64,000 nucleotides of DNA from positions 2,401,476 to 2,465,475 of the forward strand of contig NZ_LR733520.1 of NCBI RefSeq assembly GCF_902506145.1, written 5' to 3'. This DNA comes from Burkholderia sp. 8Y (GTDB lineage Bacteria; Pseudomonadota; Gammaproteobacteria; Burkholderiales; Burkholderiaceae). The notes under the pieces were generated by a model, which was given only the letters and a program-made list of their open reading frames with translations, made no database searches and had not been told where the DNA came from. Position numbers and translations under genes: made by a program. Positions 1 to 64,000 of this stretch are shown one piece after another; within the stretch, counting starts at the first letter, position 1; each line of letters starts with the position of its first letter.

Positions 1-46
1 CTGACTTCCGCTCATGGAAGCAACCGACCCACGCCGAGGCGAGCGC

Positions 47-802
47 TTGATTCTTTACGAGTATCCCTTCAACGAGCGGATTCGGACGCTGCTGCGCCTC
101 GAAGACTTGTTCGAGCGCTTCACGTTCTTCCTCACGCAGGAAGATCCCCGGGAACATCACGTTGCGCTCACCACGCTCTTCGAGATCGCGGAAGTCGCGG
201 GGCGTACTGACCTCAAAGCCGATCTGATGAAGGAACTGGAACGGCAGCGGCAGACGCTGGCGCCGTTTCGCGGCAATCCGGGCATCGAGCAGGATGCCCT
301 CGAAGCCGTTCTCGGCGAGATCGAGCAGACACTTGCCGGGCTGACCGACATGCACGGCAAAACCGGTCAGCATCTTGCCGATAACGAATGGCTCGCAAGC
401 ATTCGCAGCCGCACCATCATTCCCGGCGGCACCTGCAAGTTCGACCTGCCGTCGTATTACGCATGGCAGCAGTTGCCTGTCGAGGAGCGGCGTCAGGACA
501 TCGCCAAATGGGTCATGCCGATGCTCGCCCTGCGCGACGCCGCCGCTATCGTGCTACGGCTCGCGCGAGAATCCGGTCAGGCGTCGAAGGTCATGGCCAT
601 GCAGGGCAGCTATCAGCAGATGCTGTCCGGCCGTACCTATCAGTTGATGCAGGTGCGCGTGTCGCCGGAAGTGCGTGTCATTCCCGAGGCGAGCGCCAAC
701 AAGTACATGCTGTGGGTGCGCTTCACGGTGCAGGACGGCGACCTGAAACCGCGCGCCGTCGATGTCGACGTGCCGTTTCATCTGACGCTTTGCAGTCTTT
801 GA
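47..802 (+). CDS. zapD: Cell division protein ZapD, Z-ring associated
   Basis: ZapD binds the C-terminal tail of FtsZ and bundles protofilaments at mid-cell. The product is almost wholly helical and charged, as expected for the YacF/DUF1342 family, and opens with the family-typical stretch [21 protein letters not shown] chose the TTG at 47, which gives 251 residues and starts at the conserved N-terminus, with a purine-rich GAGGCGAG just upstream. An in-frame ATG at 14 would add 11 residues ([11 protein letters not shown]) that do not look conserved. It sits just before yacG, the usual coaE-zapD-yacG context of betaproteobacteria; coaE would lie left of the window. Confidence 0.93.
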
Positions 803-871
803 ACCACGCGGTTTGGCCTTATATGATCGAATGTCGATCAACGCTGGCTCAATTCAGAACGTCTCACCGTC

Positions 872-1063
872 ATGATCACTGTCGTCAAATGCCCGACCTG
901 CGAGAAAGAAGTGCGCTGGGTCCCGGAAAACCGCTTCCGTCCGTTCTGCTCGGAGCGGTGCAAACAAATCGATCTGGGCGCCTGGGCGACCGAAAAGTAT
1001 CGTATCTCGGGCAATTCTCAGGAAACGCCGCCGGACGACGATTCGCACGGCGGTCTCAACTAA
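872..1063 (+). CDS. yacG: DNA gyrase inhibitor YacG, zinc-binding
   Basis: This 63-residue protein has the YacG zinc site: CPTC near residues 8-11 and CSERCK near residues 28-33, followed by the family motif [13 protein letters not shown]. In E. coli YacG binds the GyrB C-terminal domain and blocks DNA binding by gyrase. It lies 69 bases after zapD on the same strand, the conserved pairing. The acidic, Asp-rich tail is typical of the family. The ATG at 872 starts immediately at the conserved region. Confidence 0.93.
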
Positions 1064-1069
1064 CGCGCC

Positions 1070-1510
1070 CTACTGCCGCGCTTCCGCCGCGAGCCACTCC
1101 AGCACGGGAATCGCGGCGGGCAACAGCGGCCCGACTTCCACGGGCAGCGTCTGCCACGCGATAGCCTGTCCTTCGCGGCCGAGCGGCGTGCCGGACCACT
1201 CCCTCACCTTGCAGAAAAAGAGCCGCACGTATGCGTGCGGATAGTCGTGTTCCAGCGTGCGCCAGCGTTCGCACGCGATCACGTCGATACCCAGTTCCTC
1301 GTGCAATTCGCGCCCGAGCGCGGCTTCGACGCTTTCGCCCGGTTCCAGCTTGCCGCCCGGAAACTCCCAGTAGCCCTCGTAAGGCTTGCCTTCGGGCCGC
1401 TGCGCGAGCAGATAACGGCCATCGGGCTGCACCATCACGCCGACTGCGACTTCGGTCACGTTGCGGCCATCGGGAGCGAGATCGCTCGAAACGTCCAACG
1501 CGCCGCTCAT
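1070..1510 (-). CDS. mutT: 8-oxo-dGTP diphosphatase, MutT/Nudix family
   Basis: This Nudix hydrolase of 146 residues removes oxidised GTP/dGTP from the nucleotide pool. The Nudix box is clear: GGKLEPGES followed by ALGRELHEELGI, giving the GX5EX7REUXEEXGU pattern. I chose the ATG at 1510 (MSGALDV) because it overlaps the stop of the upstream ATPase gene in an ATGA (1507-1510), which points to translational coupling. A start at 1546 would extend well inside the upstream gene. Its 3' end faces yacG with only 6 bases between, so the two transcripts converge. Confidence 0.9.
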   Translation of the reverse strand: MSGALDVSSDLAPDGRNVTEVAVGVMVQPDGRYLLAQRPEGKPYEGYWEFPGGKLEPGESVEAALGRELHEELGIDVIACERWRTLEHDYPHAYVRLFFCKVREWSGTPLGREGQAIAWQTLPVEVGPLLPAAIPVLEWLAAEARQ

Positions 1511-2376
1511 TGCTTGCGGCCCGACCAGTCGCGTGCGAACTGCCACGCCACGCGGCCCGAGCGCGATCCGCGCTCCAGCGCCCAGACGAGCGCATCGCCA
1601 CGAGCGGCTTCGATCTCGCTGGCGTCGCAGCCGAAATGCTGGAGCCAGTGCCCGACGATCGACAGATAGTCGTCCTGCTTGAACGGATAGAAGCTGACCC
1701 AGAGCCCGAAGCGTTCGGATAGCGAAATCTTCTCCTCGACCACTTCGCCGGGATGAATCTCGCCGTCCGACGTGTGCTTGTAGGTCTCGTTGTCGCTCAT
1801 GTACTCGGGCAACAGATGCCGGCGGTTCGACGTCGCGTAGATCAGCACGTTGTCCGACTGCGCGGCGACCGACCCGTCCAGCGCCACTTTCAGCGCCTTA
1901 TAGCCCGATTCGCCTTCTTCGAACGACAGATCGTCGCAGAACACGATGAAACGCTCCGGCCGCGTCGAGATGAGATCGACGATATCGCCGAGATCGTGCA
2001 GATCGTCCTTGTCGACTTCGATCAGGCGCAGGCCGTCCTTCGCGTACGCATTGAGGCACGCCTTGATGAGCGACGACTTGCCCGTGCCGCGCGCGCCCGT
2101 GAGCAGCACGTTGTTGGCCGGCAGCGTATTCACGAACTGCCGCGTGTTCTGCTCGATGAGCGCCTTCTGGCGATCGATGTTCTGCAAGTCGCCGAGCGAA
2201 ATCTGCGAGATGGCCGGCACCGGCTGCAAAAAGCCGCGCCCCTGCCGCTTGCGCCAGCGAAACGCAACCGCCGATTCCCAGTCGATTTCCGGCGTGGCCG
2301 GCGGCAGCATCCCTTCGATGCGCGCCAGCACCGCTTCGGCGCGCGTGAGAAATTGTTCGAGTTTGTCCATGTTCAT
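1507..2376 (-). CDS. DUF815-family AAA+ ATPase
   Basis: This 289-residue ATP-binding protein has a clear P-loop, LLTGARGTGKSSL, near residue 90, and an acidic Walker B-like segment, FIVFCDDLSF. It matches the DUF815 group of uncharacterised AAA ATPases that sits next to mutT and argJ in Burkholderiaceae. Its substrate is unknown. Start at 2376 (MNMDK) or 2370 (MDKLEQF); both are possible. It overlaps mutT by 4 bases and lies 26 bases after argJ, so argJ-ATPase-mutT are probably one transcript. Confidence 0.85.
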   Translation of the reverse strand: MNMDKLEQFLTRAEAVLARIEGMLPPATPEIDWESAVAFRWRKRQGRGFLQPVPAISQISLGDLQNIDRQKALIEQNTRQFVNTLPANNVLLTGARGTGKSSLIKACLNAYAKDGLRLIEVDKDDLHDLGDIVDLISTRPERFIVFCDDLSFEEGESGYKALKVALDGSVAAQSDNVLIYATSNRRHLLPEYMSDNETYKHTSDGEIHPGEVVEEKISLSERFGLWVSFYPFKQDDYLSIVGHWLQHFGCDASEIEAARGDALVWALERGSRSGRVAWQFARDWSGRKQ

Positions 2377-2402
2377 TTCTATGCGCGCCGATGAAACGCG
2401 CT

Positions 2403-3644
2403 CTACGAGCGGTAATCCGCGTTGATGCTCACGTATTCGTGCGAGAGGTCGCAGGTCCAGACGGTCGCCTGTTGCTGGCCGCGGCCGAGCACCACGCGAA
2501 TGGCGATCTCGCTCTTCTTCATCACGCGCTGGCCGTCTTCCTCGCGGTAGTCGGGATTGCGCCCGCCCGCCTTCGCGACGAGCACGTCGTCGAGATACAG
2601 GTCGATCTTGCCGACATCCAGATCCGTCACGCCCGCATAGCCGATGGCGGCGAGAATCCGGCCCAGGTTCGGGTCCGACGCGTAGAACGCCGTCTTCACG
2701 AGCGGCGAATGACCGATTGCATAGGCAATCTGGCGGCATTCGGCGACGTCCTTGCCGCCTTCGACCGTGATGGTCATGAACTTGGTCGCGCCTTCGCCGT
2801 CGCGCACGATCAGTTGCGCGAGTTCCTGTGCCACGGACGTGACCGCGTCGCGCAACGCGGCGTAAGCGGGCGAATCGGTGGACGTGATCGCGGGCAGGCT
2901 CGACTTGCCCGACGCGATGAGAATGAACGAATCGTTGGTCGAGGTATCGCCGTCGATGGTGATGCAGTTGAACGAACGATCCGCCACGTGCTTCACCAGT
3001 TCGTCGAGCACCGGCTGCGCGACGGCGGCATCGAACGCGAGAAAGCCGAGCATCGTCGCCATGTTCGGCTTGATCATGCCCGCGCCCTTGCTGATGCCGG
3101 ACAGCGTGACCGTGTGGCCGTCGATTTGCACCTGACGCGACGCGGCTTTCGGCAGCGTGTCGGTGGTCATGATGGCTTGCGCGGCGTCGAACCAGTGCGC
3201 CGCCTGTTGATTCGCGAGCGCGGCGGGCAATCCCGCTTTCAGACGGTCGATGGGCAGCGGTTCGAGAATCACGCCCGTCGAGAAGGGCAAAATCTGCTGC
3301 GGCTCGACGCCCGCGAGACGCGCGAGTTCCGCGCAGGTTTCGCGCGCGTGCGCCATGCCCGGCTCGCCGGTGCCGGCATTCGCGTTGCCCGTGTTCACCA
3401 CCAGCGCGCGAATCTCCTTGCCGCCCGCCCGGACCGCGTCCAGATGCTCGCGGCACACCGTGACGGGCGCCGCGCAGAAGCGGTTTTGCGTGAACACGCC
3501 GGCGACGGTCGCGCCTTCATCGACGCGAATCACGAGCACGTCCTTGCGATTCGGCTTGCGGATATTCGCTTCGGCCCAGCCTAGCGTGACGCCTGTGACC
3601 GGATGAAGCGCGGCGGGATCGATCGAGGGGAAGTTGACAGCCAT
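2403..3644 (-). CDS. argJ: Bifunctional ornithine acetyltransferase / N-acetylglutamate synthase ArgJ
   Basis: ArgJ transfers acetyl from N-acetylornithine to glutamate (cyclic arginine pathway) and may also make N-acetylglutamate from acetyl-CoA. The proenzyme cuts itself before a Thr; the site is visible as [10 protein letters not shown] (T is the nucleophile), preceded by the KGAGMI motif. The length from ATG 3644 (MAVNFPSI) is 413 residues, normal for the family. An upstream in-frame ATG at 3683 adds only a poorly conserved leader. It lies downstream of secA on the same strand, separated by 187 bases. Confidence 0.95.
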
Positions 3645-3784
3645 GTTCGCGACTCGCTGAAGGTGGCGAGTGCCGGCTCGCATGCGCCGGCACGCTGTGA
3701 AAGACTGACGCCGCCCGGCAGGCCGGGAGCGCCGTGAAACGCCGGGCGCGCAGCGCAGCGCGTGCCCGGTTCCGCAAAGACAAA

Positions 3785-3802
3785 CGACGCATTGCTGCGT
3801 CG
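3785..3802 (-). terminator. Short hairpin after secA, weak terminator candidate
   Basis: A perfect 7-bp stem (CGACGCA / TGCGTCG) with a 4-base loop lies 30 bases past the secA stop. On the minus strand it is followed by GTTTGTCTTT, an interrupted T tract, so at best it is a weak intrinsic terminator between secA and argJ. Confidence 0.4.
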
Positions 3803-3831
3803 CTTGCCTCGTTTGTCGATCGGACAGTTCG

Positions 3832-6645
3832 TTATACGAGCTTGCCGTGACAGTTCTTGTACTTCTTGCCGCTGCCGCACGGACACGGGTCGTTGCGGCC
3901 GACCTTCGGCACGTCGTCGGCGGGGCGCGTCGCGACGGTGATGTCGTCGCCGCCGGCCATCGCCTGGCTGATCATCTGCGCGGTGGCCGTCGCTGCCGCT
4001 GCCGCGGGCGCGGCCGGCGCCGCCGCCGCGTTGTAATCCGCGTGCGTGAACGACACGTTCTCGACGTGGCTGCCCTTCTCTTCGTACTGCTCGGCGGCTT
4101 CCTCGAGCTGTTCCGGCGACTGGATCTGCACGTTCATCACGACGCGCGTGACTTCCTGCTTCACCGCGTCGAGCATAGCGGCGAAGAGTTCAAACGCCTC
4201 GCGCTTGTATTCCTGCTTCGGATTCTTCTGCGCGTATCCGCGCAAGTGGATGCCCTGACGCAGATGATCCAGCGCCGCCAGATGCTCGCGCCAGCGGCTG
4301 TCGAGCGTCTGCAGCATGATCGAACGCTCGAACGCGCTGAACGACTCACGGCCCACGAGCGCAACCTTCGCCTCGTACGCTTCGTCTGCGGCGGCCAGCA
4401 CCGCTTCGGAGATTTCCTCGGCGTCGATCGAATTCGACTCGTTGATCATCTCCTGAATGGCGAGATCGAGCGACCACTCGTTGCGCAGCACTTCTTCGAG
4501 CTCGGGCGCGTCCCATTGCTCTTCGATGCTGCCCGCCGGAACGAACGTGCGCACGAGATCCGTGATCACGCTGTGACGCATGGCCGCGATCGTTTCCTGC
4601 ACGTCGTTGGCTTCGAGCAGTTCGTTGCGCTGCTGATAGATGACCTTGCGCTGATCGTTCGCGACGTCGTCGTATTCGAGCAATTGCTTGCGGATATCGA
4701 AGTTGCGCGCTTCCACCTTGCGCTGCGCGCCTTCGATGGAACGCGTGACCATGCCCGCTTCGATCGGCTCGCCTTCCGGCATCTTCAGCCGGTCCATGAT
4801 GGCGCGCACGCGATCGCCCGCGAAAATGCGCAGAAGCGGATCGTCCAGCGACAGATAGAAGCGCGACGAGCCCGGATCGCCCTGACGCCCCGCGCGGCCG
4901 CGCAACTGGTTGTCGATACGGCGCGACTCGTGGCGCTCGGTGCCGATGATATGCAGCCCGCCCGCCGCCTTCACGTGGTCGTGCAGCGCCTGCCATTCAT
5001 CGTGCAGCTTCTGGATGCGCGCGACTTTCTCGCTCTCGGGAATGGAGAGATCAGCTTCGATGAACGACGCCTGCTTCTCCACGTTGCCGCCGAGCACGAT
5101 GTCCGTGCCGCGGCCCGCCATGTTCGTCGCGATGGTGACGACGCCCGGCCGGCCCGCTTCCGCGACGATCGCCGCTTCGCGTGCGTGCTGCTTCGCGTTG
5201 AGCACTTCGTGCTTGATGCCCGCCTGCGTCAGCATGCCGGACAGCAGTTCGGACGCTTCGATCGACGTCGTGCCGACGAGCGTCGGCTGGCCGCGCTCGA
5301 CGCAATCGCGAATGTCGCGGATGACGGCGTCGTAACGTTCCTTCGATGTCTTGTAGATCTGATCCTGCTTGTCGACGCGCTTCGGCGGACGGTTCGTCGG
5401 AATCACGACCGTCTCCAAGCCGTAGATTTCCTGAAACTCGTACGCTTCCGTGTCCGCCGTGCCGGTCATGCCGGACAGCTTCGCGTACATGCGGAAATAG
5501 TTTTGCAGCGTGATAGAGGCGAGCGTCTGGTTCTCGGCCTGAATCTGCACGTGCTCTTTGGCTTCGACGGCCTGATGCAGACCGTCGGACCAGCGGCGGC
5601 CGGTCATCATGCGGCCGGTGAATTCGTCGACGATCACGACTTCGCCGTTCTGCACCACGTAATGCTGATCGCGATGGAAAAGCGTATGCGCGCGCAGCGC
5701 GGCATAGATGTGGTGCATCAGCGTGATGTTCTGCGGCGCGTACAGGCTCTCGCCCTCGCCGATCAGACCCCACTCGGCGAGCAGGCGCTCGGCCTTCTCG
5801 TGACCCGATTCGGTGAGGAACACCTGACGCGCTTTCTCGTCGAGCGTGTAGTCGCCCGGCTTTTCGACGCCCGTGCCGTCCGCCTTTTCCTCGCCGATCT
5901 GCAGTTCGAGCAGCGGCGGCAGCGCGTTCATGCGCACGTAGAGTTCGGTGTGGTCTTCCGCCTGACCGGAGATGATGAGCGGCGTACGCGCTTCGTCGAT
6001 CAGAATGGAGTCCACTTCGTCGACGATGGCGAAGTTGAGCGGCCGCTGCACGCGCGCGTCGGTCTCGTAGACCATGTTGTCGCGCAGATAGTCGAAGCCG
6101 AACTCGTTGTTCGTGCCGTACGTGATGTCCGCCGCGTACGCCTCCTGCTTCTGCGAGTGCTCCATCTGCGACAGATTCACGCCGCACGACAGCCCGAGGA
6201 AATTGTAGAGGCGCGCCATCCACTCGGCGTCGCGCTGGGCGAGGTAGTCGTTCACCGTCACCACATGCACGCCGCGGCCCGACAGCGCGTTCAGATACGC
6301 GGCGAGCGTGGCGACGAGCGTCTTGCCCTCGCCGGTACGCATTTCCGCGATCTTGCCGTAATGCAGAACCATGCCGCCGATCAACTGGACGTCGAAGTGG
6401 CGCATTTTCAGCACGCGCCGGCTCGCCTCGCGGCAGACGGCGAACGCCTCCGGAAGTATCACGTCGAGCGATTCGCCGCCCGCGACGCGCTTGCGGAATT
6501 CGTCCGTCTTCGCGCGCAACTGATCGTCCGAATATTTCTCGACGGTCGGCTCGAGGGCATTGATCGCCACAACGGTCTTTTGGTACTGCTTGACCAGCCG
6601 CTGATTGCGGCTGCCAAAAATCTTCTGAAGGAAACCGGTCGTCAT
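3832..6645 (-). CDS. secA: Protein translocase ATPase subunit SecA
   Basis: SecA is the motor that pushes preproteins through SecYEG. At 937 residues it is full length. Visible elements include the Walker A motif MRTGEGKTL near residue 105, the Walker B sequence VDEVD near residue 210, the motif [10 protein letters not shown] in the second nucleotide-binding domain, and [17 protein letters not shown]. The C-terminal zinc finger [13 protein letters not shown] (C921, C923, C932, H933) binds SecB and lipids and follows an Ala/Pro-rich linker. The gene is divergent from the DciA-like gene, with 297 bases between them. Confidence 0.98.
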
Positions 6646-6942
6646 TGGATCAGTGTCTGCGTCGCGGCTTCGGACGGGCGCGTGTGCCAGCTACGGCTAG
6701 CTGCGTCCGGGCTCGGAAAACCTCGGCGACTTAAGTCCATTGGGTGAAATTCGAATCGGGAATTTTAGCACGCGAGTCAAGCACATCCTGCGTCGGCGTG
6801 GGCGCGCGGGCGTCGGCGCGACGCGACAGTCAACCCGTTGAAAGCTTGGCCGCGCGGGCTTTCGCGGCGGGCGTTCGCGCGAAGCGGGTGGCAGGCTCGC
6901 GGTACAATCGAGCGGTCGCATCAGACGTCCGCTGATTAAAAA

Positions 6943-7437
6943 ATGAGCCGCTTTTCTACAAATTCAAGGTCTGCGCCGAGGCGGTTCGATCCGCGCCGGC
7001 CGCAAGCCCTAGCCGACGTGCTCGATCGCACCGATGCGTTTCGCGCGCTGCGCGCGGGCGTCGAGCAAGTGGCGGCGTTGCAGCGCGATTTGGCCGCGCT
7101 CTTGCCCGACTATCTCGCGGCCAACGTGGAGCCCGGCTTCATCAAGGACGGCGTGCTCGCGCTTTTCGCCGCGCACAACGCGCTGGCGGCGCGCTTGCGA
7201 CACATCGAGCCGCGGCTCCTGTCGGATCTCCAGCAGCGCGGCTGGGCGGTCGATTCGCTCAGGATTCGCGTGCGTCCGCAATCGATGAAGGAAGCGCCGC
7301 CGCCGAAACAGGCGCGCATGTCGGCGGCCGGCGCCTCGGCGCTGCACGATCTTGCGGAGACGCTCGCGCCCTCGCCGCTACAGGAGGCGCTCGCGCGCAT
7401 GGCGGCGCGTCACCAGGGGCGCGGGCAAAAAAAATGA
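6943..7437 (+). CDS. DciA-like DUF721 protein
   Basis: This 164-residue protein matches the DUF721 family. DciA is the replicative helicase loader/operator that serves bacteria lacking DnaC. The core FRALRAGVEQVAALQRDLAALLP and the later LLSDLQQRGWAVDSLRIRVRP follow the family layout; the N-terminus is basic and disordered. The gene lies between secA and lpxC, a placement often seen for DUF721. A TACAAT hexamer at about 6903 may be its -10 box; there is no clear Shine-Dalgarno before ATG 6943. Assignment to a helicase-loading function is by family only. Confidence 0.75.
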   Translation: MSRFSTNSRSAPRRFDPRRPQALADVLDRTDAFRALRAGVEQVAALQRDLAALLPDYLAANVEPGFIKDGVLALFAAHNALAARLRHIEPRLLSDLQQRGWAVDSLRIRVRPQSMKEAPPPKQARMSAAGASALHDLAETLAPSPLQEALARMAARHQGRGQKK

Positions 7438-7459
7438 GCGGCGCTTTCGCTGCCGCTCA
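7427..7459 (-). terminator. lpxC intrinsic terminator overlapping the dciA-like stop codon
   Basis: TGAGCGGC (7435-7442) pairs with GCCGCTCA (7452-7459) around a 9-base loop. On the minus strand the stem is followed by eight Ts (complement of 7427-7434), the classic intrinsic terminator for lpxC. The same bases encode the Lys-Lys end and TGA stop of the convergent DUF721 gene. Confidence 0.8.
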
Positions 7460-7486
7460 CCTTCTCGTCCCGCTGTGTGCCGATGA

Positions 7487-8404
7487 TCAGGCAAACGCCG
7501 TCTGCGTATCGAACGCGAAACCGCGCGGCGCTTTCTGCGTGTCGTCGAACGTGACGATCTCAAAAGCCTCTTCGTTCGCGAGCAGCTCGCGCAGCAGCAT
7601 GTTGTTCATGGCGTGACCGCCCTTGTACGCGGTGTACGACGCGAGCAGCGGATGACCCACGACGTACAGATCGCCGATGGCGTCGAGCATCTTGTGCTTC
7701 ACGAACTCGTCGTCGTAGCGCAGGCCGTCGTTGTTCAGAATGCGGTATTCGTCGAGCACGATGGCGTTGTCCATGCTGCCGCCGCGCGCCAGACCCAGCT
7801 CGCGCATCATTTCGACTTCATGCGCGAAACCGAACGTGCGAGCGCGCGCAATCTCACGCACATACGACGTCGTCGCGAAATCGACTTCCAGCGCCTGCCC
7901 CGTCTTGTCGACGGCGGGATGGCGGAAATCGATCGTGAAGCTCAGCTTGAAGCCGAAATACGGCTCGAGGCGCGCGAACTTGTCGCCATCGCGCACTTCG
8001 ACGGGCTTCGTCACCTTGATGAATTTCTTCGGCGCGTTCTGCTCTTCGATGCCGGCCGACTGAATCAGGAAGACGAATGAAGCGGCGCTGCCGTCCATGA
8101 TCGGGATTTCCTCGGCGGTCACATCGACGTACAGATTATCGATGCCCAGCCCCGCGCACGCCGACATCAGATGCTCGATGGTCGACACGCGCGCGCCGTC
8201 CTTCTGCAACACGGACGCGAGGCGGGTGTCGCCGATCGACATGGCGGACGCGGGAATATCGACCGGCTGCGGCAGGTCGATGCGAGAAAACACGATGCCC
8301 GTTCCAACCGGCGCCGGGCGCAGCGTCAGATCGACCTTGCGGCCCGAATGTAGCCCGATTCCCACGGTTTTGACGACGGTCTTGATTGTTCGCTGCTTCA
8401 ACAT
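7487..8404 (-). CDS. lpxC: UDP-3-O-acyl-N-acetylglucosamine deacetylase LpxC
   Basis: LpxC is the zinc deacetylase that commits UDP-acyl-GlcNAc to lipid A synthesis. It is 305 residues from ATG 8404 (MLKQRTIK), the usual length. The family motif [17 protein letters not shown] carries one zinc His and the catalytic Glu; [18 protein letters not shown] carries the other His/Asp ligands, and GGHAMNN the catalytic His near the C-terminus. It sits downstream of the dcw cluster, separated from ftsZ by the peroxiredoxin gene. A TATACT at about 8472 on the minus strand may be the -10 box of its own promoter; the -35 is poor. Confidence 0.97.
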
Positions 8405-8561
8405 GATTTTTGTCCGATAGCAATTCCCAATAAAGAGAATTAATCGTTTATTGAACTCTAATAGGCCGAAGTATACTCCATTCGGCTCAAGCCGTCCCAA
8501 AGCAGGAGGTATCAACTGTTTCCCTGTGTTACGCCGGGAAACGGGGACAGTCAAGTAGAAC

Positions 8562-8602
8562 GGGCCGATGGCCGGAATGGAGGCATTTCCGGTCATCGGC
8601 CC
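8562..8602 (-). terminator. Long hairpin between peroxiredoxin and lpxC
   Basis: A 16-bp stem (8562-8577 with 8587-8602, one G-U type mismatch) closes a 9-base loop. It lies 66 bases past the peroxiredoxin stop and about 160 bases before lpxC. On the minus strand only a mixed GTTCTACTT follows, so it could be a terminator or a processing/stability hairpin. Confidence 0.5.
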
Positions 8603-8667
8603 CAAGTTGCCGCCGATTGCGAGGGCGTCTGTGAGCGTTGCGCAAAGACAACGCGACGCCGCTGCGA

Positions 8668-9171
8668 TCAGCGCAACGTCGCCAGAATGCTGCGAGCGTC
8701 GCTGACTTCGAACTTTCCGGGCGCTTCGACAGCGAGCGTCTTGACCACGCCGTTGTCGACCACCATCGCGTAACGCTGGGAACGGATTCCCATGCCACGC
8801 TCGGATAAATCCTGATCCAGTCCGAGTGCCTGAGTGAAACGCGCACTGCCGTCCGCCATCATCCTCACCTTGCCCGCGGCTTGGAGATCGCGTCCCCACG
8901 CGTTCATGACGAACGCGTCGTTGACGGAAACGCACCAGATTTCGTCGATGCCCGCGGCCAGGAACTCATCCGCCGCCTCGACATAACCCGGCACGTGTCT
9001 GGCGGAACACGTCGGCGTGAACGCGCCCGGCAATCCGAAGATCACCACGCGCTTGCCGGCGGCCCGCTCGCGCACCGCGAACCCTTTCGGTCCCACGGCG
9101 CAGCCCTCGCTCGCCACTTCGATGAACTCGAAGAGACGCACATCAGGCAACGTTTCACCCACTTCGATCAT
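8668..9171 (-). CDS. Peroxiredoxin, Prx5/AhpE-like redoxin
   Basis: This 167-residue thiol peroxidase reduces hydrogen and alkyl peroxides. The active site is [15 protein letters not shown], with peroxidatic Cys55, the PXXXT/SXXC pattern of the Prx5 group; the family motifs [14 protein letters not shown] and a downstream Arg are present. Two other cysteines (Cys24 and the one in IWCVS) could act in resolution, but the reductant cannot be told from sequence. It is found between ftsZ and lpxC in many Burkholderiales. ATG 9171 gives the normal N-terminus, [15 protein letters not shown]. Confidence 0.9.
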
Positions 9172-9438
9172 GCTCGGTCCTTCCCTCGTCAGTGCTCGAA
9201 CACCTTGCGATTGACATCGTCCCGCAGCCTCGCCTCACGTGCATCGGCGATTCAGGCTTCATTTGCTCGTCGGCAAATTCGTGGAGGTCGGCTGGCCACG
9301 GCCTGGCGTCTGATGCTGACGCGGCCTTGGACAGTCGCCCCACGCGAAACCTGCGTCGCCGGTTCACGCCCGGCGCGTCCCTGCGGTGGCTGCACCGCTC
9401 TTACTAGCGAGCTAGCGAGCAACGAGCACCGCGCGACT

Positions 9439-10635
9439 TTAGTCCGCTTGCTTGCGCAGGAACGCCGGGATGTCGTACGTATCGACGCCCTTTTCCTGCA
9501 ATGCCTGCACGTGCGATGCCGCCGTTTCGCGCGTCGAACGCCATACCGCCGGCGTGTCCAGCGAGCCGTAATCCGTTGCCTGACCGTGCTGCGGTGCGTA
9601 CGTGTTGTGCGCCGCGTGCGCGACCGGCTGATTGTCGGTGCCCGTGCGCAGAAGGGTCATCGGCGCTTGCTGCTGCTTCTTGGCTGCGCGGCCGAGTCCG
9701 GTCGCCACCACCGTCACGCGCAGGGCGTCGCCCATTGCGTCGTCGTACACGGCGCCGAAGATCACCGTTGCGTCGTCAGCAGCGTAGCTCTTGATGGTGT
9801 TCATCACTTCGCGCGTTTCCGACAGACGCAGCGAACGGCTCGACGTGATGTTCACCAGCACGCCGCGCGCACCCGACAGATCCACGCCTTCCAGCAGCGG
9901 GCTCGCCACCGCCTGTTCAGCCGCGAGACGCGCGCGATCGACGCCGGCGACCGTCGCCGTGCCCATCATCGCCTTGCCCTGCTCGCCCATCACGGTCTTC
10001 ACGTCTTCGAAGTCGACGTTCACGAGGCCGTCGACGTTGATGATTTCTGCGATGCCCGCGACAGCGTTGTTCAGCACGTCATCCGCGCACTGGAAGCACT
10101 TGTCCATTTCGGCGTCGTCGCCCATCACCTCGAACAGCTTGTCGTTCAGCACGACGATCAGCGAATCGACGTGATCCTCCAGTTGCTGCGAGCCGGCTTC
10201 CGCCACGCGCATGCGGCGGCCGCCTTCGAATTCGAACGGCTTGCTCACGACGCCCACCGTCAGAATGCCCATTTCCTTCGCGATCTGCGCCACCACCGGC
10301 GCCGCGCCCGTGCCCGTGCCGCCACCCATGCCCGCGGTGATGAACACCATGTGCGCGCCGCGCAGTGCATCGGCGACACGCTCGCGCGCGTCTTCAGCCG
10401 CTTCCTTGCCCTTCTCCGGCTTGGCGCCTGCGCCCAGGCCGGTCATGCCCAACTGCAACACATGCGGCGCGCGCGAACGTGCGAGCGCCTGCGCGTCGGT
10501 GTTCATCACGATGAAATCGACGCCCTGCACACCCCGGTTGATCATGTGCTGAACGGCATTGCCGCCCGCACCACCAACTCCGACCACCTTGATGATCGTT
10601 CCGTTGGTTTCCGTTTCCAGCATTTCGAAATCCAT
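9439..10635 (-). CDS. ftsZ: Cell division protein FtsZ
   Basis: FtsZ is the tubulin-like GTPase that forms the Z ring and recruits FtsA and ZapD. The GTP-binding loop GMGGGTGTGAAP lies near residues 105-116 and the T7 synergy loop NVDFEDVKTVM near residue 207. The C-terminus ends in YDIPAFLRKQAD, the conserved peptide bound by FtsA, ZapD and others, after a short variable linker. The length of 398 is normal for the genus. It is the last gene of the dcw operon; the 267 bases between it and the peroxiredoxin show no gene and no clear terminator. Confidence 0.98.
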   Translation of the reverse strand: MDFEMLETETNGTIIKVVGVGGAGGNAVQHMINRGVQGVDFIVMNTDAQALARSRAPHVLQLGMTGLGAGAKPEKGKEAAEDARERVADALRGAHMVFITAGMGGGTGTGAAPVVAQIAKEMGILTVGVVSKPFEFEGGRRMRVAEAGSQQLEDHVDSLIVVLNDKLFEVMGDDAEMDKCFQCADDVLNNAVAGIAEIINVDGLVNVDFEDVKTVMGEQGKAMMGTATVAGVDRARLAAEQAVASPLLEGVDLSGARGVLVNITSSRSLRLSETREVMNTIKSYAADDATVIFGAVYDDAMGDALRVTVVATGLGRAAKKQQQAPMTLLRTGTDNQPVAHAAHNTYAPQHGQATDYGSLDTPAVWRSTRETAASHVQALQEKGVDTYDIPAFLRKQAD

Positions 10636-10779
10636 GTTGCCTCCGTCAAGAATGAAGATCGGCGTTATTCGGAAGAGAGATCGGGCAACCCCTCTCCGCG
10701 CGCTAGCCGCCGGTACCGGCGCGAATTATATTCATTACTTAAATACGTTTGTTTCGTACTGCTCTGTTCCGCGCAAGCT

Positions 10780-12012
10780 TCAGAAGTTTCCGAGGAACCA
10801 GTCTTTCATTCGTGTGAGCACCTGGCCCATCGATCCGTTCTGCACTGCGACCTTGCGGCCGCGCATGCGCTGCGAACGACCTTCGGCGAGCAGGCCCATG
10901 GCGGTCGAATAGCGCGGGTTGCGCACGACATCCGCCAGACCGCCGGCGTACTCGGGCACGCCGATACGCACTGGCTTCAGGAAGATGTCTTCGCCGAGCT
11001 CGACCATGCCGGGCATCATCGCCGCGCCGCCGGTCAGCACGACGCCGCTCGACAGCAGTTCTTCGTAGCCGGATTCGCGCACGACCTGCTGCACGAGCGA
11101 GAACAGTTCCTCGACGCGCGGCTCGACCACCGCCGCCAGCGCCTGACGCGACAGCGTGCGCGGACCGCGTTCGCCGAGACCCGGCACTTCGATCATCTCG
11201 TCCGGGTCCGCGAGCGCCTGCTTCGCGATGCCGTACGTCACCTTGATGTCTTCCGCGTCCGGCGTGGGCGTGCGCAGCGCCATGGCGACGTCGCTCGTGA
11301 TTTGGTCGCCGGCGATCGGAATCACGGCCGTGTGACGAATCGCGCCTTCGCTGAAGATGGCGATGTCCGTGGTGCCGCCGCCGATATCGACGAGCACGAC
11401 GCCCAGTTCCTTCTCGTCCTCGGTCAGCACCGCGAGCGACGACGCGAGCGGCTGCAGGATCAGGTCGTTCACTTCGAGCCCGCAGCGGCGCACGCACTTC
11501 ACGATGTTCTGCGCCGCGCTCACTGCGCCCGTGACGATGTGCACCTTCACTTCGAGGCGGATGCCGCTCATGCCGATCGGCTCGCGCACGTCTTCCTGAC
11601 CGTCGATGATGAATTCCTGGGTCAGGATGTGCAGCACCTGCTGATCGGTCGGAATGTTGATCGCCTTGGCCGTCTCGATCACGCGCGCGACGTCTGTCTG
11701 CGTGACTTCCTTGTCCTTGATCGCGACCATGCCGCTCGAATTGAAGCTGCGGATATGGCTGCCCGCGATGCCGGTGAAGACGTTCGTGATCTTGCAGTCC
11801 GCCATCAGCTCCGCTTCCTCAAGCGCGCGCTGAATGGATTGGACCGTCGCCTCGATGTTGACCACGACGCCTTTTTTCAACCCCTTCGAGTCGCTCTGAC
11901 CGAGTCCGATCACCTCGTAGTGGCCTTCGCCCTTCAATTCGGCGACGATCGCGACCACCTTCGACGTTCCGATGTCAAGGGAAACCAGCAGGTCTTTATA
12001 GTCTTTGCTCAT
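10780..12012 (-). CDS. ftsA: Cell division protein FtsA
   Basis: FtsA is the actin-like ATPase that tethers FtsZ to the membrane. It is 410 residues from ATG 12012 (MSKDYKDLLVSLDIGTSKV). LDIGTSKV is the phosphate-1 loop, VVLVDIGGGTTDI is phosphate-2 and VVLTGGAAMMPGM the adenosine loop. The C-terminus ends in an amphipathic helix-like GQVLTRMKDWFLGNF, the membrane-targeting sequence. It lies 26 bases after ftsQ, as expected for ftsQAZ. A 144-base gap follows before ftsZ, room for an extra ftsZ promoter. Confidence 0.97.
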   Translation of the reverse strand: MSKDYKDLLVSLDIGTSKVVAIVAELKGEGHYEVIGLGQSDSKGLKKGVVVNIEATVQSIQRALEEAELMADCKITNVFTGIAGSHIRSFNSSGMVAIKDKEVTQTDVARVIETAKAINIPTDQQVLHILTQEFIIDGQEDVREPIGMSGIRLEVKVHIVTGAVSAAQNIVKCVRRCGLEVNDLILQPLASSLAVLTEDEKELGVVLVDIGGGTTDIAIFSEGAIRHTAVIPIAGDQITSDVAMALRTPTPDAEDIKVTYGIAKQALADPDEMIEVPGLGERGPRTLSRQALAAVVEPRVEELFSLVQQVVRESGYEELLSSGVVLTGGAAMMPGMVELGEDIFLKPVRIGVPEYAGGLADVVRNPRYSTAMGLLAEGRSQRMRGRKVAVQNGSMGQVLTRMKDWFLGNF

Positions 12013-12038
12013 AGCGTGCTCATGCCTGTGATGTCTGC

Positions 12039-12791
12039 CTACTTCTTGGCCTTGTCGGTGTCGTTGATGAAGCGCATGCCGGCGGCGCGTATCGCGAAGC
12101 CGTTGGGGTACCGCAAATCCGCATATTCGATCTCCTTGCCCCACCGCCCCGTCACCGATGCCCACGATGCGACGAAACGCTTGCAGCGGTCATACAGCGT
12201 GTCCTGGTTGCGCTCGCGGCCCAGTTCGATCTGCGTGCCGTTCGAAAGCTTCACGGTCCACGCGAAACGCGGCGACAGCGTGACTTCCTCCGGCTGCGCG
12301 TCGAGCGGCGCGAACCACTTCTGGAAGTCGCGATACCGCGCCACCACTTCCTTCGCCGTGCCTTCCGGACCGTCGAACGCGGGCAGGTCGTCGTCGAGTT
12401 CGCCCTGATTCGCGGTGAACAATTCGCCGTCCACGCTGACCAGCTGGTCGTTGCCCCACGTGCCGAGCGGCCTGTACTCTTCGAGCGTCACGGCGATCGC
12501 GTTCGGCCACACGCGACGCACGCTCGCGCGGCGCACCCACGGCATCTGTTCGAACGCGGTGCGCGCGGTGTCGAGATCGACGGTGAAGAAGTTGCCCTTC
12601 AGGTGCCCCACGACGCTCGCCCGCACCGTCGGCGAATTGATGTGCGAGGTGTCGCCGTCGATCTGAATCTCGCGCAGCCGGAACTCGGGACGCTGGATCG
12701 CGTAGACGCCCGCCGCGCACAGCAGCATCAGCACGAGCATGGCGTGCAGCGCGCTTGCGGCGAGATTCATCTGGCGAACGTTGTTCCACAT
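12039..12791 (-). CDS. ftsQ: Cell division protein FtsQ
   Basis: FtsQ is a bitopic inner-membrane divisome protein that bridges to FtsL-FtsB. A short cytoplasmic N-terminus is followed by one membrane helix (about residues 11-31, rich in Ala/Leu), then the POTRA domain (FRLREIQIDGD onwards) and the FtsQ beta domain, which includes the conserved RRVWPNAIAVTLEEYRPLGTW. The length of 250 is normal. It lies 12 bases after ddlB. The C-terminus ends in a Lys-rich tail. Confidence 0.95.
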   Translation of the reverse strand: MWNNVRQMNLAASALHAMLVLMLLCAAGVYAIQRPEFRLREIQIDGDTSHINSPTVRASVVGHLKGNFFTVDLDTARTAFEQMPWVRRASVRRVWPNAIAVTLEEYRPLGTWGNDQLVSVDGELFTANQGELDDDLPAFDGPEGTAKEVVARYRDFQKWFAPLDAQPEEVTLSPRFAWTVKLSNGTQIELGRERNQDTLYDRCKRFVASWASVTGRWGKEIEYADLRYPNGFAIRAAGMRFINDTDKAKK

Positions 12792-12803
12792 GGTTGCGCT
12801 TCG

Positions 12804-13757
12804 TCAGTTCTTGAGAGTGAGAGACAGCACCTTCACGACCAGATCCTGGTAGCTGATGCCCACCGCGCGCGCCGCTTTCGGCGGCAGCGAGTGATCGGTC
12901 ATGCCCGGCGCCGTGTTCACTTCGAGGAAGTACGGGTTCCCGTCGGCGTCCAGCATGAAATCGGCGCGGCCCCAGTCCGTGCAGCCGAGCATGTCGAACG
13001 CGCGCTGCGTCAGTTGCTTCATGCGCGCTTCTTCGGCGTCCGTCAGGCCGCACGGAATCAGATACTTCGTGTCGTCGGCGACGTACTTCGCGTGATAGTC
13101 GTAGAACTCGCCCGCCGGAACGATCTTGATGACCGGCAGATCGAGATCGCCCGCGATGCAGCACGTGTACTCGCCGCCGCCTTCGATGCTCTGCTCGACG
13201 ATCACGATCTTGTCGAACTTCGCGGCTTCTTCCAGCGCCGGCGCGAGTCGTTCCGCGCTCTTCACCTTGATGACCGCGACGCTCGACCCTTCGCTCGCCG
13301 GCTTCACGAAAAGCGGCAGCCCGAGCTTCGCGATGATTTCCTGTGCGCGCGATGCGTAGCCGTCGCCGCGATAGACCGTTTCGAACGGCGGCGTCGGGAT
13401 GCCGGTCTGCTGCCACACGAGCTTCGTGCGCAGCTTGTCCATGCCGAGCGCCGACCCGAGCACGCCGCTGCCCGTATAGCGGATGCCGTAGAAATCCAGC
13501 GCGCCTTGCAACTGGCCGTTCTCGCCGTAGCCGCCGTGCAGCGCGATAAACGCGCGCTCGAAGCCTTCCGCTTTCAGATCCGACAGCGGCCGCTCGGCGG
13601 GATCGAACGGATGCGCGTCGATGCCCGCGTCGCGCAGCCCTTCCAGCACGAGGCGGCCCGAATTGAGCGAGACTTCGCGCTCGGCGGAATTCCCGCCGAG
13701 GAGCACCGCCACTTTGCCGAAGACCTTCGGATCGATGTTGTTCACTGTGTTACTCAT
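12804..13757 (-). CDS. ddlB: D-alanine--D-alanine ligase DdlB
   Basis: This ATP-grasp enzyme makes the D-Ala-D-Ala used by MurF. It is 317 residues from ATG 13757 (MSNTVNN). Visible motifs are [14 protein letters not shown] at the N-terminus, [32 protein letters not shown] (ATP grasp) and [19 protein letters not shown] (Mg and D-Ala binding). A longer frame upstream overlaps murC and is not needed. It lies 20 bases after murC. Confidence 0.97.
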
Positions 13758-13777
13758 GACGTCGTTTGTTGCTGTCC

Positions 13778-15172
13778 TCACTGCGGCTGGCTCTGCGCGA
13801 GCCGCCCGCATACACCGCCGATGGAGCCCGCGCCCATCGTGATCACCACGTCGCCATGGCGCGCGAGCGTCGTCACCGCGTCCGGCACTTCATCCACCGT
13901 TTCGACGAACACCGGCTCGACCTTGCCCGCCACGCGGATCGCACGCGCGAGCGCGCGGCCGTCGGCGGCGACGATCGGCGCTTCGCCTGCGGCGTAGACA
14001 TCGGTGAGCACGAGGGCGTCCACGGTGGACAGCACCTTCACGAAATCTTCGAAACAGTCGCGCGTGCGCGTGTAGCGATGCGGCTGGAACGCGAGCACGA
14101 GACGCCGGTCCGGGAAGGCGCCGCGCGCCGCCGCGATGGTCGCGGCCATTTCCACCGGGTGATGCCCGTAGTCGTCGATCAGCGTGTACGCGCCTTCGTT
14201 GTCGTTCGTCTTCACGTCGCCGTAACGCTGGAAGCGCCGGCCGACGCCGTTAAATTCGGCGAGCGCCCTCTGGATATCGGCATCCGCCACTTCGAGTTCA
14301 GTCGCGATTGCAATCGCGGCGAGCGCGTTCTGCACGTTATGCAGGCCCGGCAGATTCAGCACGATGTCGAGCGGCGGCGCATCTTCGCGCACCGTCGTGA
14401 AGTGCATGCGGCCGTCGCGCGCTTCCACGTTCACCGCGCGAACCTGCGCGTCCGCGCCGATGCCGTAGCGGATGATCGGCTTCGACACGAACGGCAGAAT
14501 CTCGCGCACGTTCGGATCGTCGACGCACAGCACCGCGATGCCGTAGAACGGCAGCCGGTGCGTGAATTCGATGAACGCCTGCTTGAGCCGCGCGAAGTCG
14601 TGGCCGTAGGTGTCCATGTGATCGGCGTCGATGTTCGTGATGACTTCGATCACCGGGAAAAGATTGAGGAACGACGCGTCTGATTCGTCCGCTTCGGCGA
14701 CGATGAAATCGCCCGTGCCGAGCCGCGCGTTCGCGCCCGCGCTGATGAGACGCCCGCCGATCACGAACGTGGGATCGAGCCCGCCTGCGGCCAGCACGCT
14801 CGCGACGAGCGATGTCGTCGTGGTCTTGCCGTGCGTGCCGGCAATGGCGATGCCCTGCTTGAGCCGCATGAGTTCCGCGAGCATTACGGCGCGCGGCACG
14901 ATCGGCACGCGCCGATGGCGGGCCGCCAGCACTTCGGGGTTATCGGGACGCACGGCTGTCGACACGACGACGGCGTTCGCGCCTTCGATGTTGTGCTCGT
15001 GGTGGCCGATCTCGACGCGCGCGCCCAGTGCCTTGAGGCGCTCCGTGACGGCGCCCTTCGAGAGGTCCGAGCCGCTGACCTGATAGCCGAGATTCAGCAG
15101 CACTTCCGCGATGCCGCTCATGCCTGCTCCGCCGATGCCGACGAAGTGAATGTGCTTGACGATGTGTTTCAT
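13778..15172 (-). CDS. murC: UDP-N-acetylmuramate--L-alanine ligase MurC
   Basis: MurC adds L-Ala to UDP-MurNAc, the first amino acid of the stem peptide. It is 464 residues: an N-terminal Rossmann-like domain ([20 protein letters not shown]), the ATP loop [11 protein letters not shown] near residue 112, [10 protein letters not shown], and a C-terminal domain with [10 protein letters not shown] and [11 protein letters not shown]. It starts 3 bases after the murG stop. All catalytic elements are intact. Confidence 0.97.
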
Positions 15173-15175
15173 GAC

Positions 15176-16291
15176 TTAATGTGCCTCTCGAGCTTGGCGC
15201 GTAAGATGCGCGCCGGCGACGTCGGCGCACACGCTCGCGACCCGTTCGGTCGCGTCCGGTTTCGCCAGGGCGCGTGAGCGCGCGGCCATCTCCGCCAGCG
15301 TGTCGCGCGTCTGCGCACGCAACCAGCCGGCGAGCCTTTCCGCCGACAAATCGCGTTGTTGTATCAATTCCGCCGCGCCGTTCTTCGCGAGGAACGCACC
15401 GTTGGTCGTCTGGTGATCATCGACGGCGAACGGGAACGGCACGAAAAGCGCGGCCACGCCGACCGCTGCGATCTCCGACACCGTCATCGCGCCCGAGCGG
15501 CAAATCACGAGATCGGCGGATGCGTACGCGCTCGCCATGTCCTCGATGAACGGCACGAGCTGCAAGTCTTCGCCGCGCGCAAGACCGGCCGCCGCGTAGT
15601 TCGCTTCGAGTGCCTCGATATGCTTCGCGCCCGCCTGATGGACGATGCGCGGCCGTTCTTCCGGCGACAGCAGCGCGAGCGCCTTCGGCACCGTTTCGTT
15701 GAGCGCAGCCGCGCCGAGACTGCCGCCGACGACGAGCACGTTCAGCTTGCCGGTGCGCGACGCGTAGCGTTCTTTGGGCGGCAATGTCGACGTAAGTTCC
15801 GCACGAATGGGGTTGCCGGTCCATTCAGCATTCGGCAGAGCATTCGGAAACGCGACAAGCACGCGCTTCGCGAGATGCGCGAGCACCTTGTTCGCGAGGC
15901 CCGCGATGGAGTTCTGTTCGTGCAGCACGAGCGGGCAGCCCGCGAGCTTCGTCATCATGCCCGCCGGAAACGTGATGTAGCCGCCCATGCCGAGCACGAC
16001 ATCGGGCTTCACCTGACGCAGCACGCGCAGGCTTTGCGAGCACGCGCGCATGAGGTTCACCGGCAGCATCAGCTTGGTTTTGATGCCCTTTCCGCGCACG
16101 CCGCCGAAGCGCACGCATTCCATCGGGATGCCGTGCTTCGGGACGAGCGTCGCTTCCATGCCGCTCGCGTTGCCGAGCCAGACGACGCGCCAGCCGCGCG
16201 CCTGCATCCAGTGCGCGACCGCGAGCCCCGGAAACACGTGGCCGCCTGTGCCGCCCGCCATGACCATCAGCGTGGGACTGTGCGCGCTCAT
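15176..16291 (-). CDS. murG: Lipid II synthase MurG (GT28 glycosyltransferase)
   Basis: MurG transfers GlcNAc from UDP-GlcNAc to lipid I on the inner face of the membrane. It is 371 residues from ATG 16291 (MSAHSPTLM). The N-terminal [16 protein letters not shown] is the glycine-rich loop, then [13 protein letters not shown]; the C-terminal donor-binding segment is [37 protein letters not shown]. The start overlaps the ftsW stop by ATGA (16288-16291). Confidence 0.97.
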
Positions 16292-17550
16292 ACCTTGCCT
16301 CCGCGCATCAGCACCCGGTTCTCGTAATCGACACGCAGCAGCACCGCCAGCGCGACGCAGTTCAGCAAGATGCCCGAGCCGCCGTAGCTGACGAGGGGCA
16401 GCGTCAGGCCCTTGGTCGGCAGAAGGCCCAGGTTCACGCCCATGTTGATGAACGTCTGCGCGCCGAACCAGATGCCGACGCCCTTTGCCATCAGACCCGC
16501 GAACGTGCGATCCAGCGCCAGCGCCTGACGCCCGATTTCGAACGCGCGGCGCACGATCCAATAGAACAGCAGAATCACGCAGATGACGCCGACGAAACCC
16601 AGTTCCTCGCCGATCACCGCGAGGATGAAGTCGGTGTGCGCTTCGGGCAGATAGTTGAGCTTCTCGACGCTGCCGCCGAGACCCACGCCGAACCATTCGC
16701 CGCGCCCGAACGCGATGAGCGAGTGCGTCAGCTGATACGCCTTGCCCTGCGCGTAGCGGTCGTCCCACGGGTCGAGGTAAGCGAAGATCCGCTCGCGACG
16801 CCACGGCGAGAGCCACACGAGCATCGTGAATGTGCCGACCGCCGTGAGCACCAGCCCGCCGAACAGCTTGCCGTTCACGCCGCCGAGAAAGAGCACGCCC
16901 ATTGCAATGGCGGCGATCACCATGAACGCGCCCATGTCGGGTTCGAGCAGCAGGAGCGCGCCCACCGCACCGACCGCCACGGCCATCGGCAAAAAGCCCT
17001 TGCCGAAGCTGTGCATGAACTCCTGCTTGCGCACCGTGTAGTTCGCGGCGTAGATGGTCACCGCGAGCTTCATGATTTCTGACGGCTGCATGTTCGTGAT
17101 GCCGAGCGGAATCCAGCGGCGCGCGCCGTTCACGCCCTTGCCGATATGCGGGATCAGCACGATGACGAGCATCACCAGCGCGACCAGAAAGAGCTTCGGC
17201 GCGAGCTTGTCCCAGGTCTTCACCGGAATCTTGAACGCAACGACGGCGCCGACGATCGCCGTCGCCACCGAAATGAGGTGCCGCACGAGGAAGTGATAGT
17301 CGCGATACTGCGCGTACTTCGGCGAATCCGGCATGGCGATGGACGCCGAATACACCATCACGATGCCGAGCCCGAGCAGCGCGATCGTCACCCACAGCAG
17401 CGAATGATCGTAGTCGAGCATGCGCGAGCGCGCGGGACGCACGCCGTTGACGGCGCTCGAAATGCCGCCCGAGCGCCCGGCGAGCGAATCGTTCGCGACC
17501 GCGCTGCGCTGCCCGGTGATTTTCGATCCGAAGCGGTCCGACCAGCTCAT
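16288..17550 (-). CDS. ftsW: Peptidoglycan glycosyltransferase FtsW (SEDS)
   Basis: FtsW is the SEDS-family polymerase that works with FtsI at the septum. It is 420 residues from ATG 17550 ([10 protein letters not shown]), with about ten membrane segments after a 45-residue cytoplasmic N-terminus. Typical motifs are [31 protein letters not shown] and [19 protein letters not shown]. The start overlaps the murD stop by ATGA (17547-17550), and its stop overlaps murG. Confidence 0.97.
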
Positions 17551-19058
17551 AACATCACTCCTCGCGCGGCGGCGATATCTTCGACCGCGCCGCGAAACAC
17601 GTCGGCGCGGTGTGCGTAGTTCCTGAACATGTCGAGGCTCGCGCACGCGGGCGACAGCAACACGGCGTCGCCCGGTTCGGCGATGCGCGATGCAGCCAGC
17701 GTCGCGGCTTCGAGCGTCGCGTGATCTTCGAGCGCGACGCCCGTCGATGCGAGCGTCTCGCGGATACGCGGCGCGTCGCGGCCGATCAGCATCACGGCAC
17801 GCGCCCAGCGCGCGACCGGCGCTTCCAGCGGCGAAAAGTCCTGGCCCTTGCCGTCGCCGCCCGCGATCAGCACGACGCGTTGCGCGAGGCCATCGAGCGC
17901 GGCGACCGTCGCGCCGACGTTGGTCCCTTTGCTGTCGTCGACATAATCGACGCCATCGATCTGCGCGATCACTTCCACGCGGTGCGGTTCGCCGCGATAT
18001 TCGCGCAAGCCGTGCAGCAGCGCGGCGAGCGGCATATCGATCGCGCGGGCGAGCGCGAGCGCGGCGAGCGCGTTCGCCGCGTTGTGCAGGCCGCGAATGC
18101 GCAGCGCGTCGGACGGCATCAGCCGCTTCGAAACGACGTTCGGCGCGGCGACATCCTGCTTGCGGCGGCGCGACGGCGCGGGTTCGTCGGCGGCGTCGCG
18201 GTCGATGCCTTGTGCGAGCCACGCGATGCCGTTGTCGCGCAAGAGGCCGTAGTCGCCCACCTTCGACGGCTCGTTCAGCCCGAACGTCACGACGCGGTCC
18301 TGCGCGATATTCGCGGCGAGCGCCATCGTGCGCGCGTCATCGCGATTCAGCACGCGGACCGTGCGCGGACCGAAGATGCGGCCCTTGGCGGCGGCGTAGG
18401 CGTCGAGCCCGCCGTGCCAGTCGAGATGATCCTGCGTGATGTTGAGCACGGCGGCGGCATCCGGCGCGAAGCTGTGCGCCGTTTCCAGCTGGAAGCTGGA
18501 GAGTTCGAGCACCCAGACGTCCGGCAGCGCGGTCTGATCGATGGCTTCGGCGAGCTTGTCGAGCATCGCCGGGCTGATGTTGCCCGCGACCGCCACGCGC
18601 TTGCCCGCGCGCTCGCACAGGAGCCCGGTGAGCGCGGTGGTCGTGGTCTTGCCATTGGTGCCGGTGATCGCGAGCACCTTCGGCTGATAGCCGTTCACGG
18701 CGAGTCCGGCGAGCGCCTGCGCGAACAGTTCGAGTTCGCCCCACACCGGGATGCCGCGCTCGTTCGCCGCCGCGATGAGCGGCGCGAGATCCGGCGCGAG
18801 CGGCGAAAGGCCGGGACTGATGGCGAGCAGTTCGATGCCGCCATCGAGCAGTTCGGTCGTGAACGCGCCGCCGACGAAGTCCGCGTCGATGTTGTGAATC
18901 ACGAGCTCCGAGAGATTCGGCGGGTTGTCGCGCGTATCGGCGATCCGCAGCCGGCAACCGTGCCTGGCGCACCAGCGCGCCATCGCGAGGCCGGATTCAC
19001 CGAGCCCCAGCACGAGCACCATCGGACTTTGCCGACCGGAGAACTTCTCGCCAAACAT
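17547..19058 (-). CDS. murD: UDP-MurNAc-L-Ala--D-glutamate ligase MurD
   Basis: MurD adds D-Glu to UDP-MurNAc-L-Ala. It is 503 residues: N-terminal [24 protein letters not shown] loop [18 protein letters not shown] near residue 130, LELSSFQLE, and the C-terminal [17 protein letters not shown] and [13 protein letters not shown] non-conserved insert of charged residues ([10 protein letters not shown]) sits in the central domain around residue 295, seen also in relatives. It is 45 bases after mraY. Confidence 0.96.
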
Positions 19059-19103
19059 CGCTTTACCCTTTCCTGAAACCTGAAAAACCGCGGACGTGCA
19101 CGA

Positions 19104-20273
19104 TCAACGCAACTTGAGCGTCGACAAGCCGAAGAGACACAACATCAAGGTGATGATCCAGAAGCGCACCACCACTTGCGTTTCCGTCCAGCCGGACAGT
19201 TCGTAGTGGTGATGGAGCGGCGCCATCTTGAAGAAGCGGCGGCCTTCGCCATAACGGCGCTTCGTGAACTTGAACCAGAAGACTTGCAGCATGACGGAGA
19301 GCGTTTCCGCCACGAAAATGCCGCCCATGATGAACAGCACGATCTCTTGCCGAACGATCACCGCGATTGTGCCGAGCGCGCCGCCGAGCGCGAGCGCGCC
19401 GACATCGCCCATGAAGACTTGCGCGGGGTGCGTGTTGTACCAGAGGAACGCGAGACCCGCGCCGCCCATCGCGGAACAGAAGATCAGCAGTTCGCCCGCG
19501 CCGGGAATGTGCGGAAAGAGCAGGTACTTGGAATACACCGAGCTGCCCATGACGTACGCGAACGCGCCGAGCGACGCACCGACCAGCACGACCGGCATGA
19601 TGACGAGACCGTCGAGGCCGTCGGTGAGGTTGACCGCGTTGCTCGATCCGACGATCACGAAGTACGTCATCGCGATGAAGCCCCATACGCCGAGCGGATA
19701 CGTGATCGACTTGAGAAACGGCAGCATGAGGTCGGCGCGCGCGGGCAGGCCCATCGAGAGGCCGCTGCGCACCCACGCCATGAAGAGGTCGAACACGCGC
19801 GTGTTGCTGGCCTCGGACACGCTGAACGCGAGATACACGGCGGCGAAGAGGCCAATCACCGATTGCCAGAAATACTTCTCGCGTGAGGACATGCCGCGCG
19901 GGTCCTTGTGCACGACCTTGCGATAGTCGTCCACCCAGCCAATCACGCCATACCCGAAAGTGACGAGCATCACGATCCACACGAAGCGGTTCGTGAGATC
20001 AGCCCAGAGCAGCGTGGAAACCGCGATGCCCATGAGAATCAGCACGCCGCCCATGGTCGGCGTGCCCGACTTGACGAGGTGCGTTTGCGGGCCGTCCTTG
20101 CGCACCGCCTGACCGACTTTCATGGCGGTCAGCTTGCGGATGACCCACGGGCCGCAGACGAGACCGATCAACAGCGCCGTCGCCGTGGCGCCCACCGCGC
20201 GGAACGTGATGTAGGTGAACACGCGCATGAAGCTGGCGTCATTCTGAAGCCATTGCGCGAGTGCGAGTAGCAT
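19104..20273 (-). CDS. mraY: Phospho-MurNAc-pentapeptide transferase MraY
   Basis: MraY transfers phospho-MurNAc-pentapeptide to undecaprenyl phosphate and makes lipid I. It is 389 residues with about ten membrane helices. Visible active-site motifs are [41 protein letters not shown] (catalytic Asp) and [30 protein letters not shown] near the C-terminus is the HHH motif. It lies between murF (23 bases) and murD. Confidence 0.97.
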
Positions 20274-20296
20274 GCTGGTCCTTCTCTTTCTGTGAG

Positions 20297-21727
20297 TCAG
20301 TGTGCAGCGGGCGCGGTGCCCGCAGCGGGTGATTGGGGGCTCGTCAGGGCGTCCACCACGCGTTCCATCTTCATGAAGCGCGAGCCTTTTGCGAGATACG
20401 TTGCGCCGGGTCCGAACCCGGCTTGCTGAAGTGCTTCGATCAGTGCGGCCACATCGTCGAAATGAACGGCGGTCTGCTTCGACGCCGCCGCGCGGAATGC
20501 GTTCACCGAATCGCGGCTGGCGTCGCCGAGCGCAAACAGCGCGTCGATACCGCGCTCCGCCGCATACGCGCCGACTTCGCGATGAAACGCGGGTCCTTCT
20601 TCGCCGACCTCGCCCATGTCGCCCATCACGAGCACGCGCGGCGCTGCCTGCGCCGCGAGCACGTCGATGGCGGCGCGCATGGAATCGGGATTGGAGTTGT
20701 AGGTATCGTCGATGATGGTCGCGCCCGCGAGCGTGCCCAGCACCGCGCGCTTCACCTGCAAGCGGCCCTTCACGGGCTGGAACGCTTCGAGGCCGCGCTT
20801 GATGGCGTCCAGCGGCACGCCCGCTGCGAGCGCGGCAGCCGTAGCCGCGAGCGCATTGCGCGCGTTGTGTTCGCCGAGCACGGCCAGCGCGATGTCGACG
20901 CGGCCTTGCGGCGTGCGGACGTGAACCATCGCGCCGTTCAGCGTGCCGGTGACGGCCGCCTTCGATTCATCGCCGGTCAGCGCGAAGTCCATGATCGGAT
21001 TGCCCGTGGCGGCCACGCGCCAGATGCTCGCGTAGTGATCGTCAGCGGGGAACACGGCCGTGCCTGTTTCGCCGAGCGCGTGAATGACCGACGCATGTTC
21101 GAGCGCGACGGCCTCGACGGTCGCCATGAACTCCTGATGCTCGCGCTGCGCGTTGTTGACGACGGCGACGGTCGGCGCAGCGATCTGGCCGAGCGCATCG
21201 GTCTCGCCGGGATGATTCATGCCGAGCTCGACCACCGCGAGCCGATGCGCCGCGCTCAGGCGGAACAGCGTGAGCGGCAAGCCGATGTCGTTGTTGAAGT
21301 TGCCCGCCGTCGCGAGCCGCGCGTCTTCGCCGACCGCCGCCGCGAAGATCGACGCGATCATCTCCTTGACCGTCGTCTTGCCGTTGCTGCCCGTGACGGC
21401 AACGAGCGGCATGGTGAACCGCGTGCGCCAGCCGTGCGCCAGCGCACCGAGCGCCGCACGCGTGTCCTTTACCTTGATGACTGGCAGCGGCCAGGCATCC
21501 GAATTGCGCAGTTCGCGCGAGACGAGCGCGGCAGCCGCGCCGCTCTTGCTCACCTGATCCAGGAAATCATGCGCATCGAAGCGATCGCCCTTCACCGCGA
21601 CGAACAGATCGCCCGCCTGCACGGCGCGGCTGTCGGTCACGACGCGCGTGATCGCGATGGATTCGTCGCCTTCAAAGACCGCGCCGGGAATGAGCGCGGC
21701 GGCTTCGCGCAAGGTGAACATCGTCAT
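20297..21727 (-). CDS. murF: UDP-MurNAc-tripeptide--D-Ala-D-Ala ligase MurF
   Basis: MurF adds D-Ala-D-Ala to complete the UDP-MurNAc-pentapeptide. It is 476 residues, with ATP loop [18 protein letters not shown] near residue 112, ELGMNHPGE, and C-terminal [18 protein letters not shown] with [14 protein letters not shown] [12 protein letters not shown]. The start ATG 21727 overlaps the murE stop (ATGA, 21724-21727); a second ATG two codons in (21721) is also possible. The Ala/Pro-rich tail is not conserved. Confidence 0.96.
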
Positions 21728-23268
21728 TCGCCCCCTCCGCGATGCTGCGTGGCGCGTGCGGCAAGCGCGAGGCGCGCGTGATCCTGATCCGAGAACGCGC
21801 GCTTCTTACCCATGATTTCCTGCGTGGCTTCGTGTCCTTTGCCGGCGAGCAGAACGACATCCTCGCGCGCCGCCGAGCGCAGCGCCTGCAAAATGGCACT
21901 CGCGCGATCCTCGATGCGCCGCGCCTTCGCGACGTCCTTCATGCCGGCGGCAATCTGATCGATGATGGCAAGCGGATCTTCGCTGCGCGGATTGTCGCTC
22001 GTGATGACGACCTGATCCGCGAGACGTTCGGCGATTTCGCCCATCAGCGGACGCTTGGTGGCGTCGCGGTCGCCGCCGCAGCCGAACATGCAAACGAGCT
22101 CGCCGCCGCGTGCCTGTGCGATCGCGCGCAGCGCCGCCAGCGTTTTTTCCAGCGCGTCGGGCGTGTGCGCGTAGTCGATCACGACGAGCGGTTCATCGTT
22201 TTGCAGCCGGCCGCCGAGTCGCTCCATGCGGCCATTGACGGACTCGAGCTTCGAGATGCGTGCGAGCGCGGCATCGAACGGAACGCCGACTTCCAGCAGC
22301 ACGCCGAGCACCGCGAGCAGATTGCTCACGTTGAACGCGCCGAGCGTGCTGACTTCCACTTCGGCCTCGCCCCAGTCGGACGCAAGATGAAACGCGGTGC
22401 CCGTGGCGGTTGCGCGCACGCGGCTCGCGAGCAGCATGGCGTCGGCGCTCGGCGGCGCATCGGCCGGCATCTCGACGGCGTACGCAATCGTGCGGACCTT
22501 GCCGCGCAGCGATTCGATGAGACGCTGACCGGCGGCATCGTCGCGATTGACGATGGCCGTTTTCAGCGATGGCCACGCGAAAAGACGCGCCTTCGCGGCC
22601 TCGTACGCCTCGAAGGTGCCGTGGTAGTCGAGATGGTCCTGCGTGAGATTCGTGAAGATGCCGATGTCGAAGTCCGTGCCGTTCACGCGGCCCTGATGCA
22701 GCGCATGCGACGAGACTTCCATGGCGACCGCCTCCGCGCCTTGCGCCTTCAGTTGCGCGAGGTTGCGCTGAAGCTGCGGCGCATCCGGCGTGGTGAAGCC
22801 GGTGGACACGAGTTTGCCCGGCATGCCGATGCCGAGCGTGCCGATGATCGCGCACGGCCGGCCGAGCGCGGTCAGCGCCGTGGCGATCCACTGGCTGCAA
22901 GACGTCTTGCCGTTGGTGCCGGTCACGCCAACGGTGAGCATCGACGCGCTCGGCTCGCCGTACCATGCGGACGCGATCGGACCGGCGAGTTCGTTGAGCG
23001 CGGGAACGGCGAGCGCCTTCGAGGCGTCCGGCTTGCCCGCGAAGTTCTCCGGCTGGTACAGCGCGGCAGCCGCGCCCGCGCCAAGCGCCGCGTCGAGATA
23101 CGGCCGGTTGTCCGCGCCGTCGACGGCATAGGCCAGGAACACGTCGCCGCTCTTCAGCGAGCGCGTGTCGGCGTGCAACTGGGCCTCGGGCTGCGCATGG
23201 GCGCGCAGCCATTGAACGGCATGTGAAACGTCCTTCTGCATCTTGCTCTGTCGGGCCTGCGCGCTCAT
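21724..23268 (-). CDS. murE: UDP-MurNAc-dipeptide--2,6-diaminopimelate ligase MurE
   Basis: MurE adds the third residue of the stem peptide. The motif DNPRSEDP in the C-terminal domain is the signature for meso-diaminopimelate rather than lysine. It is 514 residues; the ATP loop VGVTGTNGKTSCSQW lies near residue 118. The start ATG 23268 overlaps the ftsI stop (23265-23268); a second ATG nine codons in (MQKDVSH) could also serve. All catalytic motifs appear intact. Confidence 0.96.
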   Translation of the reverse strand: MSAQARQSKMQKDVSHAVQWLRAHAQPEAQLHADTRSLKSGDVFLAYAVDGADNRPYLDAALGAGAAAALYQPENFAGKPDASKALAVPALNELAGPIASAWYGEPSASMLTVGVTGTNGKTSCSQWIATALTALGRPCAIIGTLGIGMPGKLVSTGFTTPDAPQLQRNLAQLKAQGAEAVAMEVSSHALHQGRVNGTDFDIGIFTNLTQDHLDYHGTFEAYEAAKARLFAWPSLKTAIVNRDDAAGQRLIESLRGKVRTIAYAVEMPADAPPSADAMLLASRVRATATGTAFHLASDWGEAEVEVSTLGAFNVSNLLAVLGVLLEVGVPFDAALARISKLESVNGRMERLGGRLQNDEPLVVIDYAHTPDALEKTLAALRAIAQARGGELVCMFGCGGDRDATKRPLMGEIAERLADQVVITSDNPRSEDPLAIIDQIAAGMKDVAKARRIEDRASAILQALRSAAREDVVLLAGKGHEATQEIMGKKRAFSDQDHARLALAARATQHRGGGE

Positions 23269-25127
23269 CGCACGACTCCCGGATGTGTCTTCGTGTTGCT
23301 CGACACGGCGAGCTTCTTCGCCGTGTTCGCGTTGTTCGAGCCCTTCGCGTTCGCGGGCTGCGCGGACGCTTGCGTGGCGGGATTCGAATCGTCCGTCACG
23401 ACCATTTGCTTGACCGGCATGTCCGGCGGCACGTTGAGCGCGCGCAGCGTATCTCCGACGATGCCCGAAAACACCGGTCCCGACACCTGTCCGCCGAAGT
23501 GGCTGCCGGCCGTCGGTTCGTCGACCGATACGGCGACCACGATGCGCGGATTCGGCATCGGCGCCATGCCGACGAACGACGCGCGGTACTTCGAATGATC
23601 GTAGCCGCGGCCCGCGTGCTTGTACGCGGTACCGCTCTTGCCGCCGACGCGATAGCCCGGCACCGCCGCATCCGGCGACGTGCCGTTTTTCGAGACGACG
23701 GACTCGAGCATTGCGCGAACTTCGCGTGCGGTGGTCGGCGAGAAGACCTGCTGGCCCACCGGCGGCTGATCGACCGGCGTGCGGAAAATCGAGACCGGCA
23801 GAATCGTGCCGTCATGCGCGATGGCCGTGTACGCGCGAGCCAGTTGGAACAGCGAGGCCGACAAGCCGTAGCCGTAAGACATGGTCGCCTGCTCGATGCG
23901 GCGCCAGCTCTTCCACGGCCGCAAGCGTCCGGTCACGGCGCCCGGGAAACCGACTTTGGGCGCCTGGCCGAGACCGAGGCTCGTGTACATGTTCCACATT
24001 TCTTCGGGCCGCAATTGCATCGCAATTTTGGTCGCGCCGATATTGCTCGACTTCTGAATCACGCCGCCGACGGTGAGCGTGCCGAAACCCGAGTCGTCCG
24101 TGATGCGCGCGCCGTCCAGCACGAATACGCCGCCGCCCGTTTCGACGAGCGTGTTCGGCGTCACGCGATGCAGATCGAGCGCGAGCGAAACGGTGAACGG
24201 CTTCATGATCGAGCCCGGCTCGAAAGTGTCCGTGAGAATGCGGTTGCGCAACTGCTCGCCCGTCATGCGCGAGCGGTCGTTCGGGTTGTAGGTGGGATAG
24301 TTGACGAGCGCGAGCACCTCGCCCGTCTTCACGTCGATCACGATCGCAGCGCCGGCCTTCGCCTTCGTCTTCTCGACGGCCGCTTTCAGGTCCGTGTACG
24401 CGATGTACTGAATCTTGCTGTCGATCGAGAGTTCGACGTCCTGGCCGTTATGCGGCACGACCTGTTCGTCGACGTCCTCGACGATGTGCCCCATGCGGTC
24501 CTTGATGACGCGACGCATGCCCGGCGTGCCGGCGAGCACGCTCTGGTCGCCGAGTTCGACGCCTTCCTGGCCCTTGTCTTCAATATTAGTAAAACCGATC
24601 AGGTGTGCGGTGATTTCGCCTTCCGGATAGAAACGCTTGTATTCGCCGCGCGAATAGATGCCCGGAATGTCGAGCGCGGCGACTTTCTGCGCCACTTCCA
24701 GCGGAACCTGGCGTTTCACGTAGACGAACGTCTTGTCCATCGACAGTTTCGCGCGCAAGTCCTTCTGCGTCATGTCGAGCAGCTTCGCGAGTTCGGCGAG
24801 CTTGTCCGCGCCGAGATCGTTCGGGACGGCTTCGGGAATCGCCCAGATGGCCTTCACCGGCAGGCTCGTGGCGAGCACGAGGCCGTTGCGGTCGCGAATC
24901 TGGCCGCGCGTGGCCGGCATTTCCAGCGTGCGCTGATAGCGGCTTTCGCCCTGCTTCTTGAAGAACGCGTTGCCGGGGCCCTGAATCCAGAAGGCGCGCG
25001 CCGCGAGCGCGACGAACGCCATGAACAGCAGGAACACGACGAACTTCGAGCGCCACATGGGCAGACGCACCGCGAGAATCGGGTTCGGCGTGTAGGCGAC
25101 GTCCTTCTGCTTCGCGGATTTTTTCAT
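23265..25127 (-). CDS. ftsI: Peptidoglycan D,D-transpeptidase FtsI (PBP3)
   Basis: FtsI cross-links septal peptidoglycan with FtsW. It is 620 residues: one membrane helix near residues 30-50, the pedestal domain with RGQIRDRNGLVLA, and the transpeptidase domain with the three penicillin-binding motifs SIMK (in FEPGSIMKPFT), SSN (in QKSSNIGATK) and KSGT (in VGGKSGTAYK). The 50-residue Ala/Asn/Lys-rich tail is low complexity. It overlaps ftsL and murE by 4 bases each. Confidence 0.97.
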   Translation of the reverse strand: MKKSAKQKDVAYTPNPILAVRLPMWRSKFVVFLLFMAFVALAARAFWIQGPGNAFFKKQGESRYQRTLEMPATRGQIRDRNGLVLATSLPVKAIWAIPEAVPNDLGADKLAELAKLLDMTQKDLRAKLSMDKTFVYVKRQVPLEVAQKVAALDIPGIYSRGEYKRFYPEGEITAHLIGFTNIEDKGQEGVELGDQSVLAGTPGMRRVIKDRMGHIVEDVDEQVVPHNGQDVELSIDSKIQYIAYTDLKAAVEKTKAKAGAAIVIDVKTGEVLALVNYPTYNPNDRSRMTGEQLRNRILTDTFEPGSIMKPFTVSLALDLHRVTPNTLVETGGGVFVLDGARITDDSGFGTLTVGGVIQKSSNIGATKIAMQLRPEEMWNMYTSLGLGQAPKVGFPGAVTGRLRPWKSWRRIEQATMSYGYGLSASLFQLARAYTAIAHDGTILPVSIFRTPVDQPPVGQQVFSPTTAREVRAMLESVVSKNGTSPDAAVPGYRVGGKSGTAYKHAGRGYDHSKYRASFVGMAPMPNPRIVVAVSVDEPTAGSHFGGQVSGPVFSGIVGDTLRALNVPPDMPVKQMVVTDDSNPATQASAQPANAKGSNNANTAKKLAVSSNTKTHPGVVR

Positions 25128-25468
25128 CGTTTGGCTCCGCGTGCGGACGGCGCCGAGGCGGGCAACGGCGGCGGCATGGGCGCGTCGGCGGCCTTCGCGG
25201 TCGCCGGGTCGTAGGTCAGGTATTGCGTGCGGCCGGTGGTCACGGGCTGCATCTTCAGTGAGTTAGTGGCCAACTGCTCGATGCGCGAAGTCTTCGACAA
25301 TGCGCTCTGCTGATACTGGAACTGCGCGTAATCCTGCTGAAGCTGGCGCTCCTGCGACTGCGCCCGCTGCAATTCGATGAACACCTGCCGCTGCTTGTTC
25401 GTGGCGCTGACGACCGACAGCGCGCACCCGAGCACGACGATCAGGAGAAAAATGTTGAGACGGTTCAT
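25124..25468 (-). CDS. ftsL: Cell division protein FtsL
   Basis: FtsL is a small bitopic protein that forms the FtsQLB complex and activates FtsWI. It is 114 residues: one membrane helix (about residues 4-22), then a coiled coil rich in Gln, Arg and Leu ([20 protein letters not shown]). The C-terminal tail is Pro/Ala-rich. Position between rsmH and ftsI with ATGA overlaps on both sides makes the call secure despite low conservation. Confidence 0.93.
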
Positions 25469-26418
25469 GGCGCGATCCGCTCCGCGATACGCATGACCGC
25501 GGACCGGGCGCGCGGGTTGTCGGCGACTTCGGCATCGCTCGGAAACACGCGGCCGACGATCCGCAGAGGCGGACTCGGCAGATCGACCGCGCGGATCGGC
25601 AAACGACGGTCCACCGCCGGCGCGCTCGATTGCGCCTGCATGAACCGCTTGACGATCCGGTCTTCGAGCGAATGAAAGCTGATCACGACCAGCCGCCCCC
25701 CTTGCTCCAACAGCGAAAGTGCCAATTCAAGAACTACTTGCAGTTCCGCAAGCTCTTGATTGATGTGAATCCGTATAGCCTGAAAGGTGCGAGTTGCCGG
25801 GTCCTTGCCCTTCTCACGGGTCTTGACGACGTGACCCACGATTTCGGCAAGCTCGCGCGTGCTGACGAGAGGCCCAAGACGGTCGGACTCTGCCCTGCGA
25901 GCAACAAGCGCCTTTGCAATCTGAAAAGCAAACCGTTCTTCCCCATAATCTCTGATCACCTCCGTCATTTCCTGCACCGTGGCCCGCGCGAGCCACTCGG
26001 CCGCCGACTCGCCGCGAGTCGGGTCCATCCTCATGTCGAGCGGACCTTCCGCGCGGAAACTGAAACCGCGCTCCGGGTCATCCACCTGCGGCGACGACAC
26101 CCCAAGGTCCAGCAACACGCCCGACACCCGTTCTATCCCGCGCTCGATCGCCGCGCTTCGCAGTGCAGCGAAGCTGTCATGCACGATCGAAAAGCGCGGA
26201 TCCTGAATCTGCTGCGCCGTGGCGATGGCGAGCGGGTCTTTGTCGAATGCGATAAGCCGCCCCGCCTCGCCCAGCCGCTGCAACACCGCCCGGCTATGAC
26301 CGCCGCGCCCGAAGGTGCCATCTATATAGATGCCGTCGGCGCGCGTGATCAGTCCGTCTACTGCTTCCTTCAGCAGCACCGTGCGATGCTGCAAGTCATT
26401 TCCCATCGCAGGTGCCAT
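25465..26418 (-). CDS. rsmH: 16S rRNA m4C1402 methyltransferase RsmH (MraW)
   Basis: RsmH methylates N4 of C1402 in the ribosomal P site. It is 317 residues from ATG 26418, or 313 from ATG 26406 ([17 protein letters not shown]), which begins at the conserved motif. The SAM loop is [14 protein letters not shown] near residue 35; later family motifs are [20 protein letters not shown] and [16 protein letters not shown]. It is the second gene of the dcw operon. Confidence 0.96.
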
Positions 26419-26434
26419 GTTTTTCAGCGCCGCG

Positions 26435-26863
26435 TCAGAAAGTGAAGTTCTTTAGCGCGTCGGGCATGCCCTGCGCCATGGCTGCGGCTTCCTTCGCCGC
26501 GTACGTCTGCGAGTCCCATAATTCGAAATGAGCGCCCATGCCGAGCAGCGTCACTTCTTTTTCAAGCGAAGCGGCAGCACGAAGCTCGGGCGAGACCAAT
26601 ACGCGCCCGGCGCTGTCCAGTTCGACATCCATTGCATTACCGAGAAAAATGCGACGCCACCACATGGCTTCCATGGGAAGCGCGGCGACCTTGGCGCGGA
26701 AGACTTCCCACTCCGGGCGGGGAAACAGCAACAGGCATCCATCCGGGCTCTTCGTGAGCGTCACCCGGCCTTCTGCCTGCCCTTGCAGCGCCTCCCGATA
26801 GCGAGACGGAACGGACATCCGCCCTTTCGCATCGAGCGTCAGCGCCGACGCCCCTTGGAACAC
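26435..26863 (-). CDS. mraZ: Transcriptional regulator MraZ
   Basis: MraZ is a double SpoVT/AbrB-fold DNA-binding protein that represses its own dcw operon in E. coli. It is 142 residues: N-terminal [22 protein letters not shown] and, in the second half, [23 protein letters not shown] are the two DXXGR half-domains. It is the first gene of the dcw cluster, 16 bases before rsmH. Its likely binding site lies just upstream at 26965-26990. Confidence 0.96.
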
Positions 26864-26964
26864 TCGCCCTTCTCCCCGTTTGTCGCTGCCTGACTGTCGA
26901 TGCCTACCGAGACGCCGCGCATGCCTTGAAATTGCCCGAAAGTGGGTCTGCCGTCACACAAACA

Positions 26965-26990
26965 ACCACTTTCTCACACTGTCTCCCACT
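26965..26990 (-). promoter_or_regulatory. MraZ box (10-bp spaced repeats)
   Basis: On the minus strand the sequence reads TGGGA GACAG TGTGA GAAAG TGGTT: three TGGG-like units spaced 10 bases apart. That is the arrangement known for MraZ operators in E. coli and relatives (TGGGN repeats separated by 5 nt). The box overlaps the likely -10 element of the mraZ promoter, so it is well placed for repression. The match to a known operator is inferred from the pattern, not tested. Confidence 0.75.
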
Positions 26991-27016
26991 TTAGAGGAAG
27001 GCATTTCCTCGGTCAA
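26988..27016 (-). promoter_or_regulatory. Probable dcw operon promoter (mraZp)
   Basis: On the minus strand TTGACC (complement of 27011-27016) and TAAAGT (26988-26993) are separated by 17 bases, a sigma70-like promoter about 125 bases before mraZ. The rest of the 390-base gap up to coq7 (27017-27253) holds no visible gene. Confidence 0.65.
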
Positions 27017-27253
27017 GACGCGCGGCTCTTTTTCGGGGAGGTTTTTACTCGTTAGAACAAGGACTTAGCGAAGGGACTTGATGCGGACAGGAAGGGGAAA
27101 ATCGTTTGAAATTAGCGAACTAGTGAGAGAACTGAACGTAAAGTATGAACATCGGCGCGGGAGACGCGTGAAATGTAACGGTTTCCGCAGGCGCGCATCG
27201 CCCGACGCACTCTCAATGTTCATACAAAGCGCGTCGGGCGGCGCTTTCAACGG

Positions 27254-27907
27254 CTAGACGTAGTATGCCGTGCGCGTCATCACTTTTGCCGCCGCGCGCA
27301 TCATGAAACGCACGGGAAACGGCATCTCTGAGCCGCCCGCGCCGATCGCGGCGGCCGCGTGCGCGCTTTCGTCCTGACGCATCTGCTCGACGATCGCGCG
27401 CGATGCGTAGTCCGTGGGCGGCAGCGTCTTCATGTGGCCGTCGAGATGTTGCTCGACCTGGCGTTCGGTTTCGGCCATGAAGCCGAGACTTGCGCGGTCG
27501 CCGAAACGCCCCGCGACGAACCCGATAGCGAGCGCGCCCCCGTACCACAGCGGATTCAGGAGGCTCGGGCGCGAGTCGAGGTCTTTGAGACGCTGCGCGG
27601 TCCAAGCCAGATGGTCTTCTTCTTCGCGGGCGGCCTGCTCGAAGCTGGCCTTCAGGCCCGGCGAACCGGTTGCGAGCTTTTGTGCCTGATAAAGCGCCTG
27701 GGCGCACACTTCGCCCACATGATTCACCCGCATCAGACCGGCCGAATGCGCCTTCTCCTGCTCCGTGAGCTGCGGCGCTTCGGCGATCATGCCGTCCTCC
27801 AGGAGAACCGGCGTTCTCGACTGAGGTATTGGCCGGGACATGCGGCTGACCCCGGTCATGGAACGCAAACCGCGGTCGAACTCGCCAATGATTTCATCGA
27901 GCGTCAT
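27254..27907 (-). CDS. coq7: Ubiquinone biosynthesis hydroxylase Coq7
   Basis: This carboxylate-bridged di-iron monooxygenase hydroxylates 3-demethoxyubiquinol in ubiquinone synthesis. It is 217 residues; iron ligands are recognisable in [21 protein letters not shown] and [10 protein letters not shown], the E...EXXH pattern repeated twice. Burkholderia use Coq7 in place of UbiF. It is a single gene, with no close downstream partner on the minus strand. Confidence 0.94.
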
Positions 27908-28257
27908 GTTCTCACCTCGTTGTTGGTGTCATCGTTTCGCGCAACCTTGTACGGACCGTTAGCAATCCCTATTCTCCCGGTCAAAGATGCGAAAACAGCC
28001 GTCCGCGAGCGCCACATTTTGTAATTAGGGCAAACACGACTCGCAAAACTGCTGAAAAACCAAGATTTTAGCGCATGTTGCGTAAACGTCACACGCAGCC
28101 GCGCGCCCGTTCCCTTTTCCTTTGTGCGAAAAGTCGTCTTTGTTACATTACGTGTCACCTTCGCAAAGAAGATCCCGGCAGGGACCGTCAACACACTGGC
28201 GCTAGAACAGTGACCTTGCCAAACAAGTTGCAAATACACTCCTTGGAGATCTAATCA
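27908..28257. other. Intergenic region between coq7 and the porin gene
   Basis: These 350 bases separate divergent coq7 (minus) and porin (plus) and must hold both promoters. A clear Shine-Dalgarno (TTGGAG, about 28241-28246) stands before the porin ATG. I see no RNA gene or convincing sigma70 pair. Confidence 0.5.
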
Positions 28258-29433
28258 ATGAAAAAGTCGCTTCTCGCTCTGGCAGCATTGGGCGTCTTCG
28301 CTGGCGCCGCACATGCGCAGAGCAGCGTGACGCTGTACGGCATCATCGACGCAGGCTTTCTGTATTCGAACAACAGCGCCGGTCAAAAGCTGTATGCAAT
28401 GAACAGCGGCAACGTGCAGGGTAGCCGTTGGGGCCTGCGCGGCACGGAAGATCTGGGCGGCGGTCTGAAGGCTCTGTTCGTGTTGGAGAACGGCTTCAAC
28501 GTGTTCAACGGCCAGCTGGGCCAGGGCGGCGACATGTTCGGCCGTCAAGCGTACGTCGGTCTGTCGACGGCGCAATTCGGCACGGTCACGCTGGGTCGTC
28601 AGTACGACTCCGTGGTCGACTTCACCGGCGCGTTCGAAGTCGGCAGCCAGTGGGCGACGTACTTCGGTGCCCACCCGGGCGACCTCGACAACATGAACAA
28701 CTCGAACCGCGTCAACAACGCGATCAAGTTCACGAGCGCGAACTACGCGGGCTTCACGTTCGGCGGTCTGTATAGCCTCGGCGGCCAGGCTGGCCAGTTC
28801 AACCGCAACCAGATCTGGTCGGTTGGTCTTGGCTATTCGCAAGGCCCGCTGCAACTCGGCGCAGGTTACTTGAACGTCAAGGACCCGAATTACTCGTTCT
28901 TCGGTAATAACGCAACGAGCCGCACTGCGGCCACGACGCCTACGGCTTCGAACATGTCGAGCCGCGTGTACTCGGGCTTCGCTTCGGCTCACACGCAGCA
29001 AGTGATCTCGGCAGGCGCCGCCTACACGTTCGGCGCGGCGACGCTCGGCGCGACGTATAGCAACACGCAGTTCAAGGATGTCGGCACGGACGCAGGTGCA
29101 GGTCTGAACCCGGCTGGCTACGCCGGCGGTTCGGGCAAGTTCCACAACGCCGAAGTCAACTTCAAGTATCAGCTGACGCCGGCTCTGTTGCTGGGTGTTG
29201 CTTACGACTACACGAAGGGCTACGGCCTGAGCAATGCCAAGTACCATCAAGGCATGCTCGGCGCGGACTACTTCCTGTCGAAGCGCACGGACGTCTATAT
29301 CGACGGCGTCTACCAGCACGCTTCGGGTACGGACTCGACGCAACGCGCCGCAGTCGCGAACATCAACGGCCTGTCGCCGTCGTCGACGACGAACCAGGTC
29401 GCGGCGCTGGTCGGTATTCGCCACAAGTTCTAA
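28258..29433 (+). CDS. Trimeric outer-membrane porin, OpcP/Gram-negative porin family
   Basis: This 391-residue general porin passes small hydrophilic solutes through the outer membrane. It has a signal peptide, MKKSLLALAALGVFAGAAHA, cut before QSSVTLYGIIDAGF, the standard first strand of Burkholderia porins. The C-terminus ends in IRHKF, the aromatic BamA recognition residue. Alternating strands and many Tyr/Gly/Asn fit a 16-stranded barrel; GSRWGLRGTEDLGGGLKA-type motifs (here QGSRWGLRGTEDLG) are family-typical. A strong terminator follows. Substrate cannot be predicted. Confidence 0.95.
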   Translation: MKKSLLALAALGVFAGAAHAQSSVTLYGIIDAGFLYSNNSAGQKLYAMNSGNVQGSRWGLRGTEDLGGGLKALFVLENGFNVFNGQLGQGGDMFGRQAYVGLSTAQFGTVTLGRQYDSVVDFTGAFEVGSQWATYFGAHPGDLDNMNNSNRVNNAIKFTSANYAGFTFGGLYSLGGQAGQFNRNQIWSVGLGYSQGPLQLGAGYLNVKDPNYSFFGNNATSRTAATTPTASNMSSRVYSGFASAHTQQVISAGAAYTFGAATLGATYSNTQFKDVGTDAGAGLNPAGYAGGSGKFHNAEVNFKYQLTPALLLGVAYDYTKGYGLSNAKYHQGMLGADYFLSKRTDVYIDGVYQHASGTDSTQRAAVANINGLSPSSTTNQVAALVGIRHKF

Positions 29434-29463
29434 GAAGCGCGTAACAAAGCGGTATCTGCTAAA

Positions 29464-29487
29464 AGGCGCCTTCGGGCGCCTTTTTTT
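29464..29487 (+). terminator. Porin intrinsic terminator
   Basis: GGCGCC (29465-29470), loop TTCG and GGCGCC (29475-29480) followed by seven Ts. A UUCG tetraloop hairpin, 30 bases after the porin stop. Confidence 0.9.
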
Positions 29488-29514
29488 CGTCCGTCGATGC
29501 CGCCACGCGCCATG

Positions 29515-29547
29515 AAAAAAGCCTTCGCGTCTTGCGACGCGAAGGCT
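29515..29547 (-). terminator. fadD intrinsic terminator
   Basis: On the minus strand AGCCTTCGCGTC pairs with GACGCGAAGGCT around GCAA and runs into six Ts (complement of 29515-29520), 24 bases after the fadD stop. Confidence 0.9.
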
Positions 29548-29570
29548 CTGATTCGCTCGACAACGTCCGC

Positions 29571-31244
29571 TCAGACGGTGCCGTCGCGCAACTCCCGCCG
29601 CAGGATCTTGCCGACATTGCTCTTCGGCAAGTCCTGGCGAAACTCGATGATGCGCGGTCGCTTATAGCCCGTCAGCCGTTCCTTGCAGTACGCGATGACG
29701 TCGGCCTCGGTCAGATTCTCGTCCTTGCGCACGATGAAGAGCTTCACCGCTTCGCCCGAGTTCTGATCCTTGACGCCGACCGCGGCGACTTCGAAGACGC
29801 CCGGCAGCATCGCGACCACATCCTCGATTTCGTTCGGATACACGTTGAAGCCCGAGACAAGAATCATGTCCTTCTTGCGATCGACGATTTTCACGTAACC
29901 ACGCTCGTCGAACACGCCGACATCGCCGGAGCGGAAATAGCCATCGGGCGTCATGACCTTTGCCGTTTCGTCCGGGCGATTCCAGTAGCCCGCCATCACT
30001 TGCGGCCCCTTGATGCAGATTTCGCCCGCCTGGCCGAGCGGCACCTCGTTGTTGTCGTCGTCGCGGATCGAGACTTCGGTCGAGGGCAGCGGCAAGCCGA
30101 TCGTGCCGGTGTACTCGGTGGCCGTCACCGGGTTGCATGTCACGCAGGGCGATGTCTCCGACAAGCCGTAGCCTTCGACGATCGGCACGCCCGTGACCGC
30201 GAACCAACGCTTCGCGACCGCTTCCTGAACCGCCATGCCGCCGCCGTTCGCTGCGATGAGCTTCGAGAAATCCAGCTTCGAGAAGTCGGGATGATTCAGC
30301 AAAGCGTTGTACAGCGTGTTGACCGCCGGGAACGTGTTGATCGGAATGCCCTTCAGTTCCCTGATCGTCCCGGCGATATCGCGCGGATTCGGGATCAGCA
30401 CGCCAAGCCCGCCCGTGCGGATGGTGAGCATGCCGCAGACCGTCAGCGCGAAGATGTGATACAGCGGCAGCGCCACCACGCAGACGAACTGGTCGATGTC
30501 GGGCCGCTGCTTGCGCGCGGGTTCTAGCCAGACTTCGGATTGGAGCACGTTCGCGATCAGGTTCCGATGCGTCAGCGTCGCGCCCTTGGCCACGCCGGTC
30601 GTGCCACCGGTGTATTGCAGGAAGGCGACGTCATCGGGCGTCTGGTCAACCGGCTGGAGTGCGCGGCGGCCTCCTTCGGCGATCGCATCGTTGAAACGGA
30701 CACTGCCCGGCACATTCCACTCGGGCACCATCTTCTTGACCTTGCGGACGACGAAATTGACCAGCAGGCCCTTCATGCCCATCAGGTCGCCCATCGCCGC
30801 GACGACGACATGCTTGATCGCCGTGTTCTTGATTACCGCCTCGAGCGTGGTCGCGAAGTTTTCCAGAATGACGATCGCTTCCGCGCCGCTGTCGCGAAGC
30901 TGATGTTCCAGTTCGCGCGGCGTATAAAGCGGATTCACGTTCACGACGATATAGCCTGCGCGCAGCACGGCCGCGATGGCGACCGGATATTGCAGCACGT
31001 TCGGCATCATCAGCGCGACGCGCGCGCCGCGCTTCATGCCTTTGCCCTGGAACCATGCGGCGAGCTTCTTCGACATGTCGTCGAGTTCGCCATACGTTAT
31101 CGCTTGCCCCATGCAGAGGAACGCGCGACGGTCGCGGTTATTGCGAAAACTGTCCTCGAGCAGTTGCGAAACCGACCGGTACGCCGACACGTCGATTTCC
31201 GCGGGTACGCCGGCCGGATACGATTTCAGCCAGAGTTTCTCCAT
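29571..31244 (-). CDS. fadD: Long-chain fatty acid--CoA ligase FadD
   Basis: This adenylate-forming ligase activates fatty acids to acyl-CoA for beta-oxidation. It is 557 residues. The AMP-binding P-loop YTGGTTGVAKGA lies near residue 213; VEGYGLSETSPCV and YFRSGDVGVFDERGYVKIVDRKKDMI are the A5 and A7-A8 motifs, and LPKSNVGKILRRELR carries the catalytic Lys at the C-terminus. Length and motifs match FadD of proteobacteria. It is transcribed alone, toward the porin, with its own terminator. Confidence 0.94.
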   Translation of the reverse strand: MEKLWLKSYPAGVPAEIDVSAYRSVSQLLEDSFRNNRDRRAFLCMGQAITYGELDDMSKKLAAWFQGKGMKRGARVALMMPNVLQYPVAIAAVLRAGYIVVNVNPLYTPRELEHQLRDSGAEAIVILENFATTLEAVIKNTAIKHVVVAAMGDLMGMKGLLVNFVVRKVKKMVPEWNVPGSVRFNDAIAEGGRRALQPVDQTPDDVAFLQYTGGTTGVAKGATLTHRNLIANVLQSEVWLEPARKQRPDIDQFVCVVALPLYHIFALTVCGMLTIRTGGLGVLIPNPRDIAGTIRELKGIPINTFPAVNTLYNALLNHPDFSKLDFSKLIAANGGGMAVQEAVAKRWFAVTGVPIVEGYGLSETSPCVTCNPVTATEYTGTIGLPLPSTEVSIRDDDNNEVPLGQAGEICIKGPQVMAGYWNRPDETAKVMTPDGYFRSGDVGVFDERGYVKIVDRKKDMILVSGFNVYPNEIEDVVAMLPGVFEVAAVGVKDQNSGEAVKLFIVRKDENLTEADVIAYCKERLTGYKRPRIIEFRQDLPKSNVGKILRRELRDGTV

Positions 31245-31371
31245 ACGGCGTCTCCTTATTTGATTTTCGAATGGTCGTGCGAAAACAGGATGCTAGCCGC
31301 TCGTTCCCGTTCCGACAATCCGGTTAGACGCCGCCTTCCAGACCGCTTCGGGTCTGTCGTTGCCACACTTC

Positions 31372-33453
31372 TCAATGCATTGACTCCACTTCGACCAGGC
31401 AGTCGTAGAACGTCGCCGATCCCCCCAGATCGGTCAAAGCCTGGCTTGTGACTTGATTGGCGTTGCAGCCATCGGGGGACAACTTCTTCCACCAGATCGA
31501 CAAGCCGACGACGACGCCTTCGCGCGCCCGATCCGTGACGCGGGCACGCGCCTGCATCGACCCGCGATCGTTGAAAATGCGCACTTGCGCGCCGTCGGCG
31601 ATGCCGCGTGCGTCGGCGTCCGCCGGGTGAATGTCCAGATGTGGCTCCTGCTCGGTCGCTCGCAAGCTTTCGATGTTCACGAAGCTGCTGTTCAGGAAGT
31701 TGCGCGCGGGCGGCGAGATCATCGCGAGCGGATAGCGGGCGGCAAGCTCCGGCGCGGCTTCGGCCGACTCGTACGGCGGGAGGTAATCCGGCAGTGGGTC
31801 GAGGCCTTCGCGCTTCAGACGCTCGCTGTAGAACTCGCACTTTCCCGATGGCGTGCGAAAACCGCCATGCGCAAGCGGCGCGTCGGGCAGGTCGAGCTCG
31901 AGCCAGCGCGACGCCTTGAGGGCTTCCCATCCGCGGCCCTTGAGCGTCGGATCGTCCCAGCGGAAGGCTTTCGATGCGATTTGTTCGTCCGTTTCGAAAA
32001 GCGACGGTTCGGTGAGATTCATCGCGCGGGAGAGTCCGCGGAAGAAATCGGTGTTCGTGCGCGACTCACCCACCGGTGCAATGGCGGGCAGGTTCGCCAT
32101 GAGGTGCGTGTGTCCGTAGGACTTGTGTACGTCGAGGTGCTCGAGCTGCGTGGTCGCCGGAAAAATGAGATCGGCGTAATCGGCGGTGTCCGTCTGGAAG
32201 TGCTCCAGCACGATGGTGAACAAGTCTTCGCGCGCAAAGCCCGCCGCGACTTTCGCCGAATCCGGCGCGACGGCGACGGGGTTCGAGTTGTAGACGATCA
32301 ATGCTTCGATCTTGGGACCGAAGGCCGCGTCGCCCGGATGCAGCAACGCGTCGCCGATTGCGTTCATGTTGATGCTGCGCGGCAGCTTGTTCGGCCAGCC
32401 CGGCAGCAAGTCCGGGCGTTCCAGCGCCGCGTTGTCGACCGGCGCCCAGCCCGACGACGACAACAGCAGACCGCCCGACCGCTCGCGCCACGCGCCCGTC
32501 AGCGACGGCAGACAAGCGACGGCGCGCACCGCGTTGCCGCCACCGCGCACGCGCTGCATACCGTAGTTCAGGCGGATCGCGGCCTTCTTCGTCGAGCCGA
32601 AAGCGCGCGCCAAATCGACGACGGTCTGTTCCTCGATTCCGCAGATGGCTGCTGCCCGCGACGGCGGGTACTGCGCGGCACGCGCCGCGAGCTCATCGAA
32701 ACCAAACGTGTGATCGGCAATGTATTCGTGGTCTAGAAGATTCTCGCGGATCAGCACGTGCATCATGCCGAGCGCGAGTGCGGCATCGGTGCCCGGCCGC
32801 AGCGCGACATGTTGATGGCACTTTTCTGCGGTCAGCGATCGATACGGATCGATCGCGATCAGCTTCGCGCCGCGCCGCTTCGCTTCCTGCGCGCGGGTCC
32901 AGAAATGCAGGCTCGACGCGATCGGGTTCGCGCCCCAGATCAGGATCAGTTCGCTTTCCTCGAAGAACTCGACATGCATGCCGATGCCCGCGCCGTACGT
33001 GTAGCGCAGCCCAGCCGCCCCGGCTGCCGCGCAGATGGTGCGGTCCAGCCGCGACGCACCGAGCACATTGAAAAACCGCGCGGCGATGCTTTCCCCTTGG
33101 ACGAGGCCCATGGTGCCGGCGTAGCTGTACGGGAGGATCGCTTCGGGCGCACGGCGTGCGATCGGCTCGAGGCGCGCGGCGGCGATCCGTAGTGCTGCGT
33201 CCCAGCTGATCGGCTCAAAACGATTCGAGCATTTCGGCCCGACACGGATCAGCGGCGTTTGCAGGCGCTCCTTATGATGCGTTCGCTCGGCGTATCGCGA
33301 GACCTTCGTGCAAAGAACGCCTTGTGTCGGCGGGTGATCGGGGTCGCCGCTCACCTTGACTGCCCTGCCGTCTTTCACGGTGACGCGCATTGCGCAGGTG
33401 TCGGGGCAATCGTGCGGGCATACGGCTCGGGCGAACTCAGCGGGGGCGTTCAT
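31372..33453 (-). CDS. Molybdopterin oxidoreductase, 4Fe-4S containing
   Basis: This 693-residue member of the DMSO reductase superfamily has an N-terminal 4Fe-4S site (C12, C16, C20, C48; CPHDCPDTC then GVLCTK). Downstream are the Mo-bis-MGD domains, with ICAAAGAAG at the position near the metal ligand and a C-terminal molydopterin dinucleotide-binding domain (ARNFLNSSFVNIESLRA, then HPADADARGIADGAQV). No Tat signal is visible, so the enzyme is likely cytoplasmic. No partner subunits flank it. Substrate unknown; formate- or thiosulfate/nitrate-type activity cannot be chosen. Confidence 0.88.
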   Translation of the reverse strand: MNAPAEFARAVCPHDCPDTCAMRVTVKDGRAVKVSGDPDHPPTQGVLCTKVSRYAERTHHKERLQTPLIRVGPKCSNRFEPISWDAALRIAAARLEPIARRAPEAILPYSYAGTMGLVQGESIAARFFNVLGASRLDRTICAAAGAAGLRYTYGAGIGMHVEFFEESELILIWGANPIASSLHFWTRAQEAKRRGAKLIAIDPYRSLTAEKCHQHVALRPGTDAALALGMMHVLIRENLLDHEYIADHTFGFDELAARAAQYPPSRAAAICGIEEQTVVDLARAFGSTKKAAIRLNYGMQRVRGGGNAVRAVACLPSLTGAWRERSGGLLLSSSGWAPVDNAALERPDLLPGWPNKLPRSINMNAIGDALLHPGDAAFGPKIEALIVYNSNPVAVAPDSAKVAAGFAREDLFTIVLEHFQTDTADYADLIFPATTQLEHLDVHKSYGHTHLMANLPAIAPVGESRTNTDFFRGLSRAMNLTEPSLFETDEQIASKAFRWDDPTLKGRGWEALKASRWLELDLPDAPLAHGGFRTPSGKCEFYSERLKREGLDPLPDYLPPYESAEAAPELAARYPLAMISPPARNFLNSSFVNIESLRATEQEPHLDIHPADADARGIADGAQVRIFNDRGSMQARARVTDRAREGVVVGLSIWWKKLSPDGCNANQVTSQALTDLGGSATFYDCLVEVESMH

Positions 33454-33608
33454 CGGGTTGTCCGGTCAATCGGCAAGGGCGGCAGATGTCAGAATTCTAT
33501 TACGCCGACTATGCGACCGACCGTCAGATCCCTCAAATTGTGGCAACGTAGAATGAACGAGCGGCGCGCAGCACGGGTGGTCCGAATTCAAACCAGCGAG
33601 CAGTTCAA

Positions 33609-34799
33609 ATGAATCTGATACCGGAAATCGAAGCATCTCACGATGAAATCCAGGCCCTTCGACGAACAATCCATGCTCATCCCGAACTTCGCTATGAAGA
33701 GGTAGGGACCGCGAAGCTGGTGGCGGAAAATCTCGAACGTTGGGGCATTACGGTTCATCGAGGATTGGGCAAGACGGGCATCGTTGGTGTCTTGAAGCGC
33801 GGATCGGGCAGCCGCTCCATCGGACTTCGCGCAGACATGGACGCGCTGCCGATTCAGGAAACGAACAGCTTTGGTCACAAGTCGACCCACCCCGGACGGA
33901 TGCACGCGTGCGGTCACGACGGGCACACGGCCATGCTGCTCGGCGCCGCCAAATACTTGGCGCAGCACGGAAAATTTGACGGGACGGTCGTATTTATCTT
34001 CCAGCCGGCGGAAGAAGGCGGCGCAGGCGCGAAGGCCATGATCGACGACGGGCTTTTCACGCGCTTCCCGGTGGACGCCGTTTTCGGCATACACAACTGG
34101 CCAGGCTTTCCCGCCGGGCACTTCGGCGTGACGGAAGGGCCGATCATGGCGTCGAGCAACGAGTTTCGCATCACGATTCGCGGCGTTGGATCGCACGCCG
34201 CTTTGCCGCATAACGGGCGCGATCCCGTCTTCAGCGCGGTCCAAGTTGCAAATGCATTGCAGGGCATCATTACGCGCAACAAGAAGCCGCTCGATACGGC
34301 CGTGCTATCCATCACTCAGATTCATGCGGGAGATGCAGTGAACGTGGTTCCCGATCATGCGTGGCTAGGCGGGACGGTGCGTACGTTCACCGTTGAAACA
34401 CTTGATTTGATCGAGACGCGAATGCGCAAGATCGCTGAAGCGACTGCATCGGCTTACGACTGCGAAGCGGAGGTATATTTCCATCGAAACTATCCCCCGA
34501 CGATCAATGATCCGGCGCAGACGAAGTTTGCCGCGGAGGTAATGGCGGAAGTGGTCGGCGAGGAGAACGTCGATTGCTCGGTTGAACCGACGATGGGTGC
34601 CGAGGACTTCTCCTTCATGTTGCTAGAGAAACCTAGCTGCTATGCGTTCCTGGGTAATGGCGATGGCGCGCATCGCGACCATGGACACGGCGAAGGCCCG
34701 TGCATGCTGCACAACGCAAGCTACGACTTCAACGACACGCTGCTATCGGTTGGTTCTTCGTATTGGGTGCGGCTGGCCGAGCGGTTCTTAGCGCGTTGA
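33609..34799 (+). CDS. M20 family amidohydrolase (hippurate hydrolase-like)
   Basis: This 396-residue zinc peptidase/amidohydrolase matches the M20D group (HipO, AbgB, IAA-amino acid hydrolases). Metal-binding motifs are GLRADMDALPI, HACGHDGHTAMLLG and FIFQPAEEGGAGAK; the dimerisation domain starts after GPIMASSNEFRI. The C-terminal MGAEDFSFMLL and CMLHNASYDFND are typical. It probably cleaves an N-acyl amino acid; the exact substrate is unknown. It is a single gene, facing the rRNA locus, with a shared terminator. Confidence 0.9.
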   Translation: MNLIPEIEASHDEIQALRRTIHAHPELRYEEVGTAKLVAENLERWGITVHRGLGKTGIVGVLKRGSGSRSIGLRADMDALPIQETNSFGHKSTHPGRMHACGHDGHTAMLLGAAKYLAQHGKFDGTVVFIFQPAEEGGAGAKAMIDDGLFTRFPVDAVFGIHNWPGFPAGHFGVTEGPIMASSNEFRITIRGVGSHAALPHNGRDPVFSAVQVANALQGIITRNKKPLDTAVLSITQIHAGDAVNVVPDHAWLGGTVRTFTVETLDLIETRMRKIAEATASAYDCEAEVYFHRNYPPTINDPAQTKFAAEVMAEVVGEENVDCSVEPTMGAEDFSFMLLEKPSCYAFLGNGDGAHRDHGHGEGPCMLHNASYDFNDTLLSVGSSYWVRLAERFLAR

Positions 34800-34841
34800 T
34801 TTCCATGGGCGGAGCCGTTTAGCTTCTGGCACCCCCAACGC

Positions 34842-34872
34842 AAAAACCCCACCTTTGAGGGGTGGGGTTTTT
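34842..34872. terminator. Bidirectional terminator between amidohydrolase and 5S rRNA
   Basis: A perfect 12-bp stem (AAAAACCCCACC / GGTGGGGTTTTT) with a 7-base loop, flanked by A and T tracts on both sides. It can end both the plus-strand amidohydrolase and the minus-strand rRNA transcript. Confidence 0.9.
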
Positions 34873-34888
34873 GTTTTCGGCATGAGGA

Positions 34889-35004
34889 GCCTGACGATTA
34901 CCTACTTTCACACGGGCAATCCGCACTATCATCGGCGTGGAGTCGTTTCACGGTCCTGTTCGGGATGGGAAGGGGTGGGACCGACTCGCTATGGTCATCA
35001 GGCA
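34889..35004 (-). rRNA. rrf: 5S rRNA
   Basis: On the minus strand the sequence TGCCTGATGACCATAGCGAG begins a 116-base 5S rRNA, continues through CCCATCCCGAACAGGACCGTG and ends GTAGGTAATCGTCAGGC, whose 3' end pairs with the 5' end. It looks intact. It is normally preceded by 23S rRNA, but here the base just upstream belongs to the 16S 5' region. Confidence 0.93.
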
Positions 35005-35005
35005 T

Positions 35006-35212
35006 GTCCGAAGATCCCCCGCTTTCCTCCGTAGATCGTATGCGGTATTAATCCGGCTTTCGCCGGGCTATCCCCCACTACAGGACACGTTCCGATGTAT
35101 TACTCACCCGTTCGCCACTCGCCACCAGGGTTGCCCCCGTGCTGCCGTTCGACTTGCATGTGTAAGGCATGCCGCCAGCGTTCAATCTGAGCCAGGATCA
35201 AACTCTTCAGTT
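35006..35212 (-). rRNA. rrs: 16S rRNA 5' fragment, truncated
   Basis: On the minus strand the sequence starts AACTGAAGAGTTTGATCCTG, the mature 16S 5' end, and follows 16S through the V1 region (ACATGCAAGTCGAACGGCAG) to GGGGGATCTTCGGAC. After about 207 bases it stops and, one base later, 5S begins. The remaining ~1.3 kb of 16S, the tRNA spacer and 23S are absent. Either a real internal deletion or an assembly collapse. Confidence 0.92.
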
Positions 35213-35410
35213 CAATGCCTGTTACTGTTTTCGGTTCCGTTAGAAACCGGTCGCTCACTCAACGTACTGACGATGATTAATCCATCCTAAGACAGATAAA
35301 CCTTCCTCTGATACTTCGTGTGAGACTCTTGATTACTTTTGCTTTTGCCGCAGCGCCTAAGCACCGCAACCGCACTCGCCATCAAGCGCCCACACTTATC
35401 GGCTGTTAGT

Positions 35411-35422
35411 TTTTAAAGAGCA
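35411..35422 (-). promoter_or_regulatory. rRNA leader boxA antitermination site
   Basis: GCTCTTTAAAAA on the minus strand matches the rrn boxA consensus (TGCTCTTTAACA) and sits about 200 bases upstream of the 16S 5' end, the usual place for Nus-factor loading. The rest of the leader between here and 35213 shows no gene. Confidence 0.8.
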
Positions 35423-35511
35423 ATCCGCCAAGACTTCCTGCTTCGCCGCACCGAGCATCTCGCTCAGCACCGCTTCGTCTTGCGTCGCTGCATCAGCAGC
35501 AGAGAAACGAG

Positions 35512-35540
35512 ATTATGCACGTCGTTTCGGTCAGTGTCAA
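35512..35540 (-). promoter_or_regulatory. rRNA operon promoter
   Basis: Minus strand TTGACA (complement of 35535-35540) and CATAAT (35512-35517) with a 17-base spacer: a perfect -35 and a 5/6 -10. An A-rich stretch (TTCAAAAACTTG) just upstream could act as an UP element. The promoter, boxA and 16S start remain correctly ordered. Confidence 0.82.
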
Positions 35541-35628
35541 CAAGTTTTTGAACCACTTCTTCACTTGCCAACCGCGCTTGCAATATTTCTCACCACTCAC
35601 AAGCTCACTGCCAAACCGCCACTCCCGC

Positions 35629-35658
35629 TTCCTTCGCGTTCAATGAATCGCGAAGGAA
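35629..35658 (-). terminator. Perfect 10-bp hairpin after enoyl-CoA hydratase
   Basis: TTCCTTCGCG and CGCGAAGGAA flank a 10-base loop, 50 bases after the hydratase stop. There is no T tract on the minus strand, so its role as a terminator is uncertain. Confidence 0.4.
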
Positions 35659-35708
35659 CGGAATTCTAGTGAGCCGCACGATAATAAGCAAGGGTTCCGC
35701 GCAATAAA

Positions 35709-36485
35709 TTATCGATGCTTGAATACCGGCTTGCGCTTCTCGACGAAGGCGGACATTCCCTCCTTTTGATCCTCCGTCGCGAACAGCGAATGGAATAGAC
35801 GCCGCTCGAAGTGGACGCCTTCCGAAAGCGTCGTCTCATAGGCGCGGTTGACCGATTCCTTGGCCATCATGACCGCGGGCAACGAGAAGCCTGCAATGAT
35901 CGTCGCGGCCTCGACAGCTTCGTCCAGCAATCGATCCGCACCCACCACGCGCGACACCAGTCCTGCTCGTTCGGCTTCGGCGGCGTCCATCATGCGGGCT
36001 GTCAGACACAAGTCCATCGCCTTTGCCTTCGATACAGCGCGTGGCAGGCGCTGCGTGCCACCCGCCCCCGGGATCACGCCGAGTTTGATCTCGGGCTGAC
36101 CGAACTTCGCCGAGTCCGCCGCAATGACAATGTCGCACATCATGGCCAGCTCGCAGCCGCCGCCCAGCGCGAAGCCGGCCACCGCCGCGATGATCGGTTT
36201 CCGGATCGACCGGATGGTCTCCCAGTTTCGCGTGATGTAGTCGCCTTTGTAGACATCCATGTACGAATAGCCAGCCATCATGCCGATGTCCGCGCCCGCA
36301 GCAAAAGCCTTCTCGCTGCCGGTCAGCACGATCGCCCCGATGTTGTCGTCCGCGTCGAACGACTTCAGGGCCGCGCCGAGCTCCTCCATTAGCGCATCGT
36401 TCAGCGCGTTCAGCGCCTTCGGACGATGCAACGTGATCAGTCCAACCCGCCCGCGTGTCTCAACCAGCAGATTCTCGTAGCTCAT
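35709..36485 (-). CDS. Enoyl-CoA hydratase, PaaF-like
   Basis: This 258-residue crotonase-fold enzyme hydrates a trans-2-enoyl-CoA. Oxyanion-hole motifs are AFAAGADI near residue 64 and [13 protein letters not shown] near residue 108; catalytic glutamates are expected there and in [19 protein letters not shown]. Its place, divergent from paaN, suggests the PaaF step (2,3-dehydroadipyl-CoA hydration), but a generic beta-oxidation hydratase cannot be excluded. An operator-like palindrome lies in the shared intergenic region. Confidence 0.88.
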
Positions 36486-36562
36486 GCACTCCTCCTAGCG
36501 ATCCTCAGGAAAGTCCCAATGAAAAGACCTCGTCCGCGTCATCTCGATAATGCTACCATCAC

Positions 36563-36580
36563 CAACCAACCGGTCGGTTA
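36563..36580. promoter_or_regulatory. TetR-type palindrome (candidate PaaR operator)
   Basis: CAACCAACCGGTCGGTTA is an 18-bp imperfect palindrome (7 of 9 pairs) built on ACCGACCGGT-type half sites, midway between the divergent hydratase and paaN. TetR-family regulators of acyl-CoA and phenylacetate genes bind sites of this kind. PaaR itself is not encoded nearby. Confidence 0.55.
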
Positions 36581-36622
36581 ATTAATCCGGCTGACCCGTC
36601 CTTCACTTCCGTTCTCGCGACC

Positions 36623-38332
36623 ATGACACATCCGCTATTCACGAAGCACAAAGCGATGCTCGACCAAGGGCTTTCCGCCATCGAAACCCGCGGCTACTGG
36701 AGTCCTTTCGCCGAGACGCCGAGTCCCAAAGTGTACGGGGAAACGGCCAACGCGGACGGCGAAGCGGCATTCAAGTCGCACCTCGGCAAGACGTTCGAGC
36801 TGGATCAACCGTCGACGGGCGAAACCGTTGGCAAGGAGCGATCGCCCTTCGGCGTCACGCTCGACGTCCGGTATCCGAAGGCCGACCCGGACGCGCTCAT
36901 CCACGCCGCCGCCGAAGCGCAAGCCGAATGGCGCGCCGCTGGTCCGCAGGCGTGGGTCGGCGTAAGCCTCGAGATCCTGTCGCGTCTGAACCGCGCGAGC
37001 TTCGAAATTGGCTATAGCGTGATGCACACCACCGGGCAGGCTTTCATGATGGCTTTCCAGGCGGGCGGCCCACACGCCCAGGACCGCGCGCTTGAGGCCG
37101 TGGTCTATGCGTGGGACCAGCTGCGCCGCATTCCTTCAGAAGCCCATTGGGAAAAGCCGCAGGGAAAGAATCCGCCGCTCGCCATGCAAAAGCGTTACAC
37201 CGTCGTCCCTCGCGGCACGGGCCTCGTACTCGGTTGCTGCACATTTCCGACCTGGAATGGATACCCCGGCCTGTTCGCGGATCTCGCCACCGGCAACGCC
37301 GTCATCGTCAAACCGCACCCCGGCGCCATTCTGCCGCTGGCTATCACGGTCCACATTGCCCGTGAGGTGCTATGCGATGCCGGCTTCGATCCGAACGTCG
37401 TCACACTGCTCGCCACCGAGCCGGACGACGGCCCGATCGTGCAGCAACTCGCGGTGCGCCCCGAGATCAAACTCATCGATTTCACCGGCAGCACGCAGAA
37501 CGGCGCCTGGCTCGAGCGCAACGCGCATCAGGCCCAGGTTTATACCGAGAAAGCGGGCGTCAATCAGATCGTCATCGATTCCGTCGACGACATGAAAGCC
37601 GCCGCGCGCAACATCGCGTTCTCGCTCGCGCTCTACTCCGGCCAGATGTGCACCGCGCCGCAGAACATCTACGTGCCACGCGACGGTATCCGTACAGCGG
37701 ACGGTCACTTGAGCTTCGACGACGTCGCGAAAACACTCGCCGGGGCCGTCGAGAAACTGACTTCCGATCCGGCGCGCGCCGTCGAGCTCACTGGCGCGAT
37801 TCAGAACGAAGGCGTCATCGCACGCATCGCCGAAGCGCGCGGAGCTGGCGACGTGTTGCTCGATAGCCGGACGCTCGCACATCCGCTGTTCCCGGACGCA
37901 CGGGTGCACACGCCCCTCGTCCTCAAGATGGACGCGCGCTCGGATCAACCCAAGTTCACGAAGGAATGGTTCGGCCCCATCTCGTTCGTGATCGCCACCG
38001 ATTCGACCGCGCAATCGCTCGATCTCGCCGGCTCGATCGCACAAGAGCACGGCGCGCTCACGTTGTCCGTCTACACCACCGACGATGCCATCATGCACGC
38101 GGCTCACGAGGCGGCCATTCGCGGCGGCGTCGCGCTGTCGATCAATCTGACGGGTGGCGTGTTCGTCAATCAGTCAGCCGCCTTCTCCGATTTCCACGGC
38201 ACCGGCGCAAACCCGGCCGCCAACGCCGCGCTCGCGGATGCCGCCTTCGTCGCCAACCGTTTCCGCGTTGTCCAGAGTCGAATCCATGTTGCCCCGAAAG
38301 CGGCATCGGCGGAAGCTGGCCAAACGGCATAG
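36623..38332 (+). CDS. paaN: Phenylacetic acid degradation protein PaaN (aldehyde dehydrogenase)
   Basis: This 569-residue aldehyde-dehydrogenase-fold protein oxidises the semialdehyde produced by ring opening of oxepin-CoA. VLGCCTFPTWNGYPGLF and FTGSTQNGAWLERNAHQAQV mark the NAD(P) region; GQMCTAPQNIYV contains the catalytic Cys. At 569 residues it lacks the C-terminal MaoC-like enoyl-CoA hydratase domain that bifunctional PaaZ (about 680 residues) uses to open the ring, so that step must come from another protein. First gene of the paaNGIK run. Confidence 0.9.
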   Translation: MTHPLFTKHKAMLDQGLSAIETRGYWSPFAETPSPKVYGETANADGEAAFKSHLGKTFELDQPSTGETVGKERSPFGVTLDVRYPKADPDALIHAAAEAQAEWRAAGPQAWVGVSLEILSRLNRASFEIGYSVMHTTGQAFMMAFQAGGPHAQDRALEAVVYAWDQLRRIPSEAHWEKPQGKNPPLAMQKRYTVVPRGTGLVLGCCTFPTWNGYPGLFADLATGNAVIVKPHPGAILPLAITVHIAREVLCDAGFDPNVVTLLATEPDDGPIVQQLAVRPEIKLIDFTGSTQNGAWLERNAHQAQVYTEKAGVNQIVIDSVDDMKAAARNIAFSLALYSGQMCTAPQNIYVPRDGIRTADGHLSFDDVAKTLAGAVEKLTSDPARAVELTGAIQNEGVIARIAEARGAGDVLLDSRTLAHPLFPDARVHTPLVLKMDARSDQPKFTKEWFGPISFVIATDSTAQSLDLAGSIAQEHGALTLSVYTTDDAIMHAAHEAAIRGGVALSINLTGGVFVNQSAAFSDFHGTGANPAANAALADAAFVANRFRVVQSRIHVAPKAASAEAGQTA

Positions 38333-38462
38333 GAAAAAAGCGACGACACACGAAACCGTGCAATTGGCTTATGCCATCTGGCCTAATGGAAAGCGGCGCG
38401 CCGCGCGTCTAGTATCGGCGGGTAACTACTCAACGCGGCCGGCCCGTGTGCAAGGAGATGCC

Positions 38463-39254
38463 ATGTCAGAGAAGTCTGTCCTGTACCACATTGATGGCGA
38501 CACCCGGGTCGCGACCATCACGCTGAATCGTCCGGACAAGCTAAACAGTTTCACGCGCGAGATGCACGGCCATCTCAGTCATGCGCTCACGGAAATCGAG
38601 GCAAGCAATGCGCGCGCGGTCATCCTCACGGGTGCCGGGCGCGGCTTCTGTGCGGGGCAAGACCTCGCTGATCTCGACTTCACGCCCGGATCGATGTCCG
38701 ACCTCGGCGAGTTGATCGACGCGCACTTCAATCCGCTCGTGCGGCGGCTTCAGGCGATGCCGCTGCCCGTCATCGCCGCCGTCAACGGAACAGCCGCAGG
38801 CGCGGGAGCGAACCTCGCGATGGCGTGCGATTTCGTCCTCGCGGCGCGCTCGGCGAGCTTCATTCAGGCGTTCGTGAAGATCGGCCTCGTTCCGGATTCG
38901 GGCGGGACGTGGCTGTTGCCGCGGCGCGTCGGCGAGGCGCGTGCACTCGGGCTGGCACTCACGGGCGAAAAGCTGAGCGCGGAGAAGGCAGAAGCATGGG
39001 GCATCGTGTGGCGCGTGGTCGAAGACAGCGAACTGCAGCAGGCAGCCGCGCAACTGGCGGCACAACTCGCGCAACAGCCGGCGCGCGCTGTCGCCGCGAT
39101 CAAACAACTGATACGTTCAAGCGCCGCCAAGACGCTGGACGTGCAACTCGACCTCGAACGCGACGTCCAGCGAGAACTCGGCGCATCCCCCGACTACATC
39201 GAGGGCGTCGCGGCATTCAAGGAGAAGCGCGGGCCGCGCTTTGAAGGTCTTTGA
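38463..39254 (+). CDS. paaG: 1,2-epoxyphenylacetyl-CoA isomerase PaaG
   Basis: This 263-residue crotonase-fold isomerase converts ring-1,2-epoxyphenylacetyl-CoA to oxepin-CoA. GRGFCAGQDLADLDF and GTAAGAGANLAMACD are the oxyanion-hole motifs; IGLVPDSGGTWLLPRRVG has the Asp of the PaaG/DCI isomerase type in place of the second hydratase Glu. ATG 38463 has a good AAGGAG 5 bases before it; the longer open frame upstream overlaps paaN. The end overlaps the ATG-less 5' region of paaI. Confidence 0.92.
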   Translation: MSEKSVLYHIDGDTRVATITLNRPDKLNSFTREMHGHLSHALTEIEASNARAVILTGAGRGFCAGQDLADLDFTPGSMSDLGELIDAHFNPLVRRLQAMPLPVIAAVNGTAAGAGANLAMACDFVLAARSASFIQAFVKIGLVPDSGGTWLLPRRVGEARALGLALTGEKLSAEKAEAWGIVWRVVEDSELQQAAAQLAAQLAQQPARAVAAIKQLIRSSAAKTLDVQLDLERDVQRELGASPDYIEGVAAFKEKRGPRFEGL

Positions 39255-39276
39255 CAATCCACTACCGGAGAACCGT

Positions 39277-39702
39277 GTGACGCCTCAACAACTCGCGGAA
39301 GCCACCGCCAAGTCCATGTACGAAGCAGACGCCTGCTCCCGCGCGCTCGGCATCGAGCTGGTGGAAGTGCGCCCGGGCTATGCGCGCCTGCAGATGAATG
39401 TCCGGCCCGACTTCCTCAACGGTCATGCGATCTGCCACGGCGGTCTGATATTCACGCTGGCGGATTCCGCGTTCGCTTTTGCGTGCAACTCGTACAACGT
39501 CAGCACGGTCGCGGCGGGCTGCTCAATTGAATTTCTGCGGCCCGTGCAGGGCGGCGACCGGCTGACAGCGGAGGCCGTCGAGCAGACGTTGAACGGGCGC
39601 GCCGGTATCTACGACATCCGCGTGACTAACCGCGACAGCGAAACAGTGGCGATGTTTCGCGGGAAGTCGGCGCAAATCAAGGGCACCGTCATTCCCGCCT
39701 GA
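39277..39702 (+). CDS. paaI: Hydroxyphenylacetyl-CoA thioesterase PaaI (hotdog fold)
   Basis: This 141-residue hotdog thioesterase hydrolyses phenylacetyl-CoA derivatives, probably as a rescue for stalled intermediates. GHAICHGGLIFTLADSAFAF carries the conserved HGG and Asp. I chose GTG 39277 (MTPQQLAEATAKSM), which has GGAG 6 bases upstream; a TTG at 39241 gives 12 more residues but no site before it. It is 22 bases after paaG. Confidence 0.88.
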   Translation: MTPQQLAEATAKSMYEADACSRALGIELVEVRPGYARLQMNVRPDFLNGHAICHGGLIFTLADSAFAFACNSYNVSTVAAGCSIEFLRPVQGGDRLTAEAVEQTLNGRAGIYDIRVTNRDSETVAMFRGKSAQIKGTVIPA

Positions 39703-39778
39703 CGGGATCGCTTCCCAAGCGGACACAGCACGACAGACCGACACACTGCGCCAGACAGCGAGCATGAAGGAGACACCG

Positions 39779-41083
39779 ATGACTACACCATTGCCGCTCG
39801 ACCCGATCGAAAAAGCGAGCCGCGACGAACTCGTCGCCTTGCAATTGCAACGCCTGAAATGGACGCTGAAGCACGCCTACGAGAATTCGCCGGTCTATCG
39901 GCGCAAGTTCGACGAAGCGGGCGTGCATCCGGACGAAGTGCAGTCACTCGCCGACCTCGCACGTTTCCCGTTCACGACGAAAAAGGACTTGCGCGACAAT
40001 TATCCGTTCGGCATGTTCGCCGTGCCGCAGGAGCGTGTCGCACGCATTCACGCGTCGTCGGGAACCACGGGAAAGCCGACTGTCGTCGGCTACACGGCGA
40101 ACGACATCGACACGTGGGCGAATCTTGTCGCGCGTTCGATTCGCGCGGCGGGCGCGCGTCGCGGCGACAAAGTGCACGTGAGTTATGGCTACGGCCTGTT
40201 CACCGGCGGCCTCGGCGCCCACTATGGCGCTGAGCGTGCCGGGCTGACCGTCATTCCGTTCGGCGGCGGGCAAACTGAGAAACAGGTGCAGTTCATTCAG
40301 GATTTCCGGCCCGAGATCATCATGGTCACGCCGAGCTACATGCTGTCCATCGCAGATGAACTCGAGCGGCAAGGCGTCGATCCGGCGACCTGTTCGCTGC
40401 GCATCGGCATTTTTGGCGCGGAGCCGTGGACGAACGACATGCGTCGCGCCATCGAGGAACGCATGGGTATCGACGCGGTAGACATCTACGGACTTTCGGA
40501 GGTCATGGGTCCGGGCGTCGCGTCGGAGTGCGCGGAAACGAAAGACGGTCCGACGATCTGGGAAGATCACTTCTACCCCGAAATCATCGATCCCGAGACA
40601 GGCGAAGTCCTGCCCGATGGCGAATTCGGTGAACTGGTGTTCACATCGCTCACGAAAGAAGCGTTGCCGATCATCCGCTATCGCACGCGCGATCTGACGC
40701 GCCTCTTGCCGGGCACCGCGCGCACGATGCGCCGCATGGAGAAGATCACCGGCCGCTCCGACGACATGATGATCGTGCGCGGCGTCAACGTGTTCCCGAC
40801 GCAGATCGAGGAATTGCTGCTCAAGCGTCCGGTGCTGGCGCCGCATTATCAGATCGTGCTGACGAAGGAGGGCCCGCTCGACGTCTTCACGCTCAACTGC
40901 GAGCCGTGTCCGGAATCGGCGCCGGACATCGTCGCGCTCGAAAGCGCGAAAACTGCGCTTGCCTATGACATCAAGGCGCTCATCGGCGTGAGCGCGGTCG
41001 TGAACGTGCTCGCGGTCAATGGCATCGAGCGGTCGGTTGGCAAGGCGCGGCGCGTGGTCGACAAGCGCAATGTAAGACCGTGA
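39779..41083 (+). CDS. paaK: Phenylacetate--CoA ligase PaaK
   Basis: PaaK activates phenylacetate to phenylacetyl-CoA, the first step of the aerobic hybrid pathway. It is 434 residues from ATG 39779 (MTTPLPLD), with AAGGAGA just before it; the in-frame ATG at 39764 adds only MKETP, and that codon region is the ribosome site. The AMP-binding motif HASSGTTGKPTVVGY lies near residue 95, then IYGLSEVMGPGVASEC and YRTRDLTRL. The monooxygenase genes paaABCDE are not in this window. Confidence 0.93.
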   Translation: MTTPLPLDPIEKASRDELVALQLQRLKWTLKHAYENSPVYRRKFDEAGVHPDEVQSLADLARFPFTTKKDLRDNYPFGMFAVPQERVARIHASSGTTGKPTVVGYTANDIDTWANLVARSIRAAGARRGDKVHVSYGYGLFTGGLGAHYGAERAGLTVIPFGGGQTEKQVQFIQDFRPEIIMVTPSYMLSIADELERQGVDPATCSLRIGIFGAEPWTNDMRRAIEERMGIDAVDIYGLSEVMGPGVASECAETKDGPTIWEDHFYPEIIDPETGEVLPDGEFGELVFTSLTKEALPIIRYRTRDLTRLLPGTARTMRRMEKITGRSDDMMIVRGVNVFPTQIEELLLKRPVLAPHYQIVLTKEGPLDVFTLNCEPCPESAPDIVALESAKTALAYDIKALIGVSAVVNVLAVNGIERSVGKARRVVDKRNVRP

Positions 41084-41106
41084 GCGTTCGTCGCGGCCAC
41101 GCCGAA

Positions 41107-42240
41107 TCAGGAATTCGGCATCAGCAACCACATCCGGCCGCCCTGCTTCATGCGTCCGGCTAGATCGCCGGCGTTGTCGCCGAGGCCCCAGAAGTAGTCG
41201 GCGCGCACGCCGCCTTTGATCGCCGTGCCCGTGTCCTGCGCGAACACGAGGCGGTTCATCGGCTGATTACTGAGCGGCCGCGTGGTTTGCAGGAAAACGG
41301 GCGTGCCGAGCGGAATCGCGGAGGGATCGACGGCGATCGAACGTTCGGGCGTGAGCGGCACGCCGAGCGCGCCGACGGGGCCATCGCCCAGGCTCGCGGG
41401 CATCACGTCGTTCGCGGGCATCTCGCGGAAAAACACGAAGCGCGGGTTCACGTCGAGCAGCGCATCGACGCGCGCCGGATTCGCCTTCGCCCAGGCCTTG
41501 ATGCCCTGCATGGTCGCCTGCGCGGGCGTGAGTTCGCCGCGATCGAGCAGTTCCTTGCCGATGGACCGGTACGGCTGGTTGTTCGTCCCGCCGAAACCCA
41601 CGCGCATGACGCTGCCGTCTTCCATCACGATGCGCCCCGATCCCTGCACTTGCAGAAAGAACGCTTCGATCGGGTCGTCCACCCACACGAGTTCGTTGCC
41701 GTTCAACGCGCCCGAGCGTTCGAGCTGCGCGCGCGCCGGCAGCGCGGAACCCGGCTTATAGCGATACGGCCAGCGATACAGCGCGTACTGATACGGACCG
41801 TGGCGCGTGCGCGAACCGCGCAGCAGCGGTTCGTAGTAGCCGGTCACGAGGCCGTCCACCGTGCCATCGGTATTGGCTAGCTGAAACGGCGTGAAATACG
41901 TCTCGAAGAAGTTACGCGCCGCCGACATGTCGAGGTCGTCGAGAGTTTGCGCTGCCGCACACGCCTTCTGCCAGCCGGGCTGGCGCGCCAATCGGCTGCA
42001 GTTCTGCCGCAGCGCGGCGGTCGCTCCTATCAACGTGTCGTCCTGCCAGCCGGGAACCTGCTGCCAGCTCACAGCGGTCAGCCGCGAGGACGCGCGCTGG
42101 CCCGTGGTGATAGGCGTGCCGCCTGCCGTGCCCGGCCCCGGTTTCACGTAACTGCCGCCGCCGCACGAGGCGAGCAGCACAGCCGTTGCAATCGACGCGG
42201 CCCAGGCCGCTCCTCGTGCGGCGCGTGGCGCTAACCGCAT
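41107..42240 (-). CDS. mltA: Membrane-bound lytic murein transglycosylase A, lipoprotein
   Basis: MltA cleaves the MurNAc-GlcNAc bond of peptidoglycan with 1,6-anhydro ring formation from the outer membrane. It is 377 residues from ATG 42240: a signal with lipobox LLAS/C at Cys26, then the MltA domain (VTGYYEPLLRGSR, WVDDPIEAFFLQVQGSGR) and the C-terminal 3D domain with the catalytic Asp in FAQDTGTAIKGGVRADYFWG. An ATG at 42270 could give 10 extra residues. It is divergent from the small ORF at 42269. Confidence 0.93.
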   Translation of the reverse strand: MRLAPRAARGAAWAASIATAVLLASCGGGSYVKPGPGTAGGTPITTGQRASSRLTAVSWQQVPGWQDDTLIGATAALRQNCSRLARQPGWQKACAAAQTLDDLDMSAARNFFETYFTPFQLANTDGTVDGLVTGYYEPLLRGSRTRHGPYQYALYRWPYRYKPGSALPARAQLERSGALNGNELVWVDDPIEAFFLQVQGSGRIVMEDGSVMRVGFGGTNNQPYRSIGKELLDRGELTPAQATMQGIKAWAKANPARVDALLDVNPRFVFFREMPANDVMPASLGDGPVGALGVPLTPERSIAVDPSAIPLGTPVFLQTTRPLSNQPMNRLVFAQDTGTAIKGGVRADYFWGLGDNAGDLAGRMKQGGRMWLLMPNS

Positions 42241-42268
42241 ACAATGCTCGTTCTTGATGGGAACCGCC

Positions 42269-42418
42269 ATGTCTGATCTGTTCGACGAATATCCAATGCT
42301 GATCTTCGCGCTCGAGGCGCTCGTGGCGCTTGGACTACTGATTTTCATCGTCGCGTGGACGGCTTCGGGTAAGAAGAAACACCAGAACCGCGCGAACGAC
42401 CCGGCCAAACGCCGCTGA
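42269..42418 (+). CDS. Small single-pass membrane protein, unknown
   Basis: An ATG reads a 49-residue product: a 9-residue acidic N-terminus (SDLFDEYPM), one strong hydrophobic segment (about residues 11-30, LIFALEALVALGLLIFIVAW) and a basic tail, TASGKKKHQNRANDPAKRR. GGGAA lies 6-7 bases before the ATG. The tail puts the C-terminus inside by the positive-inside rule. It lies between mltA and apaG and is divergent from mltA. It is not in any family I recognise, but the layout is that of a real micro-protein. Confidence 0.6.
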   Translation: MSDLFDEYPMLIFALEALVALGLLIFIVAWTASGKKKHQNRANDPAKRR

Positions 42419-42442
42419 TTGCGCTTGGCCGCGCGCCCGGAC

Positions 42443-42817
42443 TCAGTGCAGCGTGCGCGGCACGTGCAAAGCAAACTCCGCGATGGGCGCTTCGAAGCGT
42501 TCGCCGTCGTCGGCCACGCAGAAATACTCGCCGCGCATGGTGCCGACCGGCGTCGCGATCACGGCCCAGCTCGTATATTCGAACTGCGCGCCCGGCGCAA
42601 GCAGCGGCTGCTGCCCGATCACGCCCAGCCCCTTCACTTCCTGCACGTGATTCTCGCTGTCGGTGATGATCCAGTGGCGCGCAATCAATTGAGCCGTCAC
42701 CTGGCCTGTATTGCGGATCGTCAGCGTGTAGGCGAAAGCGTATTGGCGGTTGTCCGGGTCGGACTGCTCGGGAAGATATCGCGTCTCGACGGACACGGTG
42801 AATTCGTACTGGCTCAT
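42443..42817 (-). CDS. apaG: ApaG domain protein
   Basis: This 124-residue immunoglobulin-like fold protein, often annotated as Co2+/Mg2+ efflux associated though the function is not settled. The family signature is YLPEQSDPDNRQYAFAYTLTI and LARHWIITDSENHVQEVKGLGVIGQQP (split here as ARHWIITDS and VKGLGVIGQQPLL), with FEYTSWAVIATPVGTMRGEY. It is normally near ksgA/apaH; here it is alone, upstream of rpe on the opposite strand. Confidence 0.92.
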   Translation of the reverse strand: MSQYEFTVSVETRYLPEQSDPDNRQYAFAYTLTIRNTGQVTAQLIARHWIITDSENHVQEVKGLGVIGQQPLLAPGAQFEYTSWAVIATPVGTMRGEYFCVADDGERFEAPIAEFALHVPRTLH

Positions 42818-43080
42818 CGTCGTTCCAAGTCAATTCATCGCTGCGCTGCGAAAAACAGCGCGCGGGTGCGCCGCTACTGGTCAGGCATTCTGCTTGATGC
42901 AGCCCGCGCCCGCAACACGGAAACAGGCTGGCCGAGACCATTCTGCGCCGTCAAGCTGGCCGTTCGGCCGACTTACGCCAGCGAAAACGCGGGTTAAAAT
43001 CACGCTTCACACCGTCGGCTGCACGCTTGGCCGCGCGAATCGAGCCTCCTGGTCCCCGCGGCCGCAAACCGGATACGTCC

Positions 43081-43770
43081 ATGGCGCAATTTCACATCGC
43101 TCCCAGCATTCTTTCCGCCGATTTTTCCCGGCTCGGCGAAGAAGTCCGCAACGTCGTCGCTGCCGGAGCCGACTGGATTCACTTCGACGTGATGGACAAC
43201 CATTACGTGCCGAATCTCACGATCGGCCCCATGGTGTGCGAAGCCATTCGCCCGCACACGGAAGTGCCCATCGACGTGCATTTGATGGTTCGGCCGGTGG
43301 ATCGCATCGTGCCCGATTTCGCGAAAGCCGGCGCAAATGTGATCAGCTTTCACCCGGAAGGTTCGGACCACATCGACCGCACGCTTTCGCTGATTCGCGA
43401 CCACGGCTGCAAGGCCGGTCTCGTGTTCAATCCCGCGACGCCGCTCAATTATCTGGATCACGTGATGGACCGGCTCGACCTCGTGCTCATCATGTCGGTG
43501 AATCCGGGCTTCGGCGGCCAGTCGTTCATCCCCGAAGCACTGAACAAGTTGCGCGAGGCGCGCAGCCGCATCGACGCGTACCGCGAGCGCACGGGCCGCG
43601 AAATCCATCTGGAAATCGACGGTGGCGTGAAGGTCGACAACATCGCGGAAATCGCCGCAGCCGGTGCGGACACCTTCGTCGCCGGCTCGGCGATTTTCGG
43701 CAAGCACGATTACAAGCAGGTCATCGACGCCATGCGCGCTGAACTAGCGAAATCGGGAGCGCAGCAATGA
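43081..43770 (+). CDS. rpe: Ribulose-phosphate 3-epimerase
   Basis: Rpe interconverts ribulose 5-phosphate and xylulose 5-phosphate. It is 229 residues from ATG 43081 ([11 protein letters not shown]). TIM-barrel motifs are [39 protein letters not shown] and [11 protein letters not shown], with [11 protein letters not shown] near the C-terminus. A TAAAAT at about 42996 could be its -10. It overlaps gph by ATGA. Confidence 0.95.
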
Positions 43771-44504
43771 GTGAAGCCAGCGCGCCGCCCGCCTTCACGA
43801 ACCGGCCCATTCGCGCCGCGATCATCGACCTCGACGGCACCATGGTCGATACCGCCGACGACTTCGTCGCCGCGCTCAACGGCATGCTCGCGCGCGTCGG
43901 CATTGAGAAGCCTGTCTCGCGCGAGGAAGTCGTGGGTTACATCGGCAAGGGTTCCGAGAACCTGATCCGCAGCGTGCTTGCCGCGCGCCTGCCGCACCCG
44001 CAGGCCACCGCCCAGTTCGACGACGCCCTCGCCACTTACCAGAGCGAATACGCGAAGATCAACGGCAAGCATTCGACGCTCTTCCCCGAAGTGGAGGAAG
44101 GACTGGAGGCCATGCGCGACCTGGGCATCGCGCTCGCGTGCGTGACCAACAAGCCGCATCGCTTCGCGGTGGAATTGCTGTCGCACTTCGGCATCGCGCA
44201 GTACTTCAAGGTCGTTCTCGGCGGCGATTCCGTGCCGCTGAAGAAGCCCGACCCGCTGCCGATGCTCACCGCGTGCGAGCGGCTCGACGTGCTGCCGCGC
44301 GAGACAGTGGCGGTCGGCGATTCCGAAAACGACGCGCTCGCAGGCCGCGCCGCCGGCATGGCGACCCTCACGGTGCCCTACGGTTACAACCATGGGAAAG
44401 CCGTGCAATCGGTGAAGTCCGATGGTATAGTTTCCACGCTGCGCGCAGCGGCTTCTGCAATCGCCGCGACACTCGCGCCGCCGAATACCACACTGACTGA
44501 ATAG
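43767..44504 (+). CDS. gph: Phosphoglycolate phosphatase Gph
   Basis: This 245-residue HAD-superfamily phosphatase removes phosphate from 2-phosphoglycolate. The nucleophile motif is [14 protein letters not shown], then [13 protein letters not shown] (motif II), LKKPDPLP (Lys) and [16 protein letters not shown] (motif IV). The start overlaps rpe by ATGA (43767-43770). The end of the gene may hold the trp promoter (see below), since trpL starts 10 bases later. Confidence 0.95.
44426..44431 (+). promoter_or_regulatory. Candidate trp promoter inside the gph 3' end
   Basis: TATAGT preceded by TGG forms an extended -10 (TGGTATAGT). The -35 (GTGCAA at 44403, 17-base spacing) is weak. A start near 44438 would give a leader that includes trpL at 44515. 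Inferred only. Confidence 0.4.
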
Positions 44505-44514
44505 TCCATCTCTC

Positions 44515-44589
44515 ATGTTTCTCAACAGAAAACGGAGTCTGAGCAGCATCGACCGGGGAGCCTGGCCCTGGCGTCGCTGGTCGCGCTAA
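44515..44589 (+). CDS. trpL: Trp operon leader peptide TrpL
   Basis: A 24-codon ORF ends in GAWPWRRWSR: three Trp codons within six (W17, W19, W22), far above chance for so short an ORF. It starts 10 bases after gph and 336 bases before trpE. Trp-rich leader peptides stall the ribosome when charged tRNA-Trp is low, which sets the fold of the downstream RNA. There is no strong Shine-Dalgarno before the ATG, which lowers certainty. A hairpin immediately follows the stop. Confidence 0.78.
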   Translation: MFLNRKRSLSSIDRGAWPWRRWSR

Positions 44590-44663
44590 CCTCGCCCGAG
44601 GTACGCTGAAGCCACCTTGCGTTGCGTTCCAACTCGCTTCGTCCGCTTCAGCAACCGTTTTTT
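44589..44663 (+). promoter_or_regulatory. trp attenuator region
   Basis: ACCTC/GAGGT (44589-44602) is a tight hairpin directly behind trpL. Then GCTGAAGC (44605-44612) can pair with GCTTCAGC (44645-44652), followed by AACCG and six Ts (44658-44663): a terminator-like arm with a 32-base loop that contains its own small GTTG/CAAC hairpin. The alternative folds and T run fit transcription attenuation before trpE. The rest of the 260 bases up to trpE shows nothing else. Confidence 0.55.
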
Positions 44664-44924
44664 GTTTCGCTGCGCATTCCCGCGCCGTTTCCGTTGATTG
44701 GTCGTACATCGAGCCTTGCTTCGGCATGCAGCGTCATGCGTTGCGCACGCCGCCGCGCAAGGCCCGCTTGCCGCGCAAGCCGCCCGAGTTGCATCGGATT
44801 CATTCGATGCCGCGGGACAACCGCATCGACCGATCATCCGGCAAACACGCCGCTCGCAGCGCCTTAAGCACCTCCCGACGCCGTACTCCGATATAAGGAA
44901 CGCGCGTCGCTCAAGGACCGCAAG

Positions 44925-46421
44925 ATGACCGAACTCGAATTCCAATCGCTGGCGAACGAAGGCTACAACCGCATTCCGCTGATCGCCGAAGCCCTCGCCG
45001 ACCTCGAAACGCCACTCTCGCTTTATCTCAAGCTCGCCCAAAGCGAGCGCAATGGCGCGAACTCCTTCCTGCTGGAATCGGTCGTCGGCGGCGAGCGTTT
45101 CGGGCGCTATTCGTTCATCGGCTTGCCGGCCCGCACGACGGTGCGTGTGCAGAACGGCGTATCGCAAGTCGTCACGGACGGCAACGTCACGGAAACCGAC
45201 GAAGGCGATCCGCTGGCGTTCATCGAACGCTTCCAGAAACGCTTCAAAGTGGCGCTGCGCCCCGGCCTGCCGCGCTTCTGCGGCGGCCTCGCCGGTTATT
45301 TCGGATACGACGCGGTTCGCTATATCGAAAAGAAGCTCGCCGGCACGGCCCCGCGCGACGATCTGAACCTGCCCGACATCCAGTTGCTGCTGACGGAGGA
45401 AGTCGCGGTCATCGACAATCTCGCAGGCAAGCTCTACCTGATCGTCTATGCCGACCCGACGAAACCCGAAGCCTATGCGAAAGCCAAGCATCGTCTGCGC
45501 GAGTTGCGCGGCCGTCTGCGCGCCACGGTCCAGCCGCCGGTGACATCGGCGAGCGTGCGCACGGAGACGTATCGCGAGTTCGCGAAAGAGGACTATCTGA
45601 ACGCCGTCCGGCGCGCGAAAGAGTACATCGCGGCGGGCGAGCTGATGCAGGTACAGGTCGGCCAGCGCCTGACCAAGCCGTTCCGCGACAATCCGCTATC
45701 GCTGTATCGCGCGTTGCGGTCTTTGAATCCGTCGCCGTACATGTACTACTACAACTTCGGCGGCGATGTTCACGTGGTCGGCGCATCGCCCGAGATTCTC
45801 GTGCGTCAGGAAAAGCGCGCCGAGGACCGTATCGTGACCATTCGTCCGCTCGCCGGCACGCGGCCGCGCGGCAATACGCCCGAGCGCGACGCCGAACTCG
45901 CCACCGAATTGCTGAACGATCCGAAGGAAGTCGCCGAGCACGTGATGCTGATCGACCTCGCGCGCAACGACGTCGGCCGTATCGCGGAGACGGGCTCCGT
46001 CGCGGTGACGGACAAGATGATCATCGAAAAGTACTCGCACGTGCAGCACATCGTGAGTTCGGTCGAAGGTCGATTGAAGCCGGGGATGAACAACTTCGAC
46101 GTGCTGCGCGCGACCTTTCCTGCGGGCACGCTTTCGGGCGCGCCGAAGGTCCGCGCGATGGAACTGATCGACGAACTGGAGCCCGTGAAGCGCGGGCTGT
46201 ACGGCGGCGCGGTCGGCTATCTGTCGTTCAGCGGCGAGATGGACCTCGCCATCGCCATTCGCACGGGTCTCATTCACAAGGGCAACCTGTATGTGCAGGC
46301 AGCGGCGGGCGTCGTTGCGGACAGCGTGCCCGAATCCGAATGGCAAGAGACGGAGAACAAGGCGCGCGCCGTGTTGCGCGCGGCCGAGCAAGTGCAAGAC
46401 GGCCTCGACAGCGACTTCTGA
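44925..46421 (+). CDS. trpE: Anthranilate synthase component I TrpE
   Basis: TrpE makes anthranilate from chorismate with ammonia or glutamine nitrogen from TrpG. It is 498 residues: N-terminal LESVVGGERFGRYSFIG holds the Trp-binding LLES-type feedback site; the chorismate domain ends with IRPLAGTRPRG, EHVMLIDLARNDVGR and GTLSGAPKVRAMELIDELEP. It is followed by trpG after 12 bases. Confidence 0.97.
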   Translation: MTELEFQSLANEGYNRIPLIAEALADLETPLSLYLKLAQSERNGANSFLLESVVGGERFGRYSFIGLPARTTVRVQNGVSQVVTDGNVTETDEGDPLAFIERFQKRFKVALRPGLPRFCGGLAGYFGYDAVRYIEKKLAGTAPRDDLNLPDIQLLLTEEVAVIDNLAGKLYLIVYADPTKPEAYAKAKHRLRELRGRLRATVQPPVTSASVRTETYREFAKEDYLNAVRRAKEYIAAGELMQVQVGQRLTKPFRDNPLSLYRALRSLNPSPYMYYYNFGGDVHVVGASPEILVRQEKRAEDRIVTIRPLAGTRPRGNTPERDAELATELLNDPKEVAEHVMLIDLARNDVGRIAETGSVAVTDKMIIEKYSHVQHIVSSVEGRLKPGMNNFDVLRATFPAGTLSGAPKVRAMELIDELEPVKRGLYGGAVGYLSFSGEMDLAIAIRTGLIHKGNLYVQAAAGVVADSVPESEWQETENKARAVLRAAEQVQDGLDSDF

Positions 46422-46433
46422 GGAGACAAGACC

Positions 46434-47018
46434 ATGCTGCTGATGATCGACAACTACGATTCGTTCACCTATAACCTGGTCCAGTACTTCGGCGAACTCG
46501 GCGAGGACGTGCGCACGTATCGCAACGACGAAATCACGCTCGACCAGATCGCGGAACTGCAACCCGAGCGCATCTGCCTTTCGCCGGGCCCGAGCAACCC
46601 GCAGCACGCGGGCATCACGCTCGACGTGCTGCGCGAATTTTCCGGCAAGCTGCCGATTCTCGGGGTCTGTCTCGGCCATCAGGCAATCGGCGAGGCGTTC
46701 GGCGGGCGCGTCGTGCGCGCGCAGACCATCATGCACGGCAAGGTGAGCCAGATCGAGACGGACTGCAAGGGCGTGTTCTCCGACTTACCCAAACACTTCA
46801 ACGTCACGCGCTATCACTCGCTCGCCATCGAGCGCGAGTCCTTGCCTGACTGCCTCGAAGTATCAGCGTGGACGGCTGACGGCGAAATCATGGGCGTGCG
46901 CCACAAGGAACTTGCCGTGGAAGGCGTGCAGTTCCATCCGGAATCCATTCTGTCCGAGCACGGCCACGCGCTGCTCGAAAACTTCGTGAAAAACACGGCG
47001 TCCGGCAAGCGGGCCTGA
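46434..47018 (+). CDS. trpG: Anthranilate synthase component II TrpG (glutamine amidotransferase)
   Basis: TrpG hydrolyses glutamine and passes ammonia to TrpE; in this group the same subunit may serve aminodeoxychorismate synthase. It is 194 residues; the triad is Cys in [10 protein letters not shown], His in VQFHPES and the following Glu. [13 protein letters not shown] is the oxyanion site. It lies 4 bases before trpD. Confidence 0.96.
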
Positions 47019-47022
47019 GAAC

Positions 47023-48054
47023 ATGACGATCACTCCCCAAGAAGCCCTGCAACGCACCATCGAGCACCGCGAGATCTTCCACGACGAAATGCTGCATCTC
47101 ATGCGCCAGATCATGCGCGCCGAGTTGTCGCCCGTCATGGCCGCCGCGATCATCACCGGCTTGCGCGTGAAGAAGGAAACCATCGGCGAGATCGCGGCGG
47201 CGGCGACCGTCATGCGCGAGTTCGCGAATCACGTCGATGTGGCGGACAACTCCAATTTCGTCGATATCGTCGGCACGGGCGGCGACGGCTCGCATACCTT
47301 CAACATCTCCACGACGTCGATGTTCGTCACGGCCGCAGCCGGCGCGAAAGTCGCGAAGCACGGCAACCGGGGCGTGTCGAGCAAGTCGGGCAGCGCGGAC
47401 GTGCTCGAAGCACTGGGCGTCAACATCGACCTGACGCCGGAACAAGTGGCCGCCTCCATTGCCGAAACGGGCATGGGCTTCATGTTCGCGCCGAACCATC
47501 ATCCGGCCATGAAGAACATTGCGGCCGTGCGGCGCGAACTCGGCGTACGCACCATCTTCAATATTCTCGGGCCGCTGACCAATCCGGCGAGCGCGCCCAA
47601 TCAGCTTCAGGGCGTGTTCCACGAAGACCTCGTCGGCATTCAGGTTCGCGTGATGCAGCGGCTAGGAGCGAAGCACGTGCTCGTCGTGCACGGCAAGGAC
47701 GGCATGGACGAAGTGTCGCTCGGCGCGGCGACGAAAGTCGGCGAACTGAGAAACGGCGAAGTGCGCGAGTACGAAATCCATCCGGAAGACTTCGGCTTGC
47801 AGATGGTCTCGAACCGCTCGCTGAAAGTGCAGGACGCGCAGGAGTCGAAGGCCATGCTCCTCGGCGCGCTGAACAACAAGGCGGGAGTCGCGCGCGAGAT
47901 CGTCATACTTAACGCGGGCGCGGCGCTCTATGCCGCTGACGTCTACGACTCGATCGCCGAGGGCATGGCGGCCGCACGCGAAGCGATCGAGAACGGCGCG
48001 GCGCGCGAGAAGGTCGAGGCCTTGGTACGCTTCACGCAGCAATTCACCAAATAA
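47023..48054 (+). CDS. trpD: Anthranilate phosphoribosyltransferase TrpD
   Basis: TrpD joins anthranilate to PRPP. It is 343 residues; the PRPP loop [15 protein letters not shown] is near residues 85-99, followed by [21 protein letters not shown] and [20 protein letters not shown]. Catalytic and Mg-binding acids (DEVSLG) are present. It is 12 bases before trpC. Confidence 0.97.
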
Positions 48055-48065
48055 CGGAATCCATC

Positions 48066-48851
48066 ATGAGCGACATTCTCGACCGCATCATCGCGGTCAA
48101 GCGCGAGGAAGTCCGCGCCGCCGAACAGAGCGCGCCGCTCGAAGAGCTGAAGCTCGAAGCGAGCGCGCGCGATCTGCGCGATTTCGTCGGCGCATTGCGC
48201 GCGAAGCACGCCGCCGGACAAGCGGCAGTGATCGCGGAAGTGAAGAAGGCGAGCCCGTCGAAAGGCGTGCTGCGCGAAGACTTCGTGCCTGCCGAGATCG
48301 CCCGTTCGTACGAAAAAGGCGGCGCCGCGTGCCTCTCCGTGCTCACCGACGTGCAGTTCTTCAAGGGCAGCGTCGCGTATCTGGAAGAAGCGCGCGCCGC
48401 GTGCAGCCTGCCGGTGCTGCGCAAGGACTTCATCGTCGATCCTTACCAGGTGATCGAAGCGCGCGCGATGGGCGCGGACTGCATCTTGCTCATCGCAGCA
48501 GCACTGGAACTCTCGCAGATGCAGGATCTGGAAGCGTACGCGCATTCGCTCGGTCTCGCGGTGCTCGTCGAAGTCCACGACGCCGACGAACTGCGCGACG
48601 CGCTCACGCTCGAGACGCCGCTCATCGGCATCAACAATCGCAATCTGCGCACATTCCAGACGACCATCGACACGACTATCGGCATGCTCGAATCCGTGCC
48701 GGACGACCGTATCGTGGTGACGGAATCGGGCATCCTGTCGCGTCTCGATGTCGAACGGCTGCGCGCCATGCGCGTGGACACCTTCCTCGTCGGCGAGGCG
48801 TTCATGCGTGCCGACGACCCGGGCACTGAACTCGCCCGCATGTTTTTCTAA
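48066..48851 (+). CDS. trpC: Indole-3-glycerol phosphate synthase TrpC
   Basis: TrpC closes the indole ring. It is 261 residues, a TIM barrel with [19 protein letters not shown] (catalytic Lys and Glu), [24 protein letters not shown] and [13 protein letters not shown]. It is a single-domain enzyme, not fused to TrpF; trpF, trpB and trpA are not in the window. A GTG start of the next gene follows after 12 bases. Confidence 0.96.
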
Positions 48852-48863
48852 CCGGACCGCATC

Positions 48864-49517
48864 GTGGGAATCGAACGCGAGATCAAGCTGGCGCTGCCGC
48901 CGTCGCAACATGACGACGTGGCGCGTTTCTTTGACGAGCGCGCCGGCGCGGGCAAGCCGTTCGACCTCGGCAACGTGTACTTCGACACGCCGACGCTCGC
49001 GCTTGCCGAGGCCAAGGCCGCACTGCGCCTGCGCCGCGCGCCGGACGAATGGCTGCAAACCTACAAGACGCTCGGCGAATCCCGGGCGGGCATGCATAGC
49101 CGTCACGAATGGGAGATGCCGGTGAAAGGCGAGGCGCTCGAAATAGACGCGCTCCTCGACGCCTGCGACGACGAACCCGCCCGCGAGGCGCTGAAAGCCG
49201 CCGCGCCGGAACTGATCGCTCTGTTTCGCACGGATTACCGGCGCATCGTGTGGGACGTGGAGTGCGAGGGCGCGAAGATCGAAGTGGCGCTCGATCTCGG
49301 CGAAGTGACGGCGGAAGTCGACGGCGAAACGCGTCGCGCGGAAATCAGCGAACTCGAATTCGAGCTCAAGTCCGGCGACGAACGCGCGCTGGAAATGCTT
49401 TCCGCCGAAGTGCGCGGCGCGTTTCCGGAGCTCGACCCCGAGGATCTGAGCAAGGCGCAGCGCGGCTATCGGCTGCGCGAGCGGCCGCAAAGCAGTATTC
49501 AAGACGCCGAAGCATGA
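48864..49517 (+). CDS. CYTH domain protein (class IV adenylate cyclase / triphosphatase-like)
   Basis: This 217-residue CYTH protein has the N-terminal EXEXK signature (IEREIKLAL), LRLRRAPDEWLQTYKTLGE and the acidic EISELEFELKSGDERALE motif, so it likely binds a triphosphate and divalent metal. Inorganic triphosphatase (ygiF-like) is more likely than cyclase, but substrate is not shown. GTG at 48864 is used; no nearer ATG fits the EXEXK. It follows trpC by 12 bases and overlaps ung by ATGA, so it may share a transcript. Confidence 0.85.
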   Translation: MGIEREIKLALPPSQHDDVARFFDERAGAGKPFDLGNVYFDTPTLALAEAKAALRLRRAPDEWLQTYKTLGESRAGMHSRHEWEMPVKGEALEIDALLDACDDEPAREALKAAAPELIALFRTDYRRIVWDVECEGAKIEVALDLGEVTAEVDGETRRAEISELEFELKSGDERALEMLSAEVRGAFPELDPEDLSKAQRGYRLRERPQSSIQDAEA

Positions 49518-50281
49518 ATCGCCAGTCTTCCCTTTTTGAAGCGCCGGAAAGCGCGGTAATCGCGCCCGCGTTCACAACGCTCGAAAGCCAGTTCGACGCA
49601 CTGCCCGCCGACTGGCGCCGGCATCTGATGCCGTTCATCGAAAGCCCGCGGTTTGCGGCGCTCTGCGCGTTCGTGGATGCGGAGCGCGCCGCCGGCAAGA
49701 CCGTCTATCCCGCCGACGTATTTCGCGCGCTGCGTCTGACGCGCCCCGGCGACGTCAAAGTCATCATTCTCGGCCAGGACCCGTACCACGGCGAGGACAA
49801 GGGCGCGCCGCAAGCGCACGGCCTCGCGTTTTCGGTGCCCGCGCCGGTCCGCCCGCCGCCGTCGCTGCGCAACATCTTCAAGGAAATTCAGGCGAGTCTC
49901 GGCTTCACTGCGCCGTCGCACGGTTGCCTCGATACCTGGGCGAAGCAAGGCGTATTGCTCTTGAACACGTCGTTGACCGTCGAGCGCGACAAGGCGGGCA
50001 GTCACGCAAAGCGCGGCTGGGAGCAATGCACGGATACGCTCATCCACGAGATGGCGCTTCGGCACGACGGCCTCGTGTTCATGCTGTGGGGCGCGCACGC
50101 GCAGGCCAAGCGCGGGTTGATCGAGGGCACCGGCAAGGCGCATTGCGTGCTGGAAGCGCCGCATCCGTCGCCGCTCTCCGCGCATCGAGGGTTTTTCGGC
50201 TGCGGGCACTTCGCGCGCGCGAATGCGTATCTCGTCGAACACGGACGAGAGCCGATCGACTGGCGCTTGCCGGCTGCATGA
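49514..50281 (+). CDS. ung: Uracil-DNA glycosylase Ung
   Basis: Ung removes uracil from DNA by base excision repair. It is 255 residues from ATG 49514. The catalytic motif is LGQDPYHGEDKGAPQAHGLAFS (Asp in GQDPYH); the C-terminal HPSPLSAHRGFFGCGHF carries the Leu-intercalation loop. The N-terminal 20 residues are variable. It is terminated by a strong hairpin immediately after its stop. Confidence 0.95.
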   Translation: MNRQSSLFEAPESAVIAPAFTTLESQFDALPADWRRHLMPFIESPRFAALCAFVDAERAAGKTVYPADVFRALRLTRPGDVKVIILGQDPYHGEDKGAPQAHGLAFSVPAPVRPPPSLRNIFKEIQASLGFTAPSHGCLDTWAKQGVLLLNTSLTVERDKAGSHAKRGWEQCTDTLIHEMALRHDGLVFMLWGAHAQAKRGLIEGTGKAHCVLEAPHPSPLSAHRGFFGCGHFARANAYLVEHGREPIDWRLPAA

Positions 50282-50282
50282 A

Positions 50283-50316
50283 AAAACCCGCTGCATCGGA
50301 CGACGCAGCGGGTTTT
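50283..50316. terminator. Terminator between ung and azoR
   Basis: AAAACCCGCTGC (50283-50294) and GCAGCGGGTTTT (50305-50316) with a 10-base loop, and A/T tracts at both ends, so it may work for the convergent azoR as well as ung. Confidence 0.85.
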
Positions 50317-50340
50317 ACGATCGACGGCTCGAAAATTCGC

Positions 50341-50937
50341 TTACAGCGCGGCGATGGCCTCGCGCGCTTGCGCCAGCGCCGTGCCGGCCACGTCCGCGCC
50401 CATGTTCAGGCCTTCGGCATAGATGAAGCTGACATCGGTCATGCCGAGGAAACCGAGGAACGATTGCAGATACGGCGTCTGCGAGTCGTGCGGCGTGCCC
50501 ACATACTTGCCGCCGCGCGCCGACACCACGAACACCTTCTTGCCTTTCACGAGACCTTCCGGACCATTCGCGGTGTAGCGGAACGTGATGCCGGCCCGCG
50601 CGATCTGGTCGAAATACGCCTTTAGCTGCGACGAAATGCCGAAGTTATAGAGCGGCGCCGCGATCACGACGATATCCGCCGCTTGCAATTCGTCGATCAG
50701 CGCCATGCTCTTCGCGTCGATGGCGGCTTGCTCGGGCGTGCGCTTGTCGGCGGGCGTGAAAAACGCGCCCAGCGTGGCGTCGTCGAGGTGCGGCAGGTTG
50801 TCGGCGAGCAGATGGCGGACGACGACCTTCGCGCCCGGATTGCCTTGTTGCAGCTTCGCGGTGAGTTCGTCGGCGAGCAGCGTCGACTGAGCGCCTTGCG
50901 AACGCGCGGCGGAATTGATTTGCAGAATCGTCGTCAT
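50341..50937 (-). CDS. azoR: FMN-dependent NADH:quinone oxidoreductase / azoreductase AzoR
   Basis: This 198-residue flavodoxin-like dimeric enzyme reduces quinones and azo dyes with NADH. FMN-binding motifs are [13 protein letters not shown] near the N-terminus, [19 protein letters not shown] and SARGGKY. It starts at ATG 50937 (MTTILQINS). The gene stands alone between two terminators and the M61 peptidase gene. Confidence 0.93.
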
Positions 50938-51084
50938 GATGGCTTCCTTCCTGATTGAGGAGCGGGCACTGAGCGCACCCGCGTTAGGAAGCATTGTTCG
51001 TTTTTCGACGTCCGGGAAAAAGCCGCGCGGCCGTGAAGGATCGTTGCACCCGTAGAACAATCCTCCGACGTCCGCTGCGTTCTT

Positions 51085-52902
51085 TCAAGCTTTCAGCCAG
51101 CGTTCGCGCCACTGCTTCGACGGACCGCGGCCATCCATCGCGGTCAGCACGTATCGCGACACTTCCGGCGCGTCGAGCCGAACTTCCGTGCGGCGCAGTT
51201 CGTCGCGGCGGAACGTGTGGACCTCGATTCTCGCGCCCGGCAGATAGCGCGACAGCAGCGCGTCGAGATTCGATCCAGTGACGCGCAACCCGTCGATGGC
51301 CACGAGCACGTCGCCCGCCGACAGTCCCGCCTTCTGCGCCGCGCCGCCGTCGTGGACGACCGCGAGCGTCGACTCGGCGCCGCCGCGCACGCGCGCCCCG
51401 AGCGACGGCTTACCGGCCGTGCCGTTGGTCGGCATGTCGGGCGCGAGTGCAATGCCGAACGGCTCGAACAGCGCGTCGAGCGGCAAGTCGCGCGTGCCGC
51501 GCACGCCATCGCGAAAGAGCGCGCGCAGATCGGCGCCGGTCGCCTCCGCGAAAAGCGCCTCGACGTCTTCTTCGCGGATGCCGCGCGGCTTGCCGGTGTA
51601 GAAATCGCGGCCGTATCGCTGCCACAGCAGCCGCATGACGTCATCCAGCGACTTGCGGTTGTCCGTCTGCGCGCGAATCGACAAATCGAACGCCAGCGCG
51701 AGCAGCGATCCCTTCTGGTAATAGCTGACGATGGCGTTGGGCGCGTTCTCGTCGGCGCGGTAGTACTTGACCCACGCATCGAACGAACTCTGCGCGACCG
51801 ATTGCTTCAGCCGGCCGCTGCCGCGCAGCACGCCGCCGATGGTCTTGCCGAGCAGCGAGAAATAGTCGCCCGCGCTGATGAGCCCGCTGCGCACCAGCAT
51901 GAGGTCATCGTAATAGGACGTGAAGCCCTCGAAGAGCCACAGCAGCGACGTGTAATTTTCCTGCGACAGATCGTAGGGCGCGAACGCCGCCGGCTTGATG
52001 CGCTTCACGTTCCACGTATGGAAGTACTCGTGGCTGCACAAGCCCAGGTACGTGCGATAGCCGTCCGTCATTTCCGGGCGGCCCTGCACCGGAAGGTCGG
52101 TGCGATTGCAGATCAGCGCCGTCGAAGCGCGATGCTCCAGCCCGCCGTAACCATCGCTGACGGCGACGGTCATGAACACGTAGCGGTCCATCGGCGCTTT
52201 TTTCGTGCGCGGTTCGAAAAACGCGATCTGCGCTTCGCACACGCGCTTCAGGTCGGCGGCGAGCCGCTGCATGTCGAGCGCGACGACGCGCCCCGCGATC
52301 ACGATGTCATGCTTGACGCCGTGCGCGGTGAAGTTGCCGAGCGCGAATTCGCCGAGCGTGACGGGATGATCGACCAGTTCGTCGTAGTTCGCCGCTTCGT
52401 AGCTGCCGAAAGCGTAGCGTTTCGTCCCGCGCGATTCGGCAAGCGCCGTCGCGACGCGCCAGTTGCGGTGCGCGCCGCCCGGCGGCGGTTGAATATCGAC
52501 CAGGCAAGGTGCGCCCGCCTGCCCTTCCACCGCCAGAAAGACGCTCGTGCCGTTGAAGAAGCCGACCGTATCGTCGAGATGCGCGGCGCGCACCGACATG
52601 TCCCACGCATAGACTTCGTAGCGCAGCGTGAGCGGGCCGTCGAGCGGCGCGGCTTGCCACGCGTGCTTGTCGGTCTTCTCGATGGCGACGCGCCGGCCCG
52701 CCGCGTTGAACGCCTGCAACGTCACGATGTTGCGCGCGAATTCGCGGATCATGTAGCTGCCCGGAATCCACACTGGCAGCAGGAATCGCTGCCCGGCCGG
52801 GTCCGGCTGCGCGACGGTCAGCGTCACTTCGAACAGATGCGCCGCCGGGTTCTTCGGACCAATGCTGTAGCGCACCGGTTGCGTGACTGAACTCGTTGCC
52901 AT
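51085..52902 (-). CDS. M61 family metallopeptidase with PDZ domain
   Basis: This 605-residue protein is in the M61 glycyl-aminopeptidase family. The zinc motif HEYFH lies in LCSHEYFHTWNVKRIKP near residue 290; the C-terminal half carries the PDZ-like domain (SAGDVLVAIDGLRVTGSNLDALLSRYLPG). No signal peptide is evident, so the location is probably cytoplasmic. I chose ATG 52902 (MATSSVTQPVRYSI); an ATG at 52953 would add a positively charged leader rich in Arg and Thr. Natural substrate is not known. Confidence 0.9.
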   Translation of the reverse strand: MATSSVTQPVRYSIGPKNPAAHLFEVTLTVAQPDPAGQRFLLPVWIPGSYMIREFARNIVTLQAFNAAGRRVAIEKTDKHAWQAAPLDGPLTLRYEVYAWDMSVRAAHLDDTVGFFNGTSVFLAVEGQAGAPCLVDIQPPPGGAHRNWRVATALAESRGTKRYAFGSYEAANYDELVDHPVTLGEFALGNFTAHGVKHDIVIAGRVVALDMQRLAADLKRVCEAQIAFFEPRTKKAPMDRYVFMTVAVSDGYGGLEHRASTALICNRTDLPVQGRPEMTDGYRTYLGLCSHEYFHTWNVKRIKPAAFAPYDLSQENYTSLLWLFEGFTSYYDDLMLVRSGLISAGDYFSLLGKTIGGVLRGSGRLKQSVAQSSFDAWVKYYRADENAPNAIVSYYQKGSLLALAFDLSIRAQTDNRKSLDDVMRLLWQRYGRDFYTGKPRGIREEDVEALFAEATGADLRALFRDGVRGTRDLPLDALFEPFGIALAPDMPTNGTAGKPSLGARVRGGAESTLAVVHDGGAAQKAGLSAGDVLVAIDGLRVTGSNLDALLSRYLPGARIEVHTFRRDELRRTEVRLDAPEVSRYVLTAMDGRGPSKQWRERWLKA

Positions 52903-52964
52903 ATGCGTCCTTGTTCTTGTTCTGGGCGTTGCTTCATTGCGCGTCGTGCGCAACGGCGAGCCGT

Positions 52965-52993
52965 AAAAAGAAAGGAGGCGCTCTCGCGCCTCC
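52965..52993 (-). terminator. dsbC intrinsic terminator
   Basis: On the minus strand GGAGGCGC pairs with GCGCCTCC around a 4-base loop and runs into TTTCTTTTT (complement of 52965-52973), 20 bases after the dsbC stop. Confidence 0.85.
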
Positions 52994-53013
52994 CTTGCCT
53001 GATCGGGCCGTGC

Positions 53014-53745
53014 TCAGTGCGCGGCCGAGATTTCCTTCTCCAGCCGGTCGGCGGGCACTGCGCCCGGCAGACGGCGTCCGTCCGCGAGGAACACGGTCGG
53101 CGTGCCGGAGACGTTCATCGCGTGGCCGAGCTTCAGGTTCTTGTCGATCGCGGCGGTGTCGCACGTGCCGGCGGTGGTCGGCGGCTTGCGGTCGAGCATC
53201 CAGCTTTCCCAGCTCATCGCGCGGTCCTTCGAGCACCAGATCGACTTTGATTTCTCCGTCGAATCCGGCGACAGCACCGGATAGAGGAACGTGTAGACGG
53301 TCACGTTGTCGATGGACTTCAGCGACGATTCCAGCTGCTTGCAATACGGACAGTTCGGATCGGAGAACACGGCGATCTTGCGGCTGCCGTTGCCTTTGAC
53401 GACCTTCACCGCGTTCTCGAACGGCAGCTTCGCGAAGTCGATCTTGTTGGTTTGCGCGAGCCGCGCTTCGGTCAGATTCTTGTTGCTGCGCGTATCGACC
53501 AGATCGCCGATCATCACGTAGTTGCCGGTTGCGTCGCTATAGACGATCTGCGAGCCGAGGTTCACTTCGTAGAGCCCCGGTATCGGCGTCTTGTCGATGC
53601 TCTTGATGGTCGCTTCGCCCATGCGCGATTCGAGCGTCGATTTCAGTTTGTCCGTGGTTTGGTCGGCCTGCGCCGAACATCCGAGTCCGAGCGTCACGGC
53701 AAGCGTTGCTGCCGCGGCAAGGGCGAGGCGAAGAGTGGTTTTCAT
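53014..53745 (-). CDS. dsbC: Thiol:disulfide isomerase DsbC
   Basis: DsbC rearranges wrong disulfides in the periplasm. It is 243 residues: a signal peptide (about 27 residues, ending SAQA), the dimerisation domain, then a thioredoxin domain with the active site CPYC in FSDPNCPYCKQL. A second Cys pair (IWCSKD and AGTCDTA) is the structural disulfide of DsbC-type proteins. It is downstream of the ubiH-like gene on the same strand, 76 bases away. Confidence 0.93.
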   Translation of the reverse strand: MKTTLRLALAAAATLAVTLGLGCSAQADQTTDKLKSTLESRMGEATIKSIDKTPIPGLYEVNLGSQIVYSDATGNYVMIGDLVDTRSNKNLTEARLAQTNKIDFAKLPFENAVKVVKGNGSRKIAVFSDPNCPYCKQLESSLKSIDNVTVYTFLYPVLSPDSTEKSKSIWCSKDRAMSWESWMLDRKPPTTAGTCDTAAIDKNLKLGHAMNVSGTPTVFLADGRRLPGAVPADRLEKEISAAH

Positions 53746-53821
53746 GCCGTTTCCCGAGAGTGGGGGCGACGCGTGAGGTGCGCGCCCGCCGTGGAGATTA
53801 AGTGCGATCGCTGCTGACGCC

Positions 53822-54994
53822 TCACCCGAGCGCCGCCGACACCAGCCAGCGTTTGGCGAGCGGCTGCGCGCCGACGAGCGCCATGCCCGTGTTGCGGACC
53901 GCCTGCGCGAACGTGCCCGGCGCCGAAAAGAGCCGCTGCATGCCGTCCGTCACGACCATCAGCTTCTGAATGTCTTCCCGGCGCGCGCGCTCGTAGCGGC
54001 GCAGCAGGATTGGATCGCCGAGATCGCGGAAGGCTTCCTTGTTGGCGATGACGTCGGCGAGCGCGGCGACATCGCGTAGGCCGAGATTCATGCCCTGCCC
54101 GCACAGCGGATGAATGAGATGCGCGGCATCGCCGACGAGCGCGACGCGCGGCGCGATGAGCCGGTCCACCGTCTGCAGCCCGAGCGGGAAGCCCTGCGCG
54201 GGCGTCACGCATTCCAGCGCGCCGAGCGTGTTTTCCGTGGCCTCTTCGACTTTCGCGGCCAGTTGTGCCGGATCGAGCGCAAGCAGCTCGTCCGCGTGCC
54301 CGGTGCGCGCCGACCAGACGAGCGACACGTGATCGCCCGGAAGCGGCAGGAGCGCGATGATTTCGGTATCGCGAAACCACTGATAGGCCGTTTCGCCGTG
54401 CGGCCGCTCGGCCTTGAAGTTCGCGACGACACCCGTCTGCCGGTAGTCGCGGCGATGCATCTTCGCGCCCATTTGCGCGCGCACCCACGAATGCGCGCCG
54501 TCCGCCCCGACGATCAGATCCGTCTGCAGCGTCTCGCCGCTCGAAAGAACGACGTGCGCGGCGTCGTCGTCGATCGTCATGCCCTGTGCGCGCGCCTCGA
54601 ACCACGACAGGCTCGGCTGAAAGCGCAACGCGGCGTCGAGCGCCTGTTCGATCAACGTCGATTCGACGATCCACGCAAGCTGCGGCACCGAAGCCTGAAA
54701 CGCCGAGAAGTGCAGCTCGGCGTGCGTGTCGCCGAAAACGCGCATGTCGAACACCGGGCCGAGCCGCGAGCGATCGAGCGCCTGCCACACGCGCAGCCGT
54801 TCGAGCAGCGTCTCTGAACTGGACGACAGCGCGTAGATGCGCGAATCGAACACGGCGCCTGCGGCCAGGCCCGCCGCGGGCGGCGCGAGCAGCGCGACAC
54901 GCCGGCCCGACTGAGCGAGCGCGAGCGCGGCCGTCTTGCCGACGAGCCCGCCACCGACGACGACCGCGTGAAAGGTCAAGGGATGCGAAGTCAT
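53822..54994 (-). CDS. UbiH/UbiF/VisC/COQ6 family FAD monooxygenase
   Basis: This 390-residue flavoprotein hydroxylase acts in ubiquinone biosynthesis. FAD motifs are [21 protein letters not shown] at the N-terminus, [18 protein letters not shown] and [21 protein letters not shown]. The exact ring position it hydroxylates (UbiH, UbiI or UbiF type) cannot be fixed, though with coq7 present, C5 or C6 hydroxylation is likely. It is followed by dsbC. ATG 54994 is at the conserved start; longer frames upstream are not needed. Divergent from ychF. Confidence 0.9.
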
Positions 54995-55194
54995 CCGGGC
55001 ATTATAGCCGCGAGGGTTGCGCGGGTTTTGCCGCTCGCCGGACGAAAACGCAGGCGCGGCCCGGCGGTACAATAGCGGTTTGCCCGGCCGCCCGAGCGGC
55101 CGCCGCGCTGGCGGGCGCGCTTGTCGCCGCCCGGCGCGCATCGTTTGACGAAACCCGCGCGGCGAAGCGCCGTCTCACCAGTTCGAAGGATTCC

Positions 55195-55299
55195 ATGAGC
55201 CTCCAATGCGGCATCGTCGGCTTGCCTAACGTCGGCAAGTCCACGCTTTTCAATGCACTGACCAAGGCGGGGATTGCCGCCGAGAATTATCCGTTCTGA
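55195..55299 (+). pseudogene. ychF: ychF 5' fragment, cut after codon 34
   Basis: The first 34 residues, [20 protein letters not shown]..., are the start of the Obg-type ATPase YchF, with its P-loop [16 protein letters not shown] site precedes the ATG, and TACAAT (about 55069) may be the -10. The normal protein of about 364 residues continues NYPFCTIEPN; here NYPF is followed by a TGA stop and unrelated sequence. The break comes at base 55298/55299, the junction with the island. The remaining ~330 codons are not in the window, and may lie beyond the island. Confidence 0.9.
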
Positions 55300-55433
55300 C
55301 GGTCCGCTTGGTTTTGCCTTTGGAAGCAGTAGGTTAGTGAATCCCCGGCAACACCTAGCAACAAAACAAGAACAAAATCGAGGCTCTTTTCATGAGCGCC
55401 TAATCATACCTCCAGTGCGCCATCGCTTCCGTG

Positions 55434-55832
55434 TTATTGATCGATGTCCGGCTTGTCATCTCGCATCACGTGGTAGGTGCCATCCCGCCAATCAATAGCC
55501 CACGCGTGTTGATCTCTAAGATAGACCGTGCATACGTCTGGAGAAGGAGGATCGTTCCAACCTTTCTCGGTAACTGCCGGCAGACCGTTAGGCAGGAAGT
55601 AATGCATGGCAGTGACCCCCTTGTGACCGATAGAATGCCCGGACGTAAGACAAGGCTGCCTTAGAATCGTCAACCGCGATTCCCACCTACCGCCCGACTC
55701 TATTGGAATGACATGCATCAGCGAGGCTAACGGCTCCTGCCAATAGACGTAGACGCAGCCGACACTCAATAGCGCACACACCCCGAATAAGAGGCTCCTC
55801 TTCTTCAAGTAGGCGGTACCATGCGACGTCAT
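55434..55832 (-). CDS. Hypothetical membrane-anchored protein
   Basis: This 132-residue protein has a basic N-terminus (KKR) and one hydrophobic segment about residues 12-30 (SLLFGVCALLSVGCVYVYW), then a soluble domain of unknown fold rich in Trp, Asp and His. The start ATGA overlaps the stop of the lipoprotein gene upstream, so the two are probably translated together. No family recognised. The hydrophobic segment may be a signal anchor rather than a cleaved signal. Confidence 0.6.
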   Translation of the reverse strand: MTSHGTAYLKKRSLLFGVCALLSVGCVYVYWQEPLASLMHVIPIESGGRWESRLTILRQPCLTSGHSIGHKGVTAMHYFLPNGLPAVTEKGWNDPPSPDVCTVYLRDQHAWAIDWRDGTYHVMRDDKPDIDQ

Positions 55833-56308
55833 TGGACTTGGAGCCGCTTGGTCTTCTGCGCCTGAAATTCTGCGTCACTGATGACCCCAGCGTCCTTAAG
55901 TGCCTTCAACTTTATTAGATCTGTGTAAAGATCGGGAGCTTGCTGTCGTGAGACCGCAGCGCGTGGAGACTCAGTAATTTCGACACGCTGACTCGTCAAC
56001 TTCGTACTATCGAAGTCGCCCTTCTTGCCGAAACTGACAACTCGTCCATTCCTAACCGCGACGAAATAGTCCTCGGGAAAATTTCCGTCTGCCGCAATGA
56101 CCGTTTTGACCCACCGATACTGAAGATATTCAAGATCTGCCATAGAGGAAATTGATTTGGGCTCCCCCAATGTTTGAATAACTTCCTGCCGCGTCATACC
56201 GACAGAGATTTTGTTCATTTGATCTGCGGTACCGAAGACCATTGCCATGCAGCCGGTGAGCGACAACGCAGCAACACATAATAGCAGTTTTACATATGCT
56301 TTTCTCAT
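55829..56308 (-). CDS. Lipoprotein with BamE/SmpA-like and SHOCT-like regions
   Basis: This 159-residue lipoprotein begins MRKAYVKLLLCVAALSLTGC, a signal with a lipobox LTG/C at Cys20. The next segment, DQMNKISVGMTRQEVIQTLGEPKSI, follows the BamE/SmpA-type pattern (GMTRQEV...LG.P), and the C-terminus, LIKLKALKDAGVISDAEFQAQKTKRL, is a SHOCT-like bacterial oligomerisation helix pair. That mixture suggests a secreted scaffold rather than a BamE orthologue. It overlaps the next gene by 4 bases. Confidence 0.75.
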   Translation of the reverse strand: MRKAYVKLLLCVAALSLTGCMAMVFGTADQMNKISVGMTRQEVIQTLGEPKSISSMADLEYLQYRWVKTVIAADGNFPEDYFVAVRNGRVVSFGKKGDFDSTKLTSQRVEITESPRAAVSRQQAPDLYTDLIKLKALKDAGVISDAEFQAQKTKRLQVQ

Positions 56309-56360
56309 AGCAACCCACTCTTTGTTTCTGATTAGATGGCGGCAGCAGACACCGTGTGTT

Positions 56361-56828
56361 TCATGCTGGATTCAAAAGAGGCTTTATGCCGAATATCAAT
56401 CCAGATCGCACTTTCATCTCGAATTCATACGCTTCTCTGCTAGAACTAACAACGGCAAATTGATAATCGAAATTGCGGCGGATGTATGCTTTGGTCAATC
56501 GGTCTAGAGTGTTCTCCCCCGACGCAAACTTCCGCAACTCATCCAGCCCCAAGCTGGGCAAGACCAGCCGATTGGCGACATACACACAAAATTGGTCGCC
56601 GCTTAGTCGCCCGGACGCGTGGCTTTCCAGTCGAGTTACGAGTCCATATCGCGCTCTTCCCGCAACCTTCGCTTTTTCGATTTCCCTGCCGGACATTCCC
56701 GCGTAAATGAAGGCATCGTTATGCCAAATTACGTACACACCTGCACCCACTGCCGGAATACTGGTATTGGGCCAGTCTGAAAAACGGTACCTAGGAGAAA
56801 AGGCTCCAGTGTCGAGGCTCTCAATCAT
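56361..56828 (-). CDS. GIY-YIG-like nuclease domain protein
   Basis: This 155-residue protein has GVYVIWHNDAFIYAGMSG near residue 29, matching the GIY-YIG motif pair GVY-(N)-IYAG, then Arg in ARYGLVTRLESHASGR and a Glu in YEFEMKVRSG that fits the metal-binding site. It could be a nuclease or an intein/homing-type enzyme. I chose ATG 56828 (MIESLDTG); longer frames start at TTG 56885 without a clear ribosome site. It is between two small lipoprotein genes on the minus strand. Activity not shown. Confidence 0.7.
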   Translation of the reverse strand: MIESLDTGAFSPRYRFSDWPNTSIPAVGAGVYVIWHNDAFIYAGMSGREIEKAKVAGRARYGLVTRLESHASGRLSGDQFCVYVANRLVLPSLGLDELRKFASGENTLDRLTKAYIRRNFDYQFAVVSSSREAYEFEMKVRSGLIFGIKPLLNPA

Positions 56829-56919
56829 CGCGTGTTGCGTAGGTTGGCAATTGGAAAGCTTCACGCTGGAGAAGCCCCCGAGCAAAGCAGGTTTCTCCCT
56901 TCTGTGTCTTTAGCAGGTT

Positions 56920-57207
56920 TTAACTCGGCAAACACCTGAACTGGACCTCTGCCGATGCGTAAGTACCGATACCAGAATCTTTGCCGGTGCTTCCGACCGG
57001 TGACATAACGCGACCCTGATTAGCACAAAACGTCGAAGCGTCTCGGAACATGCGAGCTTTCACGCCGCTTCCAGAGAAATCGGTGAAGTTTCCCAATCCA
57101 CCAATCATATAGAGATCGGGACCAATCTGCTGAACGCCGTCGGTACCCATCGTGGAGGCACACCCGGCCAAAGCAGTCACGAAGGCGCATGCAACAAGTC
57201 TTTTCAT
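56920..57207 (-). CDS. Small lipoprotein, unknown
   Basis: From ATG 57207 the product is 95 residues: MKRLVACAFVTALAGCAST with a lipobox LAG/C at Cys16, then a Gly-rich soluble part with RDASTFCANQGRVMSP and a final CLPS. Two more cysteines outside the lipobox could form a disulfide. The in-frame ATG at 57240 adds 11 residues without a ribosome site. It lies 91 bases before the next lipoprotein gene, divergent. No family recognised. Confidence 0.7.
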   Translation of the reverse strand: MKRLVACAFVTALAGCASTMGTDGVQQIGPDLYMIGGLGNFTDFSGSGVKARMFRDASTFCANQGRVMSPVGSTGKDSGIGTYASAEVQFRCLPS

Positions 57208-57382
57208 TGAATCAGTCCGAATGGTGTAAGAAAGGCACATAACAAGCGGGAAGGGTCGCCAGTGCGTTTACGGACAAATAGTCTGGGACTTTAATAAGCC
57301 ACTGCGCGATTCCCTTAAGTTTCTTCTCATCGTGTCGTTAACCGATGAAGCGCATTGCCGAAAACGTCTATTGAGGACCAAA

Positions 57383-57610
57383 ATGAAAGCTCTTTTAGCC
57401 AGTCTTATCGCTGCCGTTGCCCTCGCAGGGTGTGCGGCACCTGACGTCGATTGGACTCATGCCGAGCAGTCTTGCTCTACCCGGTGCACCGATGGATACA
57501 ACCAGTGCATTTCGAAGTTCACCATGACACCCTTCCTGACCCAGCATGGTTGTAATGAGTCCCTGAAGGTCTGCGCTTCCTCCTGCGGAGCCAAAGTAGC
57601 AGTCCAGTAA
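57383..57610 (+). CDS. Cysteine-rich lipoprotein with palindromic Cys spacing
   Basis: From ATG 57383 the protein is 75 residues: MKALLASLIAAVALAGCAAPD has a lipobox LAG/C, and the mature part has six more cysteines spaced CX3CX6C (CSTRCTDGYNQC) and CX6CX3C (CNESLKVCASSC), a mirror arrangement. This suggests two or three disulfides or a metal site in the periplasm. I know no named family with exactly this spacing. A longer frame from 57332 lacks a clear ribosome site. Confidence 0.72.
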   Translation: MKALLASLIAAVALAGCAAPDVDWTHAEQSCSTRCTDGYNQCISKFTMTPFLTQHGCNESLKVCASSCGAKVAVQ

Positions 57611-57955
57611 TCTAAGACCATGAAGCCCTTGTTGAAGCTGTGCAAGGATCCAAGCCCTACCCATATGCCCTCTTTCGGCAAACATAGCCCCCGTTTCTGC
57701 TGTTCCCTGCCAGCCTGACACCCCGCCACTTTGGCCAAAGCCGATCAAATTTCAGGAAAGGTCCTCACTCGTCAGCGATTCAACAACAACAACTCGGCTC
57801 TAGAGGCGACTTTTTTGAAGTCATTCCTTGGAGCGATAGGGGGTACTTCCGCCAGCCAGCTTCGAATGAAAACCACGGTTTCCGCCCGTGGCGGTGGAGC
57901 ACGCCGCCAGCCGCCTACAATTAGGGCTGCACCACCACAACCGAGATCAAACCCA
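57611..57955 (+). other. Intergenic region with repeat copy A
   Basis: 345 bases without a sure gene. It contains the repeat copy A described separately (57781-57925) and, before it, sequence with no recognisable signal. Confidence 0.5.
57781..57925 (+). repeat. Degenerate repeat copy A (phage leader-like)
   Basis: It shares with copy B (58647-58794) the order CAACAAC, a GGCxACTTTTTTGAA block that reads GDFFEVIPWSDRGYF, GAGCGATAGGGG, TTCGAA and a hairpin-like CCCGTGGCGGTGG...CACGCCGCC. Similarity is roughly two bases in three by eye. The encoded pattern FFExIPxSDRG recurs in both copies with synonymous changes, so at least part was once coding. Confidence 0.6.
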
Positions 57956-58219
57956 ATGAAAAAAACCCTGTCCTGTTTCGCGCTGTCGCTCCTTTCCTTT
58001 GCTACACATGCTGCTCCCCTTCAGTGGAATCCCGTACCAGTGCCAAGCGGTAACAACTACGGCAACTACTATGGCCAAGGCCAAAGCACGTCTACGACGC
58101 AGATGATCGGCGATATGGCGTACACCCAGCAGAACTACACCGACGATCAGGGATATCAAAGGACGCGTAACTGCTATTCACAGCAGGTCGGCAATCAAAT
58201 CCTGACACGCTGCGATTGA
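57956..58219 (+). CDS. Small secreted protein, unknown
   Basis: From ATG 57956 the product is 87 residues with signal MKKTLSCFALSLLSFATHAAP; the mature part is Asn/Tyr/Gln/Ser-rich (NNYGNYYGQGQSTSTT) and ends with two cysteines (NCYSQ and LTRCD), possibly one disulfide. The frame is open upstream to 57731 but runs through repeat copy A. It lies just after copy A. No family recognised. Confidence 0.65.
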   Translation: MKKTLSCFALSLLSFATHAAPLQWNPVPVPSGNNYGNYYGQGQSTSTTQMIGDMAYTQQNYTDDQGYQRTRNCYSQQVGNQILTRCD

Positions 58220-58362
58220 GACTCGCGGAGCGCTAAGGCGTACACAAAAGGCCATCGGGAAGCGGCTTGGCCCTGATGCTGCTGACACCTGAGGCTACTA
58301 CTCTCAAAAGGTGTGCCTTCGATCAAAAACAAAATAACCTTAAAACCACCGCACGGACCGCA

Positions 58363-58533
58363 ATGCATGACCTCGTCGTCTTGGCCATCCTCTTATACAT
58401 CTGCTACTGCGTTATCCAAGAAAAGAAAGTTGACCGCGCAGCCGAGCGCCATCGTGCGGACCCTCGTGCCGATTATCGCGGTCACCGCAATTACCACCGC
58501 CCTAGTCACAACCACCGTAATGAACCCCGCTAG
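58363..58533 (+). CDS. Small membrane ORF with basic His/Arg tail, uncertain
   Basis: A 56-residue product with one strong hydrophobic segment (LVVLAILLYICYCVI, about residues 3-17) and a long basic, His- and Arg-rich tail. The ATG has no good Shine-Dalgarno. Another reading frame in the same stretch (58313-58720) encodes a hydrophobic segment and ends in the repeat peptide FFESIPVSDRG; only one of the two may be used. Confidence 0.35.
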   Translation: MHDLVVLAILLYICYCVIQEKKVDRAAERHRADPRADYRGHRNYHRPSHNHRNEPR

Positions 58534-58646
58534 GGCGGCTTTTAGGGGCCCGGTTCGCAAGGTGTTAGGCGCTCCCGCCCCCGGTCCCCGTGTTCGCCAG
58601 GTCGGTGGAATTTCCCAGCCGCGTCTTGCACTCGCAAGCTCGAACT

Positions 58647-58794
58647 ACAACCAACAACACGGCCCAATAACCGGCTTTTTCGAAAGCATTCCTGTGAGCG
58701 ATAGGGGGGTCTATTCCTAGCCAGATTTCGAAGGAAAAGCCAGAGCTTCAGCCCTTGGCGCGTGGCAACACGCCGCCATTCGTCTACCGGTTAC
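58647..58794 (+). repeat. Degenerate repeat copy B (phage leader-like)
   Basis: Shares the order of copy A: CAACAAC, GGCTTTTTCGAA (GFFESIPVSDRGVYS then stop), GAGCGATAGGGGGG, TTCGAAGGAAAA, CAGAGCTTCAGCCCTTGG and hairpin GCGTGGCAACACGC. Shares CCAGAGCTTCAGCCCTTGG (one end base aside) with copy C. Confidence 0.6.
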
Positions 58795-58861
58795 AGACGC
58801 AGGTAATCCGTGATGGTGGTTGTGCCGTCCACGGTATGGGATGGAAATCTCTCATTAGCCC

Positions 58862-58930
58862 GCTTTGCACCAGCGGCCTTTTCTTTGGCCCCAGAGCTTC
58901 AGCCCTTGGGCATCACCGCGCCGCCAGTCC
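58862..58930 (+). repeat. Degenerate repeat copy C, partial
   Basis: CCAGAGCTTCAGCCCTTGGG followed by CACCGCGCCGCCAG repeats the last part of copy B about 150 bases downstream. Confidence 0.5.
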
Positions 58931-59102
58931 TCTGCTTCCTCCGTCTGGCAACAAGGTTGTTAGATGGGCGCGGTGGGTGTCCAAGGTATTCGCTCTTTCT
59001 GCGCTAGCCATTGACGTTGCTTCGGATGTGCTAAAACGGTCACCCGCGAATAGCGTAGCCGAAGCTTAGGACGCGCGGACTACGGCCGGACGTGGAGTCA
59101 CG

Positions 59103-59936
59103 CTAACCCACCCGTTCGAAGATGCGGATATTTCGCAGTTGAACGCTGCTCGGAGCGGATCGCACTTCCTCATCGTCTATGCGAATTTGAACATCTTGAG
59201 TAGGGTCGGATATTAAGTAAGCGTCAATCTGCACCCACGCGTCCGAATTGACGGTTTTCTTGGTGTCGGAGAATCGACGCCCCGTCTCGGGATTTCTGGT
59301 AACAAATCGCAATGTATGTTGACCGTGAGGTACCTTCGCTTCACATTGCACGTGTATTTTGCGTCTGCCCGCCATTGCGACATTCTTTGGGATGAAGGAA
59401 CTTGTTGACCCCGGGACCGAATACTGTACGAACAGAAGCTCGAAACGCCCTTCCGTATTTGTACGCTCGATGCTCAACACCCCTCCCGGCTCGAAGCGAA
59501 GCTCGCCTCTTCCTAACGCACTGACTGGTCGCGCCTCTGGCCCATATCCCTCCCAAAAGCGGCCTTCTTGCCCCCTTACTGCGAAGCCGTCCATATCGGC
59601 GCTCCCGTCGAACAGAACGCGTTCGGACATTTCAGCAAGGCCGTTTACCGTGGTCGCAAGCTCGGTCACCTCGCGCTTTGTACTCTCAGCGTCTACTTTC
59701 AGCGCATCTGTTTCCGCGACGAGCTTCTCGGTCTCAGCCTTCAATTTGGCCGTCTCCGCGTTTAGCTTGTCGGATTCCCCCGATAACTTAGCGGTCTCGG
59801 CTGTGAGCTTGTCCACTTCGACTTTCAGCCTTTTTCGGCTCACAAAGTACGTAAATACGGCAGCACTAAAACTGCCTCCCAAGAACGCAAGAACCGCAGT
59901 GACAAACGCATTGCTGTGGTCGACATCAAGCGGCAT
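59103..59936 (-). CDS. Membrane-anchored heptad-repeat protein, unknown
   Basis: This 277-residue protein has a membrane segment about residues 10-31 (AFVTAVLAFLGGSFSAAVFTYF), then a charged linker and a run of six near-identical heptads KLxAETx (KLTAETAKLSGESDKLNAET and on; about residues 43-84), which predicts a straight coiled coil. The C-terminal half, from SADMDGFAV, looks like an all-beta domain with aromatic residues. It may be an anchored sensor or spacer protein. The gene lies opposite the resolvase gene, with 227 bases between. No family recognised. Confidence 0.7.
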   Translation of the reverse strand: MPLDVDHSNAFVTAVLAFLGGSFSAAVFTYFVSRKRLKVEVDKLTAETAKLSGESDKLNAETAKLKAETEKLVAETDALKVDAESTKREVTELATTVNGLAEMSERVLFDGSADMDGFAVRGQEGRFWEGYGPEARPVSALGRGELRFEPGGVLSIERTNTEGRFELLFVQYSVPGSTSSFIPKNVAMAGRRKIHVQCEAKVPHGQHTLRFVTRNPETGRRFSDTKKTVNSDAWVQIDAYLISDPTQDVQIRIDDEEVRSAPSSVQLRNIRIFERVG

Positions 59937-60163
59937 AGGGCCTCCGCATCGAGTATGTGGAAGGGCAGGGCAATATGGGTTTGGGGCGACATTAGCGCAG
60001 ATTACCCCAATCGTCCCAGTAACGGCCGCTACTCTCGGAAGGTGTCGGTTTTGGGAGTAGATCCAAAGGCCCCTGTAGATACTATCAAAACTCCACTTGC
60101 AGACATTCTGATGGTACCGTTAGAATTCACCCATCTTATGAGAGGATCTAACGGGGGGCAGCG

Positions 60164-60763
60164 ATGGCAGCAGGCAAGTTTGCGTATTACCGGGTGAGCA
60201 GCAAGGAACAGAGCATTGAATCCCAGCGAGCAGCGATGCAGCCTGATGCCGGTGAAGCCTTCGAAGGAGAATGGAGCGATGAGGGTGTTAGCGGTACAGT
60301 GCCAGCCCTTCAGCGGCCCGGATTCGCGGCCTGTGCTGCCCATCTGCGCAAGGGCGATACGCTCTACGTGTTTGCGATTGATCGTCTTGGCCGGGATGCC
60401 ATTGATGTGCAGTCCACGGTACGTGATCTTCAGGCCAAGGGCGTCAAGATTCACGTCCATAACCTTGGGCTGATCGAAGGCGAAACCGGTAAGCTGATCG
60501 TTGCTTTGTTCGCTCAGTTTGCGGAGATGGAGAAGGCCCGCATTGCAGCACGTACCGAAGCTGGCCGGGCGATAGCGCGTGAGTCCCTGAAGGCCACCGG
60601 GAGAACCCATCGGGGGAAGGCAAGCCTTGGCCGTCCCGCTACCCATGATCTTCAGGCAATCGCCCGCTGGAGCCGTGAGCCGGGGAATTCGATCATGAAG
60701 GCTGTGGCCCATTTCGGGGTGTCGGAAGCCACGGTCAATCGAGCTCGGAAGCAGCACGCCTAA
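60164..60763 (+). CDS. Small serine recombinase (resolvase/invertase family)
   Basis: This 199-residue protein has the catalytic serine recombinase domain: YYRVSSKEQSIESQR (nucleophile Ser12, Arg10), then DRLGRDAIDVQSTVRDLQ, FAQFAEMEKARIAARTEAG on the long E helix and a C-terminal helix-turn-helix (FGVSEATVNRARK). It is Tn3 resolvase-size, not a large serine integrase, so it more likely resolves or inverts DNA than integrates the island. A GGGGGG tract lies 6 bases before the ATG. Confidence 0.9.
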   Translation: MAAGKFAYYRVSSKEQSIESQRAAMQPDAGEAFEGEWSDEGVSGTVPALQRPGFAACAAHLRKGDTLYVFAIDRLGRDAIDVQSTVRDLQAKGVKIHVHNLGLIEGETGKLIVALFAQFAEMEKARIAARTEAGRAIARESLKATGRTHRGKASLGRPATHDLQAIARWSREPGNSIMKAVAHFGVSEATVNRARKQHA

Positions 60764-61073
60764 GTCATTGATTTGGCTGTGTAAAATATATAAAGCTGGT
60801 CCGGTGATAGCTCTTTTCGATAGGCGAAGGGACTTTCCCCGGCCCTCAGAAGCAGATTTGGCCCGATAGCCAATACGACCGCCCCAAGCAACAAGAGACA
60901 CTTTCCGAGCGCGCTGGCTTCCCCGCACCTCAAGGCTAACCCCCAGAAGAACAAGGCAGGGAGGACAGTTGTGAGCGTGCAGCATCGGCAAGTTCTTATT
61001 GTTTGGTAGAACGATCAACCTACCAGTCCCCTGAGGCGGTTTCGGTGGTCTTCGAAACCTCGCGGTCAATTCC
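60764..61073. other. Gap after the recombinase gene
   Basis: About 310 bases. A 64-codon open frame on the minus strand (60760-60954) has a hydrophobic stretch but starts with TTG and no ribosome site. No other signal is seen. Confidence 0.4.
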
Positions 61074-61331
61074 ATGGACGGAAAGACCGTAACCTCGTCG
61101 TGGTTAGTTAACAACGTTGCAAAAAAACAACCATCTTCAAAGAGGCCCCACAGCCCCTACCGGCAAGGCTTCCAGAATAACTATTCTCGCTTACCTGACG
61201 AGGATTCTAGGCTCATCCTAGAAGACTCCGCCACGCGGCTGCTCGCAATTGGCTCCGCAAAGTTAGGCCTGCTAGACTGCGCTGCATCGCTGATCCGAAA
61301 AGAATGCCTTGACGAGGCGGAGATCGCATGA
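61074..61331 (+). CDS. Small hypothetical ORF, uncertain
   Basis: An 85-residue product whose second half (DSRLILEDSATRLLAIGSAKLGLLDCAASLIRKECLDEAEIA, split here for reading) is amphipathic and looks coding, while the first half is basic and low complexity. There is no clear ribosome site before the ATG. No family recognised. May be a pseudogene or antisense noise. Confidence 0.35.
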   Translation: MDGKTVTSSWLVNNVAKKQPSSKRPHSPYRQGFQNNYSRLPDEDSRLILEDSATRLLAIGSAKLGLLDCAASLIRKECLDEAEIA

Positions 61332-61521
61332 TGTGCGGTAGCTGGGCCCGAGCAGGCTGAGCCACCTTGATAACCGCGGAGCCGATCGAAAGGGCTCGAA
61401 ACGTACCTCGAACGTACCGGGAAGTGGAAATGAACCGCCAAATATCGATAGTGAATATTAGTACTCCTTACTCGCTGCGAGCAACCGAACCGGCTATATG
61501 GTCCGCGCTGGAGACCGGCAG

Positions 61522-62379
61522 ATGAAGCCGGAACTGAGCAAGAACGAGAAGGCCAGAAGAGCCCGCACGAGGGGCGCTAAGAGGTTTCGCGCCTACTGTG
61601 AGAGATGCGGTACCAACCGGGAGCACCACGCCAGCAGTGCCCGATGCGCGACCTGTCAGAGCCAGAATCGCAAAAAGCGCCGGAAAGATGCTGAGACCGG
61701 AAGGAAACTCATTGCGAGTTCACGAGGTTGGCATGAAGCGAACCCCGGAGCGGGCAGAGAGGCAGCAGCGGCTTCGGACTGGCGAAAGGCTACGACAGCG
61801 AAGCGGATGCACGCTTGGTATGGAAGTGAGCAGAAGGCCTTGCAAGCGATTTATGCGGGTCTGTTTGGCAGTGAGAAGTTCAAGCAGGATGGTGATCACT
61901 TGATAGCGAAGATAGCCAAGGATGCGAGCGATAAGCACATTGCGTCTGGTCTCCATACCTTCGCTAACCTAGGACCCTTACCCCAGACATTGAACCGGGA
62001 GAAGGGCAGCTACTTCAATCCAGATCATGAGCGAAGCCACAGACCCGCTAATCGTCACCCCGGCGGAGCTTGGGACCCTGAGCCAACGCCTTATGAGATG
62101 GCGTATATGGAGCTGATGGAGAGGGATTACGGGCAGACCATCGAAGAGAGCCTGAGAAACCTTATACGCTACCTGGACCGTCAAGCACGAGCCTATGAGA
62201 AACACGCTAGAGATACGCATGATGTAGAGATATTGGTTGATCGTACTTGGTTTGAATGTCGTGTACCGCCTGAGTGGAAAGCTCGGAAAGGCCCTAGATA
62301 CAAGGGTGACGAAGGCGAACCCGACGAGAAGAACGTACAAATCTTTATGACCATGCTGCAGAAGCAATCCGGGGAATAG
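61522..62379 (+). CDS. Zinc-ribbon and HNH-like endonuclease candidate
   Basis: This 285-residue protein has a basic N-terminus with a zinc ribbon (C26, C29, C42, C45; YCERCG...CATC). Around residues 125-162 is DHLIAKI (D125, H126), then HTFANLGPLPQTLNREKG (N149, N158, K161), which fits the core of an HNH nuclease. The C-terminal half is helical and charged. I chose ATG 61522, which has GGAG 8 bases before; a start at 61498 lacks one. Host DNA cleavage is an inference from the motif only. Confidence 0.72.
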   Translation: MKPELSKNEKARRARTRGAKRFRAYCERCGTNREHHASSARCATCQSQNRKKRRKDAETGRKLIASSRGWHEANPGAGREAAAASDWRKATTAKRMHAWYGSEQKALQAIYAGLFGSEKFKQDGDHLIAKIAKDASDKHIASGLHTFANLGPLPQTLNREKGSYFNPDHERSHRPANRHPGGAWDPEPTPYEMAYMELMERDYGQTIEESLRNLIRYLDRQARAYEKHARDTHDVEILVDRTWFECRVPPEWKARKGPRYKGDEGEPDEKNVQIFMTMLQKQSGE

Positions 62380-62784
62380 ACCGACCAAAGACATTGCTTA
62401 CGGCTTATTCTACGTTCCCGCCCGCGTGCGACCTAATCACACTCTTAACGCTGACCAAGATAACACTTTCACCCCGACCATATTAACCTGATACAGCTTC
62501 CTATCAGCCGTAGCCTATCGTTGGTATATCCGTCAATGGTCTTCACCTTATAGACACCGCTCAACGGGAATGCTGTATTTCATAATGCAACAATGCCCTC
62601 ACCTAATAGATTCACCTATAGATCCATCGTTTTCATTAACCGGTAATAGTTTTCCTATAGTAGCGCTCTTACTGAGCCCATGAAAACCGTGGATACCTAG
62701 TGTCTCCAAATACGTGGAATCCACGGGAAAATTGGGGCGAACGCATTTGGGCATCCGCGATGCCACCAAAGTACCTTCAACGTC
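62380..62784. other. AT-rich intergenic region with a palindrome
   Basis: 405 bases with no ORF. Just before the next gene a perfect palindrome CGTGGAATCCACG (62713-62725, odd centre) follows a half copy CGTGGA at 62688-62693, 25 bases upstream. It may be an operator for the 62785 gene. Two CCTATAG strings (about 62612 and 62654) also recur, meaning unknown. Confidence 0.4.
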
Positions 62785-63720
62785 ATGTCAAACAACAAAT
62801 TCAAAGCGGCCCAGTCAGTCACCAATAGAGCGATAGAGGCAGTTGAACACCTCACGGAAGCAGCAGCAAAGGACGGCATCGATCTAGTTGCAAAGGTGTC
62901 CGTCGTCCCTGCGAGCAACTTTCCAGACTGGCCGACAAAGCTAGCCGAAGCACTATGCGAAAATCCGAAGCTGGCATCACAGCCGAATCGCGCATTGACG
63001 TCTGCAATTGAGAACCGTAGCGGCAAGACCGGGTTCAACGCAAAGCTTATATCGAAGGACCTGACCAACGGGCAACTCGCCTTTGTATCGGAAGTTTTTC
63101 GTCGGTACGGTTATTCCACGGCGACCCTCAAGAAAGGAACCGATATTAAGCGGATAGTGAGGGAGCAAATCCGCGACATTATTCCAGCAGCGAACGAAGC
63201 TACAGTCTTCTTCCCCGATGGAGTCGCAATCGATGGTAAGACGTATAAGTACCGTAAGCGGAACACGGAGCCTAGAGGTCTGCCATGGTATGACCTCTGC
63301 ATCCGAATCGCAGGGATCGAGGTTCCGCTTGAAATCGTGTTGAAGCTGCGCGGTGTCGGCATCGGCGAGTTCCAATTGAAGGATGAAGCTGCGCAGAAGT
63401 TCGCACGGTCAGAACAGACGGTACGCAGGCGGGAACTAGATAGGGAGCCGCAGGTGGCCCGCAGTGTGTCCGAACTTGCCAAGGCCGTAAGAGAGAATCA
63501 TCGAAAAGCTGTTGTGCCAGGCGAATATACCGGTAGCCAGCTTGGCGAGCTCATTCGCGCATGGTTCTACAACGTCACGGTAGAGCAAGGCCGGTACGTC
63601 TGTCTCGGGGACCTGTTGAAATCCATGGAGGACAACGCTGCGATCGTGGAAGCTTTAGAGGCGCTCGTCAGCCAGCCTTATGGCGATGCCGCCAACGATG
63701 AAGAGGTCGAAGCAGCCTGA
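62785..63720 (+). CDS. Unknown 311-residue protein
   Basis: A soluble, mostly helical protein without signal peptide or membrane segment. Landmarks are RAIEAVEHLTEAAAKDG near the start, GYSTATLKKGTDIKRIVREQ, FFPDGVAIDGKTYKYRK, and a helix-turn-helix-like FARSEQTVRRRELDREP near residue 215. I recognise no family. Its start ATG follows the CGTGGA palindrome by 59 bases, so it may be autoregulated. Its last 22 codons overlap the 3' end of a minus-strand gene. Confidence 0.75.
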   Translation: MSNNKFKAAQSVTNRAIEAVEHLTEAAAKDGIDLVAKVSVVPASNFPDWPTKLAEALCENPKLASQPNRALTSAIENRSGKTGFNAKLISKDLTNGQLAFVSEVFRRYGYSTATLKKGTDIKRIVREQIRDIIPAANEATVFFPDGVAIDGKTYKYRKRNTEPRGLPWYDLCIRIAGIEVPLEIVLKLRGVGIGEFQLKDEAAQKFARSEQTVRRRELDREPQVARSVSELAKAVRENHRKAVVPGEYTGSQLGELIRAWFYNVTVEQGRYVCLGDLLKSMEDNAAIVEALEALVSQPYGDAANDEEVEAA

Positions 63721-63993
63721 CTGCCCACTAGGCGGCAGAAGTTTGCGCGGCACGTCTTTTGTTGAACCGATGCCGGAAGTGCGTGCCCCATCATCCCCAG
63801 TTGTCGAGTAAGCGGTTTGTCGGTCCTGATGAGCCTTCAAAGCAGCTTCGAAGGTCAGCAATACTTGCTTCGATAGCTCAAGGTCAATGCCACCAAAAAG
63901 GGGATAGGTGCAGATACGGTTCCGCTGCCTCTCAACCCGAAGCTCCCACTTCGCTATCTCGGCTTCTACCTCGGCCAGCTCTCCGCTGGCCAT
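63655..63993 (-). CDS. Hypothetical helical protein, maybe continuing beyond window
   Basis: A 112-residue frame that opens MASGELAEVEAEIAKWELRVERQ and contains LSKQVLLTFEAALKAHQDRQ, which resembles a short widespread hypothetical family with the pattern ...RVxRQRxLI...LLxTFExxLxxH. An ATG sits at 63993 with AGGAG directly against it; a start beyond 64000 is possible. The last 66 bases overlap the 3' end of the 62785-63720 gene on the other strand. Confidence 0.5.
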   Translation of the reverse strand: MASGELAEVEAEIAKWELRVERQRNRICTYPLFGGIDLELSKQVLLTFEAALKAHQDRQTAYSTTGDDGARTSGIGSTKDVPRKLLPPSGQSGCFDLFIVGGIAIRLADERL

Positions 63994-64000
63994 CTCCTGA

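Follow-up and report, generated by a model that had tools for sequence, protein, structure and literature searches.

A truncated rRNA operon in the Burkholderia sp. 8Y assembly, almost certainly a mis-join at collapsed rrn repeats

Unlinked or split rRNA genes are reportedly the subject of a study by Brewer et al. (2020). In the draft genome of Pseudomonas fluorescens WH6 only one rRNA operon was seen, and its authors suspect that five operons had collapsed into one contig, the expected number of about five coming from relatives (PMC2997014); a database paper also warns of collapsed rRNA operons in draft assemblies (PMC11261877). The locus described here lies in the window, the whole 64,000-nucleotide stretch that was analyzed (C2:2401476-2465475, in an assembly of 6.28 Mb and 37 contigs). 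Read along the minus strand it consists of a promoter-like site, boxA, a leader, a 5' fragment of 16S, a complete 5S and a strong terminator, while the remainder of the 16S, the spacer and the whole 23S are missing. The features of the locus and its flanking genes are as follows.

33609-34799, plus strand: flanking gene, M20 family peptidase/amidohydrolase (Pfam PF01546); synteny anchor
34841-34873, minus strand: intrinsic terminator hairpin 3' of the 5S, -21.5 kcal/mol
34889-35002, minus strand: complete 5S rRNA (Rfam RF00001, 76.1 bits, model positions 1-120)
35003-35006, no strand: join of a 5S-side contig end with a 16S-side contig end, read as artefactual; its breakpoints recur elsewhere
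35006-35213, minus strand: the 5' 208 nt of 16S rRNA, 100% identical to the full 16S copy; the last base is common to both sides of the join
35214-35560, minus strand: rrn operon promoter and leader region, from identity to the assembly's full operon
35413-35422, minus strand: boxA TGCTCTTTAA in the rrn leader (motif match)
35512-35540, minus strand: rrn promoter-like site, TTGACA-17 nt-CATAAT (pattern match; the corresponding site of the intact operon is identical)
35709-36485, minus strand: flanking gene, enoyl-CoA hydratase family (Pfam PF00378); synteny anchor

In BLAST comparisons with the assembly's single full operon, window positions 35211-35552 are 100% identical over 342 nt, beyond which the two loci diverge; the 16S end represents 208 of the 1532 nt of the full 16S, also at 100% identity, and the 5S, compared over 114 nt with the 5S copies of that operon, is 100% identical as well. 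The promoter-like site and boxA were labeled by their match to a consensus and a motif. The terminator hairpin has a z of -4.79, and 0 of 200 shuffles were equally stable. The 16S fragment gives an Rfam match of 47.2 bits, under the gathering score of 50; no 16S or 23S in the window reaches its gathering score, the 5S being the sole Rfam match at that level, and an ARAGORN scan of the window yields no tRNA gene. In the assembly's full operon the region from 16S to 23S contains tRNA-Ile and tRNA-Ala. A chance resemblance to an rrn operon was excluded. The strand of the truncated operon, here minus, was not given in the sequence-only reading of this DNA. That reading had described an intact promoter, boxA and true 16S 5' end, an intact 5S followed by a strong terminator, and the loss of most of the 16S and all of the 23S, and in all of this it agrees with the pattern matches, the Rfam and BLAST results and the hairpin. 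The jump from 16S to 5S that it described is also present, but the one base said to lie between the two parts is not: the 5S side follows the intact operon up to and including 35006, the 16S side does so from 35006 onward, a single G being common to both sides, with 0 foreign bases between them.

Two origins had been proposed for this structure: collapse or mis-join of a repeated operon during assembly, and a real deletion in one rrn copy. A true deletion would have removed the 3' part of the 16S, the spacer, the 23S and the 23S-5S spacer, and it fits a promoter-like site, boxA, 5S and terminator that are all intact and in order, as well as a join that has no N and one shared base; were it real, the resulting leader-16S fragment-5S transcription unit would supply extra 5S RNA. 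We nevertheless consider such a deletion very improbable in light of the evidence from the other rrn loci and from relatives given below. It is just as improbable that one rrn copy, after such a loss, is now a dedicated 5S transcription unit with an rrn promoter and an antitermination leader; the assembled letters are all that speaks for it.

The assembly in total holds six 5S matches, one full 16S and one 23S, as well as two 16S fragments, both below the gathering score, and its rRNA remnants can be assigned to five rrn loci.

C2:1.703 Mb: 5S and one N, with part of the leader
2.436 Mb, in the window: leader, 16S fragment, 5S
C2:2.506-2.512 Mb: the sole full operon (single full 16S-23S at C2:2507068-2512049), plus another 5S on the far side of one N
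C2:2.6175 Mb and C2:2.6374 Mb: 5S and one N at the former, 16S fragment and leader at the latter
C5:0.587 Mb and C5:0.6546 Mb: part of the leader at the former, 5S beside one N at the latter

Full 16S and 23S genes (one of each) are thus fewer than rrn loci (five), and only one of the other four loci is complete, both of which argue against a true deletion. The seven stretches of this genome that were inspected contain four single N's, one per other rrn locus and all within or beside rRNA parts (C2:1703370, C2:2506775, C2:2617770 and C5:654581). At the full operon, the N at C2:2506775 lies between two 5S copies (C2:2506578-2506691 and C2:2506786-2506899), and the stretch before it repeats the stretch after it; relatives have one 5S per 16S (20 and 20 in the four relatives with both counted). 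A true tandem 5S duplication was rejected on these three grounds, and the pair probably stems from overlapping ends that were left unmerged at a scaffold gap.

Comparison of the broken loci with each other shows that both breakpoints of the window recur, one of them beside an N. The 16S breakpoint agrees to the base with that at C2:2637397, where the 16S fragment meets a cut transposase-like reading frame (one that resembles the C-terminal part of an IS3-type transposase). The 5S breakpoint differs by no more than one base from the N at C5:654581; across that N the 5S faces a frame whose HTH_Tnp_1 match is weak (E 0.0004, 21 bits, under the Pfam cut-off of 24.1). A third common breakpoint is found at C2:2506775 and C2:2617770, where the 40 bases preceding the N are identical. 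The ends that meet in the window thus fall on contig ends or gaps at other places of the assembly, and because they are seen at two other rrn loci, there is no reason for a true deletion to have used them. Against an artefact stands the fact that there is no N in the window, at the join or elsewhere, so that the spot is unmarked as a gap; yet the junctions at C2:2637397 and C5:586778 have no N either.

At two of the rrn loci the halves are separated by other sequence, over distances computed from the coordinates.

C2:2617771-2637396: intervening segment, 19.6 kb
C5:586779-654580: intervening segment, 67.8 kb

At one junction of each pair a transposase-like frame is cut. Such separation of 5S and leader ends, together with the cut frames, is what might be seen if recombination between rrn copies or insertion-sequence activity had truly rearranged several loci, the junction in the window being one product. 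However, a single N stands at one junction of each separated pair, in three relatives the outer flanks of each split locus are found around a single complete operon, and a real rearrangement would leave the genome with one complete and four broken operons, whereas scaffolding at repeat ends accounts for everything at once. We regard real rearrangement as extremely improbable; the 19.6 kb and 67.8 kb segments are probably contigs misplaced by scaffolding.

Synteny was searched in 58 same-genus genomes, the window's own included, and those with nine or fewer contigs (n = 9) were fetched. In all nine the order is M20 gene, 5S, 23S, spacer, 16S, leader and enoyl-CoA hydratase gene, and the matches to 5S, 16S and 23S are full-length; the fetched stretches contain no N, and truncation at the syntenic place is seen in 0 of 9. 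Every near-complete relative therefore has a complete operon where the window has the truncated one, which speaks against a deletion, and the two flanking genes lie about 5.8 kb apart in the nearest relatives versus about 0.9 kb in the window. These nine genomes have four to six full-length 16S genes each (45 in total). By this indirect test the junction finds no backing independent of the assembly: its breakpoints are those of other broken loci, and none of the nine relatives is truncated. At the flanking gene the closest of the relatives reach only 86% identity, and all genomes in the comparison are of other species, so that on synteny alone a strain-specific deletion keeps a small chance. 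The outer flanks of each of the other four rrn loci both surround one complete operon in two relatives (G039 and G049); in a third (G048) this holds for three of the four, the fourth copy being outside the fetched set, and at the C2:1.703 Mb locus the flank on the 5S side has just a short match in G048, only 233 nt at 84%.

Two further drafts that were fetched have contigs that stop 117 and 195 nt beyond the M20 match. Among the best 30 loci of a longer list for the M20 flank, one of which is the window's own, the contig stops 53-627 nt beyond the M20 match in 22 of the 29 loci of relatives, as is expected of an assembly-breaking repeat; the remaining seven run on into 5S and 23S and all come from the nine near-complete genomes. 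The nearest named match of the enoyl-CoA hydratase protein is that of Caballeronia arvi (92%), in a search from which records of the same or very near genomes were possibly omitted; this is a hint that the genus is probably Caballeronia or a close neighbor. Fifteen of 80 named loci with such matches were looked at, and in ten of them (L028-L033, L035, L037, L040 and L041) the contig ends 93-460 nt past the enoyl-CoA hydratase gene; one further contig ends within 16S (L038) and one within 23S (L034). Two loci, one from a Burkholderiales MAG (L039) and one from Achromobacter agilis (L042), continue for about 10 kb past the gene with no rRNA match, so an operon beside the enoyl-CoA hydratase gene is not common to all Burkholderiales. 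The locus of Burkholderia seminalis DSM 23518 (L036) continues to a 5S and has a run of N (11515-13252) over most of the syntenic 16S; this run is a gap or masking, and the locus was not counted as evidence.

The presence of a complete operon at the same place in relatives, and the breakage of the assembly's other rrn loci at the same points, lead us to read the truncated operon as almost certainly a collapse or mis-join at rrn repeats, with the real chromosome most likely bearing an ordinary complete operon here. The assembly half of the earlier pair of proposals is thus upheld by the synteny in nine of nine relatives, the common breakpoints and the N's at sibling loci, and the deletion half is set aside. 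The real locus would comprise promoter, leader, 16S, spacer, 23S, 5S and terminator and would be about 5 kb longer than shown. Near-identical operons would have collapsed into one consensus, the other loci keeping only the stretches that adjoin their unique flanks; contig ends at the repeat would then have been placed next to each other, in some places with an N and in others without, and in the window a 5S-side and a 16S-side end would have been set side by side with none. The common breakpoints, N marks and synteny are observed directly, and from them we infer both that this strain has a full operon here and how the assembly came about. For the interpretation of other genomes, the case is a caution that joins lacking an N at collapsed rRNA repeats mimic clean deletions; comparison of breakpoints among the loci of one assembly, combined with synteny, can decide such cases with high confidence even where reads are lacking.

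Compared with described systems, the assembly resembles that of WH6 in that one full rRNA operon was recovered where about five are expected (PMC2997014). Unlike collapse of the WH6 type, remnants of the other copies persist here at their own loci, and two contig ends are joined with no N, imitating a clean deletion. There is also a likeness to unlinked or split rRNA genes (PMC7761764), since a 5S separated from full-length 16S and 23S genes would look like an unlinked arrangement. The present locus differs from them in that every locus fetched from the near-complete relatives has a linked operon, and the window's own assembly also contains a full linked operon.
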